Assembly: GCF_037975245.1 (NCBI RefSeq)
Contig: NC_092575.1
Span: 3,990,501 to 4,054,500, forward strand
Direction of reading: 5' to 3'
DNA: 64,000 nucleotides
From: Apostichopus japonicus
Lineage: Eukaryota; Echinodermata; Holothuroidea; Aspidochirotida; Stichopodidae
Numbering within the stretch: position 1 is the stretch's first letter; every line of letters starts with the position of its first letter. A program made the translations under genes and the position numbers. This document shows, piece by piece, positions 1 to 64,000 of the stretch. The notes below the pieces were generated by a model. The model did not search any database, had not been told where the DNA came from, and was given only the letters and a program-made list of their open reading frames with translations.

Positions 1-639
1 CTCAATGAAGAACTTCCTCATACTGCTTACAGCTAGAAAATTTTCACCAAGGGGTGTTTCCTGATATATGCTAACACAAAACTGCAAAAGTAAGAAAGTG
101 CCCACACAGAGCCATAGTTGTGATTCATTACTTTCAATGTTACCCTTTAATTTCCTAGTACATTTCCTTAAATTTTTGCAAAGGTTGCAAATATTGTTTG
201 CAAAATTGAACTTTAACCAAACTTTTCACACCTGATGATTGTACTTTGATGTGACAATTCAAACTCATGTCCCTTTTTTTGGAAATCTGTTTTTTTTTCC
301 ATCAGTTGTGGGGCAAGTTGTTCATTGTAAGCATGTCCCTCTGTAGTATATATACTGAAGGTGATATTGAGTCTCCATTAAGGCTGTGCTGGTTACTATG
401 GCGATAGAGCCTAATATATTTCTTTCATTTTGTGTACCAAAAGTGTGTGCCACTTTTGAACTAAAAAAGAGTAATTTAAAATAAACTTTCATGTCTCAAA
501 GAATATTGTCAGGATCTTTCTGTGCCATTCATTTTCTTCACTTGTAAAGGAATGGGCTGTGTATAGTACAATTGAATATGTGACTTATATTTCTTATATA
601 TATATTTTATATTTCTTTTGTGAATAGGCTGTCTGTTTT

Positions 640-1071
640 GTCTCCTTATCATCCCAGAAAGTCATAGAAATGAAGGCTGGTGTGGGTTTAGAATAACTTT
701 GCAACACAGAGGTTTATCTAATTAGATGGGAGATGGCTGTGAATAATTTGGAAGGTCAGCACTTCATGGAAAGTTCATTTGGAAACTCCTTAGCCTGCAT
801 GAATTTGGAGGTAAAATATTAACAATGCCTAAATGCTTTTCTACAACTGCATGTTACTGTGTAGTCTTGGGTCTAATTTTGAGAATGTGTCTGTTGCAAC
901 CATAGAAAAAAAATTATATTACTTGGTCTTGATACTGCACAAATGGCCCCTGATGTGGCTGTTGACGTGCAGTCCTTCGAGTTTTGCTTAATGGTGCTGC
1001 TGACTTTCCAGTCTCCTTATCATCCCAGAAAGTCATAGAAATGAAGGCTGGTGTGGGTTTAGAATAACTTT
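640..1071. repeat. 61-bp perfect direct repeat, copies 371 bp apart
   Basis: Bases 640-700 recur without a mismatch at 1011-1071; both copies run from GTCTCCTTATC to GAATAACTTT. The flanks differ completely on both sides and the 310 bp between the copies has no obvious element structure. It could be a recent local duplication, or two copies of a short dispersed repeat. Confidence 0.9.
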
Positions 1072-4000
1072 AGTACTAGAGTATTTTCCAGTGACCCCAA
1101 AATTGACCCCAAAATTGCCAAATATGTTCCAACAGCGATAACCTTTGAAATGTTTCCATACATTTTCCAGTTTTGACATGTTTCTTTACATAATACAGCA
1201 TGACTTTGACCATCTGAAGAGAACTAGACAGTGCTTAATTGCTTTCAAACTAGCCTATTAAGTAACAGAGGCCTATACTGAATGTACCCACATAAAATAT
1301 TAACCTAGCCCAACGTTAGGCTCTAACACAGTACTTAACCCCCCTTTAATACATCCACTGGTCTTACTCTTAACATGCTAGTTGCTACATTGACATTTCC
1401 AGCGTAACTCAATGCATAGTTTATTCAAAAATTAAGCCAAGCCACTTGAAAGTTTCTGAAAATGTCATGCACATTGCTTTCATGACTTCCTTCCAAATCG
1501 GTCACTTTATCCTCTATGTCACATGCGTGGTACGATAAACTCAGTGGCCTAACCTGTTCGTTATCATGTGAGGCTTACACAATATATACTGGCAGTGTTA
1601 TTTACTTTAGTCCATAGTACTAGCCGAGTTATGCTACTATTAGCAATGTCACTAACTAGCCTAACTTAGGCTTTAAAGGTTAATAAGTAGAAACTGTAAG
1701 GCTATACCTGGCAGATTTATCTTCACGCGTGTGGAGTAAAATGGTGGTAACTGTATCTTTACTGAGATCAGCTCCATTGAAATTGTTTCTTCACTTCTTT
1801 TTCATTTCGTCATTCCGTATTGGAATTCTGCAATGCGTTGGGTGCAATATTTCATAACATGCTTCATACGCAGTGTACATGGTATTGCGAAGATAGATCT
1901 GTGGTTGTGTGATGATTTGCATTAATCCCACTATCTAGTGATCAATGACTATCTATAAACAGAACCAAATGATATGACTTTCATTATATTATAACAACTA
2001 GTTAGAGAAGCCATACTCTGAGTAATATGACTGAACTTTTCTTTATACTGTTTTGGTTTGTTTGACACGTTTCCGAATTTCTTGATGAACAAAACAAGAT
2101 ATTTTCCGCCCAAAATCGGAAACTATTATAGCTTTCTGTAAACCATTTGTTCTCAACATTGTCATGGCAACACAAACACGATTAAGTAGTCTGTCATTGA
2201 GATCCATTACCATAAAAGGAGGCTTCTTTTTTTCACTATTCAATCCCTTGAACTTTTCATCAACAATGGATTTTGCACTTTATAGTTCCCTCCATTGCAT
2301 TAGTGTCAAACCTAATTAGTCAACTTACATCGACATATAGAAAAGTATTCTAGACACAAAATACTACGCAGAAGAGCATATTAAGTTTGTGGAAATGTCT
2401 ATTTTTGCACATGTACACATTGTTAAATACAGTCTCAACTTTCATTACACTGGTAACTCCATTGCTGATACATAATACCTATACAGAACATTAAAATGCA
2501 GAACATTATATGTCTACCTATGGGGCACACACACATTCAAGGAAAAGGAAAAAAAGATGACATAATAAGAAAGCTTTTGTGTATATAACTTGTTAAACAT
2601 CTACACATTAAAGGAATAAGTTGTAAACCTTCCAGCATCTTTCATTCTGGTCTGCAATTATATATGATACCAATCAAGAATCAGTCTAGAAGGGTTAATT
2701 AAATTGATTAATGGAAGCAAACAAGTAATCGTTAACACATGCAACACTAAATACTAGATTTCTCTCTGCGGCAATTCAGCAAGAACCAAAAAGGGAAAGG
2801 CCAAAAAAGAAAGCAAATTTGAAAGAGCATTCTTGTACTTTTAATATGAAACCCACTGGGGTATAGGAAAATACCCCAAAGCTTAGCCATGTAAAGGTAG
2901 TTCTGCCACCCCCTCCCCCCATGGTGCAGATCTGGGAACATCAATACAAAAACCTGGAGATTGGTATTGAAACCTGGAGATTTGACAAAATCTTCTTAAG
3001 TCAAATAAGACTCAGTTATTACAAAGAAAAATACCCATAATGCAATAGAAGCTGCTTTAATACCTTATTTTACCCAGTTTATGAGAGTTTTGCACATGAG
3101 AGTTGGAAACTCCACAGTGAGATGGTTCGCATAAAACTGAGTCTAACTGTAAAACCGGGAGAGTTTGGTAGGTATGGTAAAGGGGCAGCTTAATCTTGCT
3201 GTGGAAAACAGATTAACATTTCACACTTTTGTTCTGAAAGAGGGCTTCCTTTATTGATAACTGAACAGCCTAACACAATAATCATACACAGAAATACAGC
3301 CTAGGGTTATAATGCTTAACCTCATGTTCAGTGAAATGAATTCTTCTGGTTAATTTGAGGACAGATGCCTACACTGAAGTAATCAATTGTAAGGAAAAGT
3401 TTCCTTTCCAATAATAACATATGATTAATTTCAATATGAAACTTCATTTTAAACCAGTTACAACACTTGGAATGTGTAGTCTACCAATTTTCATTGATGA
3501 TTCCTGTCACATCAACAGTGCAAAAAAGGCTTGTTAGCATGTATATAAAGGAAGCTCTCCCAGGTTTTTGTCTCCCTACTATGGCAAATGAACCCTTTAA
3601 CAAAAATCCATCCATTACCACTTGGTCCACTTTTCCAGAAATCTTCTAGTTTACCAGATACTTGATTCATAGACCTTTCTTTAATTTAATTCTTTTGAAC
3701 AAATAAACCAGCAATTTAATTCAGATGCTCCAACGATAACTACAAACGAAACAAAGTTTCACGGCAGAGAAGATTATTATTAGTTGAATAAATGTTTGAA
3801 TAATGATCTGACTTTGGTGATGTGAATACCATGGCATTATTTCATCTGAATCAATGTAACAAAAACAGTATGCTTCATTTGGCACTAACAGAAAAACATC
3901 GCATTCACGATCACCGCTGAAGAAATAACGGAAATTTAACTAGTAGGCACAGTCGTTCCACTGTCCAGGTGCACTTTTCCCTACACACCGATTCAGTGCT

Positions 4001-4400
4001 TTATATCACAGCATACAATGACTGTGCAATGTGATTCATCGAATCATGTTTAAATTATAAAAAATGCTGCATCCTTCCACACATTCTCCACACCAAGCCA
4101 TAATATTAGACAACATACAATGTGTGACTATCAAAATCTTAGATGCCTTGTCAACATATTCTCCATCAGAAGGCTGTTTGACCGGCATGAGAAATATGAC
4201 ATATGACTATCAATCTGTGAACTTTTTATCAAAGGTGTTCGTCAGAGCCAAGCCATCCTTTCCTTCTAACTTGGCCTTATATTGTACTCAGTATGTGACT
4301 GATTGGCTGCTACAAGCTAAAAACAGCATTCTGAAGGAAAACTATGAATTTGCACCGACTTGCATGAACTGTTATTGCCACATGGAGAGTATCGAATTAA

Positions 4401-4803
4401 GGCCCGGTCACACTATACCGATATTTTATCGGAATACTATCCGATTTTCCCAGAGGAATCGAAACGGAGAGTTTTTCGTTCGGGTCTTCTAGCCACAGTG
4501 ATAAAGGACCTGATTTGCTATCTGTTGAGCCATTCCGATGTGGAATAGCCCTCTCCTAACTTTTGATATTGACTCCGTTTCCTTTTATCGGTTAGCTATC
4601 CGATTTCTCTTCCGATTTTTATCGCTTTTCGATGTGACGTCACTTCAGAATGTAGTCAGTTCTAGAACCCCTCAGATTTGAAGTAGGTATTCGAATATTC
4701 TACTGCATTCATTACATTCACTACCACAAACCTCACTCTTCGGCCTTAAATCGGAAAAATCGGACCGTATTTCGATAAAATATCGCTGTAGTGTGACCGG
4801 GCC
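4401..4803. mobile_element. MITE with TTAA target site and long inverted termini
   Basis: The 403-bp segment starts GGCCCGGTCACACTATA and ends with its inverted form, TAGTGTGACCGGGCC. It is flanked on both sides by TTAA (4397-4400 and 4804-4807). Similarity between the inverted ends extends about 45 bp inward and includes a shared CGATATTTTATCG core. TTAA duplication is typical of piggyBac and Kolobok transposons; which family mobilised this copy cannot be told. No transposase is encoded. Open frames across it are incidental. Confidence 0.85.
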
Positions 4804-7800
4804 TTAAGACACACCACAAACTGGATGACAACAGAAGTGTCTATAAATGTGACCTCATTAACTATATGAGAACTAGGTGCATTGACATCTCACTAAAATG
4901 TACTCAAAGAAGTTGAAACACCACAATTAAGTTCAAAGGCAAAATATTTTCCACTGATTTACAGGAATTTATTACAACTGTACATTAGTCCACAATGTTG
5001 GAATGTTCGCTACAGTATAAGCACGCTGATATCTAAGCACCAGAAATCCTGTAATGGCTGCTTTTTATGGAGAAGTTGTGAAATCAAATCTACGAATAAA
5101 AACTTTTCTGTTCAAGAAAGCTTGACAGCGAGAGCCATTACACTATAAAACAACCAGCTTCTTTATTGGTCAACCTTTCCAGAAGACTGCCAGGTCTCCA
5201 ATTGAAAATGTCTCACACTATTGGATCGATGTGTTTTCAGGTTTTTGGCCAAGTGAACCATATGAATTTCTCACTTTTCCCCAGACACCAGGACTGGCTT
5301 TTTGACAAAAGTTTGCTATCTTCCTAACGGAACTTAGGATTTTTCCTATAAGATCTGCTGAAGAACAGTATTGTCCTTTGTACCCAAAAACTATAGGTGT
5401 CTGAAAAATGGAAGTTATAACCTTTGCAATTAATAATACCGACAACAAACTGGAAGTTTCAATTCTGAAAGATCAGTCGTCTATGACCACAGAATAACTC
5501 TTAAAAGTTAGCCCTTGAAACATAAAGAGGTTGATAATAAAAGTCAATGAAATTTCAGAGTGTCACAGATGTTGTAACCTGTTAAAGCTGCTGTAATAAA
5601 TAAATTCAAAATACAAATTAAAAAAAGAATACTGCAGTTATTAGGAAAAATTGTCAACTGCTTATTACATGCATTACATTCAACTAAAAATAAAAATCAC
5701 AAAAAATGGGATGTTTAATGTTGGCTGATATATTAACTTTTGGAATGGTCATATAGTGTGTTCTTCATATGACCAGGCAAGCATGATCCAAACTAGAAAC
5801 TTCCACAAGTGACCAAACCTAATTGATTTATCATTTGGAAGAATTAATAATGTTCAGTCTGGCTACAAAATTACCAATCCCCCAAATGCTAATTTTGAGA
5901 CTGCTGTGTAGTACGAGACCTGTATCACAGGCTTTTTAGTCATTCAAGATACCATAAAAATAGACTTCCTGGAAAAGAGGAAGCCTGTTGTCAACTGTGG
6001 AAGAATGTATGGGATAACTATTTATACACCAGTAGCATGACACGTTCCCACTGAAAATGCAAAATTTGAGTTTTCTCTACTGTACAGAGAAGTATAAATT
6101 ACTAAATCTACCCACAGATGCAGTTAATGATAAGTGCTAAAGTGCAAGAGTGGGATTCATCCTAATTTTTTTTTTTTAAACTTTAAAGAAAAAAATAGAT
6201 TTTGTGAAAGTGTGCAGGTCACTGTACTATTTGTTGACAAAGTATACATGTGTATTTGCATTGAAATAAAATGACTATACCATAACCATATATTCCATTC
6301 AATTAACTTGTGTTGTCTTTGAAGTACTGCATGTTGGCCAGAAAAGGTGCATCAACTAGTTCATTAAGCCTTATGTTGTAATTTCGGCCCGATTCCTTTC
6401 ATGCAAAGTAGGTTAAGTTATACATTGTCATACATGTTATCTGATGTGAAAGTGTCGTTTCCAAAAGTAAAGGCTTGCTCCAAGACATATATATTTCAAT
6501 GAAACAAACAGCTTATGTGCAAACTCCACTTTATATTCTTGGCACCGGATGGTATGGTTGAACACATTACTGACTGCTGTTTCAGTATGTATGTATACAG
6601 AATATATACATGACATACAAACTAATACAATGAGAAGGGAAGCTCCTTCCAGTATTTATGCTAAAGTACCAGTGATATTCCATAATTTGAGGAACATGGT
6701 TATAGGAAGAGGAGGGTTGCATTTCTGTACAGGAACATGGCAGGACCCAGTGTCAGTGTCACAAGTACAAAACGGACCATGTCTACACTGTACTAAGAGA
6801 TCATAGTGCAATTATTGTCAGCAGGCAAGTCAAGTCAGGAACAATATCAATACAATTATCTAGGGTCACTCCATCTTCCTCCCACTGACACTACAACTGT
6901 TCATCTTCTCTTGCAGCACAAGACTCTCTAATCCAAGAGATACACGTTAGGTTCTGATCCCTTGTGAATTAATCCCGGCTCACAAAACCGTAGGTCAATT
7001 CACAATTGGTAGCATGCACTTGTACCACTGGCATATCATGATATGAACAAGAAACTTCACTGATCGGCAGCAGCATCAGATCATTATTACACACATTGAG
7101 ACAAAACAACTGCCACCCGTTAAAATTATGAGACACTTAACCATTGTTATGGTAATTTAGCAAGTAAGTCATCAAAGATTGCACCCATGTTCATAATGTG
7201 ATACCTTAAAGATAAAAAAAAAACTCAGAGACTATCTTATAAGTTTTAAACTAGACTCATTTACAGAATAGCCTCTCAGGAAAAAGGACCTTAGCACTGA
7301 AAACCTAACAATATGGTCCCCATTGTTAAATTGGTCCCACTTCTTTGCTACCCATCCACTAACCCACCTGCAGGAGTGTAACCATTTAGGTGGTAGACAC
7401 CAAAGCATTTAATCCATATGTGACAGCACTCATACCCAACAATGACGGAAAAATACAGGCCAACAAATGCTGAGTTTATTGCTTTGGAATTTTTAAACCA
7501 AGGAACCAAACAAACACGTGCTGTTGCTCATAAGGTGATCAAAATATTTCAATGACAGAATAAACTGACTAGCGACATCACCTCCAAACCTCCACTCAAT
7601 CACCCCCACCCATTACACCTCCTCCTCAACCACCCCCCCCCCCCCACCAAAAGACCATGAATCCACTCCTCTTTTAAAGTAAATAATGAAAATCTTGAGT
7701 ATCCTTCATGTTCTTCCAATATAGCAACTTTGCAATTCAAACACTGTGTCACACGTCTCAAGTGTGAGAATATTCCATTTGTTATTTTATGGTTACATGA

Positions 7801-9315
7801 CGAGAATCGTTCTTCTTTCTGTATCCTACCAAACCAATAGCATTAGATACAGGACTTGTACACAACAAGGGTCACACAAAGAATACAACAGTAGTACATC
7901 TGTGACTCGATATCTGCCTTGAGGATAATCATCATTACGCAACACTACTTGAGGAAGAAACCCTTCACTTTGATTCCTATTAAAAATTACATCCCGAGCA
8001 AAATCAAACACAATAACACAAACAAAAATGCAAAAACATGTCAAATTCTTTCCCTACACTGGTTATTCAGTGGCAGCACATTGAATAATTTGCATGAATT
8101 CCTGAATATTGGCATCAGGGCACAACTGTATGGCAACAAAACTCCACTCAAGTGGAGGAGATCTTCTGCAGAAATATACACTTTTAACTTAAAAATCAAA
8201 TTTAAATTGGAAGAAGCACTCGAGGCGACCTTTTTATCGCTTTTCCCCAATTTTTAAAGAGCAAAAGGTTTGGAATTGTGGTCCTTGAATACAACCAAAC
8301 CAAAAAAACAACCAGATTGTAAAATAACAACATTTTCCTGATAGCAAAAAAATCAAGAACTTATAAAATGCAAAGAATGGAAAACAAATTGTAAAGAATT
8401 CGAGAGAGAAATTGATCGTTACGAATAATTCAATGAAATTTTTCAATTTTTTCATTCCCCAATAGCTAGCTGGCTTTTCTTGACAGAGTTTCCTACTGAT
8501 AAATTTTGTTGGAAAACGTTGCAGCGCAAAAGACAAATACGTTTGAGATCCCTTCCGATCCTTGACGAGCACCAATTTGTAGCTGACAAGTAAGTCTTGC
8601 CATCAAAGAAAGCCAATAACTGGCAAAACTTTTCCAACAACACATATATTGCAAAGGAATGATAAAAAAAAAAAATGAAAAAGGGTAACGATAGATAAGA
8701 TTTCTTTCAAATGAAATGACCATCTTAAAGCTTTTTTTTTTTACTAACATTTTTTTATACTTTTTTTCTTTGTTTGTTGATTTTTTTTTTTAATATTTTG
8801 TCTCTCCAACTTGATGAAGTTTGAATAATTGAATATCTCACAAAAATCCCTGACCGATCCAGAAGAAACTCATCACGCCACGAAACTTTTTCCGACCATC
8901 GCGACTTCTAGATTTCACGAGAGGCATATTGTGTTTGAAACCAAATTTAATAGTGAGATCAAGGGTCCACATTTAATGCAGTATCTTACAAAGATGAAAA
9001 ACTGCAAGATCTTGTTGATATTTTCAAGATAAGAGAAAAGAAAAAAGAATAGGAAAACTTGAGAGTGTGCATAAGTTTGATATTTTCGATAGATGCAGTA
9101 TTCAGATATAAATCTGGACTTATGACTTTCTCTTGAGATAAAGGCCACAGGACCTCATTCATGTCCTCATTGTAGAAGCAATGCCAATGGTAACAGAAGA
9201 AGGAAAAGAAAAGAGTGAATGAATTTGGAAACTCTGATCTTATCTATCAGCTTTGGTTCAAACGCATTATGCTCCCTTTTAGTGACGCTGTATCCAAGAT
9301 GGACGACGTGGCCCT

Positions 9316-9368
9316 CTATGAGTCCTCTTCCAGATTCTCAATGTCCTCTACATGGGTTGGACTGCCAT
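9316..9368 (-). CDS. ywhae: 14-3-3 epsilon coding exon 5 (C-terminal tail and stop)
   Basis: The minus strand has a TTTTCACAG acceptor just before 9368. The exon completes the Asn246 codon split from exon 4 (A|AT), then encodes [17 protein letters not shown] and TAG. The VEDIEN core aligns with the DVEDEN tail of vertebrate 14-3-3 epsilon. This supports the exon although it is only 53 nt and lies 2.25 kb from exon 4. The tail is the flexible acidic segment that in 14-3-3 proteins lies over the ligand groove. The exon continues into the 3' UTR. Confidence 0.9.
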
Positions 9369-12300
9369 CTGTGAAAATGAATGATAGTAAAATCAGTAGC
9401 TTATAATATGTTTATTGTCTGTCCCCTAACTTGACACACTGTGGTACATACATCCATATAGTATGTTCTACCTGCACACCTAATAGACGCTGCAGCCATA
9501 GTGGTTGCAAACTCAAATTGTAACCGTGTGTTTTCCAACTCAATTTTGATCAACGGAGCCTCGCTGAAAATGGCTCAAAATTTATGACAGTGAGAGAAGG
9601 ACACATCACTTTCGTATTGTGAGGCGCATACAAGAATTATTTCAATGATTTACTGATATTATACGGTACGATTTAACCCACACATGTGTGAAGTTAGTGA
9701 AATAATTTCCTTGCTTCAAAGGGTTTTGACACAAGACCTTGATAACACTAACTCTATTTCAAATCCAAGAGAGCAAATAACTGTTAGCAAACTGTGTATC
9801 TACTGCAAAAAAAAGTTGTACTTGTGCAGGTAAATATGTAAAATCTAGAGAGCCTGGTGATTCGATCCTCGGAAGGGTCTTCTTCAGGAGCTAACCCTGC
9901 TAACTCTTCACAGACTAGCCTCTGAAGAATTAGTAGAGTTAGCATATGAACCAGATCCTGGTAGGATTGAAATGTCTGCGCCTTGAGCACCCTTCCGGGT
10001 TTTGTTGGTCTCGCATCAACCCTGACATGGCCTAATATTACATTCCAAAAGTGTTAGCTTCATCGAGATAATTTAACATGAAGGAGACTAACGGCTTGAT
10101 TTGTTTCCCTTTGGTTAGACTTATTGTTTGTAACTTATTTGCTTTGCTACTGTACATGGAAACGACATCTTTCTATGAATTTTAACACCTCAGATAAATG
10201 AGCAGTGTGAAAGTCAAATTCCATGGCCCTCTGCATACAGCTGACTGCATATTTCTGTCTTTAATGCACACACGCCAATAACTCATTTTGCATTAATTAG
10301 AAGTTTCTAAAGCGATTGCTTTATTGTACCTGGGTGACTTGGTTCAGCCTAACAAGCATTGAAGCCATCCCATGCATGATTGGATAAAGTTAGTTGAATA
10401 GTTTTAGTATCATGATAACATACTGGTATTTTGAGGAAGAAAACGTTTGTTTGCCTCAGTATGAATTTCTGCAACCACAGCTTTAGTAGAATTGTGTGGG
10501 ATCATTCAACGAGAAATGTACAACTTATTGTACAACTTCTTGTACAACTTCTTGTACAACTTATGTACTATTTGGACCAAACACCTCGATGTCCCTAACT
10601 ATGCCAACAAGATATGGCCACGTCAGTTAAACATATATGCCCACAGATTATGTGTGGAGCACCTAATTATCATTGGCATTATTAATTGAAGGGTATCCGA
10701 TAGAAACTGCATTCCCATGAACATAGGAACACACTTCCTTCGCATACATATCATTCACAAAGATGAATACATTTCCTATGGGTATATCCCGGGCCTAGAT
10801 ACAGTAATTGGGTGTATGGAGAGAGTAGACAGGGACGGTGGAGTGGGCATTTGACCAAGCCCTCTGTCTGCCTCAATCTGTCCTATGGCTATGTAACTTG
10901 TTCACTCATTTCTACTCATAACAAAATCCATCCTTTATTAATAACAAAATCCATTCTTGTAAAAGTATTCATTTTAACCTTTGTCAGCAACATGACAGTA
11001 CTTTAATAACTACTTTGCTTGGTTGTGCTCCACCTGCCCTTTTCTCTGAACCAGCTGTCGAATGACAATCAACTTTGGAACATGGCTCTGATGGGTTTAC
11101 TTTCACCTACTTCAAACAGTGTTCACTCTGTATCAACATAAATATATCTAGACCCGAAACATCAAACATAATGCTACAGCAAAAACTAAAGTGCTTGTTA
11201 AGTTATTGTCAGCTTGTGTACAGTAGGTGCATCACCCCTCATCACAATTTTTAATGTATGCACTTCAGCAACAGCCTCGATATGAGGTGACTTGAAAGTG
11301 CCTGCCACCCAAAGGCTAACAGACAATAACTGATAGAGCAAACAGAACATCACCAAATGGAAAAAAGAAGAAAAGGGAAACGGCAAGATATTTCACAATG
11401 CTAAAATTTCTGCAAAAGTTTCTAAATTTATGATAGATTCATAAAACGGTTAGGAAGGGGCGGTGACTGGAGAGGGGGTCACTGGGGAAGAGGAGAGAAA
11501 GGGGAAGATGGGGAGTAAGTTCTAAAAACTGTTACCACCATTGGCAAGACAGGTAGATGGAGCAAAAGGGAGCAAGATGAAGTCGGCTTATTAGAGGAAG
11601 AGGAGGGACGTTAAAAACTCACTTTCACATTGCTCTTCCCCGTCTTTCTGCATGTCCGACGTCCACAACGTGAGGTTGTCACGTAAAAGTTGCATGATGA
11701 GCGTTGAATCCTTGTAGCTGACCTGGCTGAGTGAATCCAGTTCGGCGATGGCGTCGTCGAACGCAGCCTTAGCCAGCCTACACGCTCTCTCGGGAGAATT
11801 CAGAATCTCATAGTAAAATACAGAAAAGTTAAGAGCTAGGCCCAATCTGATGGGGTTTGTCGTTTCCAGTTCTTTGACCGCTACGTCGCTCGCTGTCTTA
11901 TAGGCACTTAAACTACTCTCGGCTGCTTTCTTTCTCTCTGGACCGTTGGCAAATTCTGCAAGGTATCTATAGTAATCACCTTTCCTGTAAAAAAAATAAT
12001 AGTAAAAAAAGGAAAGAAAAATTTAGAAAAATGTTTGTAAATATATGTAAGCTTCAGACAACTGACTATGAACCACCAATATGACCAACGAAATGTGAAG
12101 ACTCGAAATACCAAACTTACACAAGGTTTGGTCGACAAACATTGAAACTCAAGGGTGTCTTTTTGACAAACACACCCTCCCAAATCTTCCTAGCAGTGGC
12201 ATAGCCATAGTTCAAACCGTGGGGGCACAAAGATCTGATGCCTGACCTAGAGGATGGTCTAAGGGGATGGTGTATTACCCTCTCTCTTCAAGAAAAACAA

Positions 12301-15300
12301 AGTTTGTCCTTACTTGAGAAATATTGCTATCACTTCTATCATTAAACTGTGAAGCCCAATTTTTTTGGTGCAAACTTGATTGTGGTAAAAATGACAGACA
12401 ATGAAAAGTTTGGTGAGAGGGCCTGTTTCCACCCCACCATCCACTTTAGCCCCTTCTACCTGGCACTCCATTCATGACACAATAGCCTTTGTCAAACAAT
12501 GTCTGACGTTTTCAAACTTTAATGTAGAATGACACTACAAAACGTATCGCTACTATCTTGTACACTGGAACTGTAATTGTTGTATTAAGATGACATCATG
12601 TAATACTTGTTACTTAGAGTTACAAATGTTTGATATATATCACTGCTCTGATTGAAAAAGTAAATTCTTAAATAAGCCAGCTCTCTATTGTAGACTACAA
12701 AAGGTATTGAGAAATGTTGCCTCAAGTTGATGATACAGATCAGCAATTATGATAAAGCAGCTCCCAAAGGGTTCATGTTACACAGATAATGGGTTTAATT
12801 ACACAGTGGGATGACTACAGTCATCTCTCTCATAGAGCGATGCCTAATGAGCTAAATGCCAGAGTTGTGGAATGTTATAAATCACTCCCAAGATTGAATG
12901 ATTAAAAAAACATGAATCTTGAGTACTTGGTACATTAAACCAAGATATATCAATTGGAGAGCTCTACATTAAATAAGCCTTTATCTTGCAGAGTATCATT
13001 TCAGATTTTACAGGCTAAACAATGAAACTTCAATATGGGTCCATTATAGACAAGTACCACAGGGGCCATTTACATAGGCTGGAGTTTCATTAATTAGCAT
13101 CAGAGTATCATTTTACTTGGGCTGATATCCACTTGTAATGAAGCTTCAAATGATTCTTGTACAGAAAAGTATTACAGGGACCTTTCACCTAGACTGGAGT
13201 ATCATTAATGTATCATAATATCCAGAGTAATATTTTACTTGGGCTGACCATCAAGCTCGCAAAGACGCTTTAATAAATTAATAACTTATAATGAACGTAC
13301 CTAGGGTATCAAATTTGCTAAGGTTCTATAATATATGGCTTTGGTTATTTAACCATACGTTTGAGGGTACAGGGGAGGGCATTACCATCCACTAATTTGT
13401 CATTGATTCTTGAAGGTCATTTACAAGCCCTGATATTAAAAATGCAAATTTATTTAAGTAGTATCAAATTCCTTATTTTGAAGTTAAAGGAGCTCCCCCC
13501 CCCCGGATGACACATCTAGGTCAAAGTTTTCTTCACAGCATTTGTTAGTGTTGGATCCATGGATAAAGTGTCTGATACATGTATTTTAACTTTTAACTTC
13601 TGAATGTATCACAGATGATGTCCCATTAAACTGTATACAGTATTCATGTACTGGGAGCAACATGATATTTTGACCAATGTCTTTTCTCTTTCAGGCTTTA
13701 TCAAAATCGTTCGCAGGCCAACTGTGGCGTGCGGGGCCATCTTATTGAGAACCCCTGCGACAGCAGACAGAGAAATGCTCACCGCAGAGTTTACTCCGGA
13801 CACACATATATACTGTACCACAGGAATTGTAAGAACTGATCAAACATCATCATTATCACACAGAGAATGAGACAATCGCTAACTTTTTAACTGAATCCTT
13901 GTGAGTTATTACTTAGCTCCTTGAGTGCAAATTAGCCCATGTACATAGTGAAGATTTGATGAAGGCTGTTATCAATCTCTACCATGAAGTTAAATGTAAA
14001 CCAATGTCTCTGAGTGCCAAGCTACAAAACGAAGAGACACTTTCAAAACTACAGTAGAGAGCAAAATCATGTTTCTGAACTTCTACTTCTAACTTACAGA
14101 ACTACTTACAGAAAAACTGTTCATTAATTTAAATTAATTTGGGCCACTAATTAATTGCAAAGTTATTTTCTTTTCTTTCTCTTTTTTTGGTGCCCATTTC
14201 TGCAGATGGAACAAACAACCTCTAAAGTAGAGATGAAAAAAAAAGCAACCAAAAAAAAAAAACGACTGATCTGTGCTGATTGCTGAACAAGATGTTACGA
14301 ATAACAAACAAAAACCGGCAGTCTGTCATTGGGGGCATCCAATTGTTAAAACCTGGTTTAATTACTTGTTGGATGGAAGTAAATTGAAAGAAGAGACACA
14401 TGTTCCTGAATTTGCAACCAATTTACTTAACCTGGAATGGGAAACCAAACAGTAAAACAGAAACAATTAGACCAGAGTGAAGGAAACTCGGACAGTTTAA
14501 CTTGTATTTAAGGTTTCCACAAGAAACTGTCATCGGAAAATACGTCTGCATCTTCTGGCCTCAGAAATGTGAGCAGGCTCTTGAAGTGCTAGAAATTTGT
14601 CAAAACAGCTGTTAAAAAAAAATTGTCAATTTTCCTATTTTTTGCAAAGTTCTCAGATCTATATTCCTCTGAACAGTCTGAACAATTCCTACCGGACATA
14701 ATGGAGGCACGACTAGGTGAACATGCCCCTTTCGATGGTGCATGTTTCAAAATTTCCAACTCGTTCAAGAGCAAGGAATCAAATGGAGACTTTTGCCAGA
14801 AATTTGAGGCCAAGTGCTGAGTCAATAGTCCAGTTGATATTTGTGAAAATTAAAGTTACACCGTTTAAGTTTGAATTGAATAACATACTAGGGTATAGTT
14901 TAAGTCTTCAAATTTTGTGTAGTACTTTTGAGGACTCTGAACGGCTTAATTAATGAGGAGAAATATTTTCATTGCATCTGTAGAGTGGTAGAAGACTGAG
15001 TGAGACAATTCAAATTAAAGCTACTGTATAAGCCACCATCTGGAGGTATCACACAGATTGGTCGAACAAAAGGAAATATCCTGGGAAAAATTATGTTATG
15101 AATTTGCAGTTTACACGAATGAAAACACACAATTAGGGGTTAACTTCAAAGTTTTGCACCAATGAAAAGATACAGTATTATCAAATAAATATGTAGGAAA
15201 CAAATATGTATTTTTGCACATGTATGTAATGTGTAGCTCATACCTCTCCATGGTTGTTACCACATATATGATAAACCTCTTTAGTAACTGAAAGGTAATA

Positions 15301-18300
15301 TCCCGTCATGTGTGAAATTAACTTGAATGACTGCTCTTGGGTGACACAAAGTTATGACCATGCAAAACGTAGCATTAATACAGTATGCAACCTCCATGAC
15401 TAAATGACTTCAGAATCAGTCTCCTGCGAATGAAGGCAATGATTTCTAGCTGGCTGCACTGGTTCGGGAATCACTGGTCTACACCATGACCAGCAGCATG
15501 GTGTAAGCACCACCACCACCAAGACCCTCTCAAATTGCACAGCGTTAAAGCCAGTGACGTAGCAAGGAGTGACAGGGCCCCCGGCACAGCACTAGAGATG
15601 ACACCCCGAAGGAAAGCCCCAGCCATGGCTTCGGGCTTGGTTGGGCAATCTGTGATATTGGCACCTTTTAACACCCTGCTCAATATGGCTCTCCCATGTC
15701 CAAAGAGTGCGTGGGACCTGTTATACCAGTGGCGTCTTGGTAGGCTAGGAGGGTGCGTTTGTGTAGTAGGAGACAGGTAAGAGAGGAGTGAATTAAATAA
15801 CGGACAGCAATTTAATGTCTATACTAGCTGTCTTGTCGACCTGTTGCTGGCTCCAGTGGCTGAATTGGTGTGGTTTTTTTGGGGTGGGGGGCTCCTTGAC
15901 ACCAGGCCCCAATGCGGCCCAGGTCCTGGGCGTTTGGACCAGCCTTGTTATGCTACTGATGAAAGCAATTATTCTCAATTTGTATTTGGCAATTGCCCTG
16001 AATCTAGAGTATAACTCAAATACCATTGAAACTGAACAAATGTAACACCCTCTGAGCTTACACTGACCAAATACGTATACATTAAATTAGCCAGCAAAGT
16101 TGATCATCCTCATCATCCCATTAACAGTTGAGAAGTCTGCAATCTATTATCCATGGATATACGTTCTGCAGAATATCGTCATGAGAACTTGCGACATTTG
16201 ATTAATTGCATCCTTTTCTGTTGCTCAGACAGTCAGACAGACAGACAGACAGACTTGTAAGTGCAACTTCAACCCCCCCCCCAAAAAAAAAAAAAAAAAA
16301 AAAATCTTCTTTTGACTGTGTACTCACATTTTATAGTAAAACACCTCTGATTCTTTGTTGTTTACAGCTGCCCCCATTAAATGGTTGTCTATAACATCCA
16401 GTACATCTTGGCAAATATCTGTAAGTTCTTTTTCCACCTGAAATTCACAACAAAAAAACATCAATAGGAATTTATGATAGACAGCAAAATTAAGAAACAC
16501 GTCTCCACAAAAAGAAAGATAAAAAAAAAATTCACACACAATAGTGATAAAACAAGTGCTCCTTCACAAATTCTATCACCCCCACACCAACCCCCCCCCC
16601 CCTCTGCTTTGCTCAACTTTGGTAAAGTCATTGTACATGTATTGATGACACAGACATGTAGGGCAATGCTCCATGCAGCATATTATGAAACACAATAAAA
16701 GTAAGGTTGCATAAACACAAGGACTATACTGTTAACTTCATTCTGTTGTCAATTAATGGAGAACTTTCAGATAACCCCCCTTCCGCCCTTGCCCCCACCC
16801 ATTACCCCCTTCCAAAGTTTGGAGTTTCGTCCACTTCCCACTCTTGTTTAATGTTCACGATGAGCAAGAGAAAAAATTACAACTACTGTAGCATACACTT
16901 TGACTTCAAATGTGTCTTGTATTTTTAAATAAAATAAACAGTTCATTTCACGGAGCTACAGATACTGTACTCAAGCCTTCAAAGCCTCAAGGATGCAAGC
17001 AAATGAGTGAAGTGAAGCAGTAAATTGGAAAAAGACAAACTAGAATATCTGATATTGTATGTAAGTTGTACATACTGTATTGTATATATATATGTATTCT
17101 GAACAGGCACATGTACTGACTGACATACGATACGTATCATACCCGGCTTTGTAACATCGTAAAAACTGGCAACATTGCCATCTTCTAAACCTGGGTAATG
17201 CTACACTCTGAGCAGGGATGTATTCAAGTGAGATAGACATACAGTACTACAGTGGTAAAGTTTTGTACACACAAGAAATCAACAACAAGAAATCAATGAT
17301 GTCACTTCCCCGTTGGCTCGCGTTGAACAAAATGTAAATTTGAACTGAAGAATGAACGACTTTTACCAGCATTCTGCCAATCTGGGCCTCATAACCTGCT
17401 TTAAGTTTAGCAGACGACATATTGTGTCATAAGTGTAAGACAGCCGATTAGGGTACTATTTAGGGCTTAACAGTGCAACAAAAAATGGTGTACTTGTTGG
17501 CAACAACCTACGTACTGTAACTCTGAAGAGTATCTCTTTGGTTGGATATATCTTTTTCTATACTCAGAGAGAGACTCATTTCCATATTCTAACACAGAAT
17601 TCTGCCTACCTAGAACCCCAACACAATGTTTTTAACATTGCAAGTGGCTGTTTTCATTTTTTTATTTTGTCTCTCTCTGCTAATTCCTTTTTCTATTTCT
17701 CACTTTGAGGTTTGATTATGATGTTTTTCTGGCAACATGTGATAACAGTTTTTTGGATGGTTCAAGTGCTTCAAACTGCTTACCACATCCTCCAACATTT
17801 ACGGTGACAGAGAAAGACACACTAAAGAGGTATAGCCTCCCGTGACCCAACGATCATGCTGTAATTGTAGTGGGAGCAATTTGAGCGCAGAGCACCAGGA
17901 TATCAAATTATGGCAACTTTGGTTGGTATTGCAACATGAACAATGTGGATGCTATGATTGCACAATACAGGTGAGTTAATTGCCCTGTACTAGCTCAGTG
18001 CATGGTTGAGGAGTGACAGGTAAAAGAGGTGGTGTTAAGGCAACTTGGGACGGTAATTTAGTCCAAACAGTAAACTTGGTTTTCCTTCAGACAATTCTGG
18101 ACATTTCCAACCTGCAGAAGTGCTTGCCCAACAACTGAGAATATAATGACAGGTATAAATTGGGTGATTTTACAGCAAAGAAACCATCTAAAAAATCCCT
18201 CAGAAAAACTGGAGAGTAAACTTGGTTCTCCAATAATAATTCCAAATGCTCATTCAAGGGCACTTATTCTTTTTTAAAACAATCGATGGTTCCTCAAAAA

Positions 18301-21300
18301 TACTGTTGGTTGTCAAGACAACAGAAAGACTGTCTCAGCTAGATCACTGGAGGACCTAGAACTTCATCAGACCGAACATCGTGAAAGTCCTACCGTAGTT
18401 CATACTTTTAGATTTCTGTGTGAAAGCTAGAACGACCCAAACAAACCATACAGGATAAACTTGTACAATGGCAAAACCATGAATATCGAAACAATAGATG
18501 ATGCAATTTGTTACCAGAGATCAATTGATGTGTGTGCTAGATTGAATCCACCACTTCCATACTTTTTACACACAGATGATGAAACCAATGCAAGTACATG
18601 CTGGTTACAGCATAATCACTTGAATTTACAGATCGTTAAGGAATTATTTCTTGATACCTTAATTAAACAAAATTGCATTTTTGCTACAATTATATTCTCC
18701 TGTGCTGGTGTGGTGATTGTGAGAATTTGAGGAAAGAGCTACAATAAACAAGAGCCCAAGGGCACTGTGGTTCCTTGCTTGGGGTATATGACAATACACA
18801 TAATATTATCAAGCAAGATTGGGCTGAAATAGTCCAAGTAATTGTGGTCCTACATGTTCCCATAAAGTAACCAACACCATAGCCAACACTTTCGTGATAA
18901 AAAAAAATCAACCTTGTCACACCTTGGCACTAGGAGTTATTGCATTAAATGTGTGAAAATTAACTTTGACCTCAAATAACTTCGCACACGAAGGTCAAAT
19001 GGGGGTCAACCCATTGACATTTATGATCAGAAGTTTCCTTTGACATCTGAAAATAGCATCGAAACTGTAAAAATCCCCAAAACACGGAAAGGTCACCAGA
19101 GGTCAAATTGAGGTCAAGGGTCACCCAGATGCGGGTCAACAATTGGATTACATTGAGGCAACTCCCAACCCTAACAGACATTTTGTTCTCAAGTTATTGC
19201 AAAAATACTAGTTTTTTATCATTAATTGACCTTTGGTGACCTTGTATCACATAACCGTTAAGTTTGAAAATGCTCCCCTATACCATTTGCAACTACTCCA
19301 AAAATATTAACCTTGTCACACCTTGGAACTGGGAGTTATTGCATTAAATGTCTGAAAATTAACTTTGACCTCATATAACTTCGCACACGAAGGTCACACG
19401 GGGGTCAACCCATTGACATTTATGATCAGAAGTTACCTTTGACATCTGAAAATAGCATCAAAACTGTAAAAATCCACAAAACACTAAAAAGGTCACCAGA
19501 GGTCAAATTGAGGTCAAGGGTCACCCAGATGTGGGTCGACAATTGGATTACATTGAAGCAACTCCCAACCCTAACGGACAATTTGTTCTCAAGTTATCGC
19601 AAAAAATACTAGTTTTTTATCATTAATTGACCTTTGGTGACCTCGGATCACATGACCGTTAAGTTTGAAAATATTCCCCTATACCATTTGCAACTTGTCT
19701 CAAAATATCAACTGTGTAACACCTTGGCACTGGGAGTTATTACACTAAATGTCTGAAAATTAACTTTGACCTCATATATAGTTAACATACAAAGGTCACC
19801 TTGGGTCAACTTATTGACATTTTTTATTGATGAGACCTAAATTAGAGCATCAAACTATAAAAATTCAAACAATTTTTTCTTTGCCCATTTTCTACCCCCA
19901 AAATACTAGTTTTTTGACATTAATTGACCTTTGGTGACCTCGGATCACATGACCGTTAAGTTTGAAAATATTCCCCTATACCATTTGCAACTTGTCCAAA
20001 AATATCAACCATGTCACACCTTGGAACTGGGAGTTGTTGCATTAAATGTCTGAAAATTAACTTTGACCTTGTATAACTTCGCACACGAAGGTTACACGGG
20101 TGTCAACCAATTGACATTTTTGATCGGAAGGTACCTTTGATATCCAAATCTAGCATCAAAACCAAACATTTTCTTTTTTGCTCGTTTCCTCCCAAAATAA
20201 GCACATTTTTTCTAATGTGACCTTTGACCTTGGTTTCAGATGTAGTTTAATCTCCTGATTCCAAAAAACAAAACGAAAAGTCTGTACAACCATCCTAACT
20301 CCGACCGAAAAACTTTGACCCCATATAACTTCGCACATAAAGGTCACACGGGGTCAACCTATTGACATTTATGATCAGAAGGTACCTTTGACATCTGAAA
20401 ATAGCATTGAAACTGTAAAAATCCCAAAAACACGAAAAGGTCACCAGAGGTCAAATTGAGGTCAAGGGTCACCCAGATGCGGGTCGACAATTGGATTACA
20501 TTGAGGCAACTCCCAACCCTAACGGACATTTCGTTCTCAAGTTATTGCAAAAATACTAGTTTTTTATCATTAATTGACCTTTGGTGACCTCGGATCATAT
20601 GACCGTTAAGTTTGAAAATGCTCCCCTAACCAGTTCACAACTTGTCCCAAAATATCAATCTTGTCGCACATTGGCACTGGGAGTTATTGCAGTTTTAATA
20701 TTTTCAGTTTTTGGACCATAACTGACCTTTGGTGACCTTTGTGGGCACCAAAAACAATAGGGCACACCTTCTCCATATGGCGGATCTATAGTCCAAGTTT
20801 GGCCTCAATCCAACATTCCCTTATTGAGATAGAGCGTACCCAAGCAAGTGTCACAGATGCACACACACACATACATACATACATACATACACACATACAT
20901 ACATACATACACACACACATACGCCAACCTGACTGCATAGGTTCCTTTTGCTAAAGCAAGGAACCAAAAATTGGCAATTTTGACCTTTAGAAGTTAAAAT
21001 GTCAGTGCAACCCAACCATGTTGGGTGAAAAAGTTTTGAAAAGAGCATGAAATTTTTGGTGGCTACACTAGACAAAAATACATGCTTGACTGTCAAATTT
21101 GTAAAGAAACTGTTGTCTCCTGATTAAGACATTAACACAGGCATGTAACCTTTTTCCTCAAGTAAAAAAATATGAGCTAAAACTAGTTTTCTCTCAGTAG
21201 TGTTACCTCAGGGTTATGTTTACATTTTCATCCGCATTGTTCACCTATGGGTATTATGCACAACACTAAACCTCCATCACAACTATGAAATTTCACAGAA

Positions 21301-24300
21301 AGATACGAGTCACCAATTGTTGGGGGCGGTATTATAATTTAACCACTAAACAGATGCCCATTAAACTTTGCCTTTAATGATAACGGTGAGCAATATGTAC
21401 AGGTATATGACACGTTTACAAACGGTTCGTGGCATTATTAAACACAAATTACCAATGGTAATGACATGATTACCTTCTTGTGACCTTCTTCTTTGACAGG
21501 TTTCACCAATTGTCACATGAAATATCGGCTTGAATTTCATCCTTTGTTGACGCCCAATTTTCTTGGGTTTGATATTGAAAGTTAACAAACCCATTTTGGA
21601 TGGTGACAATAGATGAAATTAATTTGGCCTGAACGCAGAAATTGCTGACATCACCATCGTTAGTGCCAAATGTAAACATGCTTTTACACGTAAATTGTAA
21701 ACTTAGAAGGTAAATCTGTACGTCTTCTGAAGCTTGACAGGATTAGTGCAAATGTTTCTACAAGACAGGTGCAAGAGGCATGAAGTATATAGAGTACACA
21801 CTAGTCATTCTTAGATATATTCAGACCAAACAGATCTCTTTCCCCTGTATGCCAAAACCGCTTACTAGACCTCGTGAGTGGTCAATTCAAAATGGGCAAG
21901 ATGAGTTGGAAGTACAAAGAGTAATGGTGGTGGCAGTGCTGGGGTGGGGGAACAAAGTGTAACTAATGTGTGGAAATAAGTACAAGATAAAATTAAAACC
22001 TGTGAAAGGGCAAAGAAAAACACCCAACAGACTGAGTATTTCTACCCGAGTCCAGCCCCTTTTATCATTCTTCAGAGGGAAGCTTACGCACCTCTTCTCT
22101 GTAAGCTACGATCCTCGGGAGATCTTCCGTTTCGCCTTTGGTCTCTGCCTTACTCTCCATGTTGGTGATGATCCTCCACGAGGCCCTACGAGCACCGATG
22201 ACATTCTTGTACGCTACAGATAAGAGATTTCTTTCTTCTATAGTTAAGTCGATGTCCAAACACGCAACCTTCTTCATGGCCTGGACCATCTCTGTCGAAA
22301 GGAAATAAAAAAAGAATGGAAACGTGTGAGCTAGTTTACACTCGACACGTGGCTATGGTGAATGTACTTTTCAGTACAGTAGGTATGTACTGTATAAAGT
22401 CAGATTGACTAAATATCTCAAGTTGTGTAACTTTACATTTATGAGATACATTATGAGAGCATTGTGGTCAAGTGGTTAAGGCAGTGGACTTGTGATCTAA
22501 GGCTTGCAGGTTCGAGTCCTGGACAGATCATTACGTTGTGTCCTTGGGCGAGACACTTTATCTCTATTGCCTCTCTTCATGCACCCAGGTGTATAAATGG
22601 AGAGGGGACCTGTGAGATAAACTGTCAGCTGGGCGCTATTTAGTTGCTGCCATGTGGACTTTGTAGTGTTGTAGTGTTGGATTGCTATTTTGCTTCACAC
22701 TGACCGATCCATGTTATAAATTACGCCTCAATCTAAACTGAGAGACTGTAGTACGCAGTGGTTACCACCAGTGAAAACACAGTTTCGTTATATACTTGTT
22801 TTTTATTGTGATTGACTTGTTTTGTTAAGTGGAGCAGCTACTTCTTGTTTCCGATTTGGCGCTATATTAATCCACTGTATTATTATCATTATTGTTATTG
22901 TACTTAACTTTAAACATATAATATGCAGTTAGATTTTTGGTCCCAAAATGGGTAAAGGTCAAGTTTTTAACTGTTTCGTTTTTGCAAACTGTTGAATTCA
23001 TGCCTAAATTTGCTAGTGGCACTTGGTGAACAAAATGGGACATAAATATTGTCAGGTAGAAAATCCTTTCCTTGCATGGTCAAGTATAGTAATACTGTAC
23101 TCATAGGAGCAAGTCCTGTACATAAATTTGTACTGCCTTTCCGCTTGTTATTAAGTTGGGATGAAGCAACATTTGGCTAGAAGTACAACCGATATCTATA
23201 GATGAGCAGGTATATGCATCAAGCAAATTTTCCATTGCTCTTAGCTGTGGACACTTTACATCGACAGTATAGAACAGGAAATTGACAGCTTATAGAAGTC
23301 ACTAGTAATTTATTTGATGCAATATGGATGCACTGTATATATGTATATACAAAAACTTGAGCACACAGACTTAGGCCTACTGATCATGGTTGCTGATTAT
23401 AAGCTACCAGCATTGACAAGCATATATTTACATTAATTTTTAGCAAATAGCCATTGTCTGTTTTTTGGGGGGAATTTGGACAGACCACAATGATCAACCG
23501 CAATGTAACAGTTTTAGTGGAGGAAGGAGGTTGGGTTAGGATACTGGGCGTGAGGTTGCTGATTATAAGCTACCAGCATTGACAAGCATACATTTACTTT
23601 AATTTATAGCACATAGCCATTGTCTGGTGTTTGTTTTGTGAATTTGAGACAGACCACACTGATAAACTGCAATGTAACAGTTTTAGTGGAGGAAGGAGGT
23701 TGGGTTAGGATACTGGGGTGAGGATACAGCTGTGGGGTGCCATAGGGCAGGAATAAAGATTACCATCTTGATCCCATGCCTGTCTCTTACTCGAGAACAG
23801 ATCACATTAGCTGTGTAATTTGTGTACATACATGACAATTATAAGTAGTTGAATAGCAGAGCTCTATACGTACAGCACACAGCACAGTTCACTGAATGTT
23901 TATATATACTGTAGCCTCAGCACAATCATAAGATTTTTCACAAAATGCTGCCCAAACCTCAAATAAACACTGAAAATCAAAGGAAATGTCTCTCCAATGC
24001 ACCATGTAAATGTGGAACGACAAAACAAGAAAAGTACAAGAGAGACAGTTGAATAAAACGAACTATAGAACGAGACAACTAAAGTATTATCTAAGCTGAA
24101 CAAGGTTGCACCCTTCATCCCAAAACAATGCACTCACAAAATATCTGCTGTATTTCAAGTGTATCTCTTTGATTGCAGTACTAAGTGCTTTAAAATTAAG
24201 CACTGAAAGAATTAACACGGCTCTAAATAGACTGTTAAACCGTGTGAGCATGCACAGCAATGAATGCGTCCATAAATCTAACAGCACTCTATAGTCTCCA

Positions 24301-27300
24301 TGTAGTACCGCTGGCAACCTACTTTTGAATCACATGATGATAGTGTCTGTAAACATTATCTCGAGATCTGAACATTAGCCTCAATGCCCATAAGCAATAT
24401 CCAAGGCAAAAAAAGAAAAAAATGAGAAGACGAAAAAAAAAAAAAAACTTTCATTGGGAGGAACCCAAATGGGTAATTATGTTAACATACTGTACAAGTA
24501 GTTCTCATGCATGCCAGCAACAAACGGTTGTGTGCATTAATTCAAGCTTATAAAAAATTCTCAAAAGCCTTCTGTACACAATGGAGGCCAGAACATATTA
24601 TAAGGTTGATACAGTTTATTTACAGTAAGATGCATTCCGTAAGCTTGCATTTTCTCGTTCATTTATCATAGTCGTCACGACAACTGTCATCTGAGATTGG
24701 GCGAGTGAAAGCAAATAAAGTACCATCAATTCTAACTACAGTATACAAATTTCTCTGTTGATCCCTCCCCCCCCCCCCCCATCCCTCTCCCATCTCCCAC
24801 TACAGCAACCCAACATTCCAAGAATGCATTGTCAATCAATAGGTACAAGGATCCTGGATATTACCAACAAAGGAGCGAGAGGGGGGAGGGGAGGGAGAGG
24901 GGAGATGGGGATGAGGAGCACCATATCAACCAATTTCTAAGTACTGGATAGATACACTGTACATGGAAATTTTGCATGTTATGTTCAGCATTCCAGAGGC
25001 AGGTATGTTAGAGAGAGAGGATACTGTATGTTGCATAATAGTAAAGCACTTGCTTTTGTAGTGTATTGTCTATCTATCTAATTATCATTTTAATTGCCTA
25101 AATAGTATTATCTAATTGCCTATCATTTTTCTTCTAATTCCCAACTTACTTATTTGACAAAGATACTCTACTGAAAGAGACACGTCTTCAAACCCACAAT
25201 ATGGGCGGGGCAACACCCACAGTCCTTCATTTTAATCCTGAATCTTCCATTCATGTAGTAGAGAAGAAGAGTTAAGTATTTACTTTCAATTGATTTTCTT
25301 TTATGAAAGTACGTATTCATGATAAATTTCTCATGATAGTAGATCAATGATAAATTTCTTATCATCTGGTAATTAAAAAATAATCAATTTGTTATTATCG
25401 GCATTAATGATAAATCTCTTAATAATAGGTATTTAATGATACATATCTTTCAATGTATAATTTATGTTTTTTTGTATTCTCAGTACTCAACACAATAAAA
25501 ACTATGTACTGATAACTGATAGTACAATGGTACATGACTGCATACACATACTACAGATCTAAAGATGCATGATATACAGTACTGTGCAGATCTTTACTCA
25601 CTGAAAGTAAAATACTTTGCTAACTATCTAGAGCTCCTCCACAATCAAGATTTATCAAGCACTTGGTGAGTATCTATCTGTCATTTGTTGCATACTATGC
25701 ATGTAATCATCATATCACATGTTACTATGTATGTGATGTTAATAAATCTTACATCATCCTTATACGTGAAACACCCTATTTTCCCCGCCTCTTCTGTTTC
25801 CACGTATTCACAGCTGACGTCATCACCGCCCTTACATAATAATAGAGGCGCCCTGAGGCCCTCCGGTATACCCCTAGATATTTGAGAAAAGTGCGAAACA
25901 AACAAATCGGCACAATTTACTGTAATACTGTTGCCAAATTTAACACACACTTCTGAAAGCCTTGGCAAGGAATATATGATCTATGCTGTGATAACAACTT
26001 TTGCCCTCAGCTTTAAAAATAATGGAATGTCCCATGGGGGCACAATCTAAATTTGTCATCAATTATCAGATGTTTTAAAAGTCCTGGTCATATTATTTAA
26101 CAGTACAGTTGCTGATCTACCAGCACAGTTCTGCAACAGAATGTACCTTTATCTACCTGTTAGTTTAGGATGGAAAGAGAATATGACAGATTTAAGTCCA
26201 TCTTAAAAGTTTAATCAGATGCACTTTACAGTATATATATATATACATCCCAGATAGCATAAGATCAGTACTGTTAAAACCATCTTCAAACCACTGATGT
26301 CACAATTGACAGCTCATGGAGATATGTAGACCCAGCTGTAGGGAACTGTGACATACGAACAGGCTGGCATACACTTCAGAGCAAAACTCAGTCCTGATGC
26401 AGTGACAATTAGGCCATGAAACATCCAAAAGTAGGTCAAGTGAGTGTGAAATGCTTATCATTTCTCACCAATGTTTATATCAGTTGTTATAGATTGGGTA
26501 GATGGGACAGGGAAAAGACAGTTTAAAGCAAGGAGGTGGAAAAAGAATAGTGAGGTAAAACTACTGCACAGGTCATTTTTGTCAAAAAGAATGAAACATT
26601 TATTCTACCAACGGTTTAAATATAGTCCATTGTAGGACAATACTATAACATCTTTGTAATATTAAATTATTAACAAGTTTGTCATTTTTCCATACCTCCC
26701 TTCCCTGGAATTATCTCTTCCCTGGAAATATGTAGCCATTTTTTTTCTCATTTATATTTTGAATCTGGTTTTTTAGTTTTGTACTTGTTTTGACTTTTGA
26801 GCTCTTGTTTTTACCCAATTTCCAATGTATTTTTATGATCAGTGGCTGAATAAATATCTATCTATCCTCTTTAAGTTGCTCTGTTGACTGCCATTCTATA
26901 AAATATATACACTCACAAAAGGAATGTTTGATATTCCGTGGAATAGAAAAAAATTGTACCTGACAATGATCATCAAAAGTATATTTATGTAGCATTACTA
27001 TTTGACCAGCTGTGAAAGGAAGAGATACTTATTTAACAAGCCTCTGAGCTATATTCTTAAGGCATTTTATCACCAACAGCTGAGAGCTAGCAGAACTTCT
27101 TTGTAACCACAGATAGTATCGTAAATTCAACTTTTCACAAAACGCCCGCTCCCACATTATTTGTCTTCACTCTTTAACTAGAACAAGACTAACTATATAT
27201 ATGTCTACCTCAAGGTGATGTTTATTCTTTTCTTAATTCATGCCTTTAAAAGTATGTCATATATATGTCATATGTCATCGGGCCATTTTTCAAATGCAAA

Positions 27301-30300
27301 CACGACGCTTCAAAGCTTGATTTTCCCTGCACCTGGAAGTTTACATTTGAATTGCAAATTTTTTCCTTTTTCTCTCCGTACGAATTCCGTGAGAGAAAGA
27401 GAAAGAGAGAGAGAGATACTCATCGCTGCAAAAAATTACTTCCAAGCGCTCTCAGCTACTGTCGCTTGCTCGGATATAATCTTTATTAAAACGTATTATA
27501 AATATTTGCATGTTGCAGAAATGGATGCCAAACCAAGAGAAGTATTTATGGGCATGGGGCACCTGCCATTTAAACTGTCAAATAGGTCTTGCCACATCCT
27601 TTCATTTATTAATACTGGCTTGAGAGCCCAAAGGTTTAGGTGAAACTTAAAAACTTCAAGTACTTGAATACTTAATAAACTTAAATACTTACAAAACTTA
27701 AAACTTTAGAGAGTGAAGAAAAAAAAGAAAAAATTAACAGAAGTCTAAAACGTAAACAGCAAATATGTATCAAACTGTCCTTCACAGCAAAACACCACAG
27801 GCATGTATAGATAAGCTTCACTGGCAAAATTTCCAATGTAAAGTATATTCCATCAAATTGGTCCATATCTAATTAATATGTTATTATGTAAATTTAAATA
27901 TTTACAAATTATATTAAAAATATTTCAAACTACGCTGACATCGAATCACCCTTTCATTCCTAGTCCTGACTGAAATTTCCCAACACTGCCCTCCCTTCCC
28001 CCCCTCCCCAAGAAAAAAAAAGATGTTAAATTTTCAATTCAGTTTTCTATCCATTTCTACAAGTCGTATCCATTTGCATGTAGCATCATTGATTTTAAAG
28101 ATTGGTAAAGCAATTCCACGACTGAACATTGTACTGTACTGTGTGATAACAAGCTTAGGGGAAAACACCTACAGGTAGTCTGTACTGTTTGCGTACATGA
28201 AGGCGACACCCATCACTTGATCACATTGTTACCTGGAAAATCTTACACACTGTTGAGAGAGGTGATGAATTATGATTGTTTTATTTATTTGTTTTAACTT
28301 TGTTAAAGATACCTGCTGCATCACCTTCAGCCAGGTTCAAGGTCCACCGGATGAGTCACAGGCTTGTATGATGGACCAATCTACAACATTGTGGTGGTAC
28401 TGTTCTAAAACCCATACAGTATATATATACTATGCATGTACTGCAGATGAGGGTTTTTAACACGTAGATAATGTAATTGTGTTTTGACAAAATTTTCAAC
28501 TGCCATTTAAATTACATACTGTAATTATCATTAGAAAAAGAAAGGTTTTGCTGCAGTCTTATAAATGGAACCAGAATACAGGGATTAATTTATCCTGTAT
28601 CGGTTTCAGAAATGCTATGCCAAAATTGTCAAATTTGCTACACAAGTCCCAAAGAAGTAAAGGCTTACAGCAGTTCTTTACGACTGGAACCATTTGTAAT
28701 CTGAGACGAAATTCTGAGCCATCAAAACTGAACATTACGTACACAAAATTTGGACACTAAATTATTCTACTAGCACAGCTTCGGCTACATGCATCATTCA
28801 GTGAGAACTTGATTTGAAATGATCATCCCGAGAAAATGTCAGAATGAACCAGCCATTTTACCTTGAGGTGTGAAGCTACACAGATAACTATCGCATGTAC
28901 ACATTAAAGCAGTGGCGTAGGAAGGTACTTTCGAGTGGGGCGCTGAAGACTGATGGCCGGATTGGGGGAGGGGTCTAAGGGGAGGGTGTTCCCCTCCCCT
29001 TTGGAATTTTTTTGCATTTCCAGGTGGCCTCAGATGCAATTTGGTGCAATATAGCACATTTCAACCCACCCACTCCATTTTGTATATAATTTTGCATTTT
29101 CACCTAGCCTTAGATGCAATTTGGTGCTCCAAATGAGATTTTTTTCTCATTTGGAAATGAAAAAAGGGTTTTCTGACTTGCGAAGCGGGGGGGCGGAATG
29201 ATACTTCCGCCCCTCCACATTTTTCACTGGGGGGGCCGGCGCCCCCCCCGGTTCCTACGCCCTTGCATTAAAGGCATTGAAGACTTGCCCCAAACCGCGT
29301 TCTGAAAAAGTTAACTCTCCGTTGCTTGCAAGTGAGGTTTTCTTCTTGATGCGTGATACCTTGTTATCTTTTATCTAGACCTGAGATGTCCATCCCTGCT
29401 ATGTACACTGTGTTGTGATGACCATAGCTGTATGTATTGACTGTACACTAGTGTCTAATTACCGACAGTAGCAAGCTGTGTGTGTACTTTCTGGGATCGA
29501 TGGTGGTGTCTAACTTCTGTTACACCTCATTCGAAACTAGGTCAGATTACCGGCATAAGACGTTTCTTTGTGCACGAGTCTTCACACCCTTTAAATGAGC
29601 TATGCATACAGATTCCCTTGATTTACTCCCGTTCACCTTGTTGAGTTTATAATTATACGGAACTTTGCAACACAAAAACTCCAACATGTAAAGATCATAG
29701 ATGAAGTCAAGGGTATTATCTGCTTAATATTGGCATCTGCTTGCAAATTAACAGTGTATAGCACTACTGTACCTCTTCGTTCGGGAAATCACACATCTGA
29801 GTGACAATTGATGTATATTGTTATATAGCATACCCACTGTTCAATATATATTAATAGCACAACAGACATGTTGTGACAATTCTGTCTATTATAAACTTGC
29901 AGTCAAATTGTTTGTAGAAATCAGAAATCTTCTGTATCCGAAAAACCTGCATCTTAAAAGAAACGAGCAACAAGTTTCGAGTGTACAATGCACTTAAGAA
30001 ACAGACTAGAAAATAGGAAGTCGTGTAGTAATTAGACGGAAACCAACACTCAGAAGTGAGGTTCGAAAGGGGAGTGACCCAGAAGTTGGTCTATGGGGAC
30101 CCCTAAAGTAAATGTTATTAATCTTTGTAGGTTAGGGTATCTTCGGAGTGCACATGCATCTAGATGTGACAGCCTGGCAGGTAAAAGTGGAAGTGAGGTA
30201 AATAACCTGAACAATTAATCCAAACATTCAATCAAAACAAAGAAATAATCGACTATAAATATTTACAGTACGTAAACATGGTCATAGCCTCTTACGACGA

Positions 30301-33300
30301 TCATATTAACTTATGCACTGTTACGACTGTGTCTTGTGTCAAACTGATACCCCTGTAAAATATCGTTTCCTTGCCCTCCCCCATTTCCTCTCCCGTCAGA
30401 AAGTCCCTTCTGCTCCTACTGTTGTTTACAATCATTCTGGAAGCCCAGTCGAACCAAACACAATAGGAAACAATGGATTTGAAAGTGAAAACAGGAAATA
30501 CAAATTTTAAATCTACAGGAAGCTTATAGCCAAACATTCATACCACTTCCCCCAAATTCCTGTTGCTTTTAATTAACCCTCCACAGAGAGTCAGATATTA
30601 GGACTGATCCAGACTAATTTAACCCTACCGAGAATCCAATGAAGACAACTTGAGAATGAGGATGAAGGAGTTACTGCAATAATATATATAAATATATATA
30701 CCTACACAGTATCATGTAATCTGATATATTGGACTAAAGTAAATGATATGTCAACAAGCCTGAATGGAATTCAAAACCTTCAGATTCCATAAATGCGCTC
30801 TTGACCCAGAGCTAAATATGAAAGTGACACATTTTTTTTTTCTCCCTTCAAATTTGAAAGTAGATGAGCTACAAGATAAATATTACTGGGTGATGATTAT
30901 GTCCCTATAAATTAACAGCCTTTGTCAGTCATCTAAGCAAGAAATGTCTGGCTCAGGAGAAATTCTCGGCATCAGAGACTCTCTGTGATAGGTAGATATA
31001 TATATATATATACGGATGATCGCAGACAGACAGAGGTTGTGGGTAATCCGAGGAGGAACGATTAACTCTGGGGTCGAGCGCCGATCATATCTTACTAAAT
31101 ACAGAGCCACATTACTGATGAACATTCACGGCTGGGCACGTGTGTCGCGGGCTATTTTGAAACATTCCAGAATGATCACGGACAGTTTCTATAGATATGA
31201 CCTTCGTTATAAATAAACATCAACCGAGATGAACTCTAACTCGGATCTTAGAAACGACCAGAGCATTGGAAGGAGTCCTTCATGAGTAAAGTATGTGACA
31301 TTACTGGTCTTCGTCGACAGGGCACGGCATCTCCCAGAAATTTCTTGAAGATGAATGCATTCTTGATGAACACATTGTATATATATGGGTTGAGTACAGG
31401 TTGAACGCATGCTGTTCAATGTTGAAGGCATCACAAGAGTTTTAGCCTCTTCTACAGTATGGTAGCAAGAACTGCCACCTTTGGATGTTCAGTGTTTTGT
31501 TGTTGTAATTTTGTTATTTTTGTCACAATGGGTATTTTTCTTATATGATGTCTTCTATGAGCAATCATGCCATTCAAAATCTTCCGAAATCTTAAATATT
31601 TTGATGTGCCAAAATGCTAGGAATAGAGTATACTGTTCAAGGTGAAGATGGTCAAAAGATGGCTCAAGCAATCCTTTTCATTCAAACCTCGACTCAGGAT
31701 GCTAGCCACCCTCTTCCCCCACCTCCCCCACCCCCCTTCTCCACCAACCCACTGAAATATATAAACACAGTACTTATATCCTCAATTTATCCAAAAAGTG
31801 CAGTACTTCTTTGTGATCATTTGTACTACTCAGCAACAATGTACAAAGACAAGAAATGGAGAACAGATGAAGAATATTTGAGAGCCAGACCACAACCCTT
31901 TCTATCATCTTTGAATCCTGTGTGGGACATAAACTGAACTTATGTAGTCCCCCAAAATTATGTATCTCAGCACTTTGTCCTACTGTACAATGAAAATTGA
32001 CTGATTGGCCTCAAATCTAATCTGAACGTATCTCTGACCAGAAATACAGAACAAAAACTTGCCGCCCTGTCCGTTTCTAGTCGTAGTTCAAAATAAAAAA
32101 AAATCGACTGAAGCAACATCTGTGACACAACCCCTTACCAATTCTACATATGCAGCATTCATTCACCTCGTCAATAATATGCTCAAGTCGTGGGCTAAAT
32201 TTGGGCTGACAGAAACTGAAGCAATTTTCTTCAATTAGCAATGACCAAAATAGCATCTACAAGTGTGGTTCCAATTTCAAGTCACTGGTAAGTATCGTTA
32301 TCACGCAGATGATGATGATGATGCAAGTATTCGTGCCTCTAAGGTGAATCACGTACATGTATCCCTACTACCGATACCCAACTCCTACCTATGTCTGAGC
32401 TCCACACGTAACGCAATGCACTGAGCGTTGGCATTTTCTGTCAATACATCGAAAACATCGACGGCGGAGTGGAACGCACACATACTTGACAAACGATCAC
32501 GCGAGACTGTACGCAATCGTCCGGGCAGAGAGATGAAAGGTAATCAGTCAATAAGGCAGCATAGCACACATACTGTGTACGGCATATATATTGCCACCTC
32601 AAAACATTCAAGGTTTTTAATATATGAGGTGGAAGTCAGTATATATAGCAACACTGTATCTATACAGTGTTGATTGCTCCGGACTTTCTAGTGGAGTTAC
32701 TGATGACTTCGTCAAAGACAGAAAATTTGGTGTCCCACAAAAAGTTAAATTAATGTCCTGTTGCTTCACTTGCAAGCCTTTCTTCATTTCTGATGTGATG
32801 TTTGGTGACTAAATTTAATAACAAAAATTATGAGTATTTTGCCGAGTTACCAACAGACTGTAGCAAACTCAACACAAACATTACATATCCAAGACACACT
32901 ATGTACTGCTAGCATACATTCACAATATGCTAATAATATGCCAACTACACAAACTAAGCTACCCTGAGAGAAAGGACAAGTTTGGCAAAGTTGTGTAAAA
33001 GTACCTACTTCTACTTCCCAGATGACACTATTGAGAGCTCTATGTGTGCATACCCTGTACCAGCCATGCTTCTGAAGTTCCCAGTGGGAGAAGGGGAGAG
33101 GGGGTGAGGGGGTTAGAGCTTGGCTAACTGTGCTGTCAATTATACTTAATTATAGTGAAAAGGTTACCAGTTTATTCTAGGCATGGTAGAACGAGTGCTA
33201 AAGTTGTGGGGAGACAGGTGAGCGAGGAGCGAAGTAAATTTATAGTTTTTACTGCAAGCTCTGTATATGGTATGATGTATGTGGTATGATTGTTTTAAAG

Positions 33301-36300
33301 TCAGTATTATTTGCATTGATATGATATTGATACATCACTGATACTATATTGATTGATACTGATATCCAATCGTAGGACAGATTTCACTTTCTTTCCTACA
33401 GATGTTTGTTATAGGAAGACATCTACTATTTCAAACAATGAAGTCACTTAAACATCGATGATACCTGTATGTTTGTATTTCTAAAATTTGCTTCTTGCAT
33501 TCATTGTTTTTGTACCGTGTGGAAAATGAACCGGATGATGAAGGTTCTCAGAATTGAATATTAATTACTATAAATATTACTTACAACTATCGTTGAGTTT
33601 CATTTTGCGGGCTGCAGTTTCTTTTGGATCCCATTTCATTTTGGTACGCTGCATGTTCTAGTTCGATCGATGCCAACTTTGTTTTGAATTAAATATTTGC
33701 TGGGCCACTGATGATCAAACCATAAAAATGCTGCTTTCTGGCATTCTTAATTTAAATTCTTAATTTAAAGATCTACCTTTATATTCATGGATCAAAATCA
33801 CTGAAGCAGGGAATCTGTTTACATACAACATACCACACTGAACAACACCACCTTGAACAAGCACTATTAACCAGTAGGGACTGTCCCTGAAATGCCTCTA
33901 ATAGTCCACTTATTGTAAGCTAATACCAAAACCCAGTGTGCAGCAGCTGTGCAATACACAAGCAACAACAAATACTTTGCACAGTACTACATGAATTGGC
34001 ATGCCAAAATATGTCTGTAGGCAAAACTTCATGTTGCTTTAGATTAAGGGTACATAAATACCTTAAAGATCTATAAATAATTTCTATGTATAGCCATAAC
34101 TGTGCTTTAATTCAGAAAGTTCTTTTAAAGTTCTACATCTTACTGGAGCTGCACAGCATGCAAGGTATCGACAGTAACATCTTCTTCATATTTTGAGGTT
34201 TAATATTTAACAAACATTGTCCAGTCTGATCTTCTAACATTATCTCCTAAAGGTCCCATTGGTCAGTTTGACCCACTCAATCCATCCCCCCCTCCCCTCA
34301 AACTTCCTATCCCCTCTCTCTTCCTCCCTCCTAGATGATTTTTAATTTCACACGTTATGTTGGCTCAAATACACACATTTGGTATCTAGGAGTTGTACAG
34401 CCATGGTAGGTTTGTACACAGTATTGCCTCAACAGTATGTCTGAATGCAGGATACTACATCAGTGGAATGACAATGCAACAGTTGTGAGGGGACAGGTAA
34501 GTGCAGACCTATGCAAATCAGGTGTCTGTCAAAAGTTCAGTGTAAATTATACTGCTTCATTGCAAATTCTAGAAATTTCTAACATATTCTCCTAATACAG
34601 AATGTCATTTGTAATCTGTTGACATTAACAGAAGATGTGCATATATATATGTTGGCCATCATAGAAACATAATAACACACCTTGTACAAAACAAAACGAA
34701 TAAATATTTTAGCACCGGAGAAACTCTGCTCTGTCAAAACTTATTACTTGCTGCTGAAAACCCAGGTTTTTACAATTTGTGTTGATGAAAATGACATTAA
34801 TTAGCATAATCTTCTTAATTTGCTGAGTGTAACACCTCCTCGTTTTATAATTAATCAACATCTGTTGATGATGCATCTTTCTTCTTGGTAAACTGAATCC
34901 GACCCTAAGCAACTTAACATAGAACTAGAAACGAGCAAATTTAATTTAACCTCAACAAAAGAGTGCAACCGTCTCATTTCCCTCCATCACACTCTCGGAT
35001 GGATATTGTCATACTGTAAATCATGCCCAGGCTATCACCGAGAACTCCTCGCTTGTGTGCATGCCAGCATCACTCTACATTAATTACTTTGATTTGTCAA
35101 TTGACAGAGAATACTGGCATAAATAACAATTAACCTGATCCTGAAAAAAAAGGAGAGAAAAAAAGGAGAAGAAAAAGGATTTAAAAAAAAAATGGGAGAG
35201 AGAGCAAACAAGTTCTTTGTTTTTTCTTTCTTTTTTCAATCTTTAATGACCAAGCGCTTTCCTGAGCCTCCCCTGAAACAGTGTTAGAGTCACACACATT
35301 GCAAATATAAACCTCAATGACTTCAATACAGGGACTAATTAGTGTTCAAATTGTAGCAGTTTTTGAAATCTATGAATTTTGTCTCGCATAACGTACTACG
35401 GTTCCTGTGTTCAGTAGTGCTATATGTCTATATCTGCAGCGACATTGTGCATATATGGCCTAGCATTTTGTTACTGCGATACTGGAATAAATTACAGTAT
35501 TACCCTGAGATCTACATACATGTGTATTATAAGATAAAGATCACCATCCAGAGATTTGCAAACTGTGCCAAGATGTATTTATAGACTTTTCCTAACAGTA
35601 AAATACCTTAGTCCAAATGTTAGCGAGTCATAGAAAAGATGTACAGGGACAAAGGACTTTGCATGACATTAACAATCTTCAAATCTTTAAAATTTTAACA
35701 GTATATATATTTCAATGCAGTCATTGAGGTTAACTGCCAGTGTTATCACAGTTTGATGAGTTCTGTTGTCAATGCTACCGTGCCTACTGAGTATAAATTT
35801 CTCAAACAAGATTGCGATAGTAGAAAATTAAGAGCCCTTCTTACAGAAAGTTTTGACTTGTTGCGATCAGTTGTGTTCCACGGCCAGGGAAGGAGAGTAT
35901 AACAAGTGACGAAAAATGCTTTAAAACAAAAGGATGCTTAAATAGTGCTTCTTGGAAACGATGGTAAAGGAGCTTCTCAGGTCCAAAATGTTTCTACCAG
36001 GTCCAAGATGAAGTTCCAAAACTTGTAAGAAACGGGTGAAATTTGTTACGTAAAAGTCGCTAACGAAACCACGTAGTTTCTTCCGAAGTGGTAGATTCGG
36101 AAGGAGGTGAAAGTGGGCTGTGCCCAGGGTGCGAGGGCGCAGTGCTAAAACGTTCCGGTGTGTAGTTAGGTAGATGGTAAAGTGCAGATGTGGAGACAGG
36201 TAGCGAAGTAAATTCCTTCTTACAGAAACTTTGACTTGTTGCGATCAGTTGTGTTCCATGTAAAAACCAATGACATTGTACAGCCTTCAAAATGGATTAT

Positions 36301-39300
36301 TTGCGATGACTTTGTTCATGATATAATGCTCATTCATGCACACAGAGACAACCAAAGCAGACAAACAATGTACATGAACACGAAAGTCTTTAACATATTT
36401 AATGAGTTTACTAGTTAATTACTATCAGTAAAATGCAAAACAAGTAAAAATAAAAATTAACTGCATAATTTGTCTGTATGTTTTGTTTACTACTAATCAT
36501 ATCATAATTTTGATATTTGGTACCAATGTTCACTTTTAACAAATATAAAAAAATTAATAAAAAAATTCCATTTGATATCCACAAAACCTACTTTTCACCT
36601 TAATCCACCGCTATTATTAATCAAACTAGAATAATTTTAGCCAATCAGTAACTATAAATCACCACAATACTTACTAAAGTACTGTTAAGTGCATACGTAT
36701 ATGAAAACAATTTCAAGTGCAGTGGTTGCTGAGTCATTGGCATTTAATATTGAAATCTTACATCTTGTGTGTATACTACACACTGCAGTGCACATCTTTC
36801 ATGTTTGATCATTGCATTATTCACCCATTCATGTCTGATTAGAATCTATAGGGTTGCAGGCAGTGTGTACTGAGTAAAGGTTTATATATATGACAAACAT
36901 GATTATGTTGCTATCTTAGACAAATGTTACCCAGTAGTGACAAGTACTGGGCGGAAAGACTAGACTACATATATAAAAGATGAGGCAACAGCCCTACATC
37001 GACAAACCACACTAATGGGATAAATACCCACAGGGTCTTCACGACAGAGTGCTCTGCTTGCATGCTATTGTAGGATATCAGTGGGTACTGTGCCAATGAT
37101 TCATACATTTGAAACGTAATGAATTCAACATCCCTATAAAAAATATTTCCAAAGGCGTGAATTTCTGTAGAGCTAGTAGTTTACTCAGTCATACTGTGTG
37201 CTGTAGACCTGTCAAAGACGAAGGAAGCCTTTGATGACAATAACGGTTGTACCAAACATTTCCCTCCTACTGAACTTAAATAAATTCTCATTCGCAAAGT
37301 TTGTGCTTACAGTGCACAATATCATTAGGAGGTTATTATTATTATTTTTTTTCAAAACAAAGATTATTATATAAGATAAGGAAATGAAGATATAGTTTTG
37401 CTTTTCTGTTTTTAGAGCCAATGCATATATGCATATGCATGCGAAAATATCGCAATACAGTACTGCTCATTCCGTTCCCTCTGCAGTGATGTAGCCTGAT
37501 AGCCAAAGGGGGGACTGGATTATCACACTTTAGAGATCTATGAGAAATTCTCGGAAAATTGAGGAAGATGATGACATATATATCCACGGCTAGTTCTTAT
37601 GACTCAAAGATGCTTCAAGTGATAATCAATATTTAAGAAAGGAGAGAGAGAGAGAGATTTTAGAGAGAACAGTGCAAATATTGTAAAAAGCAATACTGCA
37701 TTATAGTTGGAGAGCAAGAAGGAATCTTGAGGAATTATGAACCTATGTTAATATTCAACAGGTGATCAGCAGGGAAATTCCCTGTAAAAGGATAGTGGGT
37801 CAACCTTTCAGTCATATTGCTCTTAACACTATAGCCAGATCTGACAAAGTTAACTTGGCGCAATGTCCTCCGGAAATTCAATTATTTTCTCTTTTCTTTC
37901 TATATTTATATTAATTTGCTTTCTTTGTAAAGCCCCTTGAGCAGTCACTTTTGTCTACTGATTTGGCGCTATATAAGTCTCATTTATTATATTATTATTA
38001 TTTGTTTGAACACATGCCAGGATTAACTGCTGGCAATTTCTCCTTAACAATTAATAGCAGGAACCGCTTCCACAGGGAATCTTATATTACAATAACTATA
38101 TATGGCTGGCTAAAGACTAAATTAATAATCTGAGCATTACGAAAGTGTGACCAGTAGCTCTGGGTCTAATCCTAAGTGTCGTTTATTACGTCAAAGAAAG
38201 ACATTTTTCTCATGATTTTTAAAGATCTGTAATGAAATCGCAATAAACAAAACAAGTTTCTCTGTACACATGTATTTGATTGCGAGATAGATAATGAGTA
38301 ATAACTAATAATCATAATAGCATGTTAACAGCTGTGCTAATTTATTACTTGCCAGCTGGCTAGGCTGATGGATTAGACAAGTTTAGTGTTGGCTTGGATA
38401 GGTATGTGATAGGTATAGTATAGGAGGAGCACAGCAAACATACACATACTGGAAAACAAAACTGTTGTTACTGTACATGTATCGGTATAGTTAGTTAATC
38501 AAACGTGTCAAGCAAAGACAATAATAAAGGTTCTGTGGTATCCGACCAAGGACATGCCACCAAAGTACAACTGGGGGGGGGGGGGGGAGAAAAGTACATC
38601 AACCTCAGTGTTTGCTGTCATTGAAATTTAATATCATCCCACCTGGACAATAGATTATCAATTAAGAAGGATTGCAGCGCACAGAATGGAGGAATAAATA
38701 CAAGATAATTTAATAAGCTCTGAAAGTGTTTTGTAACTTTGGGGGTGGGGGGGGGGGAAGAGAAAAAGGGGATGTTTTAGTTGCTGAAAAAAAGAGGACA
38801 TTTTGTTTTTAAATATTTGATGTTTCCTTGCTGAAGATCAAAAAATTTGTCTCATTCTTATCACCAAAGTTTAATCAATGTATCCATCATAATGTGAATG
38901 CAAGAATACAGTAGCTAGCTCACAATGTTTCCACCTAACATTATGATGTGTACATTAGTCAGGTACCGTAGCTCGTAGCAACCGATAATATAACCATAAC
39001 AAATGCTCTCACCCTGAAATGTTGCATAAAACCAACATGCGTACAAGACTTGATGCATCTGTGTCAATCTCAAGGTGACATAATTGGCTGCAGTTGCTTC
39101 CTTTTGTCACAGTTATGAATCACTACGGTATGTTGCAATGTCCCATTTATCGGAGCTGTTAGAATTTACATTCATCAAAACTGGCAGGTTTAGCAGAATG
39201 GTGGGTTAAAGGAGAAGCAGTAAAATTCCCAATATCTTCCCTCCCCCCACACCCCCATTTGGAAGTGGGGGGAACAGCAAAATTAGAGCACCACAGTGGG

Positions 39301-42300
39301 ACTGACGTATTGTAAACTGGGGCCAGAGGCAAGCTTGGAGCGCAAAGCAATGTTGGCATGGGGGGACTCTCCATAGGCTCCCTGGTGGGGATAAAAGGGA
39401 GGTGAAGGTTTGCTGTTTTCATCATTTCCAGAACTTAATATCAGTTTCAAATCAGCATCATTTTGGTGGTTTTTAATGCAAGTATATAGAAACCAGCAGG
39501 TAGAAGAAAAAAGTTGTCTATCCTCCTGACCGAGGGTTTTTTCTTCTTTTCCCCTGATGTATAGTTGGACGGTTACAAAAGACTACCTGTATACGTCTTC
39601 ACTGTGCTTACTACTCCCCATCTAGTCACGTAGCTAGCCTAGCAGTATTGAAAGCGTATTCTTCACTCAACCCACTGACCTAACAGTTACTAACCCACAC
39701 TTCACGAGTTACAATATTCACAAGATTGCTTTCATTTTCAATTTCTTTGTGATCACTTTTAAATATTGTTGCATCAATTCAAGACGACAAAAAACCCAAT
39801 CAGAGGCAGTAAAGAAAAAAAATTACTACAAGTAAGAAACTATGTATATATTTACTGTATATTTTTTGTATAGTCATGTCATTCTTCCAACAGTTTCACC
39901 AATACTTCTCTACATGTATATAAACTGTACAAGCATCAAGTACAGTCGGTATGTACATGTGTCATTTGTCCAGTGTAAAATAACGTACATGTGTTTATGC
40001 TTCGTATTAACACAACTGCTACAGTACAGTAGGTATATACTATGCTGGTAGTTTCATATTTTATACTATCATGTTCAGTACACCGTGAAAAACACATATT
40101 TTCTGAATCGATTTCGACAAATCTGCCGACAATGTGTTACCCACTGACTTAAAACTTCCATAACAATGCAAAATGGAGTACGACTCAATGCACTAACAAT
40201 GTTTCCTTCAAAATGTAGCAAAATGATAAAGGTTCTGGGCAAAGTAAGTCAACTGTCTCAGCAAATTCAATTGATGACTCACACAGCTGAATATCTGTAT
40301 AGAACTGCAGACGCAACCCAAGAAGCTCCTCTAAATTAGAGGTTTGCATTTTCTAAACTCGTCAAACAAACAAGTCATATACATGTTTCCAACTCTGCAT
40401 ATACACCGAGTAGTATTGTTGATACGTACACAGTTGAGATTTTCGCTACAACTTCTGAAAAAAAACGCACTTATTTTTCAAATTTTGAGTAGTAATTTTG
40501 AATGCACTGACCTATCTCTCTTAATCAAAGATAGATTTTTCCTGCATAAAAACAACACAAACTGCTAAACAACTTTGGGCTTTGTATACAAAGGTTCTTG
40601 ACCATATCGCATGTGCGATGAAATACTGGATAAATTATTCCCTGGTGATGGCAATAATTTAGTGACGTTTTGGTGAAATAGCCATTTTGAGGGTTAATGA
40701 ATTTTGTTTAACTCATAAAATACTGATCAGTAATGTGGTATCTGAGTACAAAATAGGCATAAGGCATATAGTTGCTAAATTGTATAGCAGATTTGCCTAT
40801 TCTGCATCTGAGAAGCTGATTTCTCAACGTCATATTAATTGTTCTGGTTGACGCAAGAGGGAGAGTCGTGACGATACAGGCAGGTGAGTGAGAAAGGGTA
40901 GTTAATATGCAGAAACTGCAGAGATGCAAACATCAATATATATATGCGTTGTGTGAAAACAGGGACGTACTTGAACGGCTTTTTCTCAGTCTCCCTGCAC
41001 AGAACTAAACCTCTTGTGTTGCAATCTGAAGGAAAACCACTTAAGTAACAATGAAATACTTCATGCATCAAGCCTTAAGTTTCACAATCTTAGCAACTTA
41101 ATAGCTAGAATAAAAAATGAAAGTGCTTAAAAATCTAATGGATATAACAGGGTTCCCACTGGCATTTTTTTTTAAATTACAGGACACATCAGGTATTCTA
41201 AAGGCTTATGGGGGCGATAACATTCTGCTGATAACAAGCAGTAGAACGAGGCTCACGTTAAGTACAAAAATTATGTTATTTTTGTAATTTTTTTGTCTAA
41301 ACCATATCATGAGTTTGTGTTCTTAATGTCTTGGCTGCCTTTCTTGTCCACTGGCAAAACTGCAAAATCCACTGGTATTTCACCTGTCAATAGCATGAAT
41401 TTAGAGACCTGTATACACACAGCACACCCATAACTCATTGATACAGGTCTTTTAAATTTGACCAACATTGACACACTGCTCCACACTGCACAGTATATAA
41501 TTATTACTGCTAGTCCCATATAAACCAGCATAGGAGCTATAGCTCAGGCAAATTTTCGTTAATTGTATACCATACCAACTGTTGCATTAATCAAAGAGGT
41601 ACATCAAATATGCAGTACGGTAAGTAGAAGGAATCCACCCCCCCCTTTTTCAAATTAAACGAGCCGTGAGCAATCACTGCCGTATTCGCTACGTAATTAT
41701 ACGACACCATAGTGGTCTGCTATCTGATGCATTCCCAAAATAGAGAGTGTATCACAGTTTTGTCAGATAACGGGAAATTAGATAAAGCCTCCCGGGCAAG
41801 TCTACAGCATGACATGAATTCCATCCCATACAGTCGGACTACTACCGTGCCAGCTAGTCCTTCCCAGTGCGAGATATTACTATCCAGACACACACACGTG
41901 TAGGTTACAGTGTGCCATCACTGTTGCATACATGTTGTACAGTAGCACTTGAACACGTCTGTTAACAGAGATCGTCCGCAATGTGTGAAAGTATCACACC
42001 TACCACTCTTCTACAATGAGAGAGAGAGATTTGCTGTTTGTATGTTCTTCATTCGTTTGCAGACAGCATTCATGTGCATACACATACAGTAGTTTACAAG
42101 TTAGCATACTGTAGCTTTAGAACAGCTATCATGTTTTCATTGCATGTTAAATGTGTAAAGGCAATCGTAACCACAATGACATTTTAACTCAATGACATTT
42201 AACATTTAATAATCAAGAGGTCACTCTTATATAATTTGTCTCCATTTTATTATTTTTTGTGTGGGGGGAGGAAGGCACATATGGGAGAGAGGGGCATTAA

Positions 42301-45300
42301 CACGATAGCATTTTGAATGACAGACTTCATATCTTTAATTGCACCCTGAGGCAAATTTACATTATTACCACGTCAAAATATTCCCCATTATACGCTGGAA
42401 TAGGCTGAGCAATGATGTAGTACTAGTCTTCAGTACTAGGAAAGGTTCTGCAAAATAATTAATTTCTTATCTTTGCACCGACAAAGTCAATCTCTGACAG
42501 ACAACATTTTTTTCCTTCCTTTGAATTTGGTTTTTTCAGAGTTCCAGACAACAATTTTTTTCTTATTTCATTTATATGTAGCTGTAGGGTGATATGAAAT
42601 GGAATTTCAAAATGGCATTAAAACTGAGGCCATTAGTTTTACATGTCTTGTTTATATATATATATGGTAAGAGTTCTCTTTATAGTCTAAACAATAAATT
42701 CAAAAGAGAGGTTACTAAATTGCAAAACTTGCTTAACAGTAACTTACTTTTAAGAAGGAAAATTTTCAACAACTACCTTCTGCAGAAATACCAAAAATTT
42801 CAAGATTGTAAAACAAAATAACTTCTTAAATTGCATAATCTGCTCAATTTGGAAATTTTCTGTAGCATTTTGCTATGAAATATCAGAGAAAATTATTTCG
42901 TTCATGAAAATTACAATGAAAAGAGTCATAAAATCCATTTAAGTTAATTATGGAAAGCTTAACAACCCCTCCATCTGCCCCCCCCCCCTTTCCAAGCTAT
43001 GATATAAGAGCTATAAAAAAACAACTCCACTACCACCACCACACACATCTCCATCTGTTTCATTGCCTGAAAAATTCAGGCAGAAAATATCTGCCCTTGT
43101 GGAATATTTTTGAATAAATTGTCCCTATTAAACCTGTAGCATCATCTGAATAGTCAGTTTACAAGGTAATTACAGCTGTTATAAATTTTAATGAGTTGGG
43201 AAATATTAGATTCCAGCACAATGTACAGAGCTTCAACCAGACTGGCGGGTGGTGATTGATTAGCATTTCTTAGCAATCAACCTTGCTACTGAGTCTGAGA
43301 TAGATCTGTTTGGAAGTTTCTGGTTATAAATAGATCCCGATCACAGGGAATCATTTAGTGTTAACATTTTGTTGCAGTTTTAAAGGGTCTGAAGTTTGTT
43401 ATCTCTGATGATAAAGTGCTCTGATTCCTATGGAAAAAAACCTGCTATATATACATATTTGCACGTGTATAGCAACTTGCCCATTTGGCACAGCATTTTG
43501 TGATTAGGAATTAGATGAATGATTAATCCTGGGATGTTGGCCTTTAAGAATTCTTCATGTCAAGAACAACTTCAGTCCAGATTAGCGTTGTGCGGAAGTC
43601 GGATTTCACACAACCGGTAGTGTTGCAACATGAATACCGGTATCGTAACTACAACCGGTATTTTCCTCAACTTTCATCTACGGTTCAAAGCACTTAGTTA
43701 CGAGACTGTCAATGTCATACATTCAATATGCATAGCCTAGGCTATGTACATACTCTTACGCGCACGTTTATAAAAAAAAATATAAAAAATAACACGCTAC
43801 ATTAGGGCCTTTGTTTTTTAACATACACTTCCAAAAAGAAAAGCACAAACCTTGAAAACAAGCAACCCACACCATCCTTCATTCATACTCGACGTACGAT
43901 ATTAGATTAACACGTTCGCACGTGGATTAAACTTGTAATCCGTACACAAACATAAATTGGGAGTTCCCCACTATTCCATGATATTGGAATAGGGCAACCC
44001 CTTCAAGTTCAAAAGTTCACAATGAAAAGTTTTTAACTATCAACAAGTTACCACGTGTTTGGAACTTCAGACAATTAGAATATAACATAGGGGCTACGTA
44101 AATACGAGATTACAAACTACATACATAAGAATAGTACAGATTTATTTATATCGTTAATCGGCTGTTGTTTACTCCAGGAAATATACTTTGAATACGTGCA
44201 ATATCAATCTTTCGTACAAAAGTTCTTAAAAATTGAAAAAGTAGCGAAAGATAAATATAAATGACATCGTGGAACCCCCCGCATTAATAAACGAATCCAT
44301 TTCATTACAGCATCAAATCTCAAGTATTGCACTGCTGTGTACCAGTACCGTATCCTAGGCTATAATAATATACAGTCCCGTGCGAAGATGGATTTAAACT
44401 GGATATACTCCCTGCGGTTTTGGCTCAAAATTTATAAAATCGTTAAAATTATTATAGCAAAATGAGGTGAAATGCATAAGGGTAAGATTTTGTACATGGG
44501 AACCTTGACAATCATCGTTTGAAGGAAGAATAAATAACGAAAATTTCAGAATAACTTTGAGGTCCCGTACATGTTGAGCGCAAGTAACGTTCGATATTTA
44601 TTGTAGCCTAGGTCCAAATTACTACGTGAAAAGTTGATTTGTTAATATATAGCCTAGTCTAGGCCAGTACGTAAGTTGATCAGATATTATTCAAACTAAG
44701 AACACAGAAACCAGAAAAAATTGTGTTTTGTTTTCTTTATTTCAAATAGTAACACGTAGATATTTTTATTATGTCCGGGATTCCCGGGAATGATACCGAA
44801 ACGAATATAATAACCGGTTGTTTTCCCAATACCGGTAGTAGTTAAACATTGCACTGTGATCGGGATTAGTCAATACCGGGATCGGGATACCGGGATTACC
44901 GGGATCCCGCACAACCCTAGTCCAGATGCAAATGCAAAACAAGCTACAGTAGGTTAGGTACATCCATTACAATGCTAGTGTGTTAGTGCTATTTCACTTA
45001 TTATGTTCATTTCATTTAAAAAAACCAACAGTATAAACAGCAAATATTTGTAAAAAGGAGTATTATAGTGTCTGGAAATAAGCAGATAGTCTTTAACAAC
45101 TTAAGGGGACACAAACCCTACCCTCATCTTTGGCTTTATATCACAGGCATGTTTGTAAATGACAACTCTCCCCCACCCACCCCCAAAGGGCTGAGAAGTT
45201 CCGTTCGTGAGGTGCTAGTTTGTAAGTCGTATCTGAGAGCTGTCATAACTGTTAAATCTGTGATGTCATAATGCCACTACGATCTGAAACATTTGACTTT

Positions 45301-48300
45301 CTCTTTGAGTTTTTCCTTTTCATGTTTTTCAAGGTAGAATGTCAACTGTGTTGACTCTGGAGCCTTATGCCATCATAACAGCATATATGCAAGACCATCT
45401 CTATTTACAGAAAAAACAACATTGTAATTAAATATCATAAAGGAAAGCATCAACAAAACTGAAGGAAAGCATAAACAAAACTGTAGTACATGTTGCTCAA
45501 TGATGACCTCATTAGACTTGATCAAGTCATCAGCGTTAAAGTGCGTGAAAAGATTTAATCCGTGTTATCTCTCAAACAAACAAAATCATTTTCCTTAGCT
45601 GTTTGGGAGAGTTCTTGACAGTTTTCTTTTACCACATAGACCAATGAATGGTTGGGCTTGTGATTCTTTAACTGTTTTAAAGATCTGCTGAAAGACTTCG
45701 ATTACACTAACTCACTCACACTATACTGTTTTAGCTGCTTATGCATACAACTGTACAGTATAATAAAATATAATAGCCGAGACCATATATGGAAATGACT
45801 TAACAAGATGATAATTACAGTTTTTGACAGTGCATTGTATTTTACCCTTACAGTTCAAACTTTCATGAACCTGAAATAAACCCAGATCCTTCCTATATCA
45901 GACTTTGATCTGGCATTATAGAGCATTCTACTAAATTAATTAATTCACTACCCATACTGAAACTACAGGAGTATCTCTAGACTCTTCACTGTATTATATA
46001 AAACTATGTGAAATGTTAGTGATTTCAATACCAACAATCAAAACTGACGCCAGCCTGCTGAGAACAATGGCAATTGAACAATGTTTGCAATTTACCTGAT
46101 AGATCCACTCCAATGAGTCAAAGCATACAATGATAGCTTAGTCAGCGTTTTCAGAGAAAAAGGTCTTGTGTAGAAAAAATACTATATGATGAGTACAGTA
46201 TGTATGTCAGCAGTCGGAAACTAACGTCGGGCATGATCGCATACAAGAATTTGAACAACTTTTGACTCTGTTGCAAAAATCTGTATATATGTGTTTAATC
46301 ATGCAAACGTTTTACCAATTCCACACTAACTGGTATAAATTTATGTACTTGATGTTGTATATTGCCCTATGCAGCATTGAGCCTCAACATTAACATTGAT
46401 TGAAGCCTTGAATTAATAGAGACAAAACATTGCATTTCATTTGATTTCTAGATCTATGCATTCTTCTCGAAAGAGCTACATTTAGTTTGGTGATAGCCCG
46501 GTTTCTGAGAAACACGTTTCAAAAATGAATAGTACATGCCAACCTTACGCATTATGAATTGTTTCAATTAAAATTGTGTTCCGAGAAGTGGTTACAACTT
46601 TTGACTGTTAAAGATGGCACGTTACAGGGTCCATCAGTGTGCAGGTAAATACAATACTGTATGTGTAACACAGACTGCAAAGTTAGGGGGACATGTGAAC
46701 ATACAGTTCACCACCAACATACAGTTCTCCTCTACACACTGATTTTAACATCTTAACTATGAATGTATGAATATTAACAGGAAACGTTTTTACATATTCC
46801 TAAGGTATACGGTCTTCATAACAACAGGTATAGCAAGACAATATAACTAACTTTTAAATTTTAAATTTATGTTAATACTATCCTCTAAAGGAGAGTGGCC
46901 ACCCTTTCACAAGTCACACTTGTAATAAAAGGTAGATGAAAGGGTAATAGTTCCTTTGTCTTTGCTTTACAGGAGGACAAGACGTTGAAGGTATTTTAGG
47001 TAGAGGCAAACGAATAGCATTTCAATAATACATTGGTATTGGTAGGGACCATTGCCTCAATATATCAAATCTACATGAAGATAAATTATCATATTTATGG
47101 ACAGGGAATTGGGGGATGAGTTGAGTGGGAAAGAGACTTCAGCCTATTGGCCTACATCGGTATGTACACTACAACAAACAGTAATAACAACAAACTGTGA
47201 TGGTTACATTTTGTCCAAACATTTCCAAACAACACTGGCATACATATTAAGTTAACAAAAAACTAACCATTGATTGATATTATATTATACTTAAATTTCA
47301 CCATCTACTTCTTAAGTAAAGTATTTGTAAAGAAAGTGAGTACTTGAAAAGAATTAGAATTTAAGTAAAATGATGAACTTTTATGTAGGACAGAAAGGAA
47401 TACTATATACTGTACTGTAGTATCCCCACCCCTGTCAAATGGCCTTGACCTTTCTCTTACATTGTTTAGCTGATCTTACCAACTGGACTCATGAGAGCAT
47501 TACTTTATTTCAGAAAAGTAATTACAGGTTTGTATATGCATGCATTTAGAAGAGTGCTTTCTCTTTCATAGAAATAACAGGTCTGTTGGACTCTGCTCCC
47601 ATTAGAAGTTGTCTCAGCCAATGTACAATGATTCTGCAGTACACACACTATCATATAGGTCTATATACGCATGCAGTTACAGTAGTATCATGTACACTAG
47701 CATCCCAACTTCCATCCCCTGATCCAGTTTCTATCATAAGTTGTCTCAACCAATGGTCACATTCTCATATCCCTACCAGGAGGCCACATCTCATTATGAT
47801 GAAGAGTCTTAAAAGGGTTAAAATTCAAGTAGATATTTGGGTATATTTCAAATCTTCAATATATAAAATTAAGGGATAATTTCTGTTGTGATAAGACATG
47901 AAAGTCAACATTCAAGGGTAATGGCTATGTGGAATTTGTCAGTACTCTGCTCTTGTTGGTAAACTCACAAAACAATTGACCAGTTCTACTACGACCTGAC
48001 CATAACAATTATTACAAACTTTCATATCTCAGTGAAACAGTTTCAATATCTCTTCCTTGAGGTTGAAGTGAAACCTTCACTATTTCAATTCAATACTAAC
48101 TTATACCACAACCTTTGCCCAAAGCCAATCATTATGGTTTGTACACAAGTAAAGTGGCCTACACAGTGTTTTGTATTGGAATTGACTCTCGATGCTTTCC
48201 ATCTACATCCGATTCTAACCGGAACAGACTCAAATACTATAGATGACTTCTTCGAGTTCTTCGAAGTGAGCTTGTGACATATATATGTAGTAAAAACAAA

Positions 48301-49282
48301 TACTGGTAATGATAGGCTTATAATGGGTTCTACCACTGTCACTGAACAATATCAGTACTACCACCAGTCATAGGCTGATCATCAACTCTCAAACATGTCA
48401 CAATCTGCTCTACTTTTTCTTTCTTAAATTTTTGCCTATTCAAGATTTTATTCCTTCACCAAACCCACTGCCCAAATCCACTGCTATGATTCATAGTTAA
48501 ACATGATTCAGAACTGTAGAGGTGTATATGAAGAACATTCAATTATTATATGAAAATAATAAAAGAAGAAACTTTAAAACAAAGATTTATATATTATATG
48601 ATCAATATTGATTTTATTATTTTACACAGCTTATAACATAAAAAAAAAAACGTATGAAGCCCTTATCCTAGACCTGGACCTAGCGAAGCCTTATCCTGGA
48701 CCTGGGCCTCAGCTAGGGCACCATAACTTACTAATACTATAGACTGTATTACTATCAGCAGGTCCCTAAGTTAATCCTGAAATTTAAAATGTAGCCTAAC
48801 TCTATAGCATAACAGATTAACACAATATTTAGGCCTAGGCTACGAAGGAGATGTAATGGAGGGAGGAGATGAAATGGAGGGAGGAGATGTAATGTCATCA
48901 GAATCACCAACATTTAGTTGCAGGCTTTCTCAGTTTTTCATACATTCAGTGTTTCCTTGTGAGTATAGGTTGTAACATTAGGAATAACTGTTGGTCACTC
49001 TGATGACCGTACACAGCTAGTATAGAAGTACAAGGCCTAGGCCTATATGTTCTTGTAAAGTCAATGACTATCGTTGGTTACCGACGTTGGTGTGCAGCAG
49101 TCATTTCATTGAACTAGCGTCTGTTGTTAGGCAATACCTGTTCACAGTACAAAAGCCTGATAGCAATGAGGTTTTCGTTAAGACATTCAGAGAACTACAC
49201 CAACGTGAATGATCTTACCGTCGTAACGTTCTGCCTGTTCCGCTAACTTAGCCATGTAAACGTTCTCTTCTTTGTCTGCCAT
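9316..49282 (-). CDS. ywhae: 14-3-3 protein epsilon, complete gene, join of five coding exons
   Basis: Spliced coding sequence: complement join of 49282-49219, 22291-22092, 16437-16328, 11984-11623 and 9368-9316, giving 789 nt and 262 residues (human epsilon has 255). All introns are GT-AG and every phase matches. 14-3-3 proteins are dimeric cytosolic adaptors that bind phosphoserine/threonine motifs in kinases, channels and cell-cycle proteins. Seen in the sequence: signature 1 at residues 42-52 ([11 protein letters not shown]), signature 2 at 215-234, and the phosphate-binding set Lys50, Arg57, Arg131 and Tyr132. The epsilon assignment rests on [11 protein letters not shown] (52-62), FYYKMKGDY (121-129) and [17 protein letters not shown]. 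The start has A at -3 and G at +4. The C-terminal tail (after residue 243) is about 7 residues longer than in vertebrates and acidic. Residues about 66-95 are the most divergent part. Confidence 0.97.
9369..11622 (-). other. ywhae intron 4
   Basis: Starts GTGAGT at 11622 and ends CAG at 9369. It contains a short 15-bp tandem repeat (10518-10568) and a G-rich patch near 11450-11515. On the minus strand around 9840-9990 is a repeat-like stretch including CCTGAAGAAGACCCTTCCGA. I see no coding exon. Confidence 0.85.
10518..10568. repeat. 15-bp tandem repeat, about 3.5 copies
   Basis: The motif TGTACAACTTCT/ATTG repeats from 10518 to 10568 with one or two changes per unit. It lies in intron 4 of ywhae. 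Confidence 0.85.
11623..11984 (-). CDS. ywhae: 14-3-3 epsilon coding exon 4
   Basis: Largest coding exon (362 nt), bounded by TTACAG before 11984 and GTGAGT after 11623. It encodes residues 126-245: helices E to I, including Arg131/Tyr132 of the phosphate pocket, the near-invariant block [20 protein letters not shown], and signature 2 (215-234). It ends DGEEQCE plus the first base of Asn246. A frame shadow of the same stretch reads on past the donor to an early stop, so splicing to exon 5 is needed for the proper tail. Confidence 0.97.
13049..13252. repeat. imperfect tandem duplication, period about 115-122 bp
   Basis: Two consecutive segments share ACAGGGGCCATTT..AGGCTGGAGTTTCATTAAT and then TTTTACTTGGGCTGA, in the same order and with scattered differences. 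The first begins near 13049 and the second near 13162. Confidence 0.7.
15480..15505. repeat. 9-bp perfect inverted repeat with 8-nt loop
   Basis: TACACCATG and CATGGTGTA flank ACCAGCAG. A short palindrome in an intron; no function can be assigned. Confidence 0.8.
15552..15958. mobile_element. degenerate hAT-type MITE candidate
   Basis: The left end, CAGTGACGTAGCAAGG, resembles the inverted right end, CAGTAGCATAACAAGG. The flanking octamers GTTAAAGC and ATGAAAGC agree at 6 of 8 bases. The segment is GC-rich relative to its surroundings, as in the other CAGTGGCG-type elements of this window. It looks like an older, mutated copy. Confidence 0.5.
16228..16304. repeat. (CAGA)n and poly-C/poly-A tracts
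   Basis: CAGACAGA units at about 16229-16254 are followed by a C run and a run of about 20 A at 16283-16302. All lie within 100 bp of the donor of ywhae exon 3. Confidence 0.9.
16328..16437 (-). CDS. ywhae: 14-3-3 epsilon coding exon 3
   Basis: 110 nt between the acceptor ATTTCAG (before 16437) and the donor GTGAGT (after 16328). It encodes residues 89-124 and two bases of Met125: [17 protein letters not shown], then [11 protein letters not shown]. The FYYKM motif favours epsilon over the zeta/gamma isoforms, which have FYLKM. Confidence 0.96.
19090..19123 (+). promoter_or_regulatory. DR4-DR5-DR1 cluster of nuclear-receptor half sites, copy 1
   Basis: AGGTCA at 19090, 19100 and 19111, then GGGTCA at 19118, are spaced by 4, 5 and 1 bases. 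These match the spacings preferred by TR/LXR-type (DR4), RAR-type (DR5) and RXR/PPAR/HNF4-type (DR1) receptors. Binding is inferred from motif only. Confidence 0.5.
19490..19523 (+). promoter_or_regulatory. DR4-DR5-DR1 half-site cluster, copy 2
   Basis: Same four half sites with the same 4-5-1 spacing, exactly 400 bp from copy 1. Confidence 0.5.
20438..20471 (+). promoter_or_regulatory. DR4-DR5-DR1 half-site cluster, copy 3
   Basis: Third copy with unchanged half sites and spacing, in the rearranged last unit of the array. Minus-strand DR4 pairs (TGACCT-TTGG-TGACC) also recur through the array. Confidence 0.5.
20858..20930. repeat. (CA)n/(ACAT)n microsatellite
   Basis: Alternating CACACA and CATACATA units inside the right end of the 18768-20966 element. 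Confidence 0.95.
22092..22291 (-). CDS. ywhae: 14-3-3 epsilon coding exon 2
   Basis: 200 nt; acceptor TTTCGACAG before 22291, donor GTGCGT after 22092. It completes Glu22 (G|AG) and encodes residues 23-88, including signature 1 and the basic pocket residues Lys50 and Arg57 within GARRASWR. Reading through the donor gives a spurious RKLPSEE tail; splicing to exon 3 restores the conserved YREEV-EKEL junction. The region around residues 66-80 ([14 protein letters not shown]) differs from vertebrate epsilon. Confidence 0.96.
22453..22906 (+). mobile_element. tRNA-derived SINE
   Basis: The 5' head has a pol III A box (TGGTCAAGTGG, 22465-22475) and a perfect B box (GGTTCGAGTCC, 22509-22519). A tRNA-unrelated body follows, including GCACCCAGGTGTATAAATGG. 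The 3' end reads TTTGGCGCTATATTAATCC followed by an ATT-rich tail. The head does not fold as a functional tRNA and merges directly into the body. The 3' GCGCTATAT motif recurs at 37970 and 62430, suggesting a shared LINE partner. Confidence 0.85.
23388..23719. repeat. tandem duplication, period 166 bp
   Basis: The sequence from GGTTGCTGATTATAAGCTACC to GGTTAGGATACTGGG occurs twice in a row (starts 23388 and 23554), about 90 % alike by eye. It is an intronic local duplication. Confidence 0.9.
25753..25873 (-). other. unassigned exon-like stretch inside ywhae intron 1
   Basis: The minus strand has an ATATCTAG acceptor-like site before 25873 and GATGAT|GTAAGATT at 25753. Between them is an open frame ([20 protein letters not shown]..) with higher GC than its surroundings, within a 95-codon ORF spanning 25681-25968. 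The phases (2 in, 0 out) do not fit a cassette exon between ywhae exons 1 and 2. I do not recognise the protein. It could be an exon of a nested gene, a terminal exon, or chance. Confidence 0.2.
26741..26876 (+). mobile_element. 3' end of a LINE-like element with (ATCT)n tail
   Basis: A T-rich stretch ends GATCAGTGGCTGAATAAAT followed by ATCTATCTATCC. AATAAA followed by a short tetranucleotide tail is typical of truncated non-LTR retrotransposon ends in invertebrates. No coding remnant is seen. Confidence 0.4.
28910..29265. mobile_element. hAT-type MITE with 8-bp target duplication
   Basis: Left terminus CAGTGGCGTAGGAA, right terminus the inverse of CAAGGGCGTAGGAACC. It is flanked by perfect CATTAAAG duplications (28902-28909 and 29266-29273). 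The 356-bp body is G/C-run rich (GGGGGGGCC.. near 29230) and encodes nothing. An internal GGGGTCTAAGGGGAGGGTGTTCCC motif is shared with the element at 54735-55212. Confidence 0.9.
35836..36258. repeat. 44/45-bp direct repeat spaced by about 379 bp
   Basis: CCTTCTTACAGAAAG through GCGATCAGTTGTGTTCCA at 35836-35880 recurs at 36215-36258 with a one-base length change and one substitution. The 330 bp between differs from the neighbourhood (GC-richer, with GGTGCGAGGGCGCAG) and may be an insertion or a duplicated segment. Confidence 0.85.
37921..38003 (+). mobile_element. SINE/LINE 3' tail fragment
   Basis: GTAAAGCCCCTTGAG.., then GATTTGGCGCTATATAAGTC and an ATT-rich tail. It matches the end of the SINE at 22453-22906. 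No A/B-box head is visible upstream, so this copy is 5'-truncated. Confidence 0.6.
43583..44919. mobile_element. hAT-like non-autonomous element
   Basis: Termini TAGCGTTGTGCGG and the inverse of TAGGGTTGTGCGG. It is flanked by perfect 8-bp duplications GTCCAGAT (43575-43582 and 44920-44927). Sub-terminal CCGGTA/CCGGGAT motifs are repeated and inverted at both ends. At 1337 bp it has no transposase frame, so it is a deletion derivative. The 8-bp duplication and terminus type fit the hAT superfamily. Confidence 0.9.
49219..49282 (-). CDS. ywhae: 14-3-3 epsilon coding exon 1
   Basis: 64 coding nt: ATG at 49282-49280 in a good context (ACGAAAATGG), encoding [21 protein letters not shown] and the first base of Glu22, then donor GTAAGATC. 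The [13 protein letters not shown] block is the N-terminal dimerisation helix of 14-3-3 proteins. The transcription start and 5' UTR length cannot be read from the sequence. Confidence 0.97.
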
Positions 49283-50122
49283 TTTCGTGAAAGTTTACTT
49301 CTCCGGATTATAACAGATGAGAAGAGTCTACCTCTTGTGGTTGTAGATTTCCAAAACTCGTTAACATGTGCATGTAACTGTACGTACGTGTGTAACGGGG
49401 TAATGATAGTAGTCTGCGTTAAAAAAGAAGTTCCGTTGATCGTCTGGGTGAATCACCTAACATGTATTTATAATATTATTCCGCCACACCTTTCTAACCC
49501 ACCTGTCCTGTGTGTTTACAAAGCTTCCGCACAATACACATTTCCCCGCATTTTTTAGTCCATCTTACGGACACAGATCAACTAGGCAGCAAGAGGAGAG
49601 GTAGTTCTAGAAGAGAAAGTACTATGGGCTGAAGTTGGTCTATATCAGCGATGGGTTCGCCATTGATCTTCTGGAACAAAGTAAAATTTTGTAACAAAAT
49701 CCGTGATACCTACTCCAGTGACAAAAACGGTTAACAGATAAAACCAGTAATTAGAACTAACTTGCATGTAGTCTTCATTTATAGCTTAAATATGCCACGA
49801 AATTAATTCTTTTCGGTGTTTATGTGGGGGAGGAGGGGGGAAGGGAGCCCCAGATCCCCTATGTGCGAGTCGGATTCCACGACCTCTTCCATAGTTTAAA
49901 TTCTGGATCCGCCCTTGATTTGTGTGAGAAAACCTTCAGCCACAAGTTTTCGAATGGGGGCCTAGCCACATAAATTTCCGGGGTGCACGACCTTTACCCT
50001 CCTCCCCTAGAAAATAAAGAGAGATCAGTCCCCTCCCCACTAGCATACAGAATATTACAATCAATCCTATTATACAGTATATAAATATGTTACATATATC
50101 TACATACAGAGAAACGTCAATA

Positions 50123-50416
50123 CAGGCGCGTAGCCAGGAATTTGCCAAGGGAGGGGCGAAACTGTAGATTCGGCATTGCAAACTATCTAAGCGTAGCGCC
50201 ATCATAATTGGCGCGAAGCGTACAAGAAAATTTTGGTTGAAAATGCCTCCCAGATCGCTGAAAATGGCACTTCCCAGGCCTTGTAAGTTGCATCTTAGCA
50301 TTTTCTCTTTTGAAAATACTAGCGATATCATAAAAACATTAAAAATAAAAATAACAAATATGCTCAAGGGAGGGGGCGGCTGCCCCCTTCGCTCCCCCCC
50401 CTTGGCTACGCGCCTG
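50123..50416. mobile_element. hAT-type MITE with 8-bp target duplication
   Basis: Left end CAGGCGCGTAGCCAGG; right end inverse of CAGGCGCGTAGCCAAGG. Perfect CGTCAATA duplications lie at 50115-50122 and 50417-50424. The 294-bp body encodes nothing. Confidence 0.93.
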
Positions 50417-50668
50417 CGTCAATAAACAATAAATGTGTTATTTCATGTGTAACATTGTAACTGCTTCAGTTCCCTGTAACCTAAATAATACGAAACGTTA
50501 CAAAGCAAGGCAAACATCCATCTCTCATCGAGAATGAGAAAATCATTTAAAACAGCGCCCTCTAAAAATCAACTTCTCGCGGGATTGACGCTAAAGTTAC
50601 CAATCTATATCACCACATAAGTAATATATGTAAGTTTGTATATCACACTGAAGTGTCTAGCACGTGGG

Positions 50669-50873
50669 ATATATCTTCTCGGCTTTTTGGCTAAGATCAT
50701 GTGTAGTATCTGTTCCCTTCGAGGGGGATCGTGATACACACTTGACGATGATCACACAGTCACAGTCTCGATGCAAGGGGACTGGGGTTGAGAGCGGATC
50801 AGTCGTTCGCTTGTTTGGTGTTTCGTGCCCAGGTTCTTTCCTAGGTGACTTTTCTTAATAAGTATATATCTTC
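50669..50873 (+). mobile_element. U2 snRNA-headed element (SINEU-like or chimeric U2 pseudogene)
   Basis: Bases 50671-50715 match the 5' end of metazoan U2 snRNA at about 41 of 45 positions from memory. The match includes CTTCTCGG, the GGCTAAGATCA segment and the branch-site-pairing GTGTAGTATCTGTTC. From 50716 on the sequence departs from U2. It reads into an unrelated body with small hairpins (CCCTTCGAGGG; CAGTC..GACTG; CCCAGG..CCTAGG) and ends near a TTTTC. No Sm site (AATTTTTGG) is present, so it is unlikely to be functional U2. ATATATCTTC flanks it at 50669-50678 and 50864-50873, a possible target duplication. Confidence 0.65.
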
Positions 50874-51410
50874 AGAGTTAAAGCTCTTTACATCTGTTTG
50901 CTTGCAAAACTATGCCGCAAGAACCGAAACGTCAGACCCTCTAACGCCCTGTTATTAAAACTGTTTTGCTTGGTGACCCCATTTTCACCTTCTTGTCGAC
51001 CCTCTAGTGGGTGAATGTCGTGATCTGGGAAAGGGAAAGAGGTATATCCCCTAAAATTTTGAGAATTTTGTTTTCAAATGATTAAGGATGCTTAGCTGCA
51101 AACTGGTGGTATATTTTGCAACTTTAGAAGTAACTTATTTTTCAAGACGGTTCCACAAATACCGACAATTTTTGTTCTTCCGAAGTTTCGGCGACACTCC
51201 AGTGAAAACATCATAACTACCCTAAAAGGTGTTCGCGACCGCCAATTTGAATACCAGGGATTTAACGTATATACATCTACTTTGGAAGAGAAAAGAAGTT
51301 TTGTCCAGAAAGTGATTCGAACCTGTGACCTAGATCAGGATTATAAGTTCAAAGGTGACGTCCTAGAAAACGAATTCCTTGCTCCTTCAAATTCCGATAT
51401 TATCCTAACC

Positions 51411-51675
51411 CAGGCGCGGTTCCATAATTTTAAAGGGGAGGGTGTGCAACCCTGGGTTCGTTGAAGCTGACTTCCATGTAGAAGGATCCTCTTCCTCCAC
51501 CAGAATTTGTTGTTGTTGTTGAAATTTTAGACATAAAATGGTGCATTCTGAGGCATACTTGACAAATTTGGTTCATAATAAGGTCTACACGCAAGGTAAC
51601 TCCTTTCATATTGTGTGTGTGTGGGGGGGGGGGGGAGGGGGGGAGGGGGGGGTACACCCCCTGGATCTGCCCCTG
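51411..51675. mobile_element. MITE candidate, CAGGCGCGG-type
   Basis: Left CAGGCGCGGTTCCA and right inverse CAGGGGCAGATCCA are similar. CTAACC is repeated at both borders (51405-51410 and 51676-51681). It contains a G-run tract at about 51617-51652. The shorter, 6-bp flank makes this less certain than its neighbours. Confidence 0.6.
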
Positions 51676-52738
51676 CTAACCGCTGTTGTCTGTTCATAAT
51701 TTTCACACTTTTCTTATTATTCTATAGTACATTTCATGAATCACAAAATCAAAGAAGATATTAACACGTTTTGTGCAAAATGAAGGTTTGTTATCTCTCG
51801 TCATTACATTATTATGTGCGAACAGAAATTTTGTTGTTATGTCGTTCACCCCAAATTCATTACGTTCCCTGTTATAAAAAAAAAAAAAAAAAAAACAACC
51901 AGGAACCATTGCCCTATTCAAATTCGCTGCAGTCCAGTATAGCTGAAAGCAATCTTCGGTGGACAAACTTATTATTTTGTTGTTGACGACAACAGGAAAC
52001 GAAGTTTGGTTCTATCCATTACATTGAAAACAGTTCGTTCAGTATGGCTGCAGTGATGATGAATAGGGTCGGTGCATTCAACCCCCTCACTACTTAACAA
52101 AACGGTTAGGCGGGGAGAGCACACTGACCGTCGTCCGTCTGATGCGGACTATTAGATTTTTGGTATTACACGGATTTCATGTACCGTTCTCGTATTCACT
52201 CTTCCTGAAATATTCATGGATTTTTATGTAGGCCTAGGCTGTCCCGAGATTATCCACGAATTGTAAAAAGGATCTGAATAATTTTAGTTTAACCTGGTTT
52301 CGTAGAAACAGCTTGAATGTAAGCTGAAATTGGATACCACTTCACACGTATGTGCAACTGAGTGATACAGTGGCGGCGGAACCGGGGGGGGCTTGGGGGG
52401 GGGGCTCAGCCCCCCCAATGAAAAAGTTGAGGGGGCAAATGCATGATAAGCCCCCCCAATATTTACCAAGGCTCCGAAACGTGCATCTGCCCATTTTTCA
52501 ATGCATACTTGTCGATCTGTCCAATGCACACGTATATTATATAGGTGTAACAATTTTAGTAATTGCTGGGGGACCCTCGGTCCGTCCCCTGGCTACAGAC
52601 CACATTGTCACCCCAACCGCGTCTTCACGCCCCGTGAAAAGTGGAAGCAGTGAGTGTGAGTACCGGTAAGCGTAACACAACTTCGTCTTAGGCCAATGAC
52701 TTGCCTCATTTCAGCCAGTTCTCCAACATCCCCTTTCT

Positions 52739-53795
52739 TAGTGGCGGAGCGTTCATATATACAGTCAGGGCGGATGCCCCCCCCCCTGACGGACTCAAAT
52801 GGACTGCTGGCGCCCTTTTCAGCTTTTCACTACTTTTCACTTATTCGCGATTATTGACTATTTTATTGCGCTCTCATATACCTATTGACATTTGTCATAT
52901 TCTGTTGTTGTAATTTTCCGACACAATGGCGACGACACCTATTTATTCTCCGTTTATCTGCAAATTAGCAGGGCCCGGAAAGGGTCATTTAAGGGCGGCG
53001 GAACCGGGGAGGCACAGGGGCACGTGCCCCCCACTTTTCCTCAGGTTAAAAATGTGCCCTTTTTCTACATAAAAATTGAGGTGTCTCAAGTTAGCAAGAG
53101 GCCAGGGAACCAGAATGAACACTCGGGAAGGGCCGTTTCCGGCCATCTGAGGGGTTTGTAAAACCAAAAATTTTCTTGTACGCTCCGCGCCAACCGATGG
53201 TGGCGCTCCGCTCAGATAGTCGTGTATACAACTTTCAAATCCTGGCTACGCCCCTGACTTCTAATGAATTTCTGTGGGTCAAACTCAAAGCTATTTCGAA
53301 TGGAAAAAAATTGTTAAGATATTATCAAGAAATAAACTCTTATTCGGAAGATTCCTACATTAGCAACTAGCATGATTTCACCTCGTTTTTACTCAAAACA
53401 AAACTTGTTCCTTGTTTCCCAATTTGCGCATTGGATATTGCAGTGCTAATATGCATATTTTCCTTGAGGGTGGGGGTGGGGGGGGGAGCGTTGATGGAGT
53501 GATGTGTATACGCAAATAAGATAATACAATAAGAGTTATAAAGGGTACTAAATATAAGGCTGTATCATTCCCATCGAATTTCTGCAAAGTGCCCTTCGAT
53601 GTCGGTGCCCCCCCCCAGATTAAAAGTGCTTCCGCCGCCCTTGGGGTCATTACCTGCAATCTAGGGAGTATCTTTATTCAAAAAATTTCTGTACGCTCCG
53701 TGCCAACCTGTGGTGGCGCTCCGCTTAGATAGTGTCGAAAGCGCCCCTACAGACCATTCTTGCCCCCCTGACCAATACCCCTAGCTCCGCCACTG
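52739..53795. mobile_element. middle MITE of the nest
   Basis: Left TAGTGGCGGAGC, right inverse CAGTGGCGGAGC. Flanking octamers CCCTTTCT (52731-52738) and CCCTTACT (53796-53803) differ at one base. It lies wholly inside the outer element and is itself split by 52990-53643. Confidence 0.85.
52990..53643. mobile_element. inner MITE of the nest
   Basis: Left TAAGGGCGGCGGAACC, right inverse CAAGGGCGGCGGAAGC. Perfect GGGTCATT duplications lie at 52982-52989 and 53644-53651. It is the youngest insertion by position. It carries another copy of the GTACGCTCCGCGCCAACC module at about 53175. Confidence 0.9.
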
Positions 53796-54734
53796 CCCTT
53801 ACTACACTCAAAAACGTCTTTGCGAGTACACTACGAGTAATTGCTACTCTCTTAAAACACCATCGAATATACAAATTACAATGTTTTTACAGACTTTTAC
53901 GTGCAATATGAGAAATTGCAGGCGTGAGACCCATATTTTCGGGCTAGGTATTCGCAGCATAAAACACTCGGCAAGTGCCGTTTCCGGCCATCTGGGGATT
54001 TGAAAAAAACCCAAATTTTCTTGTACGCTCCGCGCCAACCGATGGTGGCGCTCCGCTTAGATAGTATCCATGCACACATTAGCCCCCCCAATAATTTTTC
54101 CGTTCCGCCGCGCCTGGAGTGATACATAGTACTCCCAGTAAGCTTCCGGACTTTGGAATTGTACTTCACCTCGGGCAAAAATACTGGTCTGGATGAAATC
54201 TACTTAAACTTGGGTATTGGATGATCATATTTGAACCATAGAACAACCAAAACAATGAGTGGTCCTCAAAACTCTACCCATCCCGTTAACAAAGATCCAA
54301 CATCAATACAATGCCTTAGGACTTTCACCTATTGATATGGTCACCTCATGTTAGGTAGTGGTCTCTGAAGGGCATGGGTGTACCTATTACACCAGTCTCT
54401 GTGTTATTCTATGAACACCCATCGAAATGAGAAGGCTTGAATTTTCAACACATAGTTTGTGGTTTCAAATGAGCCTCTATTGGCTTCCTAACCCTTGGGA
54501 AATACTCAACTAAATTTTAAAGTTAACAATCTGGTGGAGAGGGAGGGGGGTTTGGCCACACACTTAGAGGGCTAATGAGATATATGGCTTGACCTAAAAG
54601 TTTTCTGACTAAATGGATCTCGTATGCATTCTGTACCAATAAAAGGGCACCTATTTGAATTGCCTGTATAGTTGTAACTTACAACAGAAGGGCGCTTTGT
54701 TAATTACAAATTTCGTATGCATGAAGGCATTTTC

Positions 54735-55212
54735 AGGGATGAGACTGAGCCGGGAAAAAAAAATCTGAAATTCATCAATTGCCGTCCTTGGGTAGGGGTT
54801 TAAGGGGAGGGGGTGTTCCCTACCCTTGAGAAAATTTTTGCCAGGTAAGGAGGGCTTAGATGCAAAATGGTGGACTTTAGATGGAATCTATCACATCACG
54901 TAACTCGCCAAAAAAGTGTGGAATTTCTGCTTGTATAATTTATCCATTAGCTTTTTTGAACCAAAAAAAGGCTTTTTTGCTTGCTCTGTGCTACTTGATT
55001 CCACCACTGGTCAAATTCGGTGTTCCAAACCTTCACAGTCCAGCATGTTCGGCAAAAAAAAAAAAATAAAAAAAAAAAATAAAAAAATAAAAAAAAAAAT
55101 AAAAAAAAAAATAAATAAAAAAAATATAAAGAACGCGAATTACGAGAAAAAACGCGAAAATGAAAAAAAAAAAAATCGGAAATCCGCGTTTCCGCGGAAG
55201 AGTCTCATGCCT
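54735..55212. mobile_element. MITE with AGGGATGAGACT termini
   Basis: Left AGGGATGAGACT and right inverse AGGCATGAGACT. Flanking GCATTTTC and GCATTTTG agree at 7 of 8 bases. The body includes GGGTTTAAGGGGAGGGGGTGTTCCC, shared with 28910-29265, and an A-rich (AAAAAT)n tract at about 55046-55125. The lysine-rich frame across that tract is not a gene. Confidence 0.7.
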
Positions 55213-55506
55213 GCATTTTGGAGGTTTTTGTCCCCCCTACAGAACTGGGGATGGGGCTGGTCAAAACCCTGTCGGCCAACCCTTTGCTTTCATTTCAAGA
55301 CAAAATCCACAATCAGGCAAGACGTTACAGATTATATAGGAAGGTCGCAGTCTAGTAACCTAATTGCAAACAATACAATAATCAGGGCTAAAGAAGCAAT
55401 TTTCATTAATTAATGAGGCTAATTACATCTCACAGGTTTGGACGAAATACACACACACACACACTCGCACAAACACAAACAAAAGCAGAATTTTTTGAGC
55501 CATCTC

Positions 55507-55512
55507 TTTATT
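55507..55512 (-). terminator. candidate polyadenylation signal of ggnbp2
   Basis: The minus strand reads GGGAAATAAAGAG, an AATAAA hexamer about 620 nt past the ggnbp2 stop. Another TTTATT on the plus strand at 56104-56109 lies only about 20 nt past the stop and is less likely. The cleavage site is not determined. Confidence 0.35.
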
Positions 55513-56128
55513 TCCCAAACAATGATATTTTTTTGTGGTCATACTTCAAATTTAAATAGAAAGACATGATCACCTGCTTCTGCCAAAAACTTTATCATAA
55601 AATTTCTTTGCATTTTTTAATCTTATAAAATACTATATTTTCAAATATCCTGATTCTCACAGTTTCCTCGTTTCCTACTTTGTAAGTCATAATATGTGAC
55701 ATTTTTTCATCGTCTTCAAAATGTATGAGGTTCATAGAAAAACACAGATAGACAGAAAACCTTGGGCTTGATATCAAAGCTAAATAGAACCATCATTTCT
55801 CAATACCAAGAAGAAGAAGAAGGAAAAATTGCTGTTAATACATAATTCAAAATATTCTTTCTTGGAAAAAAAAAGAAAAGAGAAAAGAACATAAATTAAG
55901 GAAATAAATTAGGGGAAAAGAATATCCTGGGAGGACAGAAATAAATAAATATTTCTCTTCTTCTATATCATAATTAATCTAAAAAATGCCAAAAGAAAAC
56001 AATAACAACTATGTATGGAATGGTATGTTTCTTTCCTTGCAAAGAATTTGCCACACATTATTTACCCTTTGATGCCAAATACATTTTCCCACTCCTTGTC
56101 CTGTTTATTTTTTTTTTTAAATTTTTGG

Positions 56129-56320
56129 CTAAGCATTGGCTATATTCCTCTGGTTAAAGAAGTTCACGTGATTATCCAATTTGACCCTCCTCATAAAGCG
56201 TTGGTGGAGGTTCTGCCTAAGTTGGGCTCTCTGAGAGTCCAGACACTGGTGGCTGGCGTGGAATTCGTCAATTTCTTCCGGTGCTAGCTTGCAGTCTTCG
56301 TCACAGAATAGATGCGTCTC
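56129..56320 (-). CDS. ggnbp2: ggnbp2 last coding exon
   Basis: Acceptor GTCTCCAG before 56320, phase 0. It encodes 63 residues (ETHLFCDEDCKLAPEEIDEF to FFNQRNIANA) and TAG. The helix-forming core aligns with the vertebrate ISQDEIQSF..REQYRQHL segment; the final about 10 residues differ. The 3' UTR follows. Confidence 0.93.
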   Translation of the reverse strand, partial: ETHLFCDEDCKLAPEEIDEFHASHQCLDSQRAQLRQNLHQRFMRRVKLDNHVNFFNQRNIANA

Positions 56321-59300
56321 CTGGAGACCAGAAAGAGAGAAAAGGACGAACGTTGAAGATATGCGTGTGATTGCTATGCAGCCTGTCACAGACACAACCG
56401 AAACAATGCTTTCCAAAGTGTCTAGTGTGTGAGAACGGGACGAATATTGAAGACATGCGTGTGATTGCTATGTAGCCTGTCACAGATAGAACAATGAACA
56501 ATGCTTTACAAAGTGTCCAGAGTGTGTCAACCACAGTTATTTCTTGGTTGGAATGTACTAATGTGCATGATTTAAATGTTTCTGATGCATGAAAAGAGAT
56601 CCACTACCAAGAAAGTAGCATATTCTTCAAAGCTTCCATGTCATTCTATTATAGGGATTGACGAAAAGCAAATAATACTACAGAGAAAACTGGATATTAT
56701 AGTAACTTCTCTAGACTGTATAAATTTACCAAAGGAAGTCTGGATAACTTAGCCGGATAGATCCCTTAAGGTAATCAAGAAAATGATGCTTCTCGTGAAA
56801 CGAAAGAGGGAAGGGTGGGGTAGGGAGGGAGGGAGGGAGGGAGGGAGGGAGGGAGGGAGGGAGGGAGGGAGGGAGGGAGGGAGGGAGGGAGGGAGGGAGG
56901 GAGGGAGGGAGGGAGGGAGGGAGGGAGGGAGGGAGGGAGGGAGGGAGGGAGGGAGGGAGGGAGGGAGGGAGGGAGGGAGGGAGGGAGGGAGGGAGGGAGG
57001 GAGGGAGGGAGGGAGGGAGGGAGGGAGGGAGGGAGGGAGGGAGGGAGGGAGGGAGGGAGGGAGGGAGGGAGGGAGGGAGGGAGGGAGGGAGGGAGAAGAA
57101 TGGGTTCCTGCAATGTATTTGGGTAGATTATATCACAAGGTTCGTTTCCTTTTTTATCATCTTGTTGATATCACAAGGTTTGTTTCCTTTTTTATCATCT
57201 TGTTGATATCACAAGGTTTGTTTCCTTTTTTATCATCTTGTTGATTTGTTCTTATAACACACAGCAATTGGAGAAATACATAGGCCAGGCTCCTGTCAGT
57301 CACCCATACATTACTAGTCCTGCACACAGTATGATAACAAACCCATCATAATGGTAACAATATCATCATAGAGATTATAGCGGACTATCTCTCCCTCTCT
57401 GCCCACCTGTCCGCTTCCCTCATAAAGACTACTACTATAAGGATGCACTGATTATAGCATTTGTTTTTCCCTCTTTAAAGCAGCATTTTGTGTTTTGTCG
57501 CCGTTTTCTTCTTTTTTGACATGTCCATCGAGTTTTTTACATATATCAATCACAAAACAGCAAACTAAGATATTAGCCAAGTTTTTCCCTGCCAACAACG
57601 TTAATTGGCGAGTAACTAAGGATATTTGCAGATAATGAGAATAGTGTCCATGAAAAATTCCATACTTAAAATTAATCGCATACAGTTCCCTTAAACCCAC
57701 TAGTTTGAATTCAACCAATCAGAGATGCAGGTTTAGTTATGAGCCGTTGCTAAAAATAGATTCAAGACTTTGCGTTGGTACAACCAGGGAGTGGTTACCG
57801 AACTCCCTGGTACAACTGCCATGTAGACTGTACACAAATCAAGCATGGTGTTGTATTACGTATTGGTCAATGACATTCGTAGTGCTTAAATATTCATATT
57901 ATGGGCGAGGTTTATTGGGATCCCAACGGAAAATATCTTGGAGAAAAACAAAGTTGAAAGTTGCAAATTTTTCGACTTTTATGCCACCATTTGAAGTAAG
58001 ATTTAAAAAGATAAGCTAGTTATGTATGTTGTTATGGCATAGTGGAGTCAGTGAGGTTGAGAAAAATCAAAGAAAAGGACTCAAAATGCTGCTTTAATAC
58101 AATTACCTCTAACATGTCTTGGAGTGTGTGTGTCCAGCCTACTGCATGTCTAAGCTGCCTCTCGTTAGAACACCGACAGATCTTGGCGACTTGATCACTC
58201 TCATAATTTGCGCTGCCCTGTAACATAAAAAAAATTTATATATATATATATATATAAAAAATAAAAATGATAGAAAAATAAAAGATATTAAGGAAAACTA
58301 TGCATTCCTGGTGAGATCTTGACCAGATTTATGACTGCAGTTCTCAAAAGGTGTATGTTGAAAGGAGGAAGACAATAATAATAGTAAGAATTATTACAAT
58401 AACAGCAACAATAATAATCCTAATAATATGTGGACTAAAATGCTAACTTGGAAACTGACAAGAATATTCCAAGTGACTTTTGGGAGAGAATTGGACTTGA
58501 GCAAGTGTCCTGAATGATTCAATCCTTGAGCTAAAGAAGACTGTTTTGGTTTACATTATGGATGCTGGCCAAAAACTATATTGGTTCTTTCTCTTGAATT
58601 TTTGCATTTGAGTGAGCACAAGATTTAAACTAATCAAGTAGAATATTTTGTCAATCACTTCAGACGTCTCAAAAACTATATTGATTCTTTCTCTTGAATT
58701 TTTGCATTTGAGTGAGTACAAGATTTAAACTAATCAAGTAGAATATTTTGTCAATCACTTCAGACGTCTCAGCCCTCATTAAACTGTTTTTTGTTGATAA
58801 TTCTCTGGAGGGATTACATGGGATATAATTATTAATTAAGTTGCATACTTTTCAGAGCATGACTAATCAACTTGAAATCTGATACAGTATAGAATAGTAT
58901 TTATTGAATAGTTGAATTGGAAAATTGACCAGATGACTGGACAACAATGTAATTAAACGTAGAGAAGTTGGGTTGTCCAATCACCATTCAGGTTCAGTTG
59001 ACTGACAAGATACACATTACATTGTCAGCAGCCTGTCAGCCAACAAAGGTCAGCAATGAAGAGTAAAACGGAGAAAACTTTGGTTGACAAATCACCATTC
59101 AGGTTCAGTTGACTGACAAGATACACATCACATGGTCAGGAGCCTGTCACCAATCAGGTTCAGTTGACTGACAAGATACACATTACGTGGTCAGGAACCT
59201 GTCACCAATCAGGTTCAGTTGACTGACAAGATACACATTACATGGTCAGGAGCCTGTCACCAATCACCATTCAGGTTCAGTTGACTGACTAGATACACAT

Positions 59301-62300
59301 TACATGGTCAGGAGCCTGTCACCAATCACCATTCAGGTTCAATTGACTGACAAGATACAAATTACATGGTCAGGAGCCTGTCACCAATCACCATTCAGGT
59401 TCAGTTGACTGACTAGATACACATTACATGGTCAGGAGCCTGTCACCAATCACCATTCAGGTTCAGTTGACTGACAAGATACACATTACATGGTCAGGAG
59501 CCTGTCACCAATCACAATTCAGGTTCAGTAAACTGACAAGATACACATTACATGGTCAGGAACCTGTCACCAATCACCATTCAAGTTCAGTTGACTGACA
59601 AGATACACATTACATGGTCAGGAGCCTGTCACCAATCACAATTCAGGTTCAGTAAACTGACAAGATACACATTACATGGTCAGGAGCCTGTCACCAATCA
59701 CAATTCAGGTTCAGTAAACTGACAAGATACACATCACATGGTCAGGAGCCTGTCACCAATCACAATTCAGGTTCAGTTGACTGACAAGATACACATTACA
59801 TGGTCAGGAACCTGTCACCAATCACCATTCAGGTTCAGTTGACTGACAAGATACACATTACATGGTCAGGAGCCTGTCACCAATCACCATTCAGGTTCAG
59901 TTGACTGACAAGATACACACTACGTTGTCAGGAGCCTGTCAGCCAACAAAGGTCAGCAATGTAGTAAAACATGCAGAACTTTGGTTGACCAATCACCATT
60001 CAGGTTCAGTTGACTAACAAGATACACATCACATGGTCAGGAGCCTGTCAGCCAATAAAGGTTAGTAAATGTGTAGTAAAAACAGAGAGAACTTTTATTG
60101 ACCAATCATCGGTTACAGGGATAAACGCTCACCTTGACCAGACACCCTGATGAGTTGGTTCTACTGTTAGAGGAACCGCTTGTTGATTTCTCCCCTTTAC
60201 AGTCAGCACATATCTCTCCCACGCCACAAGGTTCTTCTTCCTGGAACTCTCCTGTGTGCGAGTAACAACACCCAAAACACACAAAATAATTAAATTTACA
60301 ATGTAACATATTGATCTTCAAATTATACAATGCACAGGGAGCTGGTGAATAATTCAACCACTCCATAACAAGCTGACGTCACTTCTGGAATTCTCCTGTG
60401 TGCGAGTAACAACACCATATGATTTGTTTAGTCCATGTTTAAGCTTGACTCATTTAAAATTGACCGAAGCCTCAGTGTAGCTGAGTGTATTTAAGTTGCA
60501 AAATTTACATGGTAACATTTGATCTTCAAATTATACAATGCACAAGGGAGCTGGTAAATAACCTTTGCCAGATAATTGCAATTACAATTCTGCCCCTGAC
60601 TCTTACATACAAATGGCTATGACAGTGGTGGGTAACTATAGAGGGTATCGCTGGAATATTTTTCAAGAAACACCCTTTCCTAAAGCTTCTATCCTTCTCT
60701 GTAGACTAGCTTGAAACAATATATGTTGTGTGATTAAGCGCACAGGGATGTTAACATGCAATATACACCTGACTCTAGACTTCTAGTAGGGTGTCTTAGT
60801 TGATCAATCAATCTAATTCGAGTAAAACAAAGGTACTTTGGTAAAATCAACATGTATAATGCAACAAAACATCATGAAAGTAGGCCTTCTGGGTTGATTC
60901 TGGTGCTATTCAGTACTAGAATCTTTCAAACTTTTGCAATTATTTTTCCGGTTCCGAGTGTGATGTTGCTGTGACTTACCGCACATCGCTGGACGACCCT
61001 TATCTTCAACGCTGCCTTTGTCATTGTTGTTGGGCGTGTCGTGACGTTGTTGACCGTTGGTTAATACTTTGGTGGTCTTACCGTTGATGGCAGGCCCTTT
61101 AGGAATAGAAGCCTTGGGTTCTTCTTGGACAGATGTGGACAGACACTGAGGAAAGCAAAAGAGAAATCATCTTAGAAGCGAAAAATTTCAACGTGGACAT
61201 TTTTTAAAATCGATACTTTTGATACCCTGCAGTCATTTGAAAGATACTGTCAAAATAACTGTCCAATCTCCTACAAAAGTCCACATAGTTGGTGCTGAAA
61301 TTGACTTTAGAACCCAACAATGGAAAATAAGCAGGTGAGGTACCCATGATGAAATTAACTTGCATCTTTTGGGAACCTGTTACCTGATGGTTTTTCTTCT
61401 TGAGATATCATGCTTACAACGTTTCACAGTTTATTCTCTGACCAATATAACTCTACTAAAACAATAAAGCATTTGTTTCCCACTGATTTTAAATCCTTCC
61501 ATCCCGTTAATTTTTTTTAAAATCCTATCCGATTCTTACCTCACACGTGGTTTCATTTTCTTTTTCAGCCTCACAGCACCCATGCGGTTTCCGTTCTGTG
61601 GTTTCCGATTCTCCGGCCACTTCCGGTTTGGGGAGCGATTTGTTCTTCTTCCGGGCTTTCTTCCGCTGTTTCTTCTGTTCTCGTCTCTGCTGCCTCTCCT
61701 CATCCTCCTTGTTGATTTCTTGACAGATGAGTTCGATTTTACTCAAGCCGTGCTTCGCATCGAGAGCGACCTGTTTGGGAATTTGAAAAGAGGGGGATAA
61801 CAAAAATATTTGAGAATGCATTAAAAGCGGCAAAAAAACCATGGTCGCTACCACCGTAAACAGTTAGCAAACCAAAAATAATTGTTGACAAGAATCACAG
61901 GATAGTAATGAAGAGAGTCTGAACTTGATTCAGGTCTTTCCCTGTTTTGCACATCTTGTGCAAAAACCTTCCGTTCTCTCTGAAATGATCCCCCCAAAAA
62001 AATCAGGGTCTCGTTCACATTTTAGCAATGAATACAGGTTCACTATATTGCAAAATTTGAACTGGTAGTCCTAATGCCTCCTTATTACCTCTTATTACCC
62101 AAATCATCTAGTTAAAGGAACTTCTTAACAGCCATGCCTTTTATCAGGTCAAAGGTACCTACTTTTTTTTTTAACGTATTTTACGTAATATTACCGTTTT
62201 TAATCTCTTGTTTGTTATACCTCATATTGTACTTTCATAACCTCTTATTGTTTTGTTTTAAATCACATCCTATTGTATTTTTTATAACATCTTATTGCTT

Positions 62301-64000
62301 TTTTACTTTTTTTGTTGTTGGTATTTTAAGATTATTTTTATTGGGTCATTATATGTTTTCACTGTATTTATTTCCTTGCTATCGTTTTTTGTTTTTTGTG
62401 AAGTGCTTTGATACTCTTTTTGATTAAGCGCTATATAAATGACGTATTTATTTATTTTACTCATGCAATCATTAAACACTGGAGATTTCTGAGATTCTCA
62501 AAATGTCTTTCAGGCATGCAAAGTACCATGAGGTTGCTCAAGCCTTCAGACTTTAAAAGGATACTCCAGAGGAAAATTTATTTTTGACTGATGAAAGAGG
62601 AACATATTCTAAGCACTTCTGGTGTAAATTTGCATTCAATTCCTACATAGCTTGTCAAAGATTATACCAAAAGTGAACCTGAAGCAATTAGGTGTGATGT
62701 CACAGTTGCACACATGGCAGCAAACTGTTTTATTTTTCACTCACTTGGTTTGGATTGGATAGGGTTCCAACTTTAGGGGTGGTGAAATTACCAATATACC
62801 AAGGACATATAGTGTGTTCATATTGAGATGTATCCAAGTTTGTGAAGCAGGAAATTGGATGAAAAGTTTTAAAGAATGACATAGAAAGAAATTTGTCAGT
62901 GTGATTTCGATGACATCACACCTGTTTGCTTCAAGTTCTCTTTCGGTGGAAAAAATGTTTCAACTTCAATTGCTGTTATATTGAAAACAGCACATAAGAA
63001 TTGAATTCAAATTCCAACAGAATGCTTACAACATGTTCCCTCTTTCTAAGCTATCCATTTAAGGACCTGTGTGAACTGATCAGTACGAGAATGTGGGATG
63101 ACATGTTTTTGTGGTTTTGATTGAAATGTGAGAGCTTTGCTCTAGGACAAGAAAACCCTGAAACAGCACATTTGCTGCTAATACCCTTGTAAGACTCTAC
63201 CTCAAATGCTTTCTGCAATTTGTACATGCCCACATGCACCAGTAGACTCCAGGCTTGTTCCTCTGCAAGGACCTTCTGTCGAATCCTATGGAGCCTGTCG
63301 TAGATGTGGAGACCCAGACAGGTGAGAATCTCCTCCTGGGCTGCCTCTAGGGTCTTTGCGTGACGTTCCCGACGTCTGTCGAACGAATGAAGAAAATTTA
63401 CAAGTCGGTTAAGCTGGGCAGTGAGTTGGTTTGTAGCTCTTTGATGCCAAATATCTATGATTACCGAGACTTTGTTCAATTGATGAATTAGGAATGAACA
63501 CTCCTCAATGTCTGGGAATAATATCAAAGGGCGCAACCTCTGGGATAGTAAAAGTCTGTATAGCCAAGTAAAATTTGGAGGAAATGACGACCGTTTTCCA
63601 AAATACTGCCCTCATCTTTTATCACCAAAAGCATAATTTAGTGTTCACATGTGGTGATCTGCAATTTCTTCATTTTGCTGGATCATAATAAAATCTTCTG
63701 AACATACTAAAAGGTTTGTGTGAACAAAAACTTGCTATATAACTTTGCTTTTGTGTAGCAAATTTGGTCACCGCTTTCTCCCCGGCATTTTACTTCACGA
63801 TAACAGGTTATTTCAGGCCTGCTGCTACTGGCAGGAATCGAAGAAATGTGCACTTACACTCCGCAGAGATCGGGCTCTGCCCTCTTGACGAGTTTCTCGA
63901 TGTAGTCCGTATCGCAGAGGACGTGGAGGTGATGTTTCCTCGGACAGTATCTGATTCCCTGGTACATCGATGGACAGAAGTCTTTGTCTTTGGGAGGTTC
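56129..64000 (-). CDS. ggnbp2: gametogenetin-binding protein 2, 3' part (seven coding exons)
   Basis: Partial gene, open at the right edge: complement join of 64000-63858, 63375-63201, 61770-61540, 61145-60980, 60251-60133, 58217-58107 and 56320-56129. The joined 1137 nt stay in one frame and give 378 residues plus stop. Human GGNBP2 has about 697, so roughly the first 300 lie outside. Recognised by RRERHAKT..AQEEILTCLG.H.Y.RLHRI.QK..AEEQ, by the basic KKQRKKARKKNK tract, and by a C-terminal EEI..F....L.S.R.Q.RQ.L...F block matching the vertebrate C terminus. GGNBP2 is a nuclear protein with roles in male germ cells and placenta in mouse; its molecular activity is poorly defined. The middle region is poorly conserved and Cys/Lys/Ser-rich. 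Confidence 0.93.
56348..56521. repeat. tandem duplication, period about 97 bp
   Basis: The sequence CGTTGAAGATATGCGTGTGATTGCTATG.AGCCTGTCACAGA.., followed by AACAATGCTTTCCAAAGTGTC, is repeated starting near 56447 with a few differences. Confidence 0.8.
56823..57094. repeat. (GGGA)n microsatellite, about 68 units
   Basis: Almost perfect GGGA repeat over about 272 bp. The G-rich strand is the template strand for ggnbp2 and has strong G-quadruplex potential; the pre-mRNA would carry (UCCC)n. Both long open frames across it are repeat artefacts. Confidence 0.98.
57131..57244. repeat. 38-bp tandem repeat, 3 copies
   Basis: TATCACAAGGTTTGTTTCC..TTATCATCTTGTTGA repeated at 57131, 57169 and 57207 with one C/T difference. 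It starts about 40 bp after the (GGGA)n tract. Confidence 0.95.
57479..58093. mobile_element. MITE with TTAA target site, AGCAGCATTTTG termini
   Basis: A 615-bp segment with exact 12-bp inverted ends AGCAGCATTTTG, flanked by TTAA at 57475-57478 and 58094-58097. piggyBac- or Kolobok-like by target site. Open frames on both strands inside it (57452-57718 and 57705-58019) match nothing I know and are probably incidental. Confidence 0.85.
58107..58217 (-). CDS. ggnbp2: ggnbp2 internal exon (111 nt)
   Basis: Acceptor ATGTTACAG before 58217, donor GTAATTG after 58107, phase 0 at both ends. It encodes 37 residues (GSANYESDQVAKICRCSNER..LQDMLE) between the variable region and the C-terminal block. 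Length is a multiple of three, so skipping it would keep the frame. Confidence 0.88.
58571..58770. repeat. tandem duplication, period 100 bp, 2 copies
   Basis: AAAAACTATATTGGTTCTTT through CAGACGTCTC is repeated immediately (58571-58670 and 58671-58770) with only two or three differences. It must be young. Confidence 0.97.
58960..60095. repeat. minisatellite with about 16 units of two forms (about 54-62 and about 110 bp)
   Basis: Units begin GGTTCAGTTGACTGACAAG and contain ATGGTCAGGAGCCTGTCA. Starts near 58991, 59102, 59157, 59212, 59274 and so on, to 60002. Units at both ends are long and include AACAAAGGTCAGCAATG..AAAACTTTGGTTGAC. The interior is made of short forms lacking that part, as if one short derivative had amplified between two ancestral units. 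Confidence 0.95.
60133..60251 (-). CDS. ggnbp2: ggnbp2 internal exon (119 nt)
   Basis: Acceptor CGCACACAG before 60251, donor GTGAGCG after 60133. It completes a Gly codon from the previous exon and encodes EFQEEEPCGVGEICADCKGE, then a Ser-rich STSGSSNSRTNSSG stretch. This is part of the poorly conserved Cys/Ser-rich middle region. Confidence 0.88.
60252..60979 (-). other. ggnbp2 intron (728 bp)
   Basis: GT-AG intron. The 27-base acceptor-side sequence TCTCCTGTGTGCGAGTAACAACACC (60248-60272) recurs near 60388-60412, and ATTTGATCTTCAAATTATACAATGCACA-like sequence is also repeated (about 60310 and 60527). This suggests a partial duplication of the acceptor region. No exon is seen. Confidence 0.8.
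60980..61145 (-). CDS. ggnbp2: ggnbp2 internal exon (166 nt)
   Basis: Acceptor TTTCCTCAG before 61145, donor GTAAGTCAC after 60980. It encodes CLSTSVQEEPKASIPKGP..NGQQRHDTPNNNDKGSVEDK..PAMC and one base of Gly. Low-complexity and polar, with no recognised domain; assigned by phase and position. Confidence 0.88.
61146..61539 (-). other. ggnbp2 intron (394 bp)
   Basis: Short GT-AG intron. Nothing notable is seen. Confidence 0.85.
61540..61770 (-). CDS. ggnbp2: ggnbp2 internal exon (231 nt), basic region
   Basis: Acceptor CCAAACAG before 61770, donor GTAAGAATC after 61540, phase 0 at both ends. It encodes 77 residues from VALDAKHGLSKIELICQEI through an E/R/Q-rich helix and REQKKQRKKARKKNK, a likely nuclear localisation signal. 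It aligns with vertebrate GGNBP2 ISRLEQLCEE..KQEKKRQKRKNRRKNK. The C-terminal third is Glu/Thr-rich. Confidence 0.95.
62397..62459 (+). mobile_element. SINE/LINE 3' tail fragment
   Basis: GTGAAGTGCTTTGATAC.., then TAAGCGCTATATAAATGACG and a TTTA-rich tail. It matches the 3' ends at 22860 and 37970. The T-rich upstream sequence (about 62160-62395) may belong to the same element. Confidence 0.6.
62557..63058. mobile_element. foldback-type MITE with long inverted repeats
   Basis: The left arm (about 62557-62720) and the inverse of the right arm (about 62890-63058) align over about 150 bp. Examples: AGTGAACCTGAAGCAATTAG vs AGAGAACTTGAAGCAAACAG, both followed by GTGTGATGTCA; and GAAAGAGGAACAT vs GAAAGAGGGAACAT. 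TTAA flanks both ends (62553-62556 and 63059-63062). The transcript could form a long imperfect hairpin. Confidence 0.75.
63201..63375 (-). CDS. ggnbp2: ggnbp2 internal exon (175 nt), most conserved block
   Basis: Acceptor TCGACAG before 63375, donor GTAGAG after 63201. It completes a Val codon and encodes RRERHAKTLEAAQEEILTCL, then GLHIYDRLHRIRQKVLAEEQAW and LQKAFE. This is the segment most similar to vertebrate GGNBP2 and fixes the identification. Confidence 0.97.
63376..63857 (-). other. ggnbp2 intron (482 bp)
   Basis: GT-AG intron; nothing notable is seen. An open frame crosses from the exon into it but has no similarity I recognise. Confidence 0.85.
63858..64000 (-). CDS. ggnbp2: ggnbp2 exon, truncated by the window edge
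   Basis: Donor GTAAGTG after 63858; the 5' end lies beyond 64000. It encodes EPPKDKDFCPSMYQGIRYCP, then RKHHLHVLCDTDYIEKLVKRAEPDLCG. The Cys/His spacing (C..C..H.H..C) matches the vertebrate GYCAALYEGLRCCP..HIHVCCETDFI segment and may bind zinc. Confidence 0.95.

What the first reader, a model, noticed from the sequence alone, without database searches (positions are those of the whole stretch)
50669..50873. U2 snRNA 5' domain fused to an unrelated structured body
About 45 nt of U2 (through the branch-site-pairing segment) is nearly intact, then the sequence switches to a body with several short hairpins and no Sm site. A 10-bp ATATATCTTC flanks it. SINEs with snRNA-derived heads (SINEU) are known in a few vertebrates; a counterpart here would be unusual. 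It might instead be a divergent U2-like RNA, or template-switch debris.
Basis: partly seen in the sequence, partly recalled or inferred. Interest (0 to 1): 0.7.

Follow-up and report, generated by a model that had tools for sequence, protein, structure and literature searches.

The report
U2-gene-targeting SINE in sea cucumber
This is one old copy of a small mobile DNA family that starts with the first 45 letters of the U2 splicing RNA; other copies of the family sit inside the animal's own U2 genes, which probably supply its promoter.

Summary
The element (window 50675-50863, TSD ATATATCTTC) belongs to a dispersed family: 1,663 body 31-mers (<=2 mismatches), 1,171 head-body junctions (<=1 mismatch), controls 0. 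The genome is an echinoderm by mitochondrial code; its statistics fit the Apostichopus japonicus assembly. The majority head equals this genome's U2 nt 1-45, including its U at nt 30. New part: young copies sit inside real U2 genes of the 645-bp tandem array, e.g. [U2 promoter][U2 1-45][body][AAAAAGT][ATCTGTTC = U2 38-45 again][U2 46-end]. LINE-1-like (Keno-like) LINEs use the same site. Sixteen places elsewhere are listed at 100% identity to a U2-resident copy. Of 19 exact SINE-end/U2-site junctions, 7 lie in U2 genes or a U2-like copy, 9 at the U2-head site of another SINE copy, 3 elsewhere. Best reading: a SINE transcribed from the U2 promoter and mobilised by U2-targeting LINEs, its head being its target gene's 5' part. 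Transcription and LINE partnership are inferred.

The parts
50669..50678 (+). 5' copy of the target-site duplication ATATATCTTC (last 4 bases also match U2 nt 5-8)
50675..50715 (+). U2-derived head: U2 nt 5-45 of this genome's own U2, 1 mismatch (nt 14)
50704..50715 (+). TAGTATCTGTTC, U2 nt 34-45, spanning the U2 insertion site (nt 37/38); in other copies of the family this segment has received nested SINE insertions
50716..50863 (+). Family-specific SINE body, ending in the A-rich tail ..TTCTTAATAAGT (family majority: TTCTTAAAAAGT)
50864..50873 (+). 3' copy of the target-site duplication ATATATCTTC

Best explanation
The feature is an old, 5'-shortened, dispersed copy of a SINE family coupled to the U2 snRNA genes. 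SHOWN: copies of the body are inserted in U2 genes of the tandem array at U2 nt 37/38, downstream of the same U2 5' flank that intact units carry, with the following U2 bases (nt 38-45 or 38-53) present twice; U2-resident copies are near-identical to many dispersed copies; dispersed copies start at or inside U2 +1, end in AAAAAGT(A), and about half of those examined show TSDs of 8 bp or more; the same U2 site is used by LINE-1-like LINEs with open frames; U2 heads of older dispersed copies are themselves hit at the same nucleotide. INFERRED: U2-resident copies are transcribed from the U2 promoter as [U2 1-45 | body | U2 38-...]; the RT of a U2-targeting Keno-like LINE copies that RNA from the A-rich end; the cDNA goes back to U2 genes (the head then serving as homology to the upstream half of U2), or to U2 heads of older copies, or by relaxed targeting elsewhere. 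Dispersed copies such as the window's lack the promoter and would be dead.
For: Copy number 1,663 body / 1,171 head-body junctions, controls 0. Majority head identical to the genome's own U2 nt 1-45, including its U30. U2-gene insertions: C16:31006770, 31021632, 31059295, 31132312, 31133755, 31134553, and a U2-like copy C20:14906454. They differ in structure: full-length copies with three body alleles (CCCTTAGGG, CCCCTCGGG, CCCCTAGGG), and 5'-truncated copies at 31006770 and 31134553 with U2 nt 38-53 duplicated, so most look like separate TPRT events. Four SINE-bearing units differ from the empty unit at 1, 2, 1 and 1 of 645 positions once the insert is taken out. 16 places outside the array are listed at 100% (rounded) over 191-194 bases to a U2-resident copy. 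None of the 16 dispersed copies with a readable head printed carries the U2 5' flank. No A- or B-box better than shuffles (496 and 497 of 500 shuffles as good), and T-runs at consensus positions 15, 150 and 180 would hinder Pol III. U2-resident LINE L061 with open ORF1 and ORF2: AP-type endonuclease and RVT_1 over Pfam's cut-offs, zf-RVT just below (26.2 of 27.5 bits); best PDB relative human L1 ORF2p, E 4e-88.
Against: No RNA data. The SINE body shares no significant similarity with the last (up to 500) bases of the U2-resident LINEs beyond an A-rich end, nor with the LINE parts searched (best 33 bases at 76%, E 0.026 and 0.066), so the partner LINE rests on the shared site only. Dispersed target sites are not U2-like upstream of the nick; only the first bases after AAAAAG are biased (T 62, A 62, T 47 of 71), and part of that may belong to the element. 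In one search, 38 rows gave no TSD of 8 bp or more, against 39 that did. The U2 promoter motif was not identified: array and C15 U2 flanks align poorly. Two U2-resident full-length copies (31059295, 31132312) share one allele and may descend from one insertion. Residence in U2 genes does not by itself show that these copies are the sources. 3 of the 19 exact junctions are at neither U2 nor a SINE head.
Confidence: 0.78

Rival explanations
1. A conventional SINEU-type SINE: dispersed copies are transcribed on their own (an unrecognised internal promoter), and the U2-resident copies are only landing sites of a U2-targeting LINE machinery.
For: More than a thousand dispersed copies; U2-resident junctions are few (6 exact ones followed by U2 in the array); U2 insertion could be guided by homology of the head.
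Against: No A/B box better than shuffles and T-runs inside; 16 places match a U2-resident copy at 100%; majority head identical to the species' U2.
Confidence: 0.12
2. On origin only: the U2 head was first captured by a template jump of a LINE reverse transcriptase (as in U6/L1 chimeras), giving a dispersed U2-headed SINE; only later did copies enter U2 genes, the head joining the target by homology.
For: snRNA/LINE chimeras exist in mammals (PMC13174262, passages), and R2 elements with U12 snRNA or tRNA at the 5' end exist (PMC3414825 abstract). L109 shows insertion of a whole head into a U2-like copy. Full-length U2-resident copies keep the head boundary at nt 45, while 5'-truncated ones join at nt 53, as expected if the head is carried in the RNA.
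Against: The head ends at nt 45, where an 8-base duplication of U2 nt 38-45 would end, and such a duplication is seen for a 5'-truncated LINE (L042) and a 5'-truncated SINE in an old head (L104). No alternative head or fixed body-only form in 20 sampled copies.
Confidence: 0.25
3. A U2-like functional RNA or an exapted regulatory RNA at this locus.
For: Rfam U2 hit above gathering; the family majority sequence folds well (z -3.11).
Against: Only part of U2 nt 1-45; no Sm site seen; branch-site segment predicted to pair with the body in the majority sequence; TSD and more than a thousand copies.
Confidence: 0.02
4. A one-off U2 retropseudogene or template-switch debris.
For: TSD and 5' truncation are typical of retropseudogenes.
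Against: The same head-body fusion occurs 1,171 times within 1 mismatch.
Confidence: 0.01

Closest known systems
SINEU (SINEs with U1/U2 snRNA-derived heads, Kojima 2015, doi 10.1093/gbe/evv100; paper not held; content recalled and seen only through citing papers)
   Same: Short non-coding retroposon with the 5' part of U2 as head, a non-snRNA body, dispersed copies.
   Different: Reported from crocodilians (recalled; PMC8010984, passage, names SINEU and SINE28 together for avian, crocodilian and mammalian genomes). Here an echinoderm, with copies inside the host's real U2 genes and nested in U2 heads of older copies. Whether the SINEU paper discusses U2-gene insertion could not be checked.
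R2/R1 SIDEs of Drosophila (PMC3414825, abstract and Discussion read)
   Same: Short non-autonomous elements inserted site-specifically in a multicopy RNA gene, relying on cotranscription with that gene and on the site-specific LINE's TPRT.
   Different: SIDEs are internally deleted R2/R1 pieces with a 5' ribozyme, inserted in 28S genes. This element keeps the host-gene head, is not recognisably made of the LINE parts searched, and has over a thousand dispersed copies.
Keno and Utopia, U2 snRNA gene-specific LINEs (PMC4640811, passages read)
   Same: Insertion at the same place in U2 (paper: downstream U2 starts at nt 39; here 38 or 39, ambiguous by one base); Keno has an APE endonuclease, as LINE L061 does.
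   Different: Autonomous; the element here is a SINE. Utopia has a restriction-like endonuclease; L061 has an AP-type one.

Membership tests
SINE (general) | Short, non-coding, dispersed in many copies with target-site duplications and a constant 3' end | tested here: met
   About 190 bp; 1,663 / 1,171 places; TSD 8-23 bp in 39 rows, none of 8 bp or more found in 38 rows; end TTCTTAAAAAGT
SINE (general) | Internal Pol III promoter | tested here: not met
   A-box and B-box best matches no better than in 496 and 497 of 500 shuffles; a motif test only, and snRNA-headed SINEs need not have one
SINEU | Head derived from U1 or U2 snRNA | tested here: met
   Majority head = own U2 nt 1-45
SINEU | Mobilised by a Tx1-clade LINE (recalled for crocodilian SINEU) | tested here: inconclusive
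   Same U2 site as L1-like APE LINEs, but no shared 3' sequence; no tree made
SINEU | Sequence homology of the body to crocodilian SINEU | not testable with these tools
   No SINEU sequence available; Repbase not on hand
R2/R1 SIDE | Internally deleted derivative of the site-specific LINE | tested here: not met
   No significant match of the body to LINE A (whole) or to the 5'/3' parts of other U2-resident LINEs that were read; best E 0.026; middles of the other LINEs not read
R2/R1 SIDE | Site-specific residence in, and cotranscription with, a multicopy RNA gene | tested here: inconclusive
   Residence shown; cotranscription not testable here
Keno (for LINE L061, not for the SINE) | U2 insertion at nt ~39 with APE endonuclease | tested here: met
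   clade assignment by tree not done
Utopia (for LINE L061) | Restriction-like endonuclease | tested here: not met
   ORF2 has Exo_endo_phos at its N-terminus and no other endonuclease hit
Functional U2 snRNA | Full U2 with Sm site and 3' stem-loops | tested here: not met
   Only nt 5-45 present in the window copy

The most novel reading that the evidence does not exclude
A target-coupled, Pol II-driven class of SINE: a body of about 150 nt that parasitises U2 snRNA genes. Its U2 head comes from its own target and works as a homology arm: each return to a U2 gene puts the body back behind an intact U2 promoter, and host concerted evolution keeps head and target identical. The dispersed copies have no promoter, but their heads carry the U2 target site and act as extra landing pads for new insertions. 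This would be a direct route by which SINEs gain and keep snRNA heads.
Probability: 0.48. Interest if true: 0.8.

Novelty: new variant of a known kind. Interest (0 to 1): 0.68.

Why it matters
How snRNA-headed SINEs, which lack a recognisable Pol III promoter, are transcribed and how SINEs gain their heads are open points as far as I know. Here source-like copies, target, candidate machinery and products lie in one genome: U2 genes bearing the SINE, U2-specific LINEs with open frames, near-identical dispersed copies and nested insertions in U2 heads. The model can be tested by RNA 5'/3' ends. Practical point: dispersed copies pass Rfam's U2 threshold (6 of 8 tested loci), so the 996 'splicing' snRNAs and the 159,644 bp of SINEs annotated in the published A. 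japonicus genome (PMC10344927, section 14 read) may be distorted by this family; 1,663 copies of up to about 190 bp would be up to about 0.3 Mb. That link was not tested against the published annotation.

Tried and rejected
Rejected: single pseudogene; Pol III SINE on motif grounds; body derived from the U2-resident LINE parts read; the sequence before the junction in L102 as a LINE 3' end (no LINE found in 5 kb; a 310-codon open frame that is not LINE-like lies upstream); an older body-only form (none in 20 sampled copies). Searches for the element or its body in plasmids, viral contigs and prokaryote contigs gave nothing, as expected. Rfam at a loose threshold listed only chance-level matches for the body. 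While checking this report I dropped my earlier reading that units 31133755 and 31134553 are one insertion copied by unequal exchange: their inserts differ.

Literature: the listings showed me no paper on a SINE resident in U2 genes or on an echinoderm SINEU. Several listings were capped (20 of 374 papers, 15 of 37, 12 of 4,227), I opened only ten papers, mostly passages, the library lacks most subscription papers, and the SINEU paper itself is not held.

Not answered, machine busy: DNA search with the L102 flank, Pfam COX1 in the own genome, LINE ORF2 copies, count of the young allele, count of intact U2 units. Busy at first and answered later: 6, 19, 20, 24, 35, 39, 43, 46, 47, 49, 58, 61.

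Full report
1. What is at the coordinates. Window 50669-50873 holds ATATATCTTC, then U2 nt 5-45 (50675-50715, one difference; its first four bases are also the end of the duplication), a body (50716-50863) ending TTCTTAATAAGT, and ATATATCTTC again. Rfam calls U2 above gathering, but only nt 1-45 align convincingly. BLAST finds no second copy in the window.

2. It is a family. A search of the window's own genome (G000, 671,581,487 bases, 35 contigs) scored 40 of 2,431 candidates and returned 47 matches at 87-100% identity, the majority running over about query 7-197. A 31-mer of the body with up to 2 mismatches occurs 857 + 806 = 1,663 times and a 25-mer across the head-body junction with 1 mismatch 603 + 568 = 1,171 times; reversed controls 0. 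The two counts use different lengths and mismatch limits and are not directly comparable. I took every fifth of the first 100 exact body places (20 of the 100 listed): 15 carry U2 head sequence (three of them, L084, L092 and L094, truncated or altered within it) and 5 are truncated inside the body at different points, so no second head type showed up.

3. Anatomy. The majority sequence of 36 elements has a head identical to nt 1-45 of this genome's U2. That U2 has U at nt 30 (AUCAUGUG), where the Rfam consensus has A; the SINE shares the U, so the head comes from this lineage's own U2. TSDs of 8-23 bp were found in 39 rows (two of them the same site in L024); rows dropped there: 38 without a TSD of 8 bp or more, 117 partial matches ending short of the tail, 17 duplicates, 9 without recognisable tail, 10 in U2 or nested. 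Of the 16 dispersed young copies with a readable head, none carries the 5' flank of U2. The majority RNA folds at -69.6 kcal/mol (z -3.11, 0 of 200 shuffles as low); the U2 branch-site segment is predicted to pair with the first part of the body. The window copy itself is not clearly better than shuffles.

4. The real U2 genes. Searching U2 in the genome gave 46 scored places (a lower bound): 42 on C16 near 31.0-31.16 Mb, many spaced 645 bp apart, and four on C15. Inside that array lie SINE copies: U2 5' flank, U2 nt 1-45, body, AAAAAGT, then ATCTGTTC (U2 nt 38-45 again), then U2 nt 46 onward. With the insert taken out, the units at 31132312, 31059295, 31133755 and 31134553 differ from the empty unit at 1, 2, 1 and 1 of 645 positions, so their 5' flank is that of intact genes. 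The inserts are not one copy multiplied: 31132312 and 31059295 share the allele CCCTTAGGG, 31133755 has CCCCTCGGG, 31021632 has CCCCTAGGG, and 31134553 is a 5'-truncated SINE with U2 nt 38-53 duplicated.

5. Site specificity. The 20-mer TTCTTAAAAAGTATCTGTTC (SINE end plus U2 nt 38-45) occurs 19 times exactly and 11 times with one mismatch; reversed control 1. I read the 19 exact places and not the 11 others. Seven continue as U2 nt 46 onward: six in the C16 array and one in a diverged U2-like copy on C20. Nine continue as a SINE body, i.e. the insertion lies at the U2 site in the head of another SINE copy (at C2:4029648 the older copy's upstream head part is missing; at C5 the older body is a variant). 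Three are neither (C11, and two related places on C23). Several are plainly separate events: L107 is a 5'-truncated SINE with ATCTGTTCTTTTCAGC duplicated, just after a LINE 3' end; L108 carries a full-length body and a second, 5'-truncated body in one U2 gene; L104 is a 5'-truncated body in an old SINE head; L109 has the whole head inserted in the U2-like copy.

6. Age and source. With a U2-resident copy as query, 40 of 2,789 candidates were scored; 16 places outside the array are listed at 100% (rounded) over 191-194 bases. In one search the U2-resident copies group with L017, L021, L029 and L033 by shared changes; one search shows this subfamily to be the least diverged seen. The window copy is an older one (5.2% from the majority sequence).

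7. The machinery. LINEs occupy the same place in U2. L061 (C16:31109700-31115100) has 5' junction after U2 nt 30 and 3' junction at ATCTGTTC, an ORF1 of 409 aa with a zinc-knuckle match and an ORF2 of 1,141 aa (as listed, from a TTG) with AP-type endonuclease and reverse transcriptase over Pfam's cut-offs and zf-RVT just below its cut-off; the best solved relative is human LINE-1 ORF2p. Other array loci carry ORF1s at 100% (L043, L057), 99% (L038), 45-46% (L034, L041) and 40% (L035, L060) identity to it, so at least three families. PMC4640811 (passages) says Keno, an APE LINE, and Utopia share their 3' U2 flank, with downstream U2 starting at nt 39; the site here is 38 or 39, ambiguous because the base A is shared. 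I therefore call the LINEs Keno-like; no tree was made. Their last (up to 500) bases do not resemble the SINE body except for an A-rich end.

8. Mechanism. No A- or B-box stands out (496 and 497 of 500 shuffles as good) and the consensus has T-runs at 15, 150 and 180. The simplest engine is the U2 promoter of SINE-bearing units. Reverse transcription would begin at the A-rich end next to the U2 sequence, which would fit the end AAAAAGT(A) and the TA-biased flank (T 62, A 62, T 47 of 71 dispersed rows; of 86 rows, 10 without recognisable tail and 5 in U2 or SINE heads were set aside). Full-length copies in U2 keep the head boundary at nt 45 whereas two 5'-truncated ones join at nt 53; this suggests that the head travels in the RNA and joins the upstream half of U2 by homology. 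Upstream of the nick dispersed sites do not look like U2, so targeting away from U2 is loose. None of this has been measured.

9. Organism. Contig C35 is 16,099 bp and its COX1 reads properly with the echinoderm code (table 9); table 5 puts K where COX1 normally has N (recalled), and table 2 breaks the frame. The 671.58 Mb in 35 contigs, with C16 of 46.04 and C23 of 18.20 Mb, are close to the Apostichopus japonicus assembly (671.60 Mb, 23 chromosomes of 18.21-46.02 Mb, 34 scaffolds; PMC10344927, abstract, passages and section 14 read). The species name is my inference from these numbers.

10. Place among known things. It meets the defining feature of a SINEU that I could test, and it works like the Drosophila R2/R1 SIDEs without being recognisably an internally deleted LINE. 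Residence in the host's U2 genes and nesting in its own heads I did not see described in the listings, several of them capped; the SINEU paper itself could not be read.

Noticed in passing
G000:C16 ~31.0-31.16 Mb (L034-L061, L107, L108): U2 snRNA tandem array (645-bp unit) with at least three families of Keno-like LINEs, one copy (L061) with open ORF1 and ORF2 and near-identical further copies.
   Followed up: partly
L002, L021, L024, L067, L085, L089 (not L013, L100): Dispersed SINE copies exceed Rfam's U2 gathering score in 6 of 8 loci tested, so automatic annotation can call them U2 genes.
   Followed up: partly
G000:C5:22560163-22560907; C21:13176581-13176969; C16:38409884-38410254; C10:1740093-1740337: Tandem clusters of the SINE, in part nested at the U2-head site, in part sharing a target-site duplication.
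   Followed up: partly
window 50123-50416: Stretch with 14-bp inverted ends just upstream of the SINE, part of which has diverged relatives on the other strand at 53125-53220, 53681-53733 and 53970-54065; looks like a small DNA transposon.
   Followed up: no
window 56195-56279: ARAGORN tRNA-Gln (ctg) prediction of 85 bases; may be a tRNA pseudogene or SINE head.
   Followed up: no
window 56822-57095: Perfect (AGGG)68.5 microsatellite in a stretch with strong G skew.
   Followed up: no
window 58955-60108: Minisatellite block with 62-bp unit and 124-bp and 186-bp multiples.
   Followed up: no
window 18901-19822: 2.3 copies of a 401-bp tandem repeat.
   Followed up: no
G000:C23:13391960 and 13495889 (L110, L111): Two related stretches 104 kb apart that hold the same decayed SINE copy, probably a segmental duplication.
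   Followed up: no
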